A stretch of DNA of 46,411 bases from a virus (IMGVR_UViG_3300012920_000070:1-46411); one strand, 5' to 3'; shown: positions 1 through 46,411, counted from the stretch's first letter. The notes: generated from the sequence alone by a model not told the origin. Program-made: numbers and translations.

Positions 1-1
1 A

Positions 2-214
2 AATAATAAAGCTAAACTTAAAGCTGAAATGATGACAGAAATGAAAAGAATACAATCAGAAGAAAAGATTGAAGGTGCTAAACTAGGTCAAAGAATTGGA
101 GATGCTTTACTTGAAGCTGCAATAAAAGGTGAAGGAGACTCAGCCAAAGAGTTTGCAGAGGGAGTAAGGCTCGCAATAGAAATACAAAGAGAAATTAACA
201 ATCAAAGTAAATAG
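2..214 (+). CDS. 3' end of a cut gene, unknown protein
   Basis: The reading frame is open from base 2, so the gene very probably starts outside the window and the methionines at base 29 and after are internal. The visible 71 residues are mostly polar and predicted helical, rich in Lys, Glu and Ala, ending in a helix with EFAEGVRLAIEIQREINNQ. No enzyme motif is visible. It ends 8 bases before a small lipoprotein gene. Given its place just ahead of the co-chaperonin and capsid genes, where portal and terminase genes often end, it could be the tail of a head gene, but nothing in the sequence proves this. Coding is likely; function is unknown. Confidence 0.6.
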   Translation, partial: NNKAKLKAEMMTEMKRIQSEEKIEGAKLGQRIGDALLEAAIKGEGDSAKEFAEGVRLAIEIQREINNQSK

Positions 215-222
215 GAGGCATT

Positions 223-363
223 ATGAAAAATTTAGTTTTTATTTTTATAGTCACTGTTTTTCTTGTAGGTTGTGGTAGTTCAAGAATAATGTTGAACGCT
301 GACATTCCAGAATCACAAGAAATAGACATAAGAATTACTACTCAAGACAACGAAACAGAATAA
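223..363 (+). CDS. Small lipoprotein, 46 residues (possible outer-membrane spanin)
   Basis: A well-placed AGGAGG ends a few bases before the ATG at 223. The product begins MKN, followed by a hydrophobic stretch and the lipobox LVGC (Cys17), then a short polar tail rich in Ile, Asp, Glu and Thr. This is a textbook lipoprotein signal: after cleavage Cys17 would be lipidated. Phages encode such tiny lipoproteins mainly as outer-membrane spanins (Rz1-like) or as exclusion lipoproteins. The tail lacks the proline richness of classical Rz1, and no Rz-like gene overlaps it, so the spanin reading is only a guess. A possible inner-membrane coiled-coil partner lies far away at 36833-37066. The gene and the lipobox are well supported; the role is not. 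Confidence 0.75.
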   Translation: MKNLVFIFIVTVFLVGCGSSRIMLNADIPESQEIDIRITTQDNETE

Positions 364-398
364 TTTTTTTTAAAATAATTGTGTAATCATTGTTTTTG

Positions 399-424
399 TG
401 TAATATATACTTAAATATATTTAG
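399..424 (+). promoter_or_regulatory. Degenerate copy of the TTAAATATAT inverted repeat
   Basis: The left arm matches 8 of 10 and the right arm 9 of 10 bases of the perfect palindromes at 37605, 39957, 45723 and 46006, with the same 6-bp spacing. It runs into the GGAG ribosome-binding site of the gene at 434. That position, directly before a ribosome-binding site, matches the copy ahead of the cytosine methyltransferase. The region is AT-rich enough that chance similarity cannot be excluded. Confidence 0.4.
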
Positions 425-433
425 GGAGTTTCG

Positions 434-622
434 ATGGCGGAATCAGCTTTTAGTCTATTAAGACAAAATTTACAAAAAAGAAGAAAAGATTTTGAAGAAA
501 ATCTTGGACAAGGTTCTGCCAAAGAATACTCAGAATATAAAAAAGTTGTAGGTATTATCGAAGGATTATCTATAGCTGATAGAGAGATTGCTGATTTAGA
601 AAGCAGAATGATGGAGGACTAA
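434..622 (+). CDS. Small conserved helical protein
   Basis: A 62-residue protein, highly charged and predicted all-helical (motifs RRKDFEENL, EYKKVVGIIEG, IADLESRMMED). GGGAG at 424-428 sets the start. It ends directly next to the start of the GroES-like gene (TAA then ATG, no gap), so the two are probably translated together. Small acidic/basic helical proteins of this kind occur between portal and scaffold genes in marine podovirus-like phages and are usually left as hypothetical. A head-assembly accessory role is an inference from position only. No catalytic motif is seen. Confidence 0.75.
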   Translation: MAESAFSLLRQNLQKRRKDFEENLGQGSAKEYSEYKKVVGIIEGLSIADREIADLESRMMED

Positions 623-1039
623 ATGGGAGTTATCGAACCGACTAAAAAAAAGATAAAAGTAGTTGATAAAAGAAAAGATGAAAAACCAGAGGCTAAAGAA
701 GATACAGCAAGCCAACTTCCAGAACCTCAAGGATATAGAATTTTAATTGCTTTACCAGAACCAGAAGATAGAACTAAAGGAGGCATTTATAAAACTGAAA
801 CTGAAATACACACGGAAGAGATTGCGACAGTAGTTGGTTTTGTTTTAAAAATGGGTGAAGATTGCTATGATGACAAGAAGAAATTCCCATCAGGAGCATG
901 GTGCAAAGAAGGAGACTGGATTGTTTTCCGTGCTTTTACAGGCACACGCTTAAAAATACACGGCAAAGAATTTAGAATTATTAATGACGACAATGTAGAA
1001 GCTGTCGTTCAAGACCCAAGAGGCATAGAAAGAGTATGA
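623..1039 (+). CDS. GroES-like co-chaperonin
   Basis: The product has 138 residues. After a charged, low-complexity extension of about 36 residues comes a Cpn10-type core: GYRILIALPEPEDRTKGGIY, a mobile-loop-like segment TETEIHTEE, then IATVVGFVLKMGEDCY, KEGDWIVFRAF and KEFRIINDDNVEAVV. This is the GroES order: a beta strand carrying the invariant RI-, the GGI loop that docks on GroEL, then the VGD-like barrel strand. Such a protein would cap host GroEL during folding of phage proteins, probably the capsid protein, which would fit its place two genes before the decoration and capsid genes. The 3' end overlaps the scaffold start by 4 bases (ATGA). The loop is divergent, so partner choice may differ from the host GroES. 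Family call fairly sure; use with capsid inferred. Confidence 0.8.
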   Translation: MGVIEPTKKKIKVVDKRKDEKPEAKEDTASQLPEPQGYRILIALPEPEDRTKGGIYKTETEIHTEEIATVVGFVLKMGEDCYDDKKKFPSGAWCKEGDWIVFRAFTGTRLKIHGKEFRIINDDNVEAVVQDPRGIERV

Positions 1040-2055
1040 CCGAAACACAATCAGCCGAAGAAGTAACAGATAATCAATCATTACCTGAAACTTCACAAAG
1101 TGCAGAAGAAAAATTTTTAGGAGTAAAATCTACTGTAGGCACAAATAAAGACTCCGATAACATAGAAATAGAGGTAATAGACGATAGGCCTGAAGAAGAT
1201 AGAAAGCCTCCTCGAAATGTTAAAAAAGATGATAATAAAGAAGAAATATCTGACTTATCAGAAAATGCTAACAAAAGAATAAAAAAATTAAAATATGACT
1301 ACCATGAAGAAAGAAGAGAAAAAGAAGCAGCATTACGACTCAGGGATGAGGCGATTAGTCATGCTAAAAGAGCTGTTAATGAAAATCAAAGGCTCTCTCG
1401 ACTTGTTGGTACTGGTCAGGAAGAGCTTGTTAAACAAGCAACAGAAAAAGCAGAATTTGCAAAAAAAGCAGCAACAAAAGCGTATAAGGAGGCCTATGAG
1501 TCTGGTGACGCAGAAGCGATTGCACAAGCTCAAGCAAACCTCACGGATGCGACATTTGCACATTCACAAGCTGTAAATCTTCCACAACAAATAGCAAATC
1601 AAGTTCTTGCAACTGAAGAACAAGAAAGAGCTACACAACCAAAACAAACACAACAACAGTCAAATCCAACTCCCCCACCACCAGATAAAAAAGCTCAAGA
1701 ATGGGCTGTAGACAATGAGTGGTTTGGTAAAGATGAAGAAATGACAAGTTTTGCATATGGCTTACATAATAAACTAGTGGTGAAAGAAGGTATTGACCCA
1801 ACATCAGATGAGTATTATGATCGCATTAATTCACGCATGAGGGAAGTATTCCCAAATGAGTTCGAGGATACAGCACAGGCGTCAGTAGCAGAGCCTGAAG
1901 AACCTCGCAGGTCGTCAGAAGTAGTTGCTCCAGCGACTAGAAATAATGGAGCAAAACCTAAAAAGGTTAAATTAACAGCTACCCAGGTTACCCTCGCTAG
2001 GAAACTTGGTATAACACCAGAGCAATATGCAGCTCAACTAGTAAAGGACAGATAA
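1036..2055 (+). CDS. Capsid scaffolding/assembly protein
   Basis: A 339-residue, highly charged protein. It has an acidic disordered N-terminus (residues 1-75), a long predicted coiled coil (about 75-190, rich in Lys/Glu/Ala), a Gln/Pro linker with PPPP near 210, a conserved block EEMTSFAYGLHNKL...DEYYDRINSRMREVFPNEF (about 230-280) and a basic C-terminus. The mix of acidic tail, coiled coil and basic end, just before decoration and major capsid genes, is typical of phage scaffold proteins. These line the procapsid, bind capsid subunits through the basic end and leave before packaging. It overlaps the GroES-like gene by 4 bases, so the two are translationally coupled. No protease motif is visible, so how the scaffold leaves is unknown. 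Confidence 0.7.
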   Translation: MTETQSAEEVTDNQSLPETSQSAEEKFLGVKSTVGTNKDSDNIEIEVIDDRPEEDRKPPRNVKKDDNKEEISDLSENANKRIKKLKYDYHEERREKEAALRLRDEAISHAKRAVNENQRLSRLVGTGQEELVKQATEKAEFAKKAATKAYKEAYESGDAEAIAQAQANLTDATFAHSQAVNLPQQIANQVLATEEQERATQPKQTQQQSNPTPPPPDKKAQEWAVDNEWFGKDEEMTSFAYGLHNKLVVKEGIDPTSDEYYDRINSRMREVFPNEFEDTAQASVAEPEEPRRSSEVVAPATRNNGAKPKKVKLTATQVTLARKLGITPEQYAAQLVKDR

Positions 2056-2057
2056 TT

Positions 2058-2618
2058 ATGACTAAAAATAAAAAATTTGAAAATGTAGAAGTTGGTAAAA
2101 GTAATAACCAACAAGAAAACATTGAATCCGATGTACTTGAAGCAGCAGAAGCTACAGGTGACAGCCGCACACCACGAGAAACTCGTGGGAATAATGATAG
2201 AGCCGACACGCAGCGAACAAAAGCGTGGCAACCACCATCAGTTTTACCTGATCCAAAACCACAAGATGGTTATGTTTTTAGATGGATAAGAACTTCTATT
2301 ATAGGTCAAGCAGACAATCCAAATGTTTCTTATAGATTCAGAGAAGGTTGGGATGCTTGTAAATCAGAAGACCATCCTGAACTTAAAGTTTTGTGTGACC
2401 AAAATTCAAGATGGGCAGATCAAGGAAATATTGAAATAGGTGGTCTTTTACTATGTAAAGCTCCTGTTGAAATTGTGGAAGCAAGAAGAGAATATTATGA
2501 TAAATTAGCTCAACAACAGGTAGATTCCATAGACAGTAATTATTTGAAAGAAAGTGATCCGAGAATGCCAATGCTTGAACCGCAAAGGTCTTCTAGGACT
2601 ACATTCGGCAAACATTAA
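2058..2618 (+). CDS. Conserved capsid-module protein, function unknown
   Basis: A 186-residue soluble protein. The first 70 residues are polar and probably disordered. The core is PQDGYVFRWIRTSIIGQADN...FREGWDACKSEDHPEL and GNIEIGGLLLCKAPVEIVEARREYYDKLAQQQ, followed by a polar tail with RMPMLEPQRSSRTTFGK. This arrangement is familiar from marine podovirus-like phages, where it sits between scaffold and capsid genes. It might be a minor head component or assembly factor. It starts 2 bases after the scaffold stop, and its own end is 20 bases before the decoration candidate. No enzymatic motif is recognisable. Structural by context, exact role open. Confidence 0.65.
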   Translation: MTKNKKFENVEVGKSNNQQENIESDVLEAAEATGDSRTPRETRGNNDRADTQRTKAWQPPSVLPDPKPQDGYVFRWIRTSIIGQADNPNVSYRFREGWDACKSEDHPELKVLCDQNSRWADQGNIEIGGLLLCKAPVEIVEARREYYDKLAQQQVDSIDSNYLKESDPRMPMLEPQRSSRTTFGKH

Positions 2619-2638
2619 ACATAAATACGGAGTAAATT

Positions 2639-3229
2639 ATGGCTACAAAAGCAACCCCAATGGGTGCAGAGCCAGTAGGTACTACTTCAGCAAGTGGCTC
2701 ATTTAGTGGAAAAACAAGACATATTCCAATTAAATCAGCAGAAGGCACAAGCATCTTTTATGGTGATTTTGTGAAACTTGTTGTAGCAGGAGGAGTTGTA
2801 ACAGTGGCAAAAGACACTGGTACTACAACACTTACACCTGTAGGCATCTTTTTAGGATGTAGATATACTGATCCTAATACTAAACAACTTACTTTTGCTC
2901 AATCCTACAACACATCTATTGCAGCTGATGACATTGAAGCTATCGTTTTAGACGATCCAAATGTTGAGTTCAGAATGCAAGCAGATGGAGCTGTAGCAAA
3001 AGGCAAAATCGGCAGTAACATAGCTGTGGTGCAAACCGCAGGTTCAACAGACATCGGAAGAAGTAAAAACGCTCTCGATGCCTCTACTGCTGCAACCACT
3101 AACACTTTACCAATTCGTATACTTGGATTCGTAGAAAGCGGAGAAAGCACACCAGGAGATGCATTTACTGATCTTATTGTGAAATTCAACGCAGGAATGC
3201 ACGCATACGATAAGGCATTAGGCACATAG
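2639..3229 (+). CDS. Head decoration protein candidate
   Basis: A 196-residue, beta-rich, Gly/Thr/Ala-rich protein without long helices, hydrophobic segments or Cys pairs. It carries strand-like blocks such as GDFVKLVVAGGVVTVAKD, TPVGIFLGCRYTDPNTKQLT and ILGFVESGESTPGDAFTDLIVKF. A small beta-rich protein immediately before the major capsid gene is the usual place for a head-stabilising or decoration protein. GGAG at 2629-2632 supports the start and the gap to the capsid gene is only 11 bases. Alternative: a minor capsid or head-fibre protein. The structural assignment rests on position and composition. Confidence 0.6.
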   Translation: MATKATPMGAEPVGTTSASGSFSGKTRHIPIKSAEGTSIFYGDFVKLVVAGGVVTVAKDTGTTTLTPVGIFLGCRYTDPNTKQLTFAQSYNTSIAADDIEAIVLDDPNVEFRMQADGAVAKGKIGSNIAVVQTAGSTDIGRSKNALDASTAATTNTLPIRILGFVESGESTPGDAFTDLIVKFNAGMHAYDKALGT

Positions 3230-3240
3230 GAGAATAAGAT

Positions 3241-4179
3241 ATGGCAATTTCAAGAGCCCAGATGCTCAAAGAGCTACTTCCAGGTCTAAACGCTTTGTTT
3301 GGTTTGGAATATGAAGGATACGATTCAGAACACGCAGAAATTTATGAAACTGAAAATTCTGATCGTTCATTTGAAGAAGAAGTGAAACTTTCTGGTTTTG
3401 GTCAAGCACCTGTAAAAAATGAAGGAGCAGCAATGACTTATGATTCTGCTCAAGAATCTTTTACTGCTAGATATAACCACGAAACTATTGCTTTAGGTTT
3501 TGCGATTACTGAAGAAGCAATGGAAGATAATCTTTACGATAGTCTTTCAAGCAGATACACGAAAGCATTAGCTAGAGCTATGGCTTATACTAAACAAGTA
3601 AAAGCTGCATTTCCTCTAAATAATGGTTTTACTAACACTTTTCAGTCAGGAGATGGCGTAAATTTATTTACTGCTGTTGGTGATGGCGTAGCAGGAGGGG
3701 GTGGTCACCCTCTAGTAGATGGTGGATTCAATAGTAATCGACCAGTTACAGCAGCAGACCTTAATGAAACTTCATTAGAAGCTGCTATCATAGATATTTC
3801 TGGTTATACTGATGAGCGTGGATTATTAGTTGCAGGTCGTGCAAGAAAACTTATTGTACCATCTAATCTAATGTTCGTTGCTCAAAGAATACTAGCAACT
3901 GATCTAAGACCTAACACTGCTGACAATGATATTAATGCTATTAAGTCATTAGGAGTAGTACCTCAAGGTTACTCAGTTAATCACTATTTAACTGATACAA
4001 ACGCTTGGTTCTTACTTACTGATATACCTAATGGTATGAAACATTTTGTTAGAACACCGTTAGAAACTGGTATGGATGGAGATTTCGACACAGGTAATGT
4101 TCGTTATCGTGCTAGAGAAAGATACAGCTTTGGTGTATCAGACCCTCTAGGAATCTACGGAAGCCCAGGTTCTTCATAG
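3241..4179 (+). CDS. Major capsid protein
   Basis: A 312-residue protein starting MAISRAQMLKELLPGLNALFG, followed by an E-rich segment (about 28-50), a long helix-like segment ITEEAMEDNLYDSLSSRYTKALARAMAYTKQVKAAF (about 95-130), and a C-terminal half with LIVPSNLMFVAQRIL and WFLLTDIPNGMKHFVRTPLETG. The pattern of N-arm, E-loop, spine helix and P-domain, and wording close to the gpT-like/HK97-fold capsid proteins of marine phages, make this the shell subunit. It lies after scaffold and decoration genes, has an AGGAG site, and is followed by the strongest terminator in the window, which would end a high-level head transcript. No protease cleavage site was identified. Confidence 0.88.
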   Translation: MAISRAQMLKELLPGLNALFGLEYEGYDSEHAEIYETENSDRSFEEEVKLSGFGQAPVKNEGAAMTYDSAQESFTARYNHETIALGFAITEEAMEDNLYDSLSSRYTKALARAMAYTKQVKAAFPLNNGFTNTFQSGDGVNLFTAVGDGVAGGGGHPLVDGGFNSNRPVTAADLNETSLEAAIIDISGYTDERGLLVAGRARKLIVPSNLMFVAQRILATDLRPNTADNDINAIKSLGVVPQGYSVNHYLTDTNAWFLLTDIPNGMKHFVRTPLETGMDGDFDTGNVRYRARERYSFGVSDPLGIYGSPGSS

Positions 4180-4200
4180 GTTTTTAAAGCAGAAAACTTT

Positions 4201-4233
4201 AAGGAGGATGCTCTTGCATCCTCCTTTTTTTTT
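4201..4233 (+). terminator. Strong Rho-independent terminator after the capsid gene
   Basis: An 11-bp perfect stem (AAGGAGGATGC / GCATCCTCCTT), a 4-base loop TCTT, then an unbroken T run ending at 4233. It is 21 bases after the capsid stop. Its left arm contains AGGAGG, so it could also be misread as a ribosome-binding site, but no start follows. It separates the head transcript from the tail genes. Confidence 0.92.
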
Positions 4234-4263
4234 GTGTACTATTAAATTATAAAAACGAATCAC

Positions 4264-4285
4264 TTGACTAACTTCGGTTAGACAA
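4264..4285 (+). promoter_or_regulatory. cUUCGg tetraloop hairpin in the leader of the next gene
   Basis: The sequence TTG-A-CTAAC, loop TTCG, then GTTAG-A-CAA forms a 9-step stem with a single A/A mismatch, closed by a C-G pair around TTCG, the classic very stable tetraloop. No T run follows, so it is not a terminator. It sits in the 73-base gap between the terminator and the gene at 4307, inside the predicted 5' leader. Likely roles are mRNA 5'-end stabilisation or an RNase processing end. The TTGACT in it resembles a -35 box, but no good -10 follows at the right distance. Confidence 0.65.
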
Positions 4286-4306
4286 CCCAACGACAAGGAG
4301 ATTAAA

Positions 4307-4762
4307 ATGGGTAAAACAACATTTTCAGGGCCAATTAAAGCAGGCACTATTAACGATACAACAGGAACTACAGTAGGAACAGATGTTACTAATGTAGGTT
4401 TTGTTACAATGGCACAATCAAAATTAGTAGATATTACAGGTGCAAGTCATCTTAACCAAAGAGTTGCAGTAGTTCCTGCAAACTCACAAATTGTAGATGT
4501 TATCTTAAATGTAACAACTGCTGGTAATGATGGTGGAGCAGCTACTATTGATGTAGGAACTGCAGCAGATGCAGATGCTTTCCTAGATGGTATTAATACT
4601 AAAGCAGTAGGAACAACACATGGAACTTTAGATACAGAAGCTACTAATGTAGGAACAACTGATTTAGAAGTTCTTGCTGATTTTACAGGTGCTAATGGTG
4701 ACGGAACAACAGGTGTTGCTACAGTTACTGTTCTTTATGTTCAAAACAATAACCTTTCTTAA
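4307..4762 (+). CDS. Virion structural protein, Gly/Thr-rich
   Basis: A 151-residue beta-type protein very rich in Thr, Gly, Val, Ala and Asn, with no Cys and few charges (for example NVGFVTMAQSKLVDITG, VVPANSQIVDVILNVTTAG, ATVTVLYVQNNN). The composition and the final strand-like segments look like a surface virion or capsid-fibre protein of marine phages. AAGGAG at 4294-4299 fits the start. It is the first gene after the terminator, with an unusually stable leader hairpin, which suggests its mRNA may be made or kept at a high level. Whether it sits on the capsid or the tail is not decided by the sequence. Confidence 0.65.
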   Translation: MGKTTFSGPIKAGTINDTTGTTVGTDVTNVGFVTMAQSKLVDITGASHLNQRVAVVPANSQIVDVILNVTTAGNDGGAATIDVGTAADADAFLDGINTKAVGTTHGTLDTEATNVGTTDLEVLADFTGANGDGTTGVATVTVLYVQNNNLS

Positions 4763-4779
4763 TAATTAAGGAGGTCTAA

Positions 4780-4890
4780 ATGACAGAAGAAAAAAAAGAT
4801 AAAGCTAAGGCTAAACCTAAAAAAACATCAAATAAATACACTAGAGCTGGTTTTGTTCAAGCTGTAAGGTCTGCCAAAAAGGAGAAGTAA
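4780..4890 (+). CDS. Tiny basic protein, 36 residues
   Basis: A strong AAGGAGG at 4768-4774 precedes the ATG at 4780. The product is one third Lys, starts MTEEKKDKAKAKPKK and ends with NKYTRAGFVQAVRSAKKEK. Its stop codon directly abuts the next start, and its last codons (AAGGAGAAG) provide the next gene's ribosome-binding site, so the two are coupled. The lysine-rich N-terminus suggests nucleic-acid or capsid-surface contact, but this is only from composition. Confidence 0.7.
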   Translation: MTEEKKDKAKAKPKKTSNKYTRAGFVQAVRSAKKEK

Positions 4891-5304
4891 ATGGCTGCAA
4901 CATTAAGAAAAATTCAAGATGGAAGTAGCAGAGCAGTATGCGTTTTTACTAATCCTGACAATACATCAGAAACTAATGCTGTAAAAATTGATTTAAATAG
5001 TGGTGGAACAGGTTTAACTTTAGAAGATAATCAACTAGGTCAAAAGTGCACAAGAGTAGGTATTGAAAAAATATGGTATTCTAATGTAGGCATGGGAGTT
5101 AAAATTCTTTTTAAAGCAAATGCTAATGAACTAGCTATTGAACTTAAAGAAGACTGGTCTGATACAATATGTTTTAAAGAGTTTACTGCGTTAAGAGATT
5201 CAGGAACAGCAGGTACTAATGGTGATATTCTATTTACTACTGTTGGTGCAGGTTCAGGCGACACTTATACTATTATTATTTCTTTTAAAAAATACTACGG
5301 ATAA
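4891..5304 (+). CDS. Small virion-module protein, unknown
   Basis: A 137-residue beta-rich protein with two Cys in the first 54 residues (AVCVFTNPD, QKCTRVGIEKIWYSNVGMGV) and a third in SDTICFKEF. It continues with WSDTIC, GTNGDILFTTVGAGSGDTYTIIISFKKYYG, resembling a small jelly-roll-like or decoration-type fold. It is adjacent to the tiny basic gene with no gap and lies among virion genes. No catalytic motif is visible. Best described as a probable structural protein of unknown location. Confidence 0.55.
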   Translation: MAATLRKIQDGSSRAVCVFTNPDNTSETNAVKIDLNSGGTGLTLEDNQLGQKCTRVGIEKIWYSNVGMGVKILFKANANELAIELKEDWSDTICFKEFTALRDSGTAGTNGDILFTTVGAGSGDTYTIIISFKKYYG

Positions 5305-5339
5305 TAAAGGCACGTAACCCTCTGGGGAGGATGCTATTT

Positions 5340-6437
5340 ATGGCAAATCATTCAGTTAAAGACCATATTTTAATTGCTGCGTTAGATCAATTTTTAAAGT
5401 CAGGATCACAAAAACAAGCAGCTAAAGATATAGGAACACCTTTAACAACTTTTCGTGCTCATTGCAGAATGGCACAATCAAGATGGAATATAACGGAAGA
5501 TGAATTTTGGAATAGAGATTTTAAACATAAAATACCTAATTCAGAACAAGTTTTTTCACCAAGATATGAAAGTATTAATCCTGATGCTGAAGATAATATA
5601 GAAGAATATATAGATCATCTTGAAAAAAGATTTATTAGAGCTAAAAACAAAAAAGAAAAATTAAAGTGGCATAAAGTTAAAATTCAAAAAAATGAGCCTA
5701 TAGGATTAGTTTGGTTAGGTGATCCTCATATTGATGATAATGGATGTGATTGGGTAACCCTTAGAAGAGATTTAGCTATAATAAACTCTCATCCTAATAT
5801 AAAAGGTTGCAGTTTGGGTGATTTACAAAATAATTGGGTAGGCCGCCTAGGTAGGCTTTACGCCAATCAGGACACTTCTGCTGAAACCAGTTGGAAGCTC
5901 GTGGAATGGCTTGTAAAAGAAGGAGATTTTCTTTTGCTCGTAGGAGGTAATCACGATCTTTGGTCCGGGGCAGGTGATCCTATTACATACATGAAATCAG
6001 AACATACGATATATGAGCCTTGGGATGCAAGAATATGTCTTGAGTTTCCTAATGGAAAACAATGTAAAATTTATACAGCTCATGATATGCCAGGTCATTC
6101 ACAATGGAATCCTCTTCATGCTCAGATGAAAAAAGCTAAATGGCAAAGTGATGCTGATTTATACATATCAGGGCACAAACATAATTGGGCATTAGCACAA
6201 CATGAATTATATGATGGAAAAATTCATTGGTTAGCTCGTGCTCGTGGTTATAAATTTTTTGATGATTATGCAAGAAACCTTGGATTAGATGAACAAAAAA
6301 ATGGTCAAGCCATTATGCAAGTAATTGATCCGTTTGCAGAAGGAACTAGCTTTACACATTGTTTTTCTGATATAGAATATGGAAAAGAATTTCTTATGTT
6401 TCTTTTAGACAAATATTCTGATAAAAAGAAAGAATAA
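5340..6437 (+). CDS. Calcineurin-like metallophosphoesterase with N-terminal helix-turn-helix
   Basis: I place the start at 5340, because GGGGAGG ends at 5330, right against an earlier ATG at 5331 but 9 bases before this one. The 365-residue product has an HTH-like N-terminus (about 5-45: LDQFLKSGSQKQAAKDIGTPLTTFRAH), a charged linker, then the full calcineurin-like set: D128-P-H130, GD at 160-161, GNHD at 203-206, H248 in TAHDM, and GHKH at 278-281. These bind two metal ions and hydrolyse phosphoester bonds in nucleotides, nucleic acids or phosphoproteins. Position between structural genes is odd for an enzyme, yet such genes recur beside virion genes in marine phages. A DNA-processing or end-trimming role is possible. 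The substrate is unknown. A stretch near 5838-5980 has unlike codon use. Confidence 0.88.
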   Translation: MANHSVKDHILIAALDQFLKSGSQKQAAKDIGTPLTTFRAHCRMAQSRWNITEDEFWNRDFKHKIPNSEQVFSPRYESINPDAEDNIEEYIDHLEKRFIRAKNKKEKLKWHKVKIQKNEPIGLVWLGDPHIDDNGCDWVTLRRDLAIINSHPNIKGCSLGDLQNNWVGRLGRLYANQDTSAETSWKLVEWLVKEGDFLLLVGGNHDLWSGAGDPITYMKSEHTIYEPWDARICLEFPNGKQCKIYTAHDMPGHSQWNPLHAQMKKAKWQSDADLYISGHKHNWALAQHELYDGKIHWLARARGYKFFDDYARNLGLDEQKNGQAIMQVIDPFAEGTSFTHCFSDIEYGKEFLMFLLDKYSDKKKE

Positions 6438-6455
6438 CAATTTTGTGAGTTTTAA

Positions 6456-7154
6456 ATGGCAGTAACAGGTACATCAACTTTTAATTTAGATATTGGAGAA
6501 ATTTGCGAAGAAGCATTTGAAAGAGCTGGTTTAGAGCTTAGAACTGGATATGACCTTAGAACAGCTAGAAGGTCTTTAGATTTATTGTGTATTGAATGGC
6601 AAAATAGAGGTATAAATCTTTGGACTATAGAAAAAAAAGAATTAACTTTAGTTCCAGGTCAGACTACATATACTTTAGATAATGATGTTGTAGACCTTAT
6701 AGAGCATTCAATAAGAACAAATTCTGGAGATTCTGACAGACAAAATGATATACCAGTTACAAGAATTAGTGTTTCTACATATTCAACAATTCCTAGTAAA
6801 TTAACACAAGGTAGACCAATTCAGGTATGGATTGATAGGCAAAGAGAAGCTCCTCAAGTTAATTTTTGGCCTGTTCCTGATTCAGCAGAAACTTATACTT
6901 TTTGTTATTATTATCTTAGAAGAGTATATGATGTAGGAGATACAGCTAGTTTTAATGCAGATGTTCCTTTTCGTTTTCTTCCAGCTCTTGTAGCTGGTCT
7001 TGCTTTTCAAGTAGCAATGAAAAGACCAGAACTTGCTGAAAGAGCTGTTTTATTAAGAGATTATTATATGGAACAATTTGATTTAGCAGCTCAAGAAGAT
7101 AGAGTAAAAGCATCTATTCAATTTATTCCTTATAGCTATAGTTATGGTGAATAA
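6456..7154 (+). CDS. Head-tail adaptor / neck protein, P22 gp4-like
   Basis: A 232-residue mostly helical protein with the opening TSTFNLDIGEICEEAFERAG, then DLRTARRSLDLLCIEWQNRG, IEKKELTLVPGQTTYTLDNDVVDLIE and VNFWPVPD, ending in LAERAVLLRDYYMEQFD. This pattern is known from podovirus head-completion proteins of the P22 gp4 group, which bind the portal from below and form the first ring of the neck. The place before a run of small connector genes fits. P22 gp4 also has muramidase activity; no clear catalytic residues are visible here. The family call is by recognition of wording and is moderately sure. Confidence 0.7.
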   Translation: MAVTGTSTFNLDIGEICEEAFERAGLELRTGYDLRTARRSLDLLCIEWQNRGINLWTIEKKELTLVPGQTTYTLDNDVVDLIEHSIRTNSGDSDRQNDIPVTRISVSTYSTIPSKLTQGRPIQVWIDRQREAPQVNFWPVPDSAETYTFCYYYLRRVYDVGDTASFNADVPFRFLPALVAGLAFQVAMKRPELAERAVLLRDYYMEQFDLAAQEDRVKASIQFIPYSYSYGE

Positions 7155-7490
7155 ATGGTAAAGTATGCTGCAGGTAAATATGCTTTCGGTTTTTGCGATA
7201 GAACTGGTTTTAGATATAAATTAAAAGATTTAAAACAAGAATTTGTTGGAGGAAATCGTACTGGATTTTTAGTTGGCAAAGATGTTTGGGATAAAGACCA
7301 AGGACAAAATTTTCAAGGAAGATATGCATTTCAAGACGCACAAGCATTGCCTTTTGCAAGACCAGATTCTAATTTAACAGAAAGTAGAAGAATGTTTTCT
7401 TTTAATCCTGTTGGAAATGGAAATGCAGGAGGATCAGGAAATTTAATAATAAATGGATCAGTTGGTTCTGTAACAATAAAAACGAGTTAA
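7155..7490 (+). CDS. Small virion protein with degenerate zinc-ribbon-like start
   Basis: The 111-residue product begins with YAFGFCDRTGFRYKLKDLK, then FLVGKDVWDKDQGQNFQG. In relatives this block usually reads CDxCG...C, a metal-binding knuckle, followed by a short His/Pro segment; here only one Cys is left, so metal binding has probably been lost. The rest is Gly/Asn/Ser-rich with terminal beta strands (LIINGSVGSVTIKTS). It starts on the base after the gp4-like stop, so it belongs with the neck genes. Likely a minor tail or neck protein; function unknown. Confidence 0.6.
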   Translation: MVKYAAGKYAFGFCDRTGFRYKLKDLKQEFVGGNRTGFLVGKDVWDKDQGQNFQGRYAFQDAQALPFARPDSNLTESRRMFSFNPVGNGNAGGSGNLIINGSVGSVTIKTS

Positions 7491-7493
7491 ATT

Positions 7494-8138
7494 ATGTCAT
7501 ATACTTATACTACCTTAGTACAAGCAATTAAAGATTATGCTAATACAGATGAAACTACATTTAATAATAATATAAATAATTTTATAACAAGTGCAGAAGA
7601 TAGAATACTTAGAACTTGTCAATTACCTAATTTTAGAAAAAATGTAGAAGGACAAATGTCAGCAGGTACTCAATATCTTGCAACACCTTCAGATTTTTTA
7701 GCACCTTTTTCTTTATCTGTTACAGATTCAAATAAACAATCTTTTTTGTTATTAAAAGAAGTAGCTTTTTTAAGAGAAGCATATCCTAATGCTAATATTG
7801 AAGGAGAACCTAAATATTACGCATTATTTGATGATGATACCTTTATGTTAGCTCCTACACCTACAAGTGGTTATACAACTGAGTTACACTATTTTTATAA
7901 TCCACCTTCAATTACAGAAGTTGCTAATGGAGAAACATGGTTAGGAACAAATGCACCAGAATGTCTTTTGTATGGAAGTATGGTTCAAGCAAATCTTTTT
8001 ATAAAAGGTGAGGCTGATATGCAACAACAATATGAATTACAGTATCAAGAGGCCATATTAAGACTAAGAAACGAATCAGCAGGTAAAAATATGCAAGATA
8101 GCTATAGATATGGACAACCTAGACAGGCAGTAGAATAG
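7494..8138 (+). CDS. Tail connector / tubular-protein-A-like protein
   Basis: A 214-residue protein starting SYTYTTLVQAIKDYANTDET, then INNFITSAEDRILRTCQLPNF, and later ATPSDFLAPFSLSV, YYALFDDDTFMLAPTP and YTTELHYFYNPPSI, with a helical C-terminus (QANLFIKGEADMQQQYELQYQEAILRL). The helical bundle, beta insert and long final helix follow the layout of short-tailed-phage adaptor or tail-tubular-A proteins. It is 4 bases after the preceding gene. Two adaptor-like genes so close (this and 6456) would give two stacked neck rings. Moderately confident as a neck protein; exact ring unknown. Confidence 0.65.
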   Translation: MSYTYTTLVQAIKDYANTDETTFNNNINNFITSAEDRILRTCQLPNFRKNVEGQMSAGTQYLATPSDFLAPFSLSVTDSNKQSFLLLKEVAFLREAYPNANIEGEPKYYALFDDDTFMLAPTPTSGYTTELHYFYNPPSITEVANGETWLGTNAPECLLYGSMVQANLFIKGEADMQQQYELQYQEAILRLRNESAGKNMQDSYRYGQPRQAVE

Positions 8139-8151
8139 AGGAGAAAAATTA

Positions 8152-8445
8152 ATGTCAATTACAGTTAACACAGAAATGTCTTTAGGAAATGTTGTTGTAG
8201 ATACAACAGTAAATTCAGGACATCCAATAGAGTATTGGGCAGAAAAAGCAACACATAGAATTTTACAATATTCAGATAATGTTGATCCTGTGTTGCAACA
8301 ACAAGCAAAAGAGTTTAAGAATACTATATATACTGTTGTTCTTGACTATATGAAAAAAGCTGTTCAATCTGACAGAACTACATTAATATATACTTTAGAA
8401 AAAGAAGGTCACAAATGTGGCTCAGACATAATTAGGAGACTATAA
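8152..8445 (+). CDS. Small neck/tail-module protein, unknown
   Basis: A 97-residue soluble protein with an N-terminal strand region and helices after residue 30 (YWAEKATHRILQYSDNVDPVLQQQAKEF, TVVLDYMKKAVQSDRTTLIYTLEKEG). The last base of its stop is the first base of the next start (TAATG), so the two are coupled. Similar proteins are found beside neck genes in marine phages without a known job. No motif to assign activity. Confidence 0.6.
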   Translation: MSITVNTEMSLGNVVVDTTVNSGHPIEYWAEKATHRILQYSDNVDPVLQQQAKEFKNTIYTVVLDYMKKAVQSDRTTLIYTLEKEGHKCGSDIIRRL

Positions 8446-8879
8446 TGGCGATAACGCAAGCAATGACTACTTCATTTAAGCAACAGCTTTTGGAAGGTGG
8501 TCATAATTTTAAAACAAGTGGTGCAGGTGGTGATACATTTAATATAGCTTTATATACAAGTTCAGCTAGTTTAGATGCTTCTACAACAGCATACACAACA
8601 TCTAATGAAGCAAGTGGAACAGGTTATACTGCTAAAGGTGCAGCTCTTACCAATGTAACGCCTACAACAGGCGGCACAACTGCATTTGTTGATTTTGATA
8701 ATGTTACATTTAGTAGCTCAACAATTACAGCAAGAGGTGCATTGATATTTAATGACACAAAATCAGATACTTCTGTAGCTGTATTAGACTTCGGTGCTGA
8801 TAAAAGTTCAACGAGTGGAGATTTTACAATTCAATTTCCTACTCCTGACGCAACAAATGCTATAATCAGAATAGTCTAA
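8445..8879 (+). CDS. Virion structural protein, beta-rich
   Basis: A 144-residue protein beginning with a short helix (TTSFKQQLLEGGHNF), then FNIALYTSSASLDASTTAYTTSNEASGTGY, and strands FVDFDNVTFSSSTITARGALIF and AVLDFGADKSSTSGDFTIQFPTPDATNAIIRI. Almost all Thr, Ser, Ala, Gly and Asp. This wording is common in marine phage virions, usually near tail or fibre genes. It is probably a tail-associated structural protein or fibre adaptor. Coupled to the previous gene by a 1-base overlap. Confidence 0.65.
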   Translation: MAITQAMTTSFKQQLLEGGHNFKTSGAGGDTFNIALYTSSASLDASTTAYTTSNEASGTGYTAKGAALTNVTPTTGGTTAFVDFDNVTFSSSTITARGALIFNDTKSDTSVAVLDFGADKSSTSGDFTIQFPTPDATNAIIRIV

Positions 8880-8899
8880 TTTTAATAAGGTAGTTAGAT

Positions 8900-10534
8900 A
8901 TGGCTCTCAAATTTTTTGATAGAACCAAACAAGATGCCACAACTACTGGAACAGGAACTTTTACTTTAGGAACAAGTGCCTCTACAGGTGGCTTTAGAAC
9001 ATTTGCGTCAGTTCATACGACTGGTGATGAAGTTTTTTATTGTGCTGTTGATAATGTAAATAATACATTTGAAGTAGGTCAAGGAACATTAACTTCAGGC
9101 AGTCCTAATTGGACACTAAGTCGTGACAAAGTTAAAAGTTCTTCTAACTCAAACAACAAAGTTAATTTTGCAACTGCACCAGAAATATTCTCCACATATC
9201 CAGCTGAAAACGCTGCTTTTTCTGATACAACTCTTTCAAATAATGTTGTTGAAACAGACGCTGTTTTTGACGAAACATTAACAGATAACAAAGCTCTTAG
9301 TGGTCAATTTAAGGGTACTCTTCAATTTAACAAAGCATTCTTTACTATTACTGATTATACAGTTGCATCAGGTCAAACATTAACTGTTACTGATAGTGCT
9401 GATTTATACGCTGTTGATATAACTGCTGGAACAGTTATGGATAGAACAGCAGATTTTACTGATGATGTAACTATTTCTTCCAATACTATGTTTTCACCAG
9501 GTATTAATGCTTACGCTACTGTTACAATAGCAAATGGCGTAAAAGCTACTGTTTCTCCTGTAGGAACAACTTTTGCAAATAATGGTGCAGGTATAACAAC
9601 AGGTGGTCCAATATCATGGAAATTACCAACATCAGATGGAGCTGCTAACACAGAAATTGTTACAGATGGTAAAGGTGGCTTTGCTATTAAAGGTGCTATT
9701 GTTTCTGATGGAGGCGTTCCTGTTCTTGTTCCATCAACAGAAGTTCTTGTCTCTACATTTGATTTTAATGCCTACACACCTTCTTCTCCACTAGAAAGTT
9801 TAGAAGTTGTTGTTCCTAAAAGTATTGCATCTAATGTTGATTTTATAGAAAGTTTTAGAATAAAGTGGGTAGGAGTTAATTTTGGAGGAGCAGATAACGC
9901 TAACAATGTCCAATCAACTGTAATATATTCTATTGCTCCTATAAGTTCTGCTGGTGGCGATGTAATATTTAGCTCTACTGATGCTCAGTGGCAAAGTTAT
10001 GGAACATATCAAGGTAGTACAACTTCTTGGCAAGGAGCACAAGGTTTTACTAGTGGTAAAGACAGAACATGGACTGTTTCAAATGGCACTTATGATTCTA
10101 ATACCTATGGTTATGCTTTATGGGGTTATCAAAGTGCACCTTCAATGTCTTCAAGAGGTAGTTCTAGTTATTATGGTCCGACAATAGCAAGCAATCCTTT
10201 TACAAGTAGTGAAAACAATTACATGAGAACTAATGTAACTGGTGAAGTTCAGATAATGAATAATCAATACAGTATGGATACGCAACAAACATTTCAATGG
10301 AATGGGTACTCTGGTAATTATGGATTCGATCAATATAATTATTGGGGTGGTGGTAGACCTCAACAAAACTCTAATAATACTGTTTATAATTCACAAACTG
10401 GTCGAGCAAGGGGTTTTAGAATGTATTTCTTACCTTATGATAAAAATAACCAAGGTAGTTGGGGTCTTGTTTCTGGAAGAATAGAAGTTTTTACAACTTT
10501 GAAACAAGATGCAGCTCAAATAACAGTAGCATGA
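8900..10534 (+). CDS. Tail fibre / receptor-binding protein with conserved virion-anchor N-terminus
   Basis: The 544-residue protein has an anchor-like N-terminus (residues 1-105: FFDRTKQDATTTGTGTFTLG, then WTLSRDKVKSSSNSNN and FSTYPAEN), a domain also found at the start of cyanophage and pelagiphage virion proteins. The middle is beta-rich repeats with Val/Thr. The C-terminal 200 residues are dominated by Tyr, Asn, Gly, Ser and Gln (for example GYALWGYQSAPSMSSRG), as in sugar-binding fibre tips. The last strand SGRIEVFTTLKQD is typical of fibre heads. It likely recognises the host surface. Which glycan or protein is bound is unknown. First of the fibre block that runs to 15795. Confidence 0.75.
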   Translation: MALKFFDRTKQDATTTGTGTFTLGTSASTGGFRTFASVHTTGDEVFYCAVDNVNNTFEVGQGTLTSGSPNWTLSRDKVKSSSNSNNKVNFATAPEIFSTYPAENAAFSDTTLSNNVVETDAVFDETLTDNKALSGQFKGTLQFNKAFFTITDYTVASGQTLTVTDSADLYAVDITAGTVMDRTADFTDDVTISSNTMFSPGINAYATVTIANGVKATVSPVGTTFANNGAGITTGGPISWKLPTSDGAANTEIVTDGKGGFAIKGAIVSDGGVPVLVPSTEVLVSTFDFNAYTPSSPLESLEVVVPKSIASNVDFIESFRIKWVGVNFGGADNANNVQSTVIYSIAPISSAGGDVIFSSTDAQWQSYGTYQGSTTSWQGAQGFTSGKDRTWTVSNGTYDSNTYGYALWGYQSAPSMSSRGSSSYYGPTIASNPFTSSENNYMRTNVTGEVQIMNNQYSMDTQQTFQWNGYSGNYGFDQYNYWGGGRPQQNSNNTVYNSQTGRARGFRMYFLPYDKNNQGSWGLVSGRIEVFTTLKQDAAQITVA

Positions 10535-10576
10535 TAATTTGCAATACAATAAAATATGAGGTAAAAAGGTAATACT

Positions 10577-11431
10577 ATGGCATCGTTAATAAAAACAAAT
10601 AAAATAAGTACACCAGGTGGTGAAGAGTTTACATTACCTACAACTTATCCTAGTGCTACAGTTGATTTAACATCAACAAGTGGTGGTCAATTAGGTTACG
10701 GCTCAGCTAATCCTGTAACTGATAGAATGCAAACTTCAAGCTCAACTTCTGTTACAGGTGATATATTTTGTGATAAAGCAAGAGTTAATAATGCTAGTTC
10801 TGCTGTATCAAGTGTTGTATTAAATTGTCTTCCTGCTGGCACTACTGATGTAGATGAAATTACAAGAACTAAATTTACATTTTCAGGAGCTTGTTTTACA
10901 GGAGTTGCTAAACCAGTTATTCAATTATTAACTTCAAGTGATGGTGATTGTTTAAATGCTAATTATGCTTGTAATCAAAGATTAATGTATAGTTATGGAA
11001 GTGGTAGTTCTCAAGAAAGTTATTCAAGAGTAATGACTAATACTGAAAAAAATCAAGGACATATGTTGTATCATCCTCAATTAACTGCACCTACAGGAGC
11101 TTCTCAGTCAGGAGAAATTTTTACAAAAACATCTGCTACTAATGGTTTAGCAATGTTAGGAGGTGAACTTGTTGTTTCTCAATACACTAAAGAACAAGGT
11201 TATGATACGGATCATTTTTTAATAGAAAGTGTTTTTGTTTACAACAACAATTCAAGTTTTACTGTTACGAATAGTGTAAATTTTATTATGAACTCAACTA
11301 TGTGGCAATATTCTGGATATAATTCAGGATCAGCACCTGTTTACACTAAATTAAAATTTTACGATTCTAATGGAAATAATATTAATGAAGGTATGTTTAT
11401 GACATATTCTAATTTAAACACAAATGTATAA
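10577..11431 (+). CDS. Tail fibre paralogue A
   Basis: A 284-residue protein whose start, SLIKTNKISTPGGEEFTLPT, is shared in pattern with the next two genes: a short strand with TNKI or TDKI, a G-rich turn, TLP and then a Ser/Thr/Pro linker. The C-terminal part is Ser/Tyr/Asn-rich (MYSYGSGSSQESYS, NSTMWQYSGYNSGSAPVY) and ends with KLKFYDSNGNNINEGMFMTYSN, resembling a fibre tip. The shared start is probably the trimerisation or docking domain and the rest the receptor-binding tip. Gaps to neighbours are short (42 and 11 bases). Confidence 0.7.
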   Translation: MASLIKTNKISTPGGEEFTLPTTYPSATVDLTSTSGGQLGYGSANPVTDRMQTSSSTSVTGDIFCDKARVNNASSAVSSVVLNCLPAGTTDVDEITRTKFTFSGACFTGVAKPVIQLLTSSDGDCLNANYACNQRLMYSYGSGSSQESYSRVMTNTEKNQGHMLYHPQLTAPTGASQSGEIFTKTSATNGLAMLGGELVVSQYTKEQGYDTDHFLIESVFVYNNNSSFTVTNSVNFIMNSTMWQYSGYNSGSAPVYTKLKFYDSNGNNINEGMFMTYSNLNTNV

Positions 11432-11442
11432 AGGAATAAAAA

Positions 11443-12315
11443 ATGACAGTTAGAACAGATAAAATACAATCATTAACAGGCTCAGCTCCTTTAACTCTTC
11501 CTAAAGAACTACCTACATCTAAAAAAAATGTAAAAGTAGATTCCTCTGGCAATATTACAGCTCCATCTACTTCAGTAAATTTTTCTTCTTTAGGAGCAGG
11601 TGGTGAAACAGGTTATGTTCTTTTAGGTGTTAAAGAGCAACAAGATTTTGTAACTAACTTTAAAATTTCTATTGATCCTGCGTCAGGTTATTCTGGTTCT
11701 GATATTTATATGTATCGTTTAGAATGGGCATTGATTGGAAGTAGAAATGGTTCTAGCAATCATTTTGTTTTATCTCCTATGAACGGAGACACTAATATAA
11801 GTCAAAGCATGAGTGGATGTGCCTCAGGATGGAGTAAATATGATGCTTCTTGGACTGGAGGTGTTAACTCTAGAAATTCTACAGGAACTTATGGTTCTGA
11901 ACATTTTTTATGTAATACTGCAACACAAGTTGCTGGTGTAGATAGTGCGACAAGTTTTGATGCTATGTATGAAAATCCAATTTCTTGGTATGACAGTGGA
12001 AATGGTGAGACAGCTTCTTATAAAGGAGGTTCATGGGGTAATACAAATTATTACAATGGTGCGGCTAATCGTATGATTCCTCCAGTTTTAGAACAAGTTT
12101 GTACTAATAGATGGAATAATAGTTACAACACGAGTTCACAAGGTGGATATAATGTAAATTTTGCAATGGCTGGAGTTGTAAAAAAAGGAAGTGTTACTAA
12201 TTCTAGTTTTGCAGATGGATTTACTTTTTCAACTACAAATGGGTGGGATGGTAATAACACTAGTTATAGGCTTGCAGGTCAAGTAAATCTTTATGGAATA
12301 CCAAAAACAGGTTAA
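11443..12315 (+). CDS. Tail fibre paralogue B
   Basis: The 290-residue product starts VRTDKIQSLTGSAPLTLPKE, then KVDSSGNITAPS, the same N-terminal module as the genes on either side. The variable part is Gly/Ser/Asn/Trp-rich with NHFVLSPMNGDTN, GWSKYDASWTGGVNS and SWYDSGNGETASYKGGSWG, ending YRLAGQVNLYGIPK. Several Cys are scattered in the tip. Likely another receptor-binding fibre or a second domain set of a hetero-fibre. No enzymatic residues for depolymerase activity are evident. Confidence 0.7.
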   Translation: MTVRTDKIQSLTGSAPLTLPKELPTSKKNVKVDSSGNITAPSTSVNFSSLGAGGETGYVLLGVKEQQDFVTNFKISIDPASGYSGSDIYMYRLEWALIGSRNGSSNHFVLSPMNGDTNISQSMSGCASGWSKYDASWTGGVNSRNSTGTYGSEHFLCNTATQVAGVDSATSFDAMYENPISWYDSGNGETASYKGGSWGNTNYYNGAANRMIPPVLEQVCTNRWNNSYNTSSQGGYNVNFAMAGVVKKGSVTNSSFADGFTFSTTNGWDGNNTSYRLAGQVNLYGIPKTG

Positions 12316-12326
12316 GGAATAACAAT

Positions 12327-13277
12327 ATGTCAACATTAGCAACAAATAAATTAGGAACATTAGCTGGTACAGCAGATATGTCTTTGCCAACTACAAGACC
12401 TTCTTCAACAAAATCAGCTTTTTTAGATAGTGCTGGAAATTTAACTTTTGAAGACAGTCCTGTAAAGTGTGAATTTTTTGTTATAGATGGAACAACAAAA
12501 GTAACTAAAATTCTTGTTGATGTTATTACTACAGCAAAAGATACACCATACTCAGTTCTTACTAATTCAACAACAGCTGGTCAGTTTGTTTATGGGGTTG
12601 ACTTAGGAACATGGAATTTACCAGATGCTGTAAAATCAGCTTACTTTAAAGATGGGAATGTTAGATGGTGGGATTTACAAGCTAATGGTTCTGCTCAAGG
12701 TTCAACTGGCGATTTTCAATATGGTAGATTTAATGTTCAAATGTTAGATGCTAATAAAGCAATTATTTTAGGTGATCAAGATAGCACACAAAAGGTAGCA
12801 CACTCAGCATGGACAGTATACGGAAATTCTTCTGCTAGTAAACAACAATCAGGAGATAATACATATTGGTATAATGATAACGATGCAAGTAATAATGGTA
12901 ACTTTGGGTATGGACAGTATTGGCTTGGTAATTCTGGTGGCAATCAATCAACAGCACCTTGGTTTTTAAATATTAAGTTTATTCCTTGGATGAATGGTTA
13001 TTGGAAAATAGGAGGATCATATACTTCTTTTGGGGATAATCCTATAACCGATGGATATGGTCCGAGAAAATCTTATGGTTTTACACAACCTATGATGAAT
13101 CAATATGTAAGAGCTCCTTCTAGTGGTAACTATGGAGATCGTTCTTATATGGGTGCTTATCCAGCAGGTATTTCTATAAACACAGGTGGTCTTGGTGCTA
13201 GTGAAAAATATAGTTATTCTTATGGTAATTTTACTTTAACGGCTGCTATTAAGCCAACAACTGTTGTTGTAGCATAG
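12327..13277 (+). CDS. Tail fibre paralogue C
   Basis: A 316-residue product with start STLATNKLGTLAGTADMSLP, TTRPSS and FLDSAGNLTFED, again the shared N-terminal module. The remainder has KVTKILVDVITTAKDTPYSV and a tip rich in Tyr, Trp, Gly and Asn (TYWYNDNDASNNGNFGYGQY, FIPWMNGYWKIGGSY), ending SYGNFTLTAAIKPTTVVVA. It is the last of the three paralogues and is followed 10 bases later by the probable fibre chaperone. Confidence 0.7.
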   Translation: MSTLATNKLGTLAGTADMSLPTTRPSSTKSAFLDSAGNLTFEDSPVKCEFFVIDGTTKVTKILVDVITTAKDTPYSVLTNSTTAGQFVYGVDLGTWNLPDAVKSAYFKDGNVRWWDLQANGSAQGSTGDFQYGRFNVQMLDANKAIILGDQDSTQKVAHSAWTVYGNSSASKQQSGDNTYWYNDNDASNNGNFGYGQYWLGNSGGNQSTAPWFLNIKFIPWMNGYWKIGGSYTSFGDNPITDGYGPRKSYGFTQPMMNQYVRAPSSGNYGDRSYMGAYPAGISINTGGLGASEKYSYSYGNFTLTAAIKPTTVVVA

Positions 13278-13287
13278 GAGAAATATT

Positions 13288-13701
13288 ATGGCTTTACCTA
13301 CTAAAAAAACTCTAACTAAAGGAAAAATTAGCACTAGTGAAAATTTTGTAAGAGTTTTAAGAGATGAAACTGATGAAGAATTAGCTCAAAGACAAGCAAT
13401 GAGTGATGCTTATGTAGATAATTATGTAAAAGATAAAATTTATGTTTTAGATTCTGTAGTTGACAATAAACATTCAAGTTTAGATTGGACACAAATAGCT
13501 GATTCAGAAAAACCTTTAACAGATGAATCTACTGCTGAGTTTAAAAAATACAGAGAAGATATTAAAAAAATAAGAGAAACTTTAGTAGATGCTAATGACG
13601 AACCATTGGATACAAATGATAATTTTTGGGATGAAAGTTTTACAGATATGTTATCGCTTTTTCCTACAGAACCAACCCCTGTATATAAACCAGAAGAATA
13701 G
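13288..13701 (+). CDS. Tail fibre assembly chaperone (Phage_tail_APC-like)
   Basis: A 137-residue acidic protein. The centre carries the pattern of small tail-fibre assembly proteins: HSSLDWTQIADS, an acidic turn, then FKKYREDIKKIRETL; in the family this reads roughly TDWTQxxD...YRQxLRDI. Such proteins aid folding and trimerisation of fibre tips and usually follow the fibre gene, as here after three fibres. The N-terminus KTLTKGKISTSENFVRVLRDETDEELAQRQAM is helical and charged; the end is acidic and Pro-rich. An alternative is a small structural protein. Family call is by motif memory, moderate. Confidence 0.6.
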   Translation: MALPTKKTLTKGKISTSENFVRVLRDETDEELAQRQAMSDAYVDNYVKDKIYVLDSVVDNKHSSLDWTQIADSEKPLTDESTAEFKKYREDIKKIRETLVDANDEPLDTNDNFWDESFTDMLSLFPTEPTPVYKPEE

Positions 13702-13752
13702 GAGTAAAACCAAATACTCGTATTTTCTTAAAGAATAGGATAATATAAAAAA

Positions 13753-14730
13753 ATGTTTGGTTTTAGTTCATTTGCACAAGATAGTTTTTCTTCGTCAGGA
13801 GATGTAAGTGTTTCTGTTGTTGTTGTTCCATCAACAGTTACAGCTACAGGACAGATTGGAAATGCTACAGCAGGGCAGTTTGTTACTGTTTTACCTACAG
13901 GTGTGCAAGCACAAGCACAAGAAGGAAGACTTGGACAATTCGTAGGAGGCGTATCTGCAACAGTTAGTATAGGTCCTTATTCTATTGCTACTGAAGGCAA
14001 TGTTGATGTTATTATAGAAACTCCTGTAACAGGAACAACTCAACTTGGAAATGAAACTCTTAGTTTAGATTGTGTTCTTACTATGACAGGTGTTCAAGCT
14101 AATGCCTCATTAAATTCTGTAGACTTTAAGATAGATACTGTTTCTAAACCAAGACAAGATGAAGACTTTACTATAACAGTAAAAAGCACTGGCAGTGGTA
14201 ATAAATATTTTGTTAATGGTGTTCAACAACAAATGCCTACTGCATTGCACAAAGGCTTTACTTATAAGTTTGATCAGTCAGATTCGAGCAACAATAATCA
14301 TCCAATAAGATTTTCTACAACACCTAATGGTTCTCACGCAGGAGGATCAGAATATACAGATGGCGTAACTGTAGTAGGAACACCAGGTCAGGCAGGAGCT
14401 TACACACAAATTACTGTAGCTGATAATGCTCCTTCTCAACTTTATATGTATTGTACAAATCACAGTGGTATGGGTTTTGGTGTTACTGTAGGTGTAAATG
14501 TAGAAATTAAAGGAAATGCTAACTTAGGAACAGGTACTACCATAAGTACAGGCGTTACATCTTTCCCAACAGGAGTTTCAGCATCAACAGCAATAGGTAC
14601 TGTAAGTATATCATTAAGTGCAGATGTTGATGTTATAGGAGTTTCTGCTTCAGTATCTACATCAAATGTGTTAGTTTGGAGTGAAATTGATACAAATCAA
14701 GACCCAAATTGGGTAGAAATAGCAGCATAG
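13753..14730 (+). CDS. Virion protein with embedded cupredoxin-like domain
   Basis: The 325-residue protein has repeat-like beta segments at both ends (VTVLPTGVQAQAQEG, LTMTGVQANASL, TSFPTGVSASTAIG), with a separate domain at about 145-245. That domain reads KYFVNGVQQQMPTALHKGF, TYKFDQSDSSNNNHPIRFST, GTPGQAGAYTQITV, LYMYCTNHSGMGFGV. H183, C234, H237 and M240 have the order and spacing of a type-1 copper site. Close wording occurs in cyanophage virion proteins, so this is a virion module, not a host electron carrier. The 5' gap (13702-13752) holds only AT-rich sequence with an AGGA ahead of the ATG. The protein probably belongs to the fibre or tail surface. Metal binding is predicted, not shown. 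Confidence 0.75.
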   Translation: MFGFSSFAQDSFSSSGDVSVSVVVVPSTVTATGQIGNATAGQFVTVLPTGVQAQAQEGRLGQFVGGVSATVSIGPYSIATEGNVDVIIETPVTGTTQLGNETLSLDCVLTMTGVQANASLNSVDFKIDTVSKPRQDEDFTITVKSTGSGNKYFVNGVQQQMPTALHKGFTYKFDQSDSSNNNHPIRFSTTPNGSHAGGSEYTDGVTVVGTPGQAGAYTQITVADNAPSQLYMYCTNHSGMGFGVTVGVNVEIKGNANLGTGTTISTGVTSFPTGVSASTAIGTVSISLSADVDVIGVSASVSTSNVLVWSEIDTNQDPNWVEIAA

Positions 14731-14739
14731 GATAAATAA

Positions 14740-15795
14740 ATGGCCACATTTAGTAATTTAGGAATAAAATTAATCACTCAAGGTGATGAAGCAGGTACAT
14801 GGGGTACAACTACAAACACTAACCTAGATATTGTTGATGAAACATTTCAATATAATTCAAAAAACTTTACATCTGATGCAAACTTAACAATAACAGTAGC
14901 TAATGGAACAACAGGTTCTACAGGCTCTCCTAGTGGTCGTGAACAAATATTAGAATTTACTGATACAGGAACTGTTTTAACAACAACAAGAAGTGTTATA
15001 ATTCAACCATCTACATTGAAAAAAATGTGGTTAATAAAAAATTCAACAGCTCAAAGTCTTGTGATAAAAATGTCTAATGGTGATTCAGGTATTACTATAG
15101 CATCAGGTAAAGACGCACTTTTATATTCAACAGGTGCAGGAGCTATGAAACAATCCGAATCAGCTTCGCCAGGAGTTACGCAAGTAACAGGAACTGCTAA
15201 TCAAATAGTAACAAGTTCTACAACAGGAAATGTTGGTTTAAGTTTAGATAATTCTATTATGAGAAAAATAGCATCAGGAAACGCTGCAACAGGTACTGTT
15301 ACTAATAATTTTTTAGACTCAACTAATTATAATAAATATAAATTTACAGGTGCTCTACAAATGAGCATAAATTCATCAGGAAATTTAACTATTCAACCAA
15401 TAACAACTGGCAATGCTACAGGTGTAGGAAACTTTTTAGGATCAGGAATGAGAACTGATTTAGGAAGTAATAGTTTAAATACTGCACAACTTACAAATAG
15501 TGTAACAAATTCATGGACAGTTCCTTTAAGTGGTGTTGGTTCATCAAATCAACAAGATGTTTGGTGGGAAATTTGTATGCAAAGAGACCCTACTTATCAA
15601 TCAGGTAATGGAAATCCTTATTATGGTTTTGGTAAAATTTATTCTCGATCAGGTTTAGATGCAGATAAATCTTATGTAGTAGAGGTTTCAATGGGAGCTA
15701 CCAACAATGGTTCTTGGAATACATTTGGTGGTCTAAGATTTACAACACCTGCTAATGTTATATCAGGTCATTATTTAATAGAAGCTAGTAATTAA
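14740..15795 (+). CDS. Tail fibre-like protein with ITQGDEAGTWG start
   Basis: The 351-residue product begins FSNLGIKLITQGDEAGTWG, TTTNTNLDIVDETF, a start module frequent in cyanophage and other marine virion proteins. The centre is Ser/Thr/Gly beta repeats (TGTANQIVTSSTTGNVGLSL, a recurrent collar motif). The tail contains WTVPLSGVGSSNQQDVWWEI and FGGLRFTTPANVISGHYLIE, strand-like as in a fibre knob. Likely a fibre or base-plate spike that closes the receptor-binding block. No depolymerase residues identified. Confidence 0.68.
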   Translation: MATFSNLGIKLITQGDEAGTWGTTTNTNLDIVDETFQYNSKNFTSDANLTITVANGTTGSTGSPSGREQILEFTDTGTVLTTTRSVIIQPSTLKKMWLIKNSTAQSLVIKMSNGDSGITIASGKDALLYSTGAGAMKQSESASPGVTQVTGTANQIVTSSTTGNVGLSLDNSIMRKIASGNAATGTVTNNFLDSTNYNKYKFTGALQMSINSSGNLTIQPITTGNATGVGNFLGSGMRTDLGSNSLNTAQLTNSVTNSWTVPLSGVGSSNQQDVWWEICMQRDPTYQSGNGNPYYGFGKIYSRSGLDADKSYVVEVSMGATNNGSWNTFGGLRFTTPANVISGHYLIEASN

Positions 15796-15807
15796 TAGGA
15801 GTTATAC

Positions 15808-16017
15808 ATGGCAAAAACAACTGTTGCAGATATAGATAAAAAAGTTGCGGTAATAGAACAACAGTTAGTAGATCATGTTAGGTCTTGTGAGCAATTAGCA
15901 GTAGAAACTTTAGCTAGAGTAAAAAGATTAGAATATTTTATAATAGCAACTTTATTTTCTGTTCTTAGTGGAACAGTTTTAGTAGTAGTTCAGCTTATTT
16001 CAAGAACAATAAATTAG
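15808..16017 (+). CDS. Small membrane protein, XhlA-like, holin candidate
   Basis: A 69-residue protein with a soluble, coiled-coil-like N-terminus (DIDKKVAVIEQQLVDHVRSCEQL, LARVKRLEYF) and one membrane helix at the C-terminus (about residues 46-64, FIIATLFSVLSGTVLVVVQL). This layout is that of XhlA/haemolysin-type holin partners. AGGAG lies 7 bases upstream. It is the first of three consecutive membrane proteins at 15808, 16026 and 16230, which form a plausible lysis cassette even though no endolysin is nearby. It could also be an unrelated tail-associated membrane protein. Confidence 0.6.
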   Translation: MAKTTVADIDKKVAVIEQQLVDHVRSCEQLAVETLARVKRLEYFIIATLFSVLSGTVLVVVQLISRTIN

Positions 16018-16025
16018 GAGAAATT

Positions 16026-16226
16026 ATGTTAAATAATATTATAGAAAAAATTAAATCAAATTTAAAAACATTAAATGAATGGACAAAAGAACCTCAAATA
16101 GCTCTAGGTATTTCATGGGTATTATTAGCTGTAGGATACTTTTTTTCTTCAGTTATATTATTTATTCTAGCTTTAGGTTTAGCTGGATATGGTGTTTATT
16201 TAGTTACAAGACCAGAATCGGAGTAA
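16026..16226 (+). CDS. Small two-helix membrane protein, holin candidate
   Basis: A 66-residue protein with a charged amphipathic N-terminus (NIIEKIKSNLKTLNEWTKEP) and two closely spaced membrane helices (about 27-41 and 43-60: WVLLAVGYFFSSVILF, FILALGLAGYGVYLV), ending in a short RPESE tail. Size and topology suit a class II holin or a holin regulator. It starts 8 bases after its neighbour, with GGAG upstream, and ends 3 bases before the next gene. Function not proven. Confidence 0.6.
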   Translation: MLNNIIEKIKSNLKTLNEWTKEPQIALGISWVLLAVGYFFSSVILFILALGLAGYGVYLVTRPESE

Positions 16227-16229
16227 ATT

Positions 16230-16691
16230 ATGATAAGTTTACTTGGAAGTTTGGTAGGCTTCAGCACTTCTTTTCTCCCATCTATTCTCGGATTTTTTGA
16301 AAAAAAAGCCAAATTTAAGCAAGAGTTGCTTATGCTTGAGGCTAAGGCAAAATATGCCGAACAAATGTCTAAGTATAAAATACAAGAGCTAGACGCAGAA
16401 GCTGACATAGCCGAAGCAAAAGCTATCTATGCTCATGCTGAACAACTTTCTAAAAATAATTCATCTAAATTTATAGGTGCTTTACAGGCATCAGTACGCC
16501 CAGTTATTACTTATTTATTGTTCTCTGTGTTTGCTTTTGTTAAGGTTACACAAGTTTATATATCAGTACAACAAGGTGAAGACCCATTAGAGGGTGTAGT
16601 AGCTGCATGGGATATTGAAACGCAAAGTATGTTTTCTGCAATAATTGCATTCTGGTTTGGGAATCGTATGATGAATCAATCGAAAAAATAA
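16230..16691 (+). CDS. Holin of the three-TM / GTA-holin type
   Basis: The 153-residue product has a hydrophobic N-terminus (ISLLGSLVGFSTSFLPSILGFF), a long charged helix (KKAKFKQELLMLEAKAKYAEQMSKY, about 25-70) and two C-terminal membrane segments: SVRPVITYLLFSVFAFVKVTQVYI and SMFSAIIAFWFGNRMMNQSK. The RPVITY...FWFGNR pattern is a mark of the holin family described for gene transfer agents and related phages. It would make inner-membrane holes for lysis timing. It is the last of the three-gene membrane cassette. Confidence 0.75.
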   Translation: MISLLGSLVGFSTSFLPSILGFFEKKAKFKQELLMLEAKAKYAEQMSKYKIQELDAEADIAEAKAIYAHAEQLSKNNSSKFIGALQASVRPVITYLLFSVFAFVKVTQVYISVQQGEDPLEGVVAAWDIETQSMFSAIIAFWFGNRMMNQSKK

Positions 16692-16692
16692 A

Positions 16693-18885
16693 ATGGCTTA
16701 TACAGATATTACACCACCACCCGGATTAAATAAAATAGGTTCTCGCTATACAGCAAGAAATCAATGGTTTAATGCTAATCTTGTAAGGTTTTTTAATGGT
16801 ATTCCTGAAAAATTAGGAGGTTGGACTTCTTGGGTTAGTCTTGATCAAACAGCTTCTCCTAATAATAATATTAGATCAATATACCTTTATAAATCTAGTG
16901 ATAACACAAGATATACAGGTGTAGGAACTACTTCTAATTACACTATTATAGAAGGAACTCTTCCTACAGATATAACACCTGTTAATCCCCTTGTTCTAGG
17001 AAATAATCCTGTTGCTTGTGTTTCAGGAAATGCTTTTGTAACTTTTACTTGCACAGACCCACATGGATTAAAATCAGGAGACCTTGTAAGAATATCAGGA
17101 TTAACAGGAACAATAGGTGGTATAGATTTAACTACATATAATGCTACGGCTACTAATTCATATGACACAAGAGTTGTTTTAGCAACACCAACTACAACAA
17201 CATTTACCTTATCAAGCTCTACAGCTAATGCTAATGCAAGTGGAGGTGGTAATAATGTAAGCGTTGATGCATATTTATCTGTTGGTTCAAATGGTTATAT
17301 TGCAGGTACAGGATGGGGAGCAGGTGATTGGGGTGGTTTAATTGATAATACAGCTTGGGGAAGTACAGCTGCTATAGATTATAAAAATCAATTAAGATTA
17401 TGGTCTGAAGATAATTTTAGTGATGATCTTCTTATAAATCCCAGAGGTGGCCCTATATATTATTGGAAAAAATCAAATGGTACAGGTCAAAGAGCTAAAC
17501 TAATTTCTACACAATCTCAAACTTTATTTCCAATTAGTCAGTCAGAAATAGGATCAACATCTTTAAATGGTGCGTTAAGTAGAACAGCTACAACAATTAA
17601 TGTTGTATCTACAGATGGATTCTATAAACAAAATGGATACCTAATAGTAGGAGATGAAGTTGTTTCTTATGTTAATTCAACAGCTACATCTTTTACAGGT
17701 TGTGTAAGAGCTAAAAACAACACTATTGCAAAAGCACATTCTACAGGTGCTTCTGTTCAACAATATCAGTCAAATGCTCCTTTCTTTTCTTTACAAGTTT
17801 TAACAAGTGATCAAGATGGACATTGCATATCTTTTGGTTGTAATCCTTATTATCAAGATGAAATTAATCCTATGCATATAAGATGGTCAGATTCAGAAAA
17901 TGCAATGGACTGGACACCTCGTGCTACAAATTCAGCAGGTGGTGTGGATTTAAGTAGTGGTTCAGAAATCGTTGGTGCTTTATCAGGAAGGTCAGAAATA
18001 CTTATATGGACAGATAAAGCAATGTATTCTATGCGATTTATTGGAGGAGATTTAGTTTTTCAATTTGATGAAATACAAGATGGAATAACAATGATTTCTC
18101 CTAGAGCAGCATCTAATGCTGGAGCTAGTACATATTTTATGGGAGAAAGAGGATTTTATAAATATTCAGGTGCTGTAGAGCCATTACCTTGTCCAATATT
18201 AAACTATATATTTGATGATTTAGATGTTAGTGAACAACAAAAAGTATTTTCTGTTGCTAATCCTAGATATAATGAAGTCTGGTGGTTTTATCCAAGTAAT
18301 GAAATGAATGACACTTATTCTGGTGATCAAACAGCTAATTCTGATTTAATCCAGGCAGCTCAATCATCAGACCCAACTAGATGTGTTATTTATAATTATG
18401 TAGAAAATACATGGACAGTAAGCGATATGTGGCGTTCAGCAGGAGCAACTGCTTATGAAGAAGATTATATGTTATTAGGTCAACAATTTAACACAACAAA
18501 TAGTTTTGTAGTTAGACAAGATGATGGTGATAGAGCTAATAGTTTATCTGCTGATGCTACTGGAAATAATTTTAGTTCATTTATCGAAAGTGGTTCTATT
18601 CCTATAGCAGACGGAGATCAATTTATAGCTATAAAATCATTAATACACGATATGGAAATAGGAGGGCAAACTCAATCAGATGTTACAGCAAAACTGTCTG
18701 TAAGTAATTTTCCATCCGAATCACCAACATCATCTTCTACAAATACTGTAACAAATACAACAACAAAAACAGATGTTCGTGCAAGAGGCAGGTCAGCAGT
18801 TCTTCGTTATGAACATAAAAATCAAGATTCATTTTTTAAGTTATATGGTATTAGAGCAGATATTCATCCAGATGGGAGAAGGTAA
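16693..18885 (+). CDS. Large tail protein, probable nozzle/tubular-B-type
   Basis: A 730-residue protein starting with TPPPGLNKIGSRYTARNQWF and NANLVRFFNGIPEKLGGWTS, a start typical of large tail-hub or nozzle proteins in short-tailed phages (P22 gp10 / T7 gp12 role). It contains a HGLKSGDLVRISG segment (about 117-130), common in structural domains, then RGGPIYYWKKSNG, HIRWSDSENAMDWTPRA, RSEILIWTDKAMYSMRF and a polar C-terminus TTTKTDVRARGRSAVLRYEHK. Mostly beta, few Cys. The last base of its stop is the first base of the next start. The exact family is not certain. Confidence 0.65.
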   Translation: MAYTDITPPPGLNKIGSRYTARNQWFNANLVRFFNGIPEKLGGWTSWVSLDQTASPNNNIRSIYLYKSSDNTRYTGVGTTSNYTIIEGTLPTDITPVNPLVLGNNPVACVSGNAFVTFTCTDPHGLKSGDLVRISGLTGTIGGIDLTTYNATATNSYDTRVVLATPTTTTFTLSSSTANANASGGGNNVSVDAYLSVGSNGYIAGTGWGAGDWGGLIDNTAWGSTAAIDYKNQLRLWSEDNFSDDLLINPRGGPIYYWKKSNGTGQRAKLISTQSQTLFPISQSEIGSTSLNGALSRTATTINVVSTDGFYKQNGYLIVGDEVVSYVNSTATSFTGCVRAKNNTIAKAHSTGASVQQYQSNAPFFSLQVLTSDQDGHCISFGCNPYYQDEINPMHIRWSDSENAMDWTPRATNSAGGVDLSSGSEIVGALSGRSEILIWTDKAMYSMRFIGGDLVFQFDEIQDGITMISPRAASNAGASTYFMGERGFYKYSGAVEPLPCPILNYIFDDLDVSEQQKVFSVANPRYNEVWWFYPSNEMNDTYSGDQTANSDLIQAAQSSDPTRCVIYNYVENTWTVSDMWRSAGATAYEEDYMLLGQQFNTTNSFVVRQDDGDRANSLSADATGNNFSSFIESGSIPIADGDQFIAIKSLIHDMEIGGQTQSDVTAKLSVSNFPSESPTSSSTNTVTNTTTKTDVRARGRSAVLRYEHKNQDSFFKLYGIRADIHPDGRR

Positions 18886-19085
18886 TGGCAAGACAACCAC
18901 TAAGACCAGCACAACAAGAATATAATTATGTAGATGAAGATTTATTTAGACAACAGGTTATTAATTTTATGAATGAAATAACTAACAAAGTAGATTTAAT
19001 AGAAGAAACAAAAACAACAAATAGCTCTAAAAGTGTTAGAAGACTTCAATTAATGTTGCTTGGAGCACCAAATTGGACAAACTAA
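18885..19085 (+). CDS. Small helical protein beside tail genes
   Basis: A 66-residue charged protein (RQPLRPAQQEYNYVDEDLFR, QQVINFMNEITNKVDLIEE) with a predicted coiled coil in the middle and ending LMLLGAPNWTN. It overlaps the tail gene by 1 base and ends next to the following start (TAA then ATG), so it is part of the same transcript. Perhaps a tail accessory or a linker for the next protein; no known function. Confidence 0.55.
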   Translation: MARQPLRPAQQEYNYVDEDLFRQQVINFMNEITNKVDLIEETKTTNSSKSVRRLQLMLLGAPNWTN

Positions 19086-19448
19086 ATGGCAGATAATTAT
19101 AAAGTATTAGCTCAATTAAATCCCAGTGCTGCAACTCAAACAGTTCTTTATACTGTTCCTTTTAGGGAAGGAACAGGAGTGAATGCTTCTTTCCCAGCTC
19201 AAACGACTGTTAGTTCTTTGGTTGTATGTAATAGACATGCATCAAGTGCTGATACATTTAGAGTCAGGGTAAAAGTTCGTAATGAAAGTGATGACAACAA
19301 ACAATTCTTATATTATGATAAAACTGTTAATGCTAAAGACACTCTTGCGGCAGTAATTGGTATTACATTAAACGAATCAGATGTCATAGAGGTATATTCT
19401 ACGAATGGCACTTTAAGTTTTAACTTATTTGGAGTAGAAACAACATAA
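19086..19448 (+). CDS. Small virion protein, beta sandwich-like
   Basis: A 120-residue beta-rich protein: YKVLAQLNPSAATQTVLYTV, PFREGTGVNASFPAQTTVSS, LVVCNRHASSADTFRVRVKV, LAAVIGITLNESDVIEVYST. The pattern of a small immunoglobulin-like or jelly-roll domain is also found in marine cyanophage virion proteins with the same LVVCNR...ADTFRV wording. It couples to the next gene by a 1-base overlap (TAATG). Probable tail or capsid surface protein. Confidence 0.6.
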   Translation: MADNYKVLAQLNPSAATQTVLYTVPFREGTGVNASFPAQTTVSSLVVCNRHASSADTFRVRVKVRNESDDNKQFLYYDKTVNAKDTLAAVIGITLNESDVIEVYSTNGTLSFNLFGVETT

Positions 19449-22400
19449 TGAATTATAATAGACCTTATAAGAATATGGCAGACCAAGTTGCAGGAAGAGG
19501 AAGGTATGGCGACACAACTTTAATGCATGTTAATCCTGCTGAAGTTCAAGCTCTTTCTAATGTAGCACCATTAACTGTAAATCCAGATACAGGTTATCCA
19601 GAAGCATTTTTACCTTTTTTAGCACCTATACTAGGTAGTTTAGGTGGTACAGCTTTAGCAACAAGTGGAGCTTTCGGAGCTTTATCTCCTTTAGCAACTT
19701 CAGGTATCGCTGCTCTAGGTTCTGGACTTGCAACAACAGCTGCAACAGGAAGTCTTGAAGAAGGCATGCTTGCTGGTCTTACTGGTTTTGCTGGTGGACA
19801 AATACTTCAAGAAGCAGCTAATGCTGGAAATTTAGCTAAAGCAGGTGCTGCAAGTGGGGTTAATCCTGATCAACTTGCTAATATAGGTACTGAGTTTGTT
19901 CCAGCAGTAACTGATCCTGTTGGTGCTATGGGTCCTGTTCAATTATCTGACGCATCAATGAAACTTACAGGTACAGGTGTTGCAAGTTTAAATCCAGTGC
20001 AAGCTGCAACTTTAACAGACGCTGTAAATAAACCAGGAATTGCAGGTGCGTTTACTAATGCAGGAATAAAAGGAGCTGGAAGTGCTTTAATGAATCCAGC
20101 AAACTTAGCTCCTGTAGCGATTGGTATGGGTGGAATTGCTGTAGAAGAAGATTATAAAGACTATGTAGAAAGCCTAGAAAATGCAGAACAAGCAAGAAAA
20201 GATAAAAGAGAAGCTGATAGAGCATCTTATGTAGAACAAATACCAGGCAGAGTAAATTTACAATATGCTAGTGGAAACAATAATCCTACTAGTTTGGGTG
20301 GTTCTGGTTTAGGTGGTCCTTATGCTAACAGATACGCTGCATCTGGTGGTTCTGTTCAAAGATTTGCAAATGGCGGCCCAACTCTTAATTATTTAGCAGG
20401 AGTTGGTTATACATACGATCCAAATACTGGAATTTGGACTGGACCAAACGGAGTAACTATTCCAGACCCAGGATTTATTCCAGGTAATCCACCAAGTGAA
20501 GATGGAACTCCAGAAGAACAAGGTTATCAATACGAAGGAACTCCGGGTCAATTTAGACCTCCTTCAGATATAGGAGCTACACCACCTCGTGGTTATAACG
20601 CTTTACCAGAAGGATTTATGCCAGGATTTGATCCTGAATTTCAATATTTAACAAACCTTACTCCAAGTGCTACAGATATAAGAGGAAATCCAGCTTATAG
20701 TGGTGTATCAGGTGGTGTTTACAATACACCTTTTGGTGACATACCAGCAAATATACCAAACCCAAATGCTACTGCAGCTGATCCAAATGCAAGAGATTTA
20801 TCAGTAGACCCTTATGCTTACGGTTCAGATTGGAATGAATTTTTAATGGGTAATGAATCTATAGGAAGAGAGTCTTATTTAGATGAATATAGGGCTTCTA
20901 ATCCTTATTATCAATATGCTGATATGTCTTTTGACAATATATTTGGTGGAGGTGGTTATGGAACTCCTGATTTCAGGGGTTATCCTATGAATCAACCTTA
21001 TCCAGGACCTTATATGCCAAGACCTGACGGTGATTTTTATCCTACTCAAACCAATCCTTATGAAGAACAAATAGCTTCACTTAATGCAAGAATAGAAGAG
21101 CTTATGGCTAGGATAGAGGGAACTTCTGACTCAGAACAAAAAACAGAAGAAAAGAAAGAAGAAAAGAAAGACACATCTCCAAACTGGACTATTATTGAAC
21201 AGTATAGAAATAACGACAATGCTCTTGTATCAGTATTAAAAGATATGAACCCTAACTCACCTACTTATAATGAAACTAAAACAGATGTAGATCAAACTGG
21301 TGTAGATAAAAATGCTAATTACAAACAGCAAAGCACTAAACAATTACCTGACGGAAGAACAGAAGTTACGCTTATTGATTCAAATCCATATTCGCCTACT
21401 TATGGTGATACTACGGTACAATATACAGGCACAATAACACATAAACAAGATGCAGATGGTAATTGGGTGTTAATAGGTTCAGACAGCGATTCAGGTGGTG
21501 ATTCAAATAGTGATCCAGATGGTGGCTCAGATAGTGATCCAGATGGTGGTTCAGATAGTAATCCAGATGGAGGAGCTGGAGACGATACAACCCCAGGAGG
21601 AGGTGGAGATGATACTATTACTTCTGGTACTGGTAATGACATTATAACTGATGGTGCTGGTAATGACATTATAAATGATGGAGCAGGAAACGATATTATC
21701 AATGACGGAGCTGGAAATGATATTATTAACGGTGGTGCTGGAAACGATACTATTACTACTCTTGAAGATTTAGGTTTAACACCAGGAACAACTATTGGAG
21801 CAGGAACTCCATTTTCATTTACTATTCCAGAAGACTTTACTCTTCCAGCAAATACTACTCTTCCAGCAAATACTGGTGCAACAAACAATACTGTAACAAG
21901 CAATACAAACAACAACACAACTTCTGTAAATACTGGTCAATACATTCCTCCTATAAACACTGGTTTTGATTATAGTGGTGTGTATAATCCTTACAACATG
22001 AACTATTTAGCAGGTTTTAATATGCCAGGAGGAGGTTTTGCAGAGGGTGGCCCTGTTCCTCAATATCAGGATGGAGGACCATCATTAGCTGTATTAGAAG
22101 ATTATGCTCAAGATTTACCTATGCAACCACCAGTACAACAACCAATGTCTAATCCTAAAGTAGAACAATTAGTATCTTCTTTTGAGGATGTTGCAGAACA
22201 AAGAGGGCAACCTTTATCAGAAGGCGATAGAGATTTATTAAGAAAAACTTCTCTTGTTATTCTTGGTGAAATACAAGATGACGGAAGTATAGTTTCTGAA
22301 TTTGTTTCTTTATTTGGTCCTGAACAATTAGACAATTTAAAAAAATATTTAAGTCCTCCTGAAGCACAAACAAAAGGAATTATAGAAGGAGAAGGAGGAG

Positions 22401-22621
22401 GAATGGATGATAAAGTAAAAGGAACTTTAGGAGATGAACAAGTTGCTTTAAGTCCAGGAGAATATATCGTTACTGCTGATGTTGTAAGTGATTTAGGTGA
22501 TGGTAATAACGCTAAAGGTGCTGAAATAATGGATCAGTTTATGGAAAGAGTTCGTGTAGCTAAACATGGAACTCCAAAACAACCAGACCCTGTAAATTTA
22601 GATGAGGTAATGCCAGTATGA
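19448..22621 (+). CDS. Large internal virion / ejection protein with RTX-type repeats
   Basis: The 1057-residue protein has a hydrophobic Gly/Ala-rich N-terminal part (about 55-165: FLAPILGSLGGTALATSGAF), a charged helix near 235-255, GG-motif segments (near 300 and 865), Tyr/Pro-rich regions, a D/S/G-rich run (about 680-712), five RTX-type nonapeptides (727-771, GAGNDIIND type), and a C-terminal domain with GGGMDDKVKGTLGDEQ, LSPGEYIVTADVVSDLGDG and KGAEIMDQFMERVRVAKHG. This last domain recurs in ejected or internal virion proteins of marine podovirus-like phages. The hydrophobic Gly/Ala section could insert in the cell membrane during DNA entry. Overlaps the next gene by 4 bases. Confidence 0.65.
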   Translation: MNYNRPYKNMADQVAGRGRYGDTTLMHVNPAEVQALSNVAPLTVNPDTGYPEAFLPFLAPILGSLGGTALATSGAFGALSPLATSGIAALGSGLATTAATGSLEEGMLAGLTGFAGGQILQEAANAGNLAKAGAASGVNPDQLANIGTEFVPAVTDPVGAMGPVQLSDASMKLTGTGVASLNPVQAATLTDAVNKPGIAGAFTNAGIKGAGSALMNPANLAPVAIGMGGIAVEEDYKDYVESLENAEQARKDKREADRASYVEQIPGRVNLQYASGNNNPTSLGGSGLGGPYANRYAASGGSVQRFANGGPTLNYLAGVGYTYDPNTGIWTGPNGVTIPDPGFIPGNPPSEDGTPEEQGYQYEGTPGQFRPPSDIGATPPRGYNALPEGFMPGFDPEFQYLTNLTPSATDIRGNPAYSGVSGGVYNTPFGDIPANIPNPNATAADPNARDLSVDPYAYGSDWNEFLMGNESIGRESYLDEYRASNPYYQYADMSFDNIFGGGGYGTPDFRGYPMNQPYPGPYMPRPDGDFYPTQTNPYEEQIASLNARIEELMARIEGTSDSEQKTEEKKEEKKDTSPNWTIIEQYRNNDNALVSVLKDMNPNSPTYNETKTDVDQTGVDKNANYKQQSTKQLPDGRTEVTLIDSNPYSPTYGDTTVQYTGTITHKQDADGNWVLIGSDSDSGGDSNSDPDGGSDSDPDGGSDSNPDGGAGDDTTPGGGGDDTITSGTGNDIITDGAGNDIINDGAGNDIINDGAGNDIINGGAGNDTITTLEDLGLTPGTTIGAGTPFSFTIPEDFTLPANTTLPANTGATNNTVTSNTNNNTTSVNTGQYIPPINTGFDYSGVYNPYNMNYLAGFNMPGGGFAEGGPVPQYQDGGPSLAVLEDYAQDLPMQPPVQQPMSNPKVEQLVSSFEDVAEQRGQPLSEGDRDLLRKTSLVILGEIQDDGSIVSEFVSLFGPEQLDNLKKYLSPPEAQTKGIIEGEGGGMDDKVKGTLGDEQVALSPGEYIVTADVVSDLGDGNNAKGAEIMDQFMERVRVAKHGTPKQPDPVNLDEVMPV
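21626..21760 (+). repeat. Five tandem 27-bp RTX-like coding repeats
   Basis: Five consecutive nonapeptides in the frame of the gene at 19448, all of the form G-(A/T)-G-N-D-(I/T)-I-x-x. The consensus GGxGxDxUx is that of calcium-binding beta-rolls (RTX). The five DNA copies differ at many silent sites while the protein pattern is kept, which suggests selection on the protein and an old expansion. Five units is about the smallest number that makes a beta-roll. Confidence 0.75.
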
Positions 22622-23055
22622 AAAATATAAAAAAAACATTAGTAAAACCAAAAGACTTAGGATTTATATGGCCTTTTGTTGAAAAACTACTAAATAAAAG
22701 TATAAAAAGAAGTTATGGGAGAACTAGTACAAATGATTTACTACAAGAATGTCTTTATGGAGAAAGTCATTTGTGGATTTTTTTCGAAGAAGACAAGTAT
22801 CCTGAAATATTAGGATGTGGTATAACTCAAATAAATGATTATCCGTCAGGATTAAGAATGCTTAATATTGATCATTTAGCTGGTAATCATCAAGATAAAT
22901 GGACACAAGAAGGATTAAAATTTGTAGAAGAATTTGCTAAAGATTCTAATTGTGATGGAATAGAAGCATTAGGTAGACCAGGTTTTTGGAATTGGTTAAA
23001 AGATGATAACTGGGATCAAATAGCAGTAGCCTATCAGAAGAGGTTTTTAAATTAA
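22618..23055 (+). CDS. GNAT-like internal virion protein (T7 gp13-like)
   Basis: A 145-residue protein with features of the acetyltransferase-like fold: DLGFIWPFVEKLLNKSIKRS, HLWIFFEEDKYPEILGCGIT, MLNIDHLAGNHQDKW, LKFVEEFAKDSNCDGIEALG, and RPGFWNWLKDDNWDQIAVAY. T7 internal protein A (gp13) has a similar place beside the core internal proteins and a similar pattern (CxxTxI..., IE..GR.GW). The canonical acetyl-CoA loop QxxGxG/A is not seen, so it is probably structural rather than enzymatic. It overlaps the previous gene by 4 bases and the next by 1 base. Confidence 0.65.
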   Translation: MKNIKKTLVKPKDLGFIWPFVEKLLNKSIKRSYGRTSTNDLLQECLYGESHLWIFFEEDKYPEILGCGITQINDYPSGLRMLNIDHLAGNHQDKWTQEGLKFVEEFAKDSNCDGIEALGRPGFWNWLKDDNWDQIAVAYQKRFLN

Positions 23056-23945
23056 TGTTTAGAAGAAGAGCAAGAAGATTTAAAGGTGGTGGCGGCCCAA
23101 GTCATACAACATCAACTGTAACTCAGTCTAATTTACCTGAATATGTACAAGACGAATTTGAGGCTTTACTTAGGCGTTCAGAGTTTGAAAGTCTTCAACC
23201 CTATCAACCTTATGGTCAAGCTAGATTAGCTGGTTATTCTCCAGCAGAACGATTTGCAATGCAAGGAATAACTAATATTGCAAGAGTAGGAGACCCAAGA
23301 CAAGTAAGGCAGGGTACTCGAATGATGGAAAATATTCCAGCTGCTATGAACAATTCAATATCTAGGACATATATGTCACCTTATTTTGCTCAAGCATTAG
23401 ACCCAGCTAAAAGAGAAATAAGAAGAGAATCTGCCATGATGGGCAGAGATATAAGAGATGAAGCTGCTAGAAGAGGTGGTTTAGGTGGTTACAGAGAAGC
23501 TATTATGCAAACTGAAAGAATGCGTAACAGAAACAGACAATTAGAAGATTTAGAATATAGAGGCAGACAAGACGCATTTATGGATGCTTCAAACAGATTT
23601 AATCAAGACAGAACATCAAGAATGGAACAAGCTCGTATGCTAAATGAAATGGGTCAAGCAAGACAAGCTGCTGCATTTGAAAGGTTAAATGCTCTTAGAG
23701 GTATAGGTGCAGATCAAAGAGGAATGCAACAAGCAAGTCTTGATATAGGTTATGAAGACTTCTTGAGACAACAAGGTTATCCTAGTCAGCAATTAGGTAT
23801 TTATGGTAATATGCTTCATGGTTCTTTCACACAACCAGATAAAAATGTAAGTCAGTTTCAACAAAGACCAGGGTTATTTTCTCAAGCACTTGGATTAGGT
23901 TTAGGTGGATTAGGAATGTTTAACGCAATGGGTGGAGGAAGATAA
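23055..23945 (+). CDS. Internal virion / ejection protein, Arg-rich helical
   Basis: A 296-residue protein with a basic start (FRRRARRFKGGGGPSHTTST), VTQSNLPEYVQDEFEALLRR and GYSPAERFAMQGITNIARVG, then a long Arg/Gln/Met-rich helical region (about 115-235: AKREIRRESAMMGRDIRDEA, RQLEDLEYRGRQDAFMDASN) and a hydrophobic Gly end (FSQALGLGLGGLGMFNAMGG). This wording is common in marine podovirus-like phages and resembles membrane-active ejection proteins with an amphipathic core. Overlaps both neighbours by 1 base, so it is tightly coupled. Confidence 0.65.
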   Translation: MFRRRARRFKGGGGPSHTTSTVTQSNLPEYVQDEFEALLRRSEFESLQPYQPYGQARLAGYSPAERFAMQGITNIARVGDPRQVRQGTRMMENIPAAMNNSISRTYMSPYFAQALDPAKREIRRESAMMGRDIRDEAARRGGLGGYREAIMQTERMRNRNRQLEDLEYRGRQDAFMDASNRFNQDRTSRMEQARMLNEMGQARQAAAFERLNALRGIGADQRGMQQASLDIGYEDFLRQQGYPSQQLGIYGNMLHGSFTQPDKNVSQFQQRPGLFSQALGLGLGGLGMFNAMGGGR

Positions 23946-25675
23946 TGCCTATAGGACAAAATATAGTAGAGCAGCAATACGAACTTGAAAATGTTCCAAT
24001 GGATAGATTAATGTCAATGGCAGAAAGACCTGATGGTATATTTCCTCAATATCTTGTTCTAACTGAACTTGAAAGAAGAAATAAAATGAAAAGTGCATAT
24101 GATATGCAAAAAGCATCTATGGAAGGTGATACAACTGTAGCTGAAGACTTAATTATGTCTTCTAGTGAAACTCCTGCTGGTATTAATGCACTTGGGACCT
24201 CCTCATCTCTCTCAAACCAGTCTGTTGATCCAGCAGGAGGAATTACTCAAATGATGGCAGGTGGAGGAGAAGTTGAAAAAGAACTTCCAAGTGCTTTTAG
24301 AAATATATTTACACCAGTTACTGATACAGGAAATAAAGCAGTTGATAATACTATAGGAATGTTAATGAATATTCCTGATCTTTTTGTAAATACTTTTGAT
24401 GGTGTAAAAGGAACTTCTTTAAAAGATAAGATAAATTTAGAAAGAGGTTATCCTGAATTAGTGCATGAAGATAGCTATCAGTTTGAACTTGAGAATTTTC
24501 TTGGTGGTAGATTTGATAAATATAAAGATAGATTAAAAAAAGACGGAGTTCCATCTAAACTGTATCAAGAAGGTGGTTCAGTTTATAGTAATCCTTACTT
24601 TGGTGATGCAGACCCTGAAGAAGTAAGAAAACTACAAGAAAAAATGCCTGGATTATCAACAGAAGACGCTGTTGCTATAATATTAGGAATAGATACTTCT
24701 GATATAACCAAAGGTTTTGCTGGAGGAGGTAGTGCTGATGAAAATTTACCTAATAAAGGTTTAGAAGCATTAAATAAAGTAGCTCCTGAAGTTGTAGATA
24801 GAATGGGTTTTTATGGTGGAGGTCTTGCTGATATTATTGGTGGTGCAAAAGTAAAATACGCAAAAGGTCCTGATGGTTTACCGGGAATGGATAAAACTAT
24901 ACAAAGACAAAACGCTCAAGAAGCTAGAGCTAGAGCTAATAAAATTATAGCTGATTTAGAAGCTCGGTATGGAGTTGGTAATATTCCTCGTTCAGAATAT
25001 GAAAAAGTTAAAGATATTTTACAAGAAGCTAATTTGTATGAACAAGTAATAGAAGAAAGAGATGTAGAGCAATATAAAAAAGATTTAAAAGCAAAAGAAG
25101 AAGCTGAAGCATTAGGAGTACAAACAGAAAAATTAATTGTGCCAGATTCTGAAAGAAAGCGTATAGAGCAAGAAAAAAAAGATAGAGAAGATCAAGCACA
25201 AGCTATTATGGAAATGAGTAGTCCTGATTTTCTTGCAGAAGAAATGAAAAGATATGCTGGAATACTTGGTTTACCAAGTGAAGAAGAAAGAAGAAGAGAC
25301 AAGACAACGGCTATGTTACTTGGTCTTGGTTCAAGTATATCTAACGCAACAAATTTAGGTGATATTGGTAAATCATTCCCAGGAATATTTAATGCAATGC
25401 AAGGAATAGATAAACAAGAAACCAAAGATAAGATGGGTATTTTAAATCTTCTTGCTACACAACAAAAAACAAATACTTTAAGCAGAAAAGACCAAATAAA
25501 AGCTCTTAATGATTATTTAACAAGTAGACAAAAAGCATTAGAAATGCCTGGTACTGATGCTAAAGCTAGAGAACAAATTGAAGCAGAAATAAAACAAATA
25601 GAAGCAGCTCTGTCTTCAATGTTAGGAACACAAAGAAACACAACACAAAGTTTAACAGAATATTTAAAGGGGTAG
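23945..25675 (+). CDS. Internal virion protein with repeated GG motifs
   Basis: The 576-residue protein starts with a helical segment LENVPMDRLMSMAERPDG, and carries repeated short glycine-rich motifs (MAGGGEVEK near 103, YQEGGSVYS near 209, FAGGGSADEN near 258, FYGGGLADIIGG near 290). The rest is highly charged coiled coil (about 325-420), then FLAEEMKRYAGILGLPSEEE and a C-terminal coil with KQIEAALSSML. A short stretch near 24190-24230 has unlike codon use. Together with the flanking genes it probably makes the inner core that enters the cell with DNA. Name from position. Confidence 0.6.
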   Translation: MPIGQNIVEQQYELENVPMDRLMSMAERPDGIFPQYLVLTELERRNKMKSAYDMQKASMEGDTTVAEDLIMSSSETPAGINALGTSSSLSNQSVDPAGGITQMMAGGGEVEKELPSAFRNIFTPVTDTGNKAVDNTIGMLMNIPDLFVNTFDGVKGTSLKDKINLERGYPELVHEDSYQFELENFLGGRFDKYKDRLKKDGVPSKLYQEGGSVYSNPYFGDADPEEVRKLQEKMPGLSTEDAVAIILGIDTSDITKGFAGGGSADENLPNKGLEALNKVAPEVVDRMGFYGGGLADIIGGAKVKYAKGPDGLPGMDKTIQRQNAQEARARANKIIADLEARYGVGNIPRSEYEKVKDILQEANLYEQVIEERDVEQYKKDLKAKEEAEALGVQTEKLIVPDSERKRIEQEKKDREDQAQAIMEMSSPDFLAEEMKRYAGILGLPSEEERRRDKTTAMLLGLGSSISNATNLGDIGKSFPGIFNAMQGIDKQETKDKMGILNLLATQQKTNTLSRKDQIKALNDYLTSRQKALEMPGTDAKAREQIEAEIKQIEAALSSMLGTQRNTTQSLTEYLKG

Positions 25676-25678
25676 CCT

Positions 25679-28600
25679 ATGCCTCAGTTTACCCTACCAA
25701 ATGGTAAAATCTTAGATTTACCTGAAAATATTTCTGAAGAACAAAAATCTGATTTAAGAACAAAGTTAGCAGAAGATTTTCCTGATGAATACGGAGAATC
25801 ATTTACTGCTGATGGAGATGACACCACGATATTAGGAACAGTAGCTGAAACAGTAAAAGCTATTCCTAGAGGTTTTTTACAAGGACTTGGAATGACAGCA
25901 GAAGGTCTTCTAAGTTTAGGTGGTATGGATGATGACAATCCAATATTAGACGCAGTTCAAGATTACACAGAAAGTTGGAATACAGAAGGCCCTTTTGCAG
26001 TTGGAGAAGGTTACGAAGATGCATGGCTAGTAAAAGCTGGTGCTGGTTTAGGTAATGTAGGTTCTTTTTTTGCTCCAGCATTATTATCTGGAGGAACAAG
26101 TCTTGCAGCCTCTGCTTTAGGAACAGCAGGAAGAGTAGGTAAAGGATTAGACCTTGTATCAAAAGGATTACAAGCACAAAAGTTTGGTATTCCTGTTTCT
26201 GCTGTACCTTTAGCTGTTGGTATGGGTGCTTCTGAACAGTTAGATTATAGAGAAATGGCTAGAGAAAAAGGTATGGACATAACTGGTTCAGAACAATTCT
26301 TGTCAAAATTATCTGGTGGAGCAATAGGTTTAACAGAATTAGCTCCTTTATGGAGAATATTTAGAAAAATACCTAAGTCAGCAGAAGGTAAAGCATTAGT
26401 TAATGATACACTAACAAGGTTACTAGGTAGCGAACAAAGAGCTTACTTAGCTGGTAGTGTAGGTGGTCAAGCCTTTGCTGAAGGTATGCAGGAAGCTGGA
26501 GCTGGTTTACTACAAAGAGCTGTGGCTAAAGGTCTTTACGACCCTACATTAGATGTTGGAGAAAGTATTTTTGATGAGTTTACTATAGGAGGTGCTGTAG
26601 GTGGAACTGTTGACTTACTTTCAGAAGTAATGTTTCCAAGAAGCAAATATAGAAAAGGTTTTGGTCCAGATGGCAAAGCTATAGAGGTAACTTATAATGA
26701 AAAAGAATCAACCGAAGAGCAAAACATATTAGCTTCTGAACAAGAAAGAATAGGAAAAAAGAAACAAAAGAAACAACATAAAATACATAGAGAAGATATT
26801 TTAAATTTAACTCCTATTGTTGAGCCAGGAAGAAATGGATTTAATATTATAGATAAAAATACAAATAGAATAATAGAATCAACTAATCAAGAAGCAGATG
26901 CTATAAATAAAACTAATAAACTTAGAAGAGAAATAAAAGACGCAAGAAGAATGGCTCAGGTATCTAAAGATGCCAACGAATTAGGTGTTGTTGGAAACTC
27001 TACAGATCAATCAATATTAATACAAACATCTGCTCCTGAATATTCATCTATAAGTAAAACAGAACTAGCTCAAAATTTAGACGAAAATCCAAAAGGAAAA
27101 AATGGTAAACAAATTAGAGATGATTTAAGTAAAAAATTACAAAAAAGAGCAGGAAAATTAAAAGATTCAAACAGAAAACTTTTATTAACAAAAGAAACTA
27201 TAGATTTTGAAGATGCTTTAAAATATAAATTATTTCCAAATAAAAAAAGTATTGATTTATTTTTTGGTAGAAGAGCTGAAGCTGCTGATAAAATTCAAGG
27301 AAAAAGAGCTTTAAAAAACGCAAGAAATAAAAACGGAAATATAACAATAGAATCTATAAATAAAATTCTTAAAGCAAAAAATTTAACATCTACAACTAAC
27401 TCTCCAGAGTTTAAAGAATATGCTAAAAAAATTGTTGGTACTAAAGACTTTTCTAAAATGACATTAGGTCAAAAACAATTACTTGTTGTTAGATTACAAG
27501 ATATACCAAGAAGATTATCACCAGCACCTATGACAGATGTTTCTAATGTAATTCAAGGTAAAGAAAGACTTAACAAAGAACCTTTAAGAAAACTATTAGC
27601 AGATGATGCAGATACTAGAGTTGATTTAAATACTCCAAAAGAATATTCAAGAAAAGAAATAAAAGATATTTCTGGAACTTCTGGAGCAGAAACAACTCAA
27701 CTAATAGATAGATTATTAAAAAGTAAAAGATTAACAAAAAAGAACAATAATAAATATGTATTTTTTGATGGCAGTTTAAAATTAAAAAATGGACAACCAG
27801 TTCAAACAGAAGATTTTTTCCAAAAATATATGTATGAAAATGGAAGTTCTTTTATGGAATCTCCACAAGATTACGCCAGCAGATTAGCTAAATTAAAACT
27901 TAGCAATGGATCACCTATGTTCAATGATATTAATGAAATGAACAGTATGGTTGAAAGCGAGTTTAAGAGAAGAAGAGTAAATCAAGTAAGTCTTGAAGAA
28001 ATGCAATCTAACGATTTAAGACAAAGATTAATTGCTGCTAATATGGCAGGAGAAGCACCTCAGTCTGTTCAAAGAACTCCAGAAGAAATCATAATAAGAG
28101 AAAGACAAGCTATTAGGATTCAAAAAGAAATAGATAAAAAATTAAAAAAACTTGTTAGTGGAAAACAAGAATTACAAGTTGCTATTTCACCTATAATGAG
28201 AAGTGAAAATAAATTTAAAAAATTTGGAGAGCTTTCTCCAGAAGTTGAAGGTTCTTATATTAAAAGTTTAAATACTATATTTTTAAATGTAGAATCTGTT
28301 GATCCTGATTTAAATAAAAGCCAAGAAGATATAGAAGCGTCTTTATCAAGTGTTTTAGATCACGAAATTATTCATGCTTTAGTTGATTTAAATTTATTTA
28401 CAGATAAAGAATTATCTAATCTTAATAGGTATGCAAGTAACACACTTGTTCCTAAATCTTATGATGAATTATCAGCAGAAAAAAAAGAAACATTTGTTCA
28501 AAGAGCTGCAAGAATTAATCCAAATTTAAGAACAAATCCAGAAGCAATACAAGAAGAAGCTGTAGCAGAAATGTATAGGGCTTGGTCTCAAGATAATAAA

Positions 28601-31600
28601 TCAGTTACTGGTCAGCCAAGAAGTTTATTACAAAGGATATTAGATTTCTTTACAGGTATTATAGATGGACTAAAAGGAGCTGGGTTTAATTCAGCAGAAA
28701 CATATGATGCTATTGCTCTATCTATTAGTGAAGGAGAAATAGGTAAAAGAAAAAATGAAGATGTTGTAGAAACAATAGTTGGAGCAATAGAAGAAGGAGA
28801 AAAAGAAGTTCCAGATGACGAAGAAGACAGAAGAATAGAAACAACAACAGAAAGATTATTTACAGAAAGAGAAACACCTGGATTACTTCCTTCAGATGAA
28901 ATTGTTTATTCAATTTCTCCAGTTAAAGCTCCAGGGCCAAACGCTGAAACATATGAATATTTAAATCAAACAAGCATAGGTTATCCTATTGTTTCTAATG
29001 ATAAAGTTACAAGAGAGCTTGTAAGAATTTACGAACAAATGAGAAAGAATGGAACTGAAGGTCAGTTTGGTCAAAGACAAGTAGAATCTGTTTTTAAAGA
29101 AATGAAAGTTGATTTACCAGATGGTATTAATATTCCAAACATAGACACCCTTCGTGAAAGAATTGTAAAAAGTTATAATGAAGACAATGACTCTCATTGG
29201 TATAAAAGATTTGGTAGATTAATTGAATCAGAGATAGGTTCAGCAAATATGGTAGAATTTTCTACTGTTTTAGCTATTACATCAGGACAAAATGCTGTTG
29301 ATTCTAATCTTATTCAAACATTAGACACAATGATGGAAATAAGAAAAATTAAAAAAGAATTAGGTAAATTACCATCAGAAGCTGCACTAACAAAAAGACT
29401 AAAAGAAAATGCTATATACAATGGGCAACAAGCTAAATCAGTTGCTAAAATGTATTTAGAAGGTAACTGGAATACATCAGATATAGGTTATGCAAAAACT
29501 CCTACTTTTGCTAGAAGTATGTTTGCTGGCACTCAAGGAGAATTTTTTCCTTTTGGTACTATGGATATTCATATGATGAGAGCTTACGGATTTGAACCTG
29601 TATATCCTCAGACAATTAAATCTGGAAAAAACAAAGGAAGACCTCACAAACAAGCTGGTCAATTAAGAGATATACCTACAGCTAACGAACAATCTGTAAT
29701 GCAGTTTTTAAATACTGTTTTATCAACTCAGGCTTACGAAACAAAAGATGGAAAAAGTTCTTTTGCTCCAGATGAAATACAGGCTTTAGGTTGGTTTGAA
29801 CAAAGAAGAAGAACGACTGACGCAGATCAATTTGGTGATGCTACTATAGATGGTTTGTTTGCAACACCAAAGGTAGCTAGGTCTGTAAGAGATTTAAAAG
29901 AAATGAAAGAAAATGAAGATTTTAATATCAACATTCCTTTGGATGAAGGTTTAAGTAGTATTAATGATATTTTATTTAAAGGAAGAGATAATTTTTTAGG
30001 TTGGAATGGTAATTTAGACCCATTGTATTATATACATCAGGCAGTAGCACCGACTATTGTTGTTTCACCTAATGTTGGTGTTGATACATTAGGTATGACA
30101 GAAGGATTAACTTTAGAACAATCAGAAGATTTAAGTGATAGAATATTTAATTCAATTACAAATGATCATCTTGGAAGACCTCAAATAACATTTTTAAATG
30201 ATTTATCTATTCCACATGAAATAAGAAAAACTTATGGTGGATGGAATGGTGTAATAGAACCTAGCTATATTATAACATTTCCATCATTAAGATATGATAC
30301 AGATGAGATTACTTCTATTGCTCAAATTCTTGGTTCTGCTTTAAGACAAGACGCTACAGTAATTGCACAACCAAATTATAGTGGTGATTATAAAGGTATT
30401 ATAGTAAGAAAACAAAATGGAGAGCCAATAACTAGAGAAGACTCTATAGCTTTAGCTGAAAATTTAAGTTTTGAAGGTAATCCTTTAGGGTTTACATTAG
30501 AAATGATACCAGAAGACAATAGTGTATTTTTTATGGATGATGCTAGTTTTGGTCTTAAAACTAAAGCAGAAAGAGATCAAAGAGCCTCTGAGTTTGCTGC
30601 TTTCTTAAAAGAAAATGTTGGCAATATATTAGGAACAGATGTAGAATTAAATTCATTCAATACAGAAGGAGATTATCTTGACAGAGAAGCAGGAGATTAC
30701 AGAGGAAGAAACAATAGACCAACGCCTTTTGAGGGAATCAGGCGTTACGCCAGTGTCACAAAATCATCCAATTTACAAACGGCCGCCTTCAATACGCTTT
30801 TTGAACCGATTGAACGACAAATCAGAGACTTCTTCGAGTTAGAACAAATTCCTATACCTTCTAAAGGTATATCAGCATTAAAAGACCCATTATCAGCTTT
30901 AGAATCAAAACAAGATGCTGATAATTTTGAGATAGAAAAAGCTAAATTAGAACTAGAACAAGCCAATATATCTATAAGTCCGGGTGGTATTCCTCCATAC
31001 AGTCTTAGAAATGCTTCCAATACAGCTATAGAAACTGCTAACAGAATGTTAAATTCTGATACATTTATATACGATAAAAAAATAGATGACGATTACAAAG
31101 AAAGTAGAAAAGCAGAAAAATTAGATTTTAACAATTATGGAACTCCATTTAAATCACCACCTTTTAAAGAAGATCAAGAAATACATTGGGCTAGAAAGAT
31201 GTTAGATACCCTTACAGTTCCGTTTTTTAGTTTAATTGGTAAAGGAAGTTACGCAGAAAATAAAGAAAACACATATCTTGGAGCAGAGATATTTAATAAT
31301 ATGAGAGGAAAAATTGTAGACAGACATGATGGCCAAAGAAAAGCTGCTCAGAAAATTTATACATGGTTAAAAGAAGAAGGAAAAGATGAAGAAGCAGAAA
31401 AGTTAATAAGAGCTGATACAAGTGCCGAAGCTGCATCAACTTTTGCTGATAGATCAAGAGCTTTTCTAGGAGATTCAATAAAAAAAGGTGGTATTTATCA
31501 ATTTGTAGATGGTAAAGGAAACATAACAAATGATTGGAGAAACGGAAGTACAGCAGTAGTACCAGTAACACTAGAAGATGGTTCTAGTGCTAGTTTTTTA

Positions 31601-34006
31601 GATTTAATGGCTCTTCTTCATCAAGAAGTTACAAACGAAGATGGTTCTAAAAAAACTATTTCATTAGAACAAGACTTTGCTAATTACATGATACATAGAA
31701 GAATAAAATCATTACAAGAAAATGATTTGTTTGATGAATCAGAGCTAAAAGAACAATTAGAAAATAATAATATGTTGAAAAACTTTTTAGATAATGATGA
31801 TTATTTTAAAATGTTAACAAACGATAAACCTACAATAGAAAAAGCAGCTGATATTTATGACGCTTTAAACGATCAAGTTATTGATTATGCTATAACAACA
31901 AATCTTTTAAATAAAGAACAGGGAGCTTTATTTAAGCAACTAGCATCCTTCTATCCATTCTACAGAGAATACGAAAGTGTAGATAATCCAGGGTATGGTA
32001 TTTTTAATACAGATGAAATTAATGGTCAGAGAGATGTATTTGATACACCAGTAGACGCAACTAATTTACAAGGTGAGTTTCAAAATCCAATAGAGGCTAT
32101 GTTAAAAAATTGGTTATCTATTGTATCTGCTGGTCAAAAAAATGTAGCAAGATTAAGAACTATTGAAATGTTAGAGCTTGGTAGAAAAGCTGGAGAAGGA
32201 AAAGAAGATAACGTAGAAAATATGGTAATACCTTTAGGAACTAGAAAAGGTATGAAAGAAAAAATAGAAAAAGGTATTGAGGTAAATGGTCAGCGTGTAC
32301 CTATGGATGTTACAAAAATAATGACGGCTAAAGTAAATGGTGAAGAAAATTTATTTTATGTTGATGACCCATCTATAATTTATTCTTTTGAAAATTTAGG
32401 AGAACCAGCTTTAAACGGCTTCCTTCAATTTGTCGGTATGCCTTCAGGTCTTTTAAGAGAAATGGTAACAAGAGACCCTGCTTTTATTATGGTTAACATG
32501 ATGAGAGATACTTTATCAGCTTATGCTACCTCTGGAAGCGATATAACGCCCTTTTTAGACACAATTAAAGGTTTTACATCAGATATATCAGATTTAGAAA
32601 GATTTGGCGTGGTGGGCGGTTATGACCTTGCTGGAGACCCTAAAGATATTATGAGGTTTATGAATAAACAATTAAGAAATATGGGTAGAGATAAGAATGG
32701 AGGTCTTACTCCAGATAATTTATTTATAAAAGCATGGGATGGTTTAGGTAATCTTACAACTCGTTCTGATGCAGCTACAAGACAAGCAGTTTATCAAGAT
32801 GTATTAAAAAAAACAGGCAGTCACATAGAGGCTGCATTTCAAGCATTAGAAATAATTAACTTTAATAGAAGAGGTGGCAATCCTTTATTTAAAGTTGTAA
32901 CAACAGCGATACCATTTCTTAATGCAAGAATACAGGGTTTAGATGTTTTATACAGAGCTGGTGCAGGTCAATACTCTGCTAATATAGAAGACAGACTATC
33001 TCCTGAAACTAAAAAATTACTACAAAAAGCATCTGCAAGAAGGTTTTACACAAGAATAATAACTTTAATGGGAATTACAGCTCTTTATTGGCTTATGGTT
33101 AGTGATTCTGAAGAATATGAAGAATTAAATGCTAAAAAAGAAGTAAGAGATGATAACTGGATTATACCTATGGGAGATAGATATAGCTTTAAAATACCTA
33201 TTCCTTTTGAAGTAGGTGTTATAACAAAAGTTTTACCAGAAAGACTTCTTAATCTAATGCTTGGTGATGATAATTTTAGAGAATTTAGAGACGCTATGTT
33301 TAGACAAGCTGAAACAACATTTAAAGTTAATCCTTTTAATTGGCAAATTGTAGCTCCTTTACAAGAAGCATTTAATAACAAAAGTAAATTTACTGGTAGA
33401 GAAATTGTTCCTTACTGGATGTTATCAAGTAGAATACCAGAAGAAAGATTTAGTGAAAATACATCTTTATGGGCTAGGTCTCTTGGAGCTGCTTTAAATA
33501 TTTCTCCTTTAAAAATAGATCATGTTGCTAGAGGATACTTAGGAACTCTTGGAAGTTATGGTCTTCAAGCTACTGATATAGTTTCAAGAAGTGCTTTAGG
33601 AGAACCTCAAATTCCATTAGGATTTCACAATAGTCCTTTTGTAAAAAGATTTGTAACTGACAGTGTTTATGGTGGTGGTTTAGTGCAAGACTTTTACACA
33701 ATGAGAGGTGAATTAGATAGATTAATTGGAACAATGAATAAGTTAAGAAAAGAAGGAAGACTTGAAGAAGTTGAAGCACTTATGCAAAGCTATGGTGACC
33801 TTTATAGAAACAAAGGTAGACTAAGATGGATAGAAAGATATTTAAGTAAATGGAGAAATAGAAGAAACTTTGTTATGAGAGATAAAACTATTGACTCTTC
33901 TACTAGGAAAGATTTAATAGAACAAATGAACCTTGAGAGGGATCGTGTTTTAATGGAAGTTCCAAAAATTAAAGCTATGGTAGGATCACCTTTTGGGGAA
34001 TTATGA
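25679..34006 (+). CDS. Giant polyvalent internal virion protein, 2775 residues, with HExxH metalloprotease motif
   Basis: This is the largest gene in the window. The start PQFTLPNGKILDLPENISEE and EEQKSDLRTKLAEDF is a short adaptor found in phage giant proteins. A Gly/Ala-rich hydrophobic part follows (about 110-230: LVKAGAGLGNVGSFFAPALL). The centre is charged with a zinc-protease signature H895-E-I-I-H899 and EEAVAEMYRAW about 60 residues later, possibly the third ligand. Next come a region with SGQNAVDSNLIQTLDTMMEI (about 1205), and a C-terminal 700 residues with MPSGLLREMVTRDPAFIMVN, FNRRGGNPLFKVVTTAIPFL, the LPD38-like end typical of large polyvalent proteins. Such proteins are injected with the DNA and carry anti-host functions plus trans-envelope parts. 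The metalloprotease could act on peptidoglycan crosslinks or host proteins; substrate unknown. GGGG lies just before the start. Confidence 0.8.
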   Translation: MPQFTLPNGKILDLPENISEEQKSDLRTKLAEDFPDEYGESFTADGDDTTILGTVAETVKAIPRGFLQGLGMTAEGLLSLGGMDDDNPILDAVQDYTESWNTEGPFAVGEGYEDAWLVKAGAGLGNVGSFFAPALLSGGTSLAASALGTAGRVGKGLDLVSKGLQAQKFGIPVSAVPLAVGMGASEQLDYREMAREKGMDITGSEQFLSKLSGGAIGLTELAPLWRIFRKIPKSAEGKALVNDTLTRLLGSEQRAYLAGSVGGQAFAEGMQEAGAGLLQRAVAKGLYDPTLDVGESIFDEFTIGGAVGGTVDLLSEVMFPRSKYRKGFGPDGKAIEVTYNEKESTEEQNILASEQERIGKKKQKKQHKIHREDILNLTPIVEPGRNGFNIIDKNTNRIIESTNQEADAINKTNKLRREIKDARRMAQVSKDANELGVVGNSTDQSILIQTSAPEYSSISKTELAQNLDENPKGKNGKQIRDDLSKKLQKRAGKLKDSNRKLLLTKETIDFEDALKYKLFPNKKSIDLFFGRRAEAADKIQGKRALKNARNKNGNITIESINKILKAKNLTSTTNSPEFKEYAKKIVGTKDFSKMTLGQKQLLVVRLQDIPRRLSPAPMTDVSNVIQGKERLNKEPLRKLLADDADTRVDLNTPKEYSRKEIKDISGTSGAETTQLIDRLLKSKRLTKKNNNKYVFFDGSLKLKNGQPVQTEDFFQKYMYENGSSFMESPQDYASRLAKLKLSNGSPMFNDINEMNSMVESEFKRRRVNQVSLEEMQSNDLRQRLIAANMAGEAPQSVQRTPEEIIIRERQAIRIQKEIDKKLKKLVSGKQELQVAISPIMRSENKFKKFGELSPEVEGSYIKSLNTIFLNVESVDPDLNKSQEDIEASLSSVLDHEIIHALVDLNLFTDKELSNLNRYASNTLVPKSYDELSAEKKETFVQRAARINPNLRTNPEAIQEEAVAEMYRAWSQDNKSVTGQPRSLLQRILDFFTGIIDGLKGAGFNSAETYDAIALSISEGEIGKRKNEDVVETIVGAIEEGEKEVPDDEEDRRIETTTERLFTERETPGLLPSDEIVYSISPVKAPGPNAETYEYLNQTSIGYPIVSNDKVTRELVRIYEQMRKNGTEGQFGQRQVESVFKEMKVDLPDGINIPNIDTLRERIVKSYNEDNDSHWYKRFGRLIESEIGSANMVEFSTVLAITSGQNAVDSNLIQTLDTMMEIRKIKKELGKLPSEAALTKRLKENAIYNGQQAKSVAKMYLEGNWNTSDIGYAKTPTFARSMFAGTQGEFFPFGTMDIHMMRAYGFEPVYPQTIKSGKNKGRPHKQAGQLRDIPTANEQSVMQFLNTVLSTQAYETKDGKSSFAPDEIQALGWFEQRRRTTDADQFGDATIDGLFATPKVARSVRDLKEMKENEDFNINIPLDEGLSSINDILFKGRDNFLGWNGNLDPLYYIHQAVAPTIVVSPNVGVDTLGMTEGLTLEQSEDLSDRIFNSITNDHLGRPQITFLNDLSIPHEIRKTYGGWNGVIEPSYIITFPSLRYDTDEITSIAQILGSALRQDATVIAQPNYSGDYKGIIVRKQNGEPITREDSIALAENLSFEGNPLGFTLEMIPEDNSVFFMDDASFGLKTKAERDQRASEFAAFLKENVGNILGTDVELNSFNTEGDYLDREAGDYRGRNNRPTPFEGIRRYASVTKSSNLQTAAFNTLFEPIERQIRDFFELEQIPIPSKGISALKDPLSALESKQDADNFEIEKAKLELEQANISISPGGIPPYSLRNASNTAIETANRMLNSDTFIYDKKIDDDYKESRKAEKLDFNNYGTPFKSPPFKEDQEIHWARKMLDTLTVPFFSLIGKGSYAENKENTYLGAEIFNNMRGKIVDRHDGQRKAAQKIYTWLKEEGKDEEAEKLIRADTSAEAASTFADRSRAFLGDSIKKGGIYQFVDGKGNITNDWRNGSTAVVPVTLEDGSSASFLDLMALLHQEVTNEDGSKKTISLEQDFANYMIHRRIKSLQENDLFDESELKEQLENNNMLKNFLDNDDYFKMLTNDKPTIEKAADIYDALNDQVIDYAITTNLLNKEQGALFKQLASFYPFYREYESVDNPGYGIFNTDEINGQRDVFDTPVDATNLQGEFQNPIEAMLKNWLSIVSAGQKNVARLRTIEMLELGRKAGEGKEDNVENMVIPLGTRKGMKEKIEKGIEVNGQRVPMDVTKIMTAKVNGEENLFYVDDPSIIYSFENLGEPALNGFLQFVGMPSGLLREMVTRDPAFIMVNMMRDTLSAYATSGSDITPFLDTIKGFTSDISDLERFGVVGGYDLAGDPKDIMRFMNKQLRNMGRDKNGGLTPDNLFIKAWDGLGNLTTRSDAATRQAVYQDVLKKTGSHIEAAFQALEIINFNRRGGNPLFKVVTTAIPFLNARIQGLDVLYRAGAGQYSANIEDRLSPETKKLLQKASARRFYTRIITLMGITALYWLMVSDSEEYEELNAKKEVRDDNWIIPMGDRYSFKIPIPFEVGVITKVLPERLLNLMLGDDNFREFRDAMFRQAETTFKVNPFNWQIVAPLQEAFNNKSKFTGREIVPYWMLSSRIPEERFSENTSLWARSLGAALNISPLKIDHVARGYLGTLGSYGLQATDIVSRSALGEPQIPLGFHNSPFVKRFVTDSVYGGGLVQDFYTMRGELDRLIGTMNKLRKEGRLEEVEALMQSYGDLYRNKGRLRWIERYLSKWRNRRNFVMRDKTIDSSTRKDLIEQMNLERDRVLMEVPKIKAMVGSPFGEL

Positions 34007-34965
34007 TAAAAGAATTAGTAAAAGAATCATTAATAATAGTTGTTAGTTTATCTTTAGTTACTACATTGTTAGTAATAAATCCATTAAGTGCTGAGGATTC
34101 AAACATAACAAATACAACTACGACTACATCGACTGTTACTAGTAATAATACCAATACCAATAACAATACCAATGTAAATCAAAGCACTAGCACCTCAACA
34201 AATACAAATCTTAATACTAATAATACGACAATTAATTCAACGACTAATTCTACTGCAACAAATACTAACAACAATACTTCTGTTGTAACAAGCACTGTTA
34301 ATCAAACACAAAATGTTAACAACACCTCTTTAATAACTAACAACTCTACATCAGAAAATACCAACTTTAATACCACTAATTCAACAAGTTCTAACACAAA
34401 TACTAACAACAATGTTTCAACATCAAGTTCCGATGTTACAACAAATAACCAAAATTTTAACACCAACAACAACACTTCACAAAATGTGAACACAAATAAC
34501 TCAACAAGCAATAGTTCACAAAAAGTAACACAAAGAGTTAAATCTCCTCCCCCAAGTGCCGTGGCCCCTTCCATAATGTCATATAGTCAAGACTTGTGCA
34601 CCACAGGAGCTAGTTCAGCAGTTCAAACTCAGTTCTTTGGTATATCATCTGGTAGAAGTGTACGAGACGATAACTGCGAAAGACTAAAATTATCAAAAGG
34701 TTTATATGACATGGGAATGAAGGTAGCTGCAGTTGCTTTACTTTGTGAAGATTCTCGTGTGTGGCGTTCAATGATGCAAGCTGGCAGCCCCTGTCCGTAT
34801 AAAGGTAAGATAGGTGAAGAAGCTCGTATAGCATGGGAACAAAACCCACACGAAAGACCAGACTGGGAAGAGGTAAAGAAAGAACTTACTGGGTATGAAA
34901 TAAAAGCGTATCGTAAAGGCGACTTCTGTAAAAAATATCCTAAGCACAAGATATGTTCAGGCTAA
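34003..34965 (+). CDS. Exported Asn/Thr/Ser-rich protein with conserved C-terminal domain
   Basis: A 320-residue product with a Sec signal (residues about 1-31, hydrophobic LIIVVSLSLVTTLLVINPL then LSA before EDS). Residues about 32-180 are almost only Asn, Thr, Ser, Val and Gln (such as NTNTNNNTNVNQSTSTST), an extreme low-complexity stalk. The C-terminal 130 residues are a compact Cys-containing domain: SYSQDLCTTGASSAVQTQFF, DDNCERLKLSKGLYDMGMKV, AAVALLCEDSRVWRSMMQAG, SPCPYKGKIGEEARIAWEQN and FCKKYPKHKICSG, which recurs in other marine phages. It overlaps the giant gene by 4 bases and the next by 13. Probably in the periplasm or at the cell surface, anchored by a long flexible stalk. Function unknown. 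Confidence 0.75.
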   Translation: MIKELVKESLIIVVSLSLVTTLLVINPLSAEDSNITNTTTTTSTVTSNNTNTNNNTNVNQSTSTSTNTNLNTNNTTINSTTNSTATNTNNNTSVVTSTVNQTQNVNNTSLITNNSTSENTNFNTTNSTSSNTNTNNNVSTSSSDVTTNNQNFNTNNNTSQNVNTNNSTSNSSQKVTQRVKSPPPSAVAPSIMSYSQDLCTTGASSAVQTQFFGISSGRSVRDDNCERLKLSKGLYDMGMKVAAVALLCEDSRVWRSMMQAGSPCPYKGKIGEEARIAWEQNPHERPDWEEVKKELTGYEIKAYRKGDFCKKYPKHKICSG

Positions 34966-36836
34966 TAACACTATTATTTTTAACCACATCTGCATGGGCA
35001 ACAGACCCTACCTTTACTGTTGGTACAGAAAGCATAATAAATATACAAAACTCAGGCACAGCTCTCAATCTTGGAGACGATTCGATGAGTGGAATGAAAG
35101 ATATTGGTTTTGATTTTACTTTTTATGACCAAACTTTTGACCAAGTAAATATATCTATGAACGGATTCTTTACCTTTCAGTCAAACTTTAATGTATCAAG
35201 ACAAAGAAATTACTTATCAGAAACGCTACCAGCAAGTTCGTTCAATTACAGTGTTTTTCCAATGTGGACTGATTTAATTAATAGGAACGGCACTCGAAAT
35301 CCTTATATTCAGACATTTGGTAATACATCTGATACAGACCAGTATTTTGTTATAGGATGGTACAACGCAAAAGAATACAGCAATCAATTACAAAATACTT
35401 TTGAAGCTATTCTATACGAAGGCACAAACGCAATAGAATTTCGTTACGATAAAATACAAGTTCGCTCACATAATATAACCATAGGAGTTCAAGGCAATAA
35501 CGAAGCAACAACTTATTTACGTTATTTAGATAATAATAACACGACATATATTGAAACAGATGACTTTAGTCTTACTACAGCAGATGTTGTAGATGAATCG
35601 TTTAGTAATCTTTCCTCTGAATGTTTAGTAGACTCTTCTTACTCAGAACTTTGTGATGTGTATGACTTAACAAATAATTTTGAGGATGATGACTTTCTTT
35701 ATGGTGTGGATGAAGATATAATATTTGGCTATGACCAAGATGAAACAATATATGGATATAGCATGGGTGAAGATGAATTTACTTTCACCTCTACATCTAT
35801 TTCTGATGATGATAACTTTTGGGGTGACGATGATTATAATAATGATAGCACTATTATCATTTACGATATTGAACCTGATGAAGAGTATCAACTAGAAGAT
35901 GACACATTATTTATACATATTGATAGTGAGTATGATATTGAGTTTGTGGATGCTCTCCCGGACTTGGAAGAAATTGAAATAATAGAATTAATAGAAGATA
36001 TTGTTGTAGAAGAGTTTGATATTTTTGAAGAAAGAATAGAAGAAGATTTTCTTGTTTTTGTAGAAGAAGAAATAATTGAAGAACTGTTTGATGAAGAAGA
36101 AGCAATAGAACAAGAAGAAGAAGAATTAGAAGAAGCCATTGATGAGATAAGCCCAGAAGAAGTAAAAGAAGAAAGATCAGAGCAAAGAAGAAGTATGATA
36201 GTAACAAGAAATGTAGTATCAAATCTTGTTACAAGTGTAATAAGAAATAGTTATTCTAGTTCAAACAGCAATCAAAATTCAGTATCTGGAAATTCTATTA
36301 ATGTTTCTAATACATCAAATACAAATATAAACTCACCAACTGTTTCTAATCAGATAGCAAGTCAACAAGTGGAAACAAACAATGTTTTACAATCTATTGA
36401 AATTATACCCATGCCTTCCATGGACAACACACCATCAACTTTAATGGCAGAAGTTCAGGTAACTACCATGGAAAATCAAATAGAAAGTGTTACCTCTTCT
36501 GTAATGACATCATCTGAAGCTGATCAAGTAGCAGAACAAATTATTTCTCAAAACATAGAAAATCAACAAGAACAAAATCAAATATCAGAAAGTGAAACAG
36601 GACAATACAATGAACAAGGACAAGCTAATCTAATAGGGTTTATGGGTTACTCTGCTGGATTTAATAAATATCAAAAAATGGATATACCTGATAACGATAC
36701 TTGGTACGAACCAAAAATTATATATGCAAATATAGTTTTAAATGATAATGTAGATGTATATTATGATTTAGTAGGAACTAATTTAGACCAACAATCAAAT
36801 ATAATAGGTACACAGAACATGGAGTTTTTTAGATGA
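34953..36836 (+). CDS. Exported protein with nidogen-like N-domain and acidic centre
   Basis: A 627-residue product with a signal peptide (FRLITLLFLTTSAWA, cut before TDP). Residues about 20-215 look like a secreted beta-sandwich domain (DIGFDFTFYDQTFDQVNISM, NGFFTFQSNF, FPMWTDLI, DQYFVIGWYNAKEYSNQLQN, TFEAILYEGTNAIEFRYDKI), as in nidogen-type or related bacterial surface proteins. About 225-415 is very rich in Asp and Glu, with EEEEL-type runs. The rest is Asn/Ser/Gln-rich, then a short compact end (PKIIYANIVLNDNVDVYYDL). It overlaps the stalk-bearing gene by 13 bases and the next gene by 4, so all are made together. Perhaps it binds cations or matrix in the envelope. Function unknown. Confidence 0.7.
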   Translation: MFRLITLLFLTTSAWATDPTFTVGTESIINIQNSGTALNLGDDSMSGMKDIGFDFTFYDQTFDQVNISMNGFFTFQSNFNVSRQRNYLSETLPASSFNYSVFPMWTDLINRNGTRNPYIQTFGNTSDTDQYFVIGWYNAKEYSNQLQNTFEAILYEGTNAIEFRYDKIQVRSHNITIGVQGNNEATTYLRYLDNNNTTYIETDDFSLTTADVVDESFSNLSSECLVDSSYSELCDVYDLTNNFEDDDFLYGVDEDIIFGYDQDETIYGYSMGEDEFTFTSTSISDDDNFWGDDDYNNDSTIIIYDIEPDEEYQLEDDTLFIHIDSEYDIEFVDALPDLEEIEIIELIEDIVVEEFDIFEERIEEDFLVFVEEEIIEELFDEEEAIEQEEEELEEAIDEISPEEVKEERSEQRRSMIVTRNVVSNLVTSVIRNSYSSSNSNQNSVSGNSINVSNTSNTNINSPTVSNQIASQQVETNNVLQSIEIIPMPSMDNTPSTLMAEVQVTTMENQIESVTSSVMTSSEADQVAEQIISQNIENQQEQNQISESETGQYNEQGQANLIGFMGYSAGFNKYQKMDIPDNDTWYEPKIIYANIVLNDNVDVYYDLVGTNLDQQSNIIGTQNMEFFR

Positions 36837-37066
36837 TTAATAAATTACAAAGCATTGGAACTCTTTTAGCCTTAGTAAGTGCTATAGGAGGAGGATTCTA
36901 CACTTGGGGTGTGTTTAACAATAGATTAGAGGTATTAGAAAGTGCTTCCTCTGTTGATGTTGGCCCTATTAATGAAAAAATTGTAACACTTGAAACTAAA
37001 GTAGATAATTTAGAAAAAACTGTAGATAAATTAGAGGACAATAATACAAATCCACTAGCAAAATAA
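36833..37066 (+). CDS. Membrane-anchored coiled-coil protein (possible inner-membrane spanin-like)
   Basis: A 77-residue protein with one membrane helix near the N-terminus (about 7-28, SIGTLLALVSAIGGGFYTWG), then a coiled coil (RLEVLESASS, NEKIVTLETKVDNLEKTVDK). The arrangement N-in/C-out with a periplasmic coil is as in Rz-like inner-membrane spanins, or as an anchor for the two exported proteins encoded just before it, with which it is coupled by a 4-base overlap. Which of the two is right cannot be told from sequence alone. Confidence 0.65.
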   Translation: MINKLQSIGTLLALVSAIGGGFYTWGVFNNRLEVLESASSVDVGPINEKIVTLETKVDNLEKTVDKLEDNNTNPLAK

Positions 37067-37091
37067 TAATTAACTTAGGGAGAATTAATTA
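37067..37091 (+). promoter_or_regulatory. Hairpin around the ribosome-binding site of the adenine methyltransferase
   Basis: TAATTAA and TTAATTA form a 7-bp AT-only stem with the AGGGAG ribosome-binding site in the 11-base loop, and the stem's last base is the A of the ATG. If folded it exposes the SD in a loop but holds the start. The stem is AT-only and weak, so this may be chance. Confidence 0.3.
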
Positions 37092-37603
37092 TGGCAAGAC
37101 AGGAAAACGACTTTTATCCAACGCCTCCAGAGGCAACTCAATTACTATTAGATAATGAAACATTTGAAGGAATGGTATGGGAATGTGCTTGTGGTGATGG
37201 TGCAATGGCTAATGTTCTTGAAGATAATGGTTACACAGTTGTAGCAACAGACCTTAATTATTATAATTATGGTATTCCAGGTAAAAACTTTTTAAATGCA
37301 GATATGAAGTTAGCACCAAATGTTTGTACAAATCCACCATTTAAAGTAGCACAGGAGTTTATACAAAAATGTATAGACTTAAAGGTTGATAAGTTTGCTA
37401 TGTTTCTTAGACTTTCTTTTTTAGAAAGTGTTAAAAGAAGGTCTTTTTTTCAAGAAAATCCACCAGTTAGAATTTGGGTTATGAGTAAAAGATTTACCTT
37501 GTGGAGAGGAGACCAAAAAAGAAACGGCAATGGTATTACTCCATACGCTTGGTTTGTGTGGGAAAAAGATAACGAAGAAAGACCAGTTTTATGGTGGTTG
37601 TAA
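37091..37603 (+). CDS. Adenine-type DNA methyltransferase
   Basis: A compact 170-residue protein. The N-terminal ENDFYPTPPEATQLLLDN is typical of small phage adenine methyltransferases. CACGDGAMA (32-40) forms the SAM-binding loop (motif I), VATDLNYYNYG carries the acidic residue of motif II, and NPPF (81-84) is the catalytic motif IV of N6-adenine enzymes. The end has SKRFTLWRGDQKRNGNGITP, and an aromatic-rich tail. It has no target-recognition domain, so specificity may be broad or supplied by a partner. Likely protects phage DNA from host restriction. No endonuclease is next to it, so it is an orphan. Followed after 43 bases by a cytosine methyltransferase. Confidence 0.82.
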   Translation: MARQENDFYPTPPEATQLLLDNETFEGMVWECACGDGAMANVLEDNGYTVVATDLNYYNYGIPGKNFLNADMKLAPNVCTNPPFKVAQEFIQKCIDLKVDKFAMFLRLSFLESVKRRSFFQENPPVRIWVMSKRFTLWRGDQKRNGNGITPYAWFVWEKDNEERPVLWWL

Positions 37604-37604
37604 T

Positions 37605-37630
37605 TTAAATATATTAGGTAATATATTTAA
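37605..37630 (+). promoter_or_regulatory. Perfect palindrome copy 1 (10-bp arms, core TAGGTA)
   Basis: Exact inverted repeat TTAAATATAT / ATATATTTAA around TAGGTA. It begins right after the adenine methyltransferase stop (ends 37603) and ends 5 bases before the GGGAG of the cytosine methyltransferase. The same arms recur at 39957, 45723 and 46006. Probably an operator or leader hairpin controlling the methyltransferase gene. Confidence 0.75.
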
Positions 37631-37646
37631 TTTAAGGGAGAGAATT

Positions 37647-39170
37647 ATGAATGTTTTAAGTTTATTTGATGGTATGTCTTGCACTCAGATTGCACTAAAA
37701 AATCTTGGCATAAAAGTTGATAAATATTATGCAAGTGAGATAGATAAGTATGCAATAGATATAACAAGAAAAAATTTTCCAAATACGATACATCTTGGAG
37801 ATGTAAAAGATATAAAAGGATCAGACTTTTTATATGACATAGACTTAATAGTTGCAGGCAGCCCTTGTCAGGGATTTAGTTTTGCAGGAAAGCAGTTGGC
37901 ATTTAACGATCCTCGTTCTGCACTGTTTTTTGAGTTTATTAGATTGTTAAAAGAGCTACAACCTAAATACTTTTTGCTTGAAAATGTTCGTATGAAGAAG
38001 GAATATTTAGATGTTATATCGCAACAGGTGTCAGCAATATATCCAGAATGTAATAATGGGAGTTTATTTGGTATTGAGCCTATACTTATTAATTCAGCAA
38101 AACTCTCAGCTCAAAATAGAAATAGATTTTATTGGACTAATATACCTAATGTAGAGCAACCAGAAGACTTAGGTATTGTTTTAAAAGATATAATAGAAGA
38201 TAACTTTGTAACGGATAGAGATAAAAGCTACTGTATTGATGCTAATTATTATAAAGGAGGAAATCCAAAGACTTACTTTAAAAAATCAAGAAGGCAATTA
38301 GTTTTTAATAAACCTAAAAAAGTAGGAATGAATGTTGAGGAAGTAAAAGTTAGAAAACATGAGGTAGATATTCCTAATTTACAACAATTATTAAGAGTTT
38401 ATAAATCTTCATCTAAAAAAACTCATAAACAAATAGCAAAAGAAATAAATATGCCTGTTACTAAGGTTGAGCATTGGTTCAGAACAGATACTAGCTTTGC
38501 TATTCCTGGCGATGACATTTGGTTCAAACTTAAAGATATATTAGGTATTGAAACTGATGTTTTTGATAAACAAATTATGGAGTTTGAGTATAGAGATGGG
38601 GTGTATGAAACTAAACAAAGAGTTTATTCAGAGAATGGTAAATCACCTACCCTAACAGCTAGTAATAAAGAACAGTATATTGAAACATACAGTACACCTA
38701 AACAAGTTGGAGTTGCCTCAGATATAAAAGGTTTTGATATAATAAAGAGAATATATTCTGAAAATGGTAAATCACCGACACTTACCACTATGCAAGGTGG
38801 ACACAGAGAGCCTAAAATTGCTGTTAATTCTTACAGAGAAGTAAGAACAGAACAAGCCAAGAAAGAAAGAAAAAGAATTAGAAAAGAAACAGGCAAAGAC
38901 CATACACCTTTTAGAAGTAAAAAGTTGGTAGTAAGGGATGATAATAAAGTAGGAACAGTAACTCCTGCTTTAAATAACGATCATAAAATATCTTTTAGCA
39001 GAGATGACTCAGAAGAACTAACATGGAGAAAGCTATCTGTTTTAGAATGTGAAAGACTCCAAACAGTTCCAGATAATTATACAGAAGGTGTGTCTAACAG
39101 TCAGCGTTACAAAATGTTAGGCAATGGATTTACTGTAAAGGTTATCGAACATATATTAAAAAATATGTAG
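37647..39170 (+). CDS. C5-cytosine DNA methyltransferase with inserted helix-turn-helix
   Basis: The start is set at 37647 because GGGAG lies at 37636-37640 and MNVLSLFDGMSC begins the conserved fold; the frame is open upstream but that part is not conserved. The 507-residue protein has motif I LSLFDGMSC (4-12), motif IV GSPCQGFS (71-78, catalytic Cys74), motif VI ENVRMK (112-117), motif VIII QNRNRF (156-161) and IX/X with LSVLECERLQTVPDNYTEG and GNGFTVKVI (492-500). Between them lies a large target region (about 185-450) with an HTH-like insert (about 240-275: KTHKQIAKEINMPVTKVEHW) and two similar strands QRVYSENGKSPTLT and KRIYSENGKSPTLT (304-317, 347-360). It makes 5-methylcytosine in a sequence-specific way. 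Orphan with respect to restriction. Confidence 0.9.
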   Translation: MNVLSLFDGMSCTQIALKNLGIKVDKYYASEIDKYAIDITRKNFPNTIHLGDVKDIKGSDFLYDIDLIVAGSPCQGFSFAGKQLAFNDPRSALFFEFIRLLKELQPKYFLLENVRMKKEYLDVISQQVSAIYPECNNGSLFGIEPILINSAKLSAQNRNRFYWTNIPNVEQPEDLGIVLKDIIEDNFVTDRDKSYCIDANYYKGGNPKTYFKKSRRQLVFNKPKKVGMNVEEVKVRKHEVDIPNLQQLLRVYKSSSKKTHKQIAKEINMPVTKVEHWFRTDTSFAIPGDDIWFKLKDILGIETDVFDKQIMEFEYRDGVYETKQRVYSENGKSPTLTASNKEQYIETYSTPKQVGVASDIKGFDIIKRIYSENGKSPTLTTMQGGHREPKIAVNSYREVRTEQAKKERKRIRKETGKDHTPFRSKKLVVRDDNKVGTVTPALNNDHKISFSRDDSEELTWRKLSVLECERLQTVPDNYTEGVSNSQRYKMLGNGFTVKVIEHILKNM

Positions 39171-39201
39171 CGTGCAGAAGATTCTACCAGGCGTGACCCG
39201 G

Positions 39202-39218
39202 TTAAATGTAAATTTACA
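39202..39218. repeat. TGTAAATTTACA palindrome, copy 1
   Basis: A 17-bp direct repeat unit TTAAATGTAAATTTACA, of which TGTAAATTTACA is a perfect palindrome. The other copy is exactly 50 bp away. It lies just after the cytosine methyltransferase stop, in the convergent gap. A related 13-mer, GGTTAAATGTAAA, lies inverted at 46129-46141. Probably a DNA-binding site. Confidence 0.65.
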
Positions 39219-39251
39219 GAAAAATTGTAGATCTCAAAAAAAAATTAAATC

Positions 39252-39268
39252 TTAAATGTAAATTTACA
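39252..39268. repeat. TGTAAATTTACA palindrome, copy 2
   Basis: Second copy of the 17-bp unit; here the palindrome extends by one base on each side to ATGTAAATTTACAT. The spacing of 50 bp to copy 1 is near five helical turns, so two bound dimers would lie on the same face of DNA. The rest of 39171-39287 is plain AT-rich sequence with no gene. Confidence 0.65.
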
Positions 39269-39287
39269 TAGAGTCCAAGGGTCGTGA

Positions 39288-39368
39288 TTAGCCAACAATT
39301 ATGGTAAACAAAGTCAGACCAATAAGTTGAACAACCATTGTCATTGATAAGAATTTAGTAAAAGTCAT
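39288..39368 (-). CDS. Tiny membrane peptide, 26 residues
   Basis: On the minus strand, GAAGGAG precedes an ATG whose product is MTFTKFLSMTMVVQLIGLTL and a short end FTIIVG, mostly one membrane helix. The start overlaps the stop of the frameshifted gene upstream, suggesting coupled translation. Tiny single-helix peptides of this sort occur as toxins, holin regulators or membrane-protein partners. Only sequence features support it. Confidence 0.45.
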   Translation of the reverse strand: MTFTKFLSMTMVVQLIGLTLFTIIVG

Positions 39369-39556
39369 ATTTTTCTCCTTCTAATTCGTTATTTAATTTT
39401 CTTCTAGTTCCACAAGCGATTGCACAATCAACATCAGTAAAATTACGATAATTTAATTCTACAGATGTTTCGTACAAGCACATCACAAGCAAACTTATTA
39501 TGTTCACTAATAAGTGTTTTATTTCTTTGTTGTTAATGAAGAACTTTTACTCCCAT
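39355..39556 (-). pseudogene. Frameshifted small gene, about 66 residues if corrected
   Basis: An excellent AAAGGAGG lies ahead of an ATG at 39556, but translation stops after 7 codons (MGVKVLH). If one base is removed from the AAAA run, a frame of about 66 residues opens with FFINNKEIKHLLVNIISLLV, MCLYETSVELNYRN, FTDVDCAIACGTRRKLNNEL and a stop that overlaps the next small gene. So this may be a real frameshift, a sequencing error in a homopolymer, or a programmed shift. The corrected product would have a hydrophobic segment and three Cys. Confidence 0.5.
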
Positions 39557-39667
39557 AGTTTCCTCCTTTAAAAAAAAGAAACTACCCAGTAGTTAAGTAG
39601 TAAATAAAAATAATAATTAGAAGATTGACTTTACACTTTTTTTCAGCATAAAAATTTAGCTAAATAT

Positions 39668-39727
39668 GGCATAAAAAAGGCAGTAGATCGAAATGAAGTT
39701 CATAGGCATTGATGCCCTTTTTATGCC
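39668..39727. other. Large inverted repeat with 30-base loop, structured noncoding region
   Basis: GGCATAAAAAAGGCA at 39668-39682 pairs with TGCCCTTTTTATGCC at 39713-39727 in 14 of 15 positions, enclosing 30 bases that themselves hold GGCA-TTGA-TGCC. Located between two minus-strand small genes in a roughly 240-bp stretch without coding signs (39557-39795). Candidate structured RNA, a terminator for one strand, or a replication/recombination site. Confidence 0.5.
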
Positions 39728-39730
39728 AAA

Positions 39731-39762
39731 CAAGTTAACTTATTGGGGAAAAAATTAACTTG
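39731..39762. other. Second inverted repeat directly beside the first
   Basis: CAAGTTAA (39731-39738) and TTAACTTG (39755-39762) form an 8-bp perfect stem with a 16-base loop that is rich in G and A (TATTGGGGAAAAAA core). It starts only 3 bases after the preceding large hairpin, so the two could be part of one folded element. Read from the minus strand the pair follows the 48-residue gene. Confidence 0.4.
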
Positions 39763-39795
39763 CGTTCTCTAGTTCTGATGTTCATGTGGATTGAC

Positions 39796-39942
39796 TTATA
39801 ACTCGTTGTCTAGTAGCTGCACGCACTCTTGTATTTTTTCTTTTTTATCTCTTTGTTTGTTTGTTTCACTTGAAATAAAAATAAAACCTAAAAGAATCAA
39901 TCCTGCTACATATAATTGTAATTTTTCTTGCCAATTTAACAT
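39796..39942 (-). CDS. Small single-helix membrane protein, 48 residues
   Basis: On the minus strand, AAAGGGAG stands 7 bases before the ATG at 39942. The product is MLNWQEKLQLYVAGLILLGF then IFISSETNKQRDKKEKIQEC and VQLLDNEL: one membrane helix (about 9-25) followed by a charged tail with one Cys. A plus-strand reading of the same DNA has no ribosome-binding site. Directly upstream lies palindrome copy 2, the same arrangement as before the cytosine methyltransferase. Such small membrane proteins are typical of early phage accessory genes (exclusion, inhibition) but no function can be assigned. Confidence 0.6.
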   Translation of the reverse strand: MLNWQEKLQLYVAGLILLGFIFISSETNKQRDKKEKIQECVQLLDNEL

Positions 39943-39956
39943 TTTTTTCTCCCTTT

Positions 39957-39982
39957 TTAAATATATCACTTAATATATTTAA
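39957..39982 (-). promoter_or_regulatory. Perfect palindrome copy 2 (core CACTTA on plus, TAAGTG on minus)
   Basis: The same exact 10-bp arms as at 37605, 45723 and 46006. Read on the minus strand it ends 3 bases before the GGGAG of the 48-residue gene, so it sits just as copy 1 does. Beside it on the upstream side (39986-40019) lies another hairpin. Confidence 0.75.
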
Positions 39983-39985
39983 TTC

Positions 39986-40019
39986 GGTGGTTACTTAAAA
40001 GGCACTAAAAGTAACCACC
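39986..40019. other. 11-bp hairpin after the IS110-like gene
   Basis: GGTGGTTACTT (39986-39996) and AAGTAACCACC (40009-40019) form a perfect 11-bp stem around a 12-base loop. On the minus strand it follows the IS110-like gene stop by 14 bases. There is no T run, so it is not a typical intrinsic terminator; it may slow RNases, be processed, or be a factor-dependent end. Confidence 0.65.
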
Positions 40020-40033
40020 TACCACTAATTAAC

Positions 40034-40852
40034 TTACTCAATGTCCTCCAAGTTAATAGGTGGTTTAATTAAATTAGTATTATTAAGTTTAGTTAAAGCA
40101 TATGGTTCAGGTGGTGTTTTATTAAATTCATATTTAAACCAAACATAATGCAGATGACTTAAAAATAATTTTACTGTCCAACGCTTTGATATTGCATGAA
40201 TATGAGCTGGAGGTAGCTCTCCTTTTTTATAATGACTATAAGCTATAGTATTTTTTTGATAATTTTTTTCTTCTAATTGTTTTTTTGCATGGTCTTTATA
40301 ACTTCCAGCATTATTTTTCTTTGTTTCAATTTGTTTTCTTTTAGAGTACAGCTTTCCATAAAAAGCATCTTCATGATTACAAACCTTTACAAAACTTTCC
40401 CCTATTTTCCAAGCAAGAGTTCTTAATTGACCATTCCAAGGTCTTTTTTCTCCCTTGTTCCATTTTTGATTAGGGTTAAGACCAGCAAAATTCCATATAT
40501 GACCAGCAGTAGGTGCTTTGTGTATATCTATATGTGACAACAGACCAGCAGTTATAACGCCACCAACCCCATAATTTGACATACACCATCTTCCAACTTT
40601 GTGAGATTGAGAATATTTAGTTAAGAACTTTTTTATTTCATATTCTAAAGTTTTATCTTGTTCTAATAAATAATTTAAAGCACTGCACTGTTCTTTAGAG
40701 CTAATGGCCTCCCTTAGTTGGTTGGCACTTCTTTTTCTATTTTCTTGTATTTGATAATATCTATCAACCAAAACTCTTATTTCTGTTTGGTTTAATTCTT
40801 TTGCTGTTTGAAGAATATCTCTTTCCATTCTTCTGACTGGTGTCATTTCCAT
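40034..40852 (-). CDS. Stand-alone IS110-type (Transposase_20-like) domain protein
   Basis: A 272-residue protein, start supported by AAAGGGAG. The N-terminus is helical/coiled coil (about 10-85). Residues 94-105 (YGVGGVITAGLL) form a HhH-like motif, then SHIDIHKAPTAGHIWNFAGL and NPNQKWNKGEKRPWNGQLRT, LAWKIGESFVKVCNHEDAFY and LPPAHIHAISKRWTVKLFLS. The core follows the C-terminal half of IS110/IS116 transposases (GIG...A..L..EI......A.....AGL.P.......G......LR). It lacks the N-terminal RuvC-like DEDD catalytic part, and where IS110 enzymes show the SG with the catalytic Ser it has NKG. So it is probably not a transposase; such proteins recur in phages with unknown role, here in a recombination operon. 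Confidence 0.7.
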   Translation of the reverse strand: MEMTPVRRMERDILQTAKELNQTEIRVLVDRYYQIQENRKRSANQLREAISSKEQCSALNYLLEQDKTLEYEIKKFLTKYSQSHKVGRWCMSNYGVGGVITAGLLSHIDIHKAPTAGHIWNFAGLNPNQKWNKGEKRPWNGQLRTLAWKIGESFVKVCNHEDAFYGKLYSKRKQIETKKNNAGSYKDHAKKQLEEKNYQKNTIAYSHYKKGELPPAHIHAISKRWTVKLFLSHLHYVWFKYEFNKTPPEPYALTKLNNTNLIKPPINLEDIE

Positions 40853-40906
40853 TTCTCTCTCCCTTTAGAAACGCTCATTATTATTGATGTTTATAACTCT
40901 TTGGCT

Positions 40907-40972
40907 TTAAATAATTTTTGATAGACAAATAAGAATTGTAAATAGTGACACTATATCTAATAATTTTTCCAT
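40907..40972 (-). CDS. Possible 21-residue membrane peptide
   Basis: On the minus strand GAAGAG precedes an ATG giving MEKLLDIVSLFTILICLSKI and a final I, mainly hydrophobic. Very short and with a modest ribosome-binding site; kept because it belongs to a chain of similar tiny peptides between the SSB-like and IS110-like genes. The remaining sequence of 40853-41058 is AT-rich and includes a small CTTCGT/ACGAAG stem at 40980-41002. It could be noncoding. Confidence 0.3.
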   Translation of the reverse strand: MEKLLDIVSLFTILICLSKII

Positions 40973-41058
40973 TTTTTCTCTTCGTGAAGCTACTGTACGA
41001 AGATTTATATAAACTTAATAAATTATTTTTCAAATCAATAATCATCATAATCACTATT

Positions 41059-41139
41059 TTAATTTAAAATACTAGCCGTTGCCTCTAATGATATGTAGGT
41101 TACATAAAAACCTAATAACAAAAGAACAAAGACTAGCAT
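41059..41139 (-). CDS. Possible 26-residue membrane peptide
   Basis: On the minus strand AGGGAG precedes an ATG at 41139 with product MLVFVLLLLGFYVTYISLEA then TASILN: one hydrophobic helix and a short end. Right downstream of the SSB-like gene (26 bases). A good ribosome-binding site and the operon position support translation. Function unknown. Confidence 0.45.
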   Translation of the reverse strand: MLVFVLLLLGFYVTYISLEATASILN

Positions 41140-41165
41140 TAATTTCTCCCTAAAATCAAACATGA

Positions 41166-41510
41166 CTAAAACGGAATCTCATCGTCAATGAGAGCTTCTT
41201 CTTTTTTTGGTGGAGATTGCTCTGGATAATCTGTAGCTGGACTCGATATTCCTGGTGGTGCTACCTCAACACTAATATAAAAATATTTTATTCCTTCTTG
41301 ACCATCTTTAGGTTTAGATTTTCTATCCCACATTGCAATTTTAATTTCAGCTTGTTCTAAATTATTAGACTTAGCTAAATCAATCATTGCCTTGATTTGT
41401 TTTTTATTTATTTCTACTTGACCAACAAAATCTGGTTTTTTTGGTGTATCTTTGTATTTGTTTGGGAAAGCCGCACCTTCGGACTTTAGTTCTATATCAT
41501 AATTAGCCAT
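41166..41510 (-). CDS. SSB-like protein with acidic Phe-ending tail
   Basis: A 114-residue protein. The body (MANYDIELKSEGAAFPNKYK, VGQVEINKKQIKAMIDLAKS, AEIKIAMWDRKSKPKDGQEG, YFYISVEVAPPG) is a small beta/alpha domain, and it ends with a Pro/Ser/Glu-rich linker and the tail EEALIDDEIPF. The DD-I-PF end is that of single-stranded DNA-binding proteins, which recruit partner enzymes by this tail. The OB-fold itself is not obvious, so it may be an SSB-tail protein of another fold. It overlaps the RecT-like gene by 8 bases and fits an exonuclease/annealase/SSB set. Confidence 0.65.
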   Translation of the reverse strand: MANYDIELKSEGAAFPNKYKDTPKKPDFVGQVEINKKQIKAMIDLAKSNNLEQAEIKIAMWDRKSKPKDGQEGIKYFYISVEVAPPGISSPATDYPEQSPPKKEEALIDDEIPF

Positions 41511-42414
41511 TGTTTATTTCTCCTTTTCTAGCTTTTAAATTTGATAACATTTTTTTATAAGTTTCTTCGTCTACATCTTGCATTCGTTGAAATTGTTCTT
41601 TGTTGTTTTTAAATATGTCATTTAACTCTTCAACAGTTTTACAAGTTTCTGCCCAGACCTTTACTAAATCAGAAAATGCTTCAGCTTGTTCTTTAGTCGT
41701 AATGTCTGTATCTTTTACAGAAACTTCTGGATTATGAATAGCACCTTCAGAATTACTATTTAAAAGTTCTGTAACCTCCTCAACCTCTTTAACCTCTGCA
41801 TCATTACTAAAATGTGTATCGGTTTGTTTACTTTCTGTAATTACTTCTACTTCTACAGTATTTTTTGATTCTTCTTCTGGAAAATCTTCGGCTTCTTCTT
41901 TCGTAATTAAACCTTTTAAAGAATCAGGAAAGGCATCTCTAAGAGCAAAACCTCTGGCTCTCATTTGCAACATTCTATCTGGGTAACTTTTCCAAGGCCC
42001 TCTGTTAGTAAGACCAGCTCTTGTAGCATCTGACCAAGCAAATTCTCTTATAGTTTTTTCTATTTCATTAGTAGCCTTAACTAATCTTTTTACTGTGCAA
42101 ACAGCTTTTCTTTCATTTCCAGACCCAACAATTTGCTCTTCAATACCAGCAAAATCTGGGTTTACTCTGCATAAAGCAATAGCACTATCTCCGTATAAAG
42201 ATGGTTTTCCATTTATCACGGCAATATTTTGTAAAGCCTGGATTGGTTTTAAACCAACCTCATGACCCATTTGTATACATATTAATATGTCTGCTGGCTT
42301 TCCTTTGTAATTTACTGGAACAAAATCACTTTTAGATACTAATTCCGAAAATTCTTTTGCCTCGTTAAAGTTTGATGGTGTCATACCATCCATTTTTTGT
42401 AATTCATTAGTCAT
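41503..42414 (-). CDS. RecT-like single-strand annealing protein
   Basis: A 303-residue protein with the RecT/Bet-type core: DILICIQMGHEVGLKPIQAL, QNIAVINGKPSLYGDSAIAL, CRVNPDFAGIEEQIVGSGNE, IREFAWSDATRAGLTNRGPW, and SYPDRMLQMRARGFALRDAF. Residues after about 180 are acidic and probably disordered, then a helical end (AFSDLVKVWAETCKTVEELN). These proteins coat single strands and anneal complementary DNA in concert with a 5'-3' exonuclease, here the next gene upstream. Overlaps the nuclease gene by 8 bases. Good match in order and position; assignment is moderately strong. Confidence 0.75.
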   Translation of the reverse strand: MTNELQKMDGMTPSNFNEAKEFSELVSKSDFVPVNYKGKPADILICIQMGHEVGLKPIQALQNIAVINGKPSLYGDSAIALCRVNPDFAGIEEQIVGSGNERKAVCTVKRLVKATNEIEKTIREFAWSDATRAGLTNRGPWKSYPDRMLQMRARGFALRDAFPDSLKGLITKEEAEDFPEEESKNTVEVEVITESKQTDTHFSNDAEVKEVEEVTELLNSNSEGAIHNPEVSVKDTDITTKEQAEAFSDLVKVWAETCKTVEELNDIFKNNKEQFQRMQDVDEETYKKMLSNLKARKGEINNG

Positions 42415-43165
42415 TTACTCTCTCCTTATATTGTTCACAAAAACTATTTACATTACACCATTGCTCACACCTCGTAGCTATTCCTTTTGGAGATAGCCAT
42501 ACTTCCTCATCTGAACAAACAAATTTTTGAGGGTCTTTTACAGCTTCTTCGTGTAATTTAATTCTTTCTACTATAAAATTTTGTATTTCATCTTCACTCC
42601 AGTTTTCAATAGGTTTAATCATAACTGGTGAAGGTGGATAAGTATTACTGTTAGTTGCTCTCCCTTTGCTCCAGTCTTTTAATATAGCAATAATTCTAGC
42701 ATCTGGTATAGGGGTATCTTTATATAATTTTGAATACATCCATCTATATATATTAAGTTGATGTGTCCAATCTGGTTTATCGTAATTTACTGCATAAGCA
42801 TTAGTTGTTTTGTAGTCGCTTAAAATATTATCAGTAATACTATAATGATCGACTGTTCCAGAGATTAAAAAAGATTTTCCGTCAATTTTTAAAGAAACTT
42901 CCATTCTTTCTTCTGTTTTACAATCATCATGTATTTTATTTGCATTTTCTATTACTTGATGAACAGCAGTACCAATAAAAGTAGCAATAGAATCAGAATA
43001 ATCTTCAGTTATTTCATTTTTATGAAGCATTTTTAATGCTCTAACTTTCGGTGGTTGTAACAATTCTGTTACAGAATAATCTGCGTCACCTTTTGTATGA
43101 TTCCATGTGCCTTTGATACCTCTAATTACATCTAAAGGTATCATTTTATTGTTAGTGTGTTCCAC
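42407..43165 (-). CDS. RecB/Cas4-type exonuclease
   Basis: A 252-residue protein of the PD-(D/E)xK class. GTAVH (65-69) with E73 and then SGTVDHYS (D106), SDYKT (D117, K119) and HQL (135-137) are the family's motif order (H...D...DxK...Q). Near the end is C233-X3-C237-X5-C243, reminiscent of the iron-sulfur Cys group in Cas4/AddB-type nucleases. It starts with GTG overlapping the previous stop (TAGTG), with GGAG 9-10 bases upstream. It probably resects 5' ends for the annealase encoded next. Its cut polarity is inferred. Confidence 0.78.
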   Translation of the reverse strand: MEHTNNKMIPLDVIRGIKGTWNHTKGDADYSVTELLQPPKVRALKMLHKNEITEDYSDSIATFIGTAVHQVIENANKIHDDCKTEERMEVSLKIDGKSFLISGTVDHYSITDNILSDYKTTNAYAVNYDKPDWTHQLNIYRWMYSKLYKDTPIPDARIIAILKDWSKGRATNSNTYPPSPVMIKPIENWSEDEIQNFIVERIKLHEEAVKDPQKFVCSDEEVWLSPKGIATRCEQWCNVNSFCEQYKERVND

Positions 43166-43461
43166 TATTTAGTTCTCCATATAACTATGCCATTCGAATC
43201 AGTAGTAACAGAAAAACTAATGTTTTTATGACCTTGTTTTTGTCTCCATCTCCATATGTGACTTCTTATAGCTTGTATCATTGCATTTGCGTCTTCACGA
43301 CTCATTTCTAACTTCATGCAGTCGTAAACAAACTCACCAGAACTGTCTTTTATAGGATAGTGTAGCTCTTCCAATGGTAAAGACCATCTTTGTTTTTTTC
43401 CTCTACCTAAAGATTCTTTTGGTTTTTGCTGCCTATCAATTTTTATGTTAATATCACTCAT
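43165..43461 (-). CDS. Small conserved protein leading the recombination operon
   Basis: A 98-residue basic protein: DRQQKPKESLGRGKKQRWSL, PLEELHYPIKDSSG, EFVYDCMKLEMSREDANAMI, QAIRSHIWRWRQKQGHKNIS and FSVTTDSNGIVIWRTK. It looks like a small beta/alpha domain with a basic patch and an aromatic-rich helix IRSHIWRWRQK, possibly for nucleic acid binding. First gene of the minus-strand operon; its stop overlaps the next start. No known family recognised. Confidence 0.6.
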   Translation of the reverse strand: MSDINIKIDRQQKPKESLGRGKKQRWSLPLEELHYPIKDSSGEFVYDCMKLEMSREDANAMIQAIRSHIWRWRQKQGHKNISFSVTTDSNGIVIWRTK

Positions 43462-43479
43462 ATCATCTCCTCATTTATG

Positions 43480-43508
43480 TTGACACTTTATACAAAAAAA
43501 AGCATACT
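43480..43508 (+). promoter_or_regulatory. Sigma-70-like promoter for the replication genes
   Basis: A perfect TTGACA (43480-43485), a 17-base spacer and CATACT (43503-43508, 4 of 6 with TATAAT). It faces the RusA-like and primase-helicase genes. The gap 43462-43566 is divergent, so a minus-strand promoter for the recombination operon should also lie here; GTATAAAGTG on that strand gives a possible -10, but no good -35. AT richness lowers certainty. Confidence 0.55.
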
Positions 43509-43566
43509 AAAAATCGAACTTATAAAGTATTTAATGTAACAATTAATCAAATCTTAGGTGAAACTT

Positions 43567-43941
43567 ATGCGAATGTCAAGAGTATTTAGAACGATTATTT
43601 CCAATCAACCAACATTAAAAAATGATAAAAAAAAACTCTTAAATAAAAAGATATTCTATGACCAGATGTCAGAATTAAACGAAAATGAGCTTCTTACAGG
43701 AGATGTTGGAGTTGTTTTTGATGTTTATAGTGCAACAAAAAAACCTGATTTAGATGAGCTTGTAATTTTAGATTTATTAGAAGAAAAAGCATTTAAATCT
43801 ACAAGACAAGTAAAGGTAAAATTAGTCAGACATCACATTGATAAAAAAAATCCTAGAACTTGTATCCAGGTTTTTAAATTAAACGAATCATTAAAGAACT
43901 GGTGGGATGAAATAGAAATAATGTCTGAAGAAACAAATTAA
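43567..43941 (+). CDS. RusA-like Holliday junction resolvase
   Basis: I choose ATG at 43567, 7 bases after AGGT; a GTG at 43558 is possible but overlaps that site. The 124-residue product has KKPDLDELVILDLLEEKAFK, STRQVKVKLVRHH and KKNPRTCIQVFKL, matching the RusA order (KPDLDNL...L, a DD/R-Q strand, K, P-R). In RusA three Asp residues bind the metal ion; two are seen in PDLDE and the third (usually DD before Q) is replaced by STRQ, so activity may be changed. Such enzymes resolve branched phage DNA. It is 11 bases before the helicase gene. Confidence 0.68.
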   Translation: MRMSRVFRTIISNQPTLKNDKKKLLNKKIFYDQMSELNENELLTGDVGVVFDVYSATKKPDLDELVILDLLEEKAFKSTRQVKVKLVRHHIDKKNPRTCIQVFKLNESLKNWWDEIEIMSEETN

Positions 43942-43952
43942 AGGAGAAAAAA

Positions 43953-45722
43953 ATGGGAGAGAGAGAAATAATAAGGCCAACAATCACAAGATTAGGAGAA
44001 GGTAAACATAGAATACATTGTCCTTCTTGTCACAAAAGTAGAAAAAAACACAACCAACACATGAAAGAAATGTCTGTTGAGGTCGATTTTAAAGGTGCAA
44101 AATATTATTGTCATCATTGTGGTTTAAGTGGTTTTGAAGGTAATAATGTAAATTCACAACAATCTAACAAAGCGGTTGTTGCTAAAAAAACAATTAGTAC
44201 AAAAAAAGTAAGGGAAGTCAGAAGAGAGATTGAAATGGAAAACTTTGAACATAATAATAAAACTATTAATTTTCTGAAAGAAAGAGGTATTTCAGAAAAA
44301 GTAATAAAAAAATACTCAGTTGGTAAACTTTATAATTTTAGAGAAAAGAAGGCTAACGCTGTTGGTTTTCCTTACCACGATAAAGAAAATAAAGTAACAG
44401 CAGTAAAGTGGAGAAGTGCAGATAAAGAAAAGTTGTTTTCTCAGACTGGTGTATGCGATGAATTTTTTAATATAAATAGTATAATCGAACAACAGTCTTT
44501 AATTATTTCTGAAGGAGAGATAGACACTCTTACTTGGCTTACAGTTTTAGAAGATAATAAACATTATGGTGCAGTAAGTGTTCCTAATGGTGCTCCTTTA
44601 AAAGTTTCCGAAGAAGTTGTTGAACCTTCTGAAGATAAAAAATACAAATACATTTGGTCATCAAGAGAAAAATTACAATCAATACCAGAGGTTATTTTTA
44701 GTGGAGATAATGATGAACAAGGTCTTGCTCTTTTAGAAGAAATGGCCAGAAGAATTGGGAGAGGAAAATGCTCTATTGTTTCTTTAGAACCTTACAAAGA
44801 CGCAAATGAGGCTTTGCAAAAAGAAGGTAAACAATTTTTACTTGACCGACTGGCACAAGCAAAACCATACCCAGTAAAAGGTTTGTACAGAGCTGAAGAT
44901 GTTAGAGGTAAAATAGAAGAATTATATACAGAGGGAAAACCCAGTGGTTATCAAATTCACCCAGCAGTTCCTTTAGAAATTGCAAGACAACAAATGACTG
45001 TTGTCACCGGGCTACCTGGGTCAGGTAAATCTAACTTCGTAGACGATTGTTGTATTCATTTAGCAAAAACATACGGATTGAAGATATGTTATTCTAGTTT
45101 TGAAAAACCAATCGCTGAACACATTACTCAACTAGTAACGCACATAGCTAAGAAACCTTTTTTCAACACTGGAAAAAATAAAGAACGCATTACAGATTTA
45201 GAGCTAGACGCAGCTTATAATTTTGTGAATGAACACTTTGTTTTTCAGGACTTTACTTCTGGAAGAAGTACAAAAATAGAAGAAGTGCTTGATGTTGCGA
45301 ATGTCGCAACTATGTGGGGAAGTTCTGTTCTTGTCATTGACCCATATAACTGGATAGAACCAGAAAAAAACGCAAATATGTCAGAGGGAATAAGCAATAT
45401 GTTAACCAAAGTGCAGAACTGGAGCGTAGCTTCTAACTCTCATGTATTTTTTGTGGCACATCCAGCCAAATTTCACGACACGGAAATACCAGAAGGTATG
45501 CAAATTGGTGGCTCTATTTCTTGGTTTAGTAAAGCAGATACTGGACTAACAATCCATAGAGATAAACAATCTAAGCAGCCAATATGTAAAATATGGAAGG
45601 TAAGATGGTCGTGGCTTGGCACACCTCAAACAGTTGAACTTGACCACAACCCAGACACAGGTGCTTTCACCAAACGAGTTGGCTACAATCCTAATGATTG
45701 GGATTTCGCTGACGATTTTTAA
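43953..45722 (+). CDS. T7 gp4-like primase-helicase
   Basis: A 589-residue protein with the full T7 gp4/Twinkle plan: an N-terminal zinc finger (C23-P-S-C26 ... C53-H-H-C56), a TOPRIM primase core with ISEGEIDTL (Glu187) and FSGDNDEQG (D251, D253), then a RecA-like hexameric helicase with GLPGSGKS (353-360, Walker A), VLVIDPYN (459-466, Walker B) and VAHPAK (501-506). It ends in an acidic tail with a final Phe (NDWDFADDF), as in T7 gp4 where that tail touches DNA polymerase. It unwinds DNA and makes primers at the fork. The zinc finger means it can prime. AAAGGAG precedes the start. A matching polymerase is expected outside the window. Confidence 0.93.
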   Translation: MGEREIIRPTITRLGEGKHRIHCPSCHKSRKKHNQHMKEMSVEVDFKGAKYYCHHCGLSGFEGNNVNSQQSNKAVVAKKTISTKKVREVRREIEMENFEHNNKTINFLKERGISEKVIKKYSVGKLYNFREKKANAVGFPYHDKENKVTAVKWRSADKEKLFSQTGVCDEFFNINSIIEQQSLIISEGEIDTLTWLTVLEDNKHYGAVSVPNGAPLKVSEEVVEPSEDKKYKYIWSSREKLQSIPEVIFSGDNDEQGLALLEEMARRIGRGKCSIVSLEPYKDANEALQKEGKQFLLDRLAQAKPYPVKGLYRAEDVRGKIEELYTEGKPSGYQIHPAVPLEIARQQMTVVTGLPGSGKSNFVDDCCIHLAKTYGLKICYSSFEKPIAEHITQLVTHIAKKPFFNTGKNKERITDLELDAAYNFVNEHFVFQDFTSGRSTKIEEVLDVANVATMWGSSVLVIDPYNWIEPEKNANMSEGISNMLTKVQNWSVASNSHVFFVAHPAKFHDTEIPEGMQIGGSISWFSKADTGLTIHRDKQSKQPICKIWKVRWSWLGTPQTVELDHNPDTGAFTKRVGYNPNDWDFADDF

Positions 45723-45748
45723 TTAAATATATCATCTAATATATTTAA
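45723..45748. promoter_or_regulatory. Perfect palindrome copy 3 (core CATCTA)
   Basis: Exact 10-bp arms as in the other three copies. It begins on the base after the helicase stop codon. No gene starts just after it on the plus strand, so it is not simply a leader element here. It makes the left border of a structured noncoding stretch, with copy 4 as the right border. Confidence 0.75.
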
Positions 45749-45792
45749 ATAATATCATCATACCTGGTATCTGTTTTTTTTAAATTTACACC

Positions 45793-45951
45793 GCAGCAGC
45801 AAAAAAAATAATGGTTTATTTACAAAAGCTGGCAGGCTGCTGCATTGTTTTGGTTCGGACATAGACCGAAAGCACTAGCCGACTAACACATAAAGACTTT
45901 TTGAAAATTTAGGATTGTCAGGAGAAAACCAAACCAGTTCAGACGACAATC
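45793..45951. ncRNA. Candidate structured noncoding element between two palindromes
   Basis: Three stem pairs in series: GCAGCAGC (45793-45800) with GCTGCTGC (45836-45843), 8 bp; TTCGG (45854-45858) with CCGAA (45866-45870), 5 bp; GATTGTC (45913-45919) with GACAATC (45945-45951), 7 bp. No gene with a ribosome-binding site is visible. The GC is clearly higher than around it. It may be a small RNA, a replication origin structure or a leader of the following gene. Strand and ends are unknown. Confidence 0.45.
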
Positions 45952-46005
45952 ACATACTATGATAGTAACTCTGTTCGCAAAAAAATGAAACCAGCAAAAA
46001 ATAAA

Positions 46006-46031
46006 TTAAATATATTATCTGATATATTTAA
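46006..46031. promoter_or_regulatory. Perfect palindrome copy 4 (core TATCTG)
   Basis: Fourth exact copy of the 10-bp arms, 283 bp after copy 3. Between 46032 and 46234 no gene is seen; there is an inverted 13-mer related to the 39.2-kb repeats at 46129-46141, a TTGTAA-TT-TTACAA palindrome at 46156-46169, and a 10-mer ACATAAAGAC (45888 and 46040) repeated directly. Confidence 0.75.
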
Positions 46032-46128
46032 TTCAGCCAACATAAAGACATGATATATTTTTAGAAACAAAACACAGGTTGCCTCAAAGGTAAAAAATAT
46101 ACAAAAAAAAATAGTGCCACATTAATTT

Positions 46129-46169
46129 TTTACATTTAACCTGTAATCATTTTCGTTGTAATTTTACAA
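46129..46169. repeat. Related TGTAAA-type sites before the last gene
   Basis: TTTACATTTAACC at 46129-46141 is the reverse complement of GGTTAAATGTAAA at 39200-39212. TTGTAATTTTACAA at 46156-46169 is a palindrome with a 2-base centre, akin to TGTAAATTTACA. They lie 66-106 bases before the start at 46235 and may control it. Confidence 0.5.
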
Positions 46170-46234
46170 AAGCGTCAACCTGGGAAAATTTAGAAATAAT
46201 TTGCAACGACTAACAAATAACAATAGGTTTAAGT

Positions 46235-46411
46235 ATGGCAGATGTTTTTGATATAAAAACTAAACAGAAAATTTTATCTGATAAGTCGAAAGGTTCAGAA
46301 AGAGATGTGGATATAATTTATGAACTTGGTAATGAAGAGTCTTTAATATTTAAAGATGATGAAGTGCTTGTTACCTTTATGGTTGATTCATTAAACTCCG
46401 ATTCTTTTTGG
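46235..46411 (+). CDS. 5' part of a cut gene, unknown acidic protein
   Basis: Begins with ATG at 46235 after AATAGG and stays open to the window end (59 residues seen). The visible part is ADVFDIKTKQKILSDKSKGS, ERDVDIIYELGNEESLIFKD and DEVLVTFMVDSLNSDSFW: acidic and soluble, with no motif. Position after the helicase and a regulatory stretch suggests a replication or nucleotide gene. Identity needs the rest. Confidence 0.65.
   Translation, partial: MADVFDIKTKQKILSDKSKGSERDVDIIYELGNEESLIFKDDEVLVTFMVDSLNSDSFW

What the first reader, a model, noticed from the sequence alone, without database searches (positions are those of the whole stretch)
40034..43461. IS110-like domain protein without its RuvC half, in an exonuclease/annealase/SSB operon
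The 272-residue protein keeps the C-terminal IS110 core (YGVGGVITAGLL, AGLNP, WNGQLRTLAW) but has a coiled coil in place of the DEDD nuclease, and NKG where the active Ser-Gly is expected. It lies downstream of a RecB/Cas4-like nuclease, a RecT-like annealase and an SSB-like protein on the same strand. IS110 enzymes use a bridge RNA; the nearby untranslated hairpin regions (39.67-39.76 and 39.99-40.02 kb) raise the question whether an RNA partner was kept. A domesticated recombination or strand-pairing factor is possible.
Basis: partly seen in the sequence, partly recalled or inferred. Interest (0 to 1): 0.78.

Follow-up and report, generated by a model that had tools for sequence, protein, structure and literature searches.

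The report
Phage RNA-guided DNA-binding protein, few guides
A marine virus of bacteria carries a nuclease-free protein of the recently described TIGR-Tas family, which uses short guide RNAs to find DNA; here almost the whole guide array has been lost, leaving two guides, one of them inside a hairpin and nearly unchanged in a distant relative, so the system probably still works and has a fixed target.

Summary
The 272-aa protein (40034-40852, minus) is intact, lacks the DEDD/RuvC half and the IS110 serine, and lies downstream of exonuclease, RecT and SSB-like genes. It is not a decayed IS110 enzyme but a TasA, the nuclease-free effector of TIGR-Tas. Its family profile matches TasH (E 1e-74) and TasR (4e-42) far better than IS621 (4e-6), and the AlphaFold model matches TasH/TasR best. 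Of 64 related loci, 59 have a 32-38-nt-period array within 3 kb, against 7 of 68 controls. The closest phages have 34-nt dual-repeat arrays. The window lacks one, but two units remain downstream on the tas strand. Guides in this clade are inherited and conserved (17 matches, 0.02 expected). RecT linkage is clade-level synteny. Likely function: guide-directed, non-cutting DNA binding. One relative's conserved guide exactly matches a conserved codon stretch in a peptidase gene of T4-like marine phages: a candidate natural target, not proven.

The parts
40034..40852 (-). tasA: 272-aa solo-Nop-domain Tas protein without nuclease domain
   Evidence: dN 0.19 / dS 1.25 against L006
39761..39794 (-). 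Guide unit U1: box-C-like TCA (39794-39792), spacer A ATCCACAT (39791-39784), loop repeat GAACATCA (39783-39776), spacer B GAACTAGA (39775-39768), degenerate edge GAACGCA
   Evidence: with U2, the only two matches to [TC]CA-N8-[GA]AAC[AT]TCA in the 46-kb window (0.23 expected)
39667..39728 (-). Guide unit U2 in a 16-bp stem: 5' arm 39728-39713, TCA 39712-39710, spacer A ATGCCTAT (39709-39702), loop GAACTTCA (39701-39694), spacer B TTTCGATC (39693-39686), 3' arm 39682-39667
   Evidence: spacers match L006 unit 2 (ATGCCGAT/TTTCGATC) at 15 of 16 bases
39730..39763 (-). 12-bp hairpin between U1 and U2
40872..40906 (-). U0: conserved element upstream of tasA, AGYCAAAGAGTNNN[AG]AAC[AT]TCA-(3-5)-AATGADCG; holds the loop repeat but its second spacer is too short for a normal guide
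   Evidence: present in 5 of 5 clade phages examined
39796..39942 (-). 48-aa small membrane-like ORF directly before U1; a homologue precedes the array in L006
39986..40019 (-). 11-bp hairpin just after the tasA stop, without guide motif; a similar hairpin is in L006
41166..41510 (-). SSB-like protein, upstream gene of the early operon
41503..42414 (-). RecT-type annealase
42407..43165 (-). PD-(D/E)XK exonuclease

Best explanation
The protein is a TasA of a TIGR-Tas system in a ~60-kb marine podovirus-like phage. Shown here by homology and structure prediction: a solo Nop domain with coiled coil, no HNH or RuvC. Inferred from the family: two copies bind one tigRNA through its box-C/D-like motifs, the two 8-nt spacers pair with opposite strands of a ~16-bp DNA target, and the DNA is unwound and bent but not cut. 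Binding would block transcription or replication of the target, most plausibly in a rival phage or other mobile element in the same host. In this lineage the ancestral 34-nt dual-repeat array has shrunk to two units, one enclosed by a 16-bp stem, so that it resembles the stem-loop guides of other TasA loci. The retained guide (spacers AUGCCUAU / UUUCGAUC) appears to be under selection and is the likely functional guide. The RecT/exonuclease/SSB genes are operon neighbours, not shown to be partners.
For: Protein: profile against PDB gives TasH 1.1e-74, TaTasR 3.7e-42, IS621 3.6e-6; Foldseek of the model (pLDDT 91) gives TasH 5e-8, TasR 2e-6, IS621 1e-2; full-length alignment with Salicola phage CGphi29 SpTasH, whose 36-nt array was recovered as a positive control. 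Family: 59/64 tas loci have a 32-38-nt-period array within 3 kb against 7/68 control loci. Clade: dual-repeat arrays in L006, L007, L009, L022 and two arrays in the L008 phage. Window: exactly two loop-plus-spacer motifs in 46 kb, both on the tas strand just downstream (0.23 expected in the window; 0 of 2000 shuffles gave two in that intergenic region). U2 spacers are 15/16 identical to L006 while four-fold sites in tas are 48% identical. TasA is under purifying selection, dN/dS about 0.15. Spacer pairs are shared between clade phages 17 times against 0.02 expected.
Against: No canonical array of 5 or more units in the window, so the guides may be relics; U1's second edge repeat is degenerate. 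No target of the window's own guides was found: 37 exact viral hits for U2 fell in scattered genes. Expression, processing and binding cannot be tested here. The effect on the target is unknown even for the characterised TasA proteins (PMC12045711).
Confidence: 0.72

Rival explanations
1. TasA is kept for a guide-independent role (DNA bending or architectural help to replication/recombination), and the two guide units are relics of a lost array.
For: The array is reduced in this lineage alone among the clade phages; U1's edge repeat is degenerate; tasA sits after exonuclease, RecT and SSB genes.
Against: U2 spacers are conserved well beyond neutral sites; U2 lies in a stable stem (z -5.5); every other close relative whose downstream region is held keeps an array.
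Confidence: 0.15
2. The guides act on the phage's own DNA or RNA, for example as a timing switch of its own genes, with U0 upstream of tasA as an autoregulatory site.
For: U0 is conserved upstream of tas in 5 of 5 clade phages and contains the loop repeat; phage-encoded RNA-guided regulators derived from transposon proteins exist (TldR, abstract of PMC13418256).
Against: No guide of the clade has an exact match in the expected order in clade phage contigs; the excess at two or fewer mismatches is slight (57 against about 40; 2 of 40 shuffles reach it).
Confidence: 0.1
3. A domesticated IS110 transposase fragment acting as a recombination or strand-pairing factor with RecT.
For: Shared IS110 C-terminal fold; operon with exonuclease, annealase and SSB genes.
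Against: Profile and fold place it with TasH/TasR, not IS110; the gene is fixed in synteny and not mobile; neighbours tested at more distant relatives are not RecT-type genes; most relatives have TIGR arrays.
Confidence: 0.03

Closest known systems
TIGR-TasA with stem-loop array (Peromyscus gut contig; Faure et al. 2025, PMC12045711)
   Same: Solo Nop domain; [quoted passage not shown]
   Different: There 13 stem-loops in three subarrays; here one stem-enclosed unit plus one unit outside a stem, in a clade whose other members have dual-repeat arrays
SpTasH of Salicola phage CGphi29 (PDB 21kl, 9w04 and others)
   Same: Homologous along the whole Nop domain (26% identity, tblastn E 3e-9); phage-borne; array follows the gene
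   Different: TasH has an N-terminal HNH nuclease and a full 36-nt-period array; the window protein begins where HNH ends
TaTasR (PDB 9mty)
   Same: Nop domain and coiled coil, guide logic with two spacers
   Different: RuvC nuclease fused; cuts DNA; archaeal, 9-nt spacers
IS110 / IS621 recombinase with bridge RNA (PDB 8wt6)
   Same: Distantly related C-terminal fold, RNA-guided
   Different: DEDD domain and catalytic Ser absent here; not a mobile element; much weaker profile and structure match
phrog_4285 ('transposase', integration and excision)
   Same: The window protein is a clear member by score (E 3e-44)
   Different: The annotation is misleading: the family corresponds to Tas proteins

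Membership tests
TIGR-Tas (TasA) | Nop-domain protein that groups with TasH/TasR rather than IS110 | tested here: met
TIGR-Tas (TasA) | No HNH or RuvC nuclease domain (what makes it TasA) | tested here: met
   272 aa, all-helical model, N-terminus starts at the coiled coil
TIGR-Tas (TasA) | Adjacent TIGR array of several units | tested here: inconclusive
   Met in 59/64 relatives and in the closest clade; in the window only two units
TIGR-Tas (TasA) | Two short spacers flanked by paired box C/D-like motifs shared by loop and edge repeats | tested here: met
   Clade: TGAAYCA edge and GAACATCA loop with 8-nt spacers; window units keep TCA, loop and 8-nt spacers
TIGR-Tas (TasA) | Array RNA processed into guides bound by Tas; RNA-guided DNA binding | not testable with these tools
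   Needs small-RNA sequencing and binding assays
IS110 transposase | N-terminal DEDD RuvC-like nuclease | tested here: not met
IS110 transposase | Catalytic serine in the C-terminal domain | tested here: not met
   KG at the expected position in the window and most relatives; position judged by alignment, not by superposition on IS621
IS110 transposase | Mobile element (variable genomic positions, ends, bridge RNA) | tested here: not met
   Fixed syntenic position in five phages; element ends were not searched for separately
RecT-system accessory factor | Consistent association with RecT-type recombination genes | tested here: not met
   Holds in the clade only; RecT replaced by Sak-like in L007, other genes beside distant relatives

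The most novel reading that the evidence does not exclude
These phages use inherited, purifying-selected TasA guides as a fixed weapon against competing phages: guides pair with strongly conserved codon stretches of essential genes in rival T4-like phages, and follow synonymous variation there. The window lineage has reduced this arsenal to one or two guides, one in a hairpin, a natural step from dual-repeat array towards single stem-loop guides. Support: spacers shared between phages vary at positions that are third codon positions (T1, T2, T6, T7), and guide T2 (CCAACWGC/CAAAATAT, in three clade phages though not in the window) has exact 16-nt matches in one gene family, the phrog_459 'peptidase' of T4-like marine phages (motif PTAYFD), in 21 of 80 listed contigs and 11 lineages at 75% identity, the next largest cluster being 4 contigs.
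Probability: 0.35. Interest if true: 0.82.

Novelty: new variant of a known kind. Interest (0 to 1): 0.6.

Why it matters
TIGR-Tas was described in 2025 and its natural targets, its spacer origins and the role of nuclease-free TasA are stated as open (PMC12045711). This locus and its relatives give (1) a minimal natural TasA locus with two guides, one hairpin-enclosed, nested in a dual-repeat clade; (2) evidence that guides are inherited and conserved between diverged phages rather than rapidly renewed; (3) a concrete candidate target class that can be tested. It also shows that the PHROG label 'transposase' hides a widespread phage RNA-guided family.

Tried and rejected
1) Dual-repeat array in the window by tandem-repeat, direct-repeat and autocorrelation searches: none. 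2) Rfam: no match. 3) Targets of all 333 spacer pairs in the first loci: no excess over mispaired controls; in clade contigs a slight excess only. 4) Guide T1 scanned in both orders: scattered hits; in one order seven contigs (about three lineages) hit a phage exonuclease motif (AVHxI), judged too few and in the less likely order. 5) Window guide U2 scanned: 37 hits without a convincing common gene. 6) T5 scanned: 11 scattered hits. 7) Host identification through GroES: the gene is shared by the whole phage group, so uninformative; search of host genomes was not possible because the locus gives no genome handle. 8) Other clade guides in Pelagibacter phage HTVC008M and in the T4-like loci: no clear excess apart from T2 itself. 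9) A TasH ancestor for this TasA was considered because TPxxxMER at its N-terminus resembles the HNH end of SpTasH; the tree places TasH as a separate clade and does not decide.

Full report
What is there. The window is a 46.4-kb virus record; a 59-kb contig from another metagenome is 99.8% identical over the region. Pfam sees it only weakly (E 0.0074, below cut-off), PHROGs strongly (phrog_4285, E 3e-44). By tblastn in annotated phages it hits Salicola phage CGphi29 14539-15300 (E 3e-9) and Microcystis phage Mvi-JY20 (E 6e-13). The CGphi29 locus is the one from which SpTasH was characterised (Faure et al. 2025, PMC12045711), and repeat analysis of that locus here recovers its 36-nt dual-repeat array.

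Family. In the PDB the single sequence matches TasH (E 7e-11) and TaTasR (1e-9), with no IS110 enzyme listed at E up to 10. With a 29-sequence profile the values are TasH 1e-74, TasR 4e-42, IS621 4e-6. The AlphaFold model (pLDDT 91, pTM 0.87, all helices) matches TasH and TasR structures first, IS621 next with E about 0.01. There is no HNH or RuvC domain, so by the published definition it is TasA. The KG at the expected serine position is shared by most of the family. This is a relative of IS110 through the Nop domain, not a broken IS110.

Arrays in relatives. 64 tas loci of the family were compared with 68 loci fetched for unrelated reasons: 59 against 7 have a 32-38-nt-period repeat (score at least 0.60) within 3 kb of tas or in the matching control stretches. 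In the closest clade (window, L006, L007, L008, L009; support 100/100) the arrays have a 34-nt unit: edge [GA]A[AG]TGAA[TC]CA, 8-nt spacer A, loop [GA]AACATCA, 8-nt spacer B. The L008 phage has two arrays.

The window is the exception. No periodic array exists near tasA (0.49-0.50 in the same scan), and the 59-kb version has only the same two units. The motif [TC]CA-N8-[GA]AAC[AT]TCA occurs exactly twice in the 46-kb window, at 39794 and 39712, both on the tas strand directly downstream; 0.23 are expected in the window and none of 2000 shuffles of the intergenic region gave two. U2's spacers ATGCCTAT/TTTCGATC match unit 2 of L006 (ATGCCGAT/TTTCGATC) at 15 of 16 bases, although four-fold sites in tasA of the two phages are 48% identical. 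tasA has dN 0.19 and dS 1.25 between these phages. Protein and U2 therefore both look constrained. The stem-enclosed unit resembles the stem-loop arrays described for another TasA, but arises inside a dual-repeat clade.

Guides are inherited. Between clade phages with 54-72% Tas identity, 17 spacer-pair matches (13 or more of 16) were found against 0.02 in composition-preserving shuffles. Several pairs are identical between the L006 and L008 phages, in the same order in the array. This argues for long-lived targets. An alternative, exchange of array pieces by recombination, is not excluded.

Targets. The text of PMC12045711 (8-nt 3' overhangs) and the codon phase of spacer differences favour a target read as spacer B followed by the reverse complement of spacer A; this order was written down before the last scans. 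Differences between shared spacers fall on third codon positions in four pairs (T1 WTAYV, T2 PTAYF, T6 MPMIE, T7 GLLHS). The gene is phrog_459 'peptidase' (E 1e-150), typical of T4-like marine cyanophages and present in Pelagibacter phage HTVC008M. The window's U1 spacer A is the exact reverse complement of T5's spacer A, and U1, T5 and T10 can all be read as R[MI]WM, which suggests overlapping targets but may be chance.

Mechanism. Shown here: family membership, absence of nuclease, guide units, conservation. Inferred from characterised relatives: dimer plus one guide RNA, two spacers pairing with opposite strands, unwinding and bending without cleavage, hence interference by blocking. Not shown: expression, RNA binding, target, effect.

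Recombination link. Exonuclease, annealase and SSB genes precede tas in the clade, with RecT in the window and L006 and a Sak-like annealase in L007. Neighbours tested at distant tas loci are helicases, a minor head protein or unknown. The link is clade synteny.

Noticed in passing
window 40872-40906 (-); L006, L007, L008, L009 upstream of tas: Conserved 35-nt element just before tas with invariant CAAAGAGT, a loop repeat and AATGA.CG, but a 3-5-nt second spacer; possibly an autoregulatory TasA-binding site.
   Followed up: partly
window 39628-39660 (+), and the same place after the arrays of L006, L007, L009, L022: Conserved TTGAC[TA]TTACA(T/C)TTTTTTT at the 3' end of the array, reading like a promoter directed antisense through the array.
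   Followed up: no
L190 (tas at 3001-3972): Another tas locus without detectable periodic array within 3 kb (score 0.49).
   Followed up: no
L030 5968-6801 and L022 47-720: tas reading frame broken into pieces although arrays are present next to it.
   Followed up: no
L008 phage (G004) 49188-49342: Second TIGR array far from the tas gene in the same phage.
   Followed up: partly
L007 3433-4182: Sak-like annealase at the place where the window and L006 have RecT: non-homologous replacement within one operon.
   Followed up: partly
window 623-1039: Phage-encoded GroES co-chaperonin, shared with the HTVC023P/HTVC027P, MinM2 and DSL-LC04 phages; places the window near that phage group.
   Followed up: partly
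window 39202-39218 and 39252-39268: Two copies, 50 nt apart, of TTAAATGTAAATTTACA with the palindrome TGTAAATTTACA, after the cytosine methyltransferase gene; possible operator pair.
   Followed up: no
window 21476-21753: Tandem 24- and 27-nt in-frame repeats inside a 1057-aa ORF.
   Followed up: no
L192 12201-12686 (-): Exact match of guide T5 in a NinB/Orf-like gene (weak PHROG hit) at RMWMSD, the motif that guides U1, T5 and T10 could all read.
   Followed up: partly
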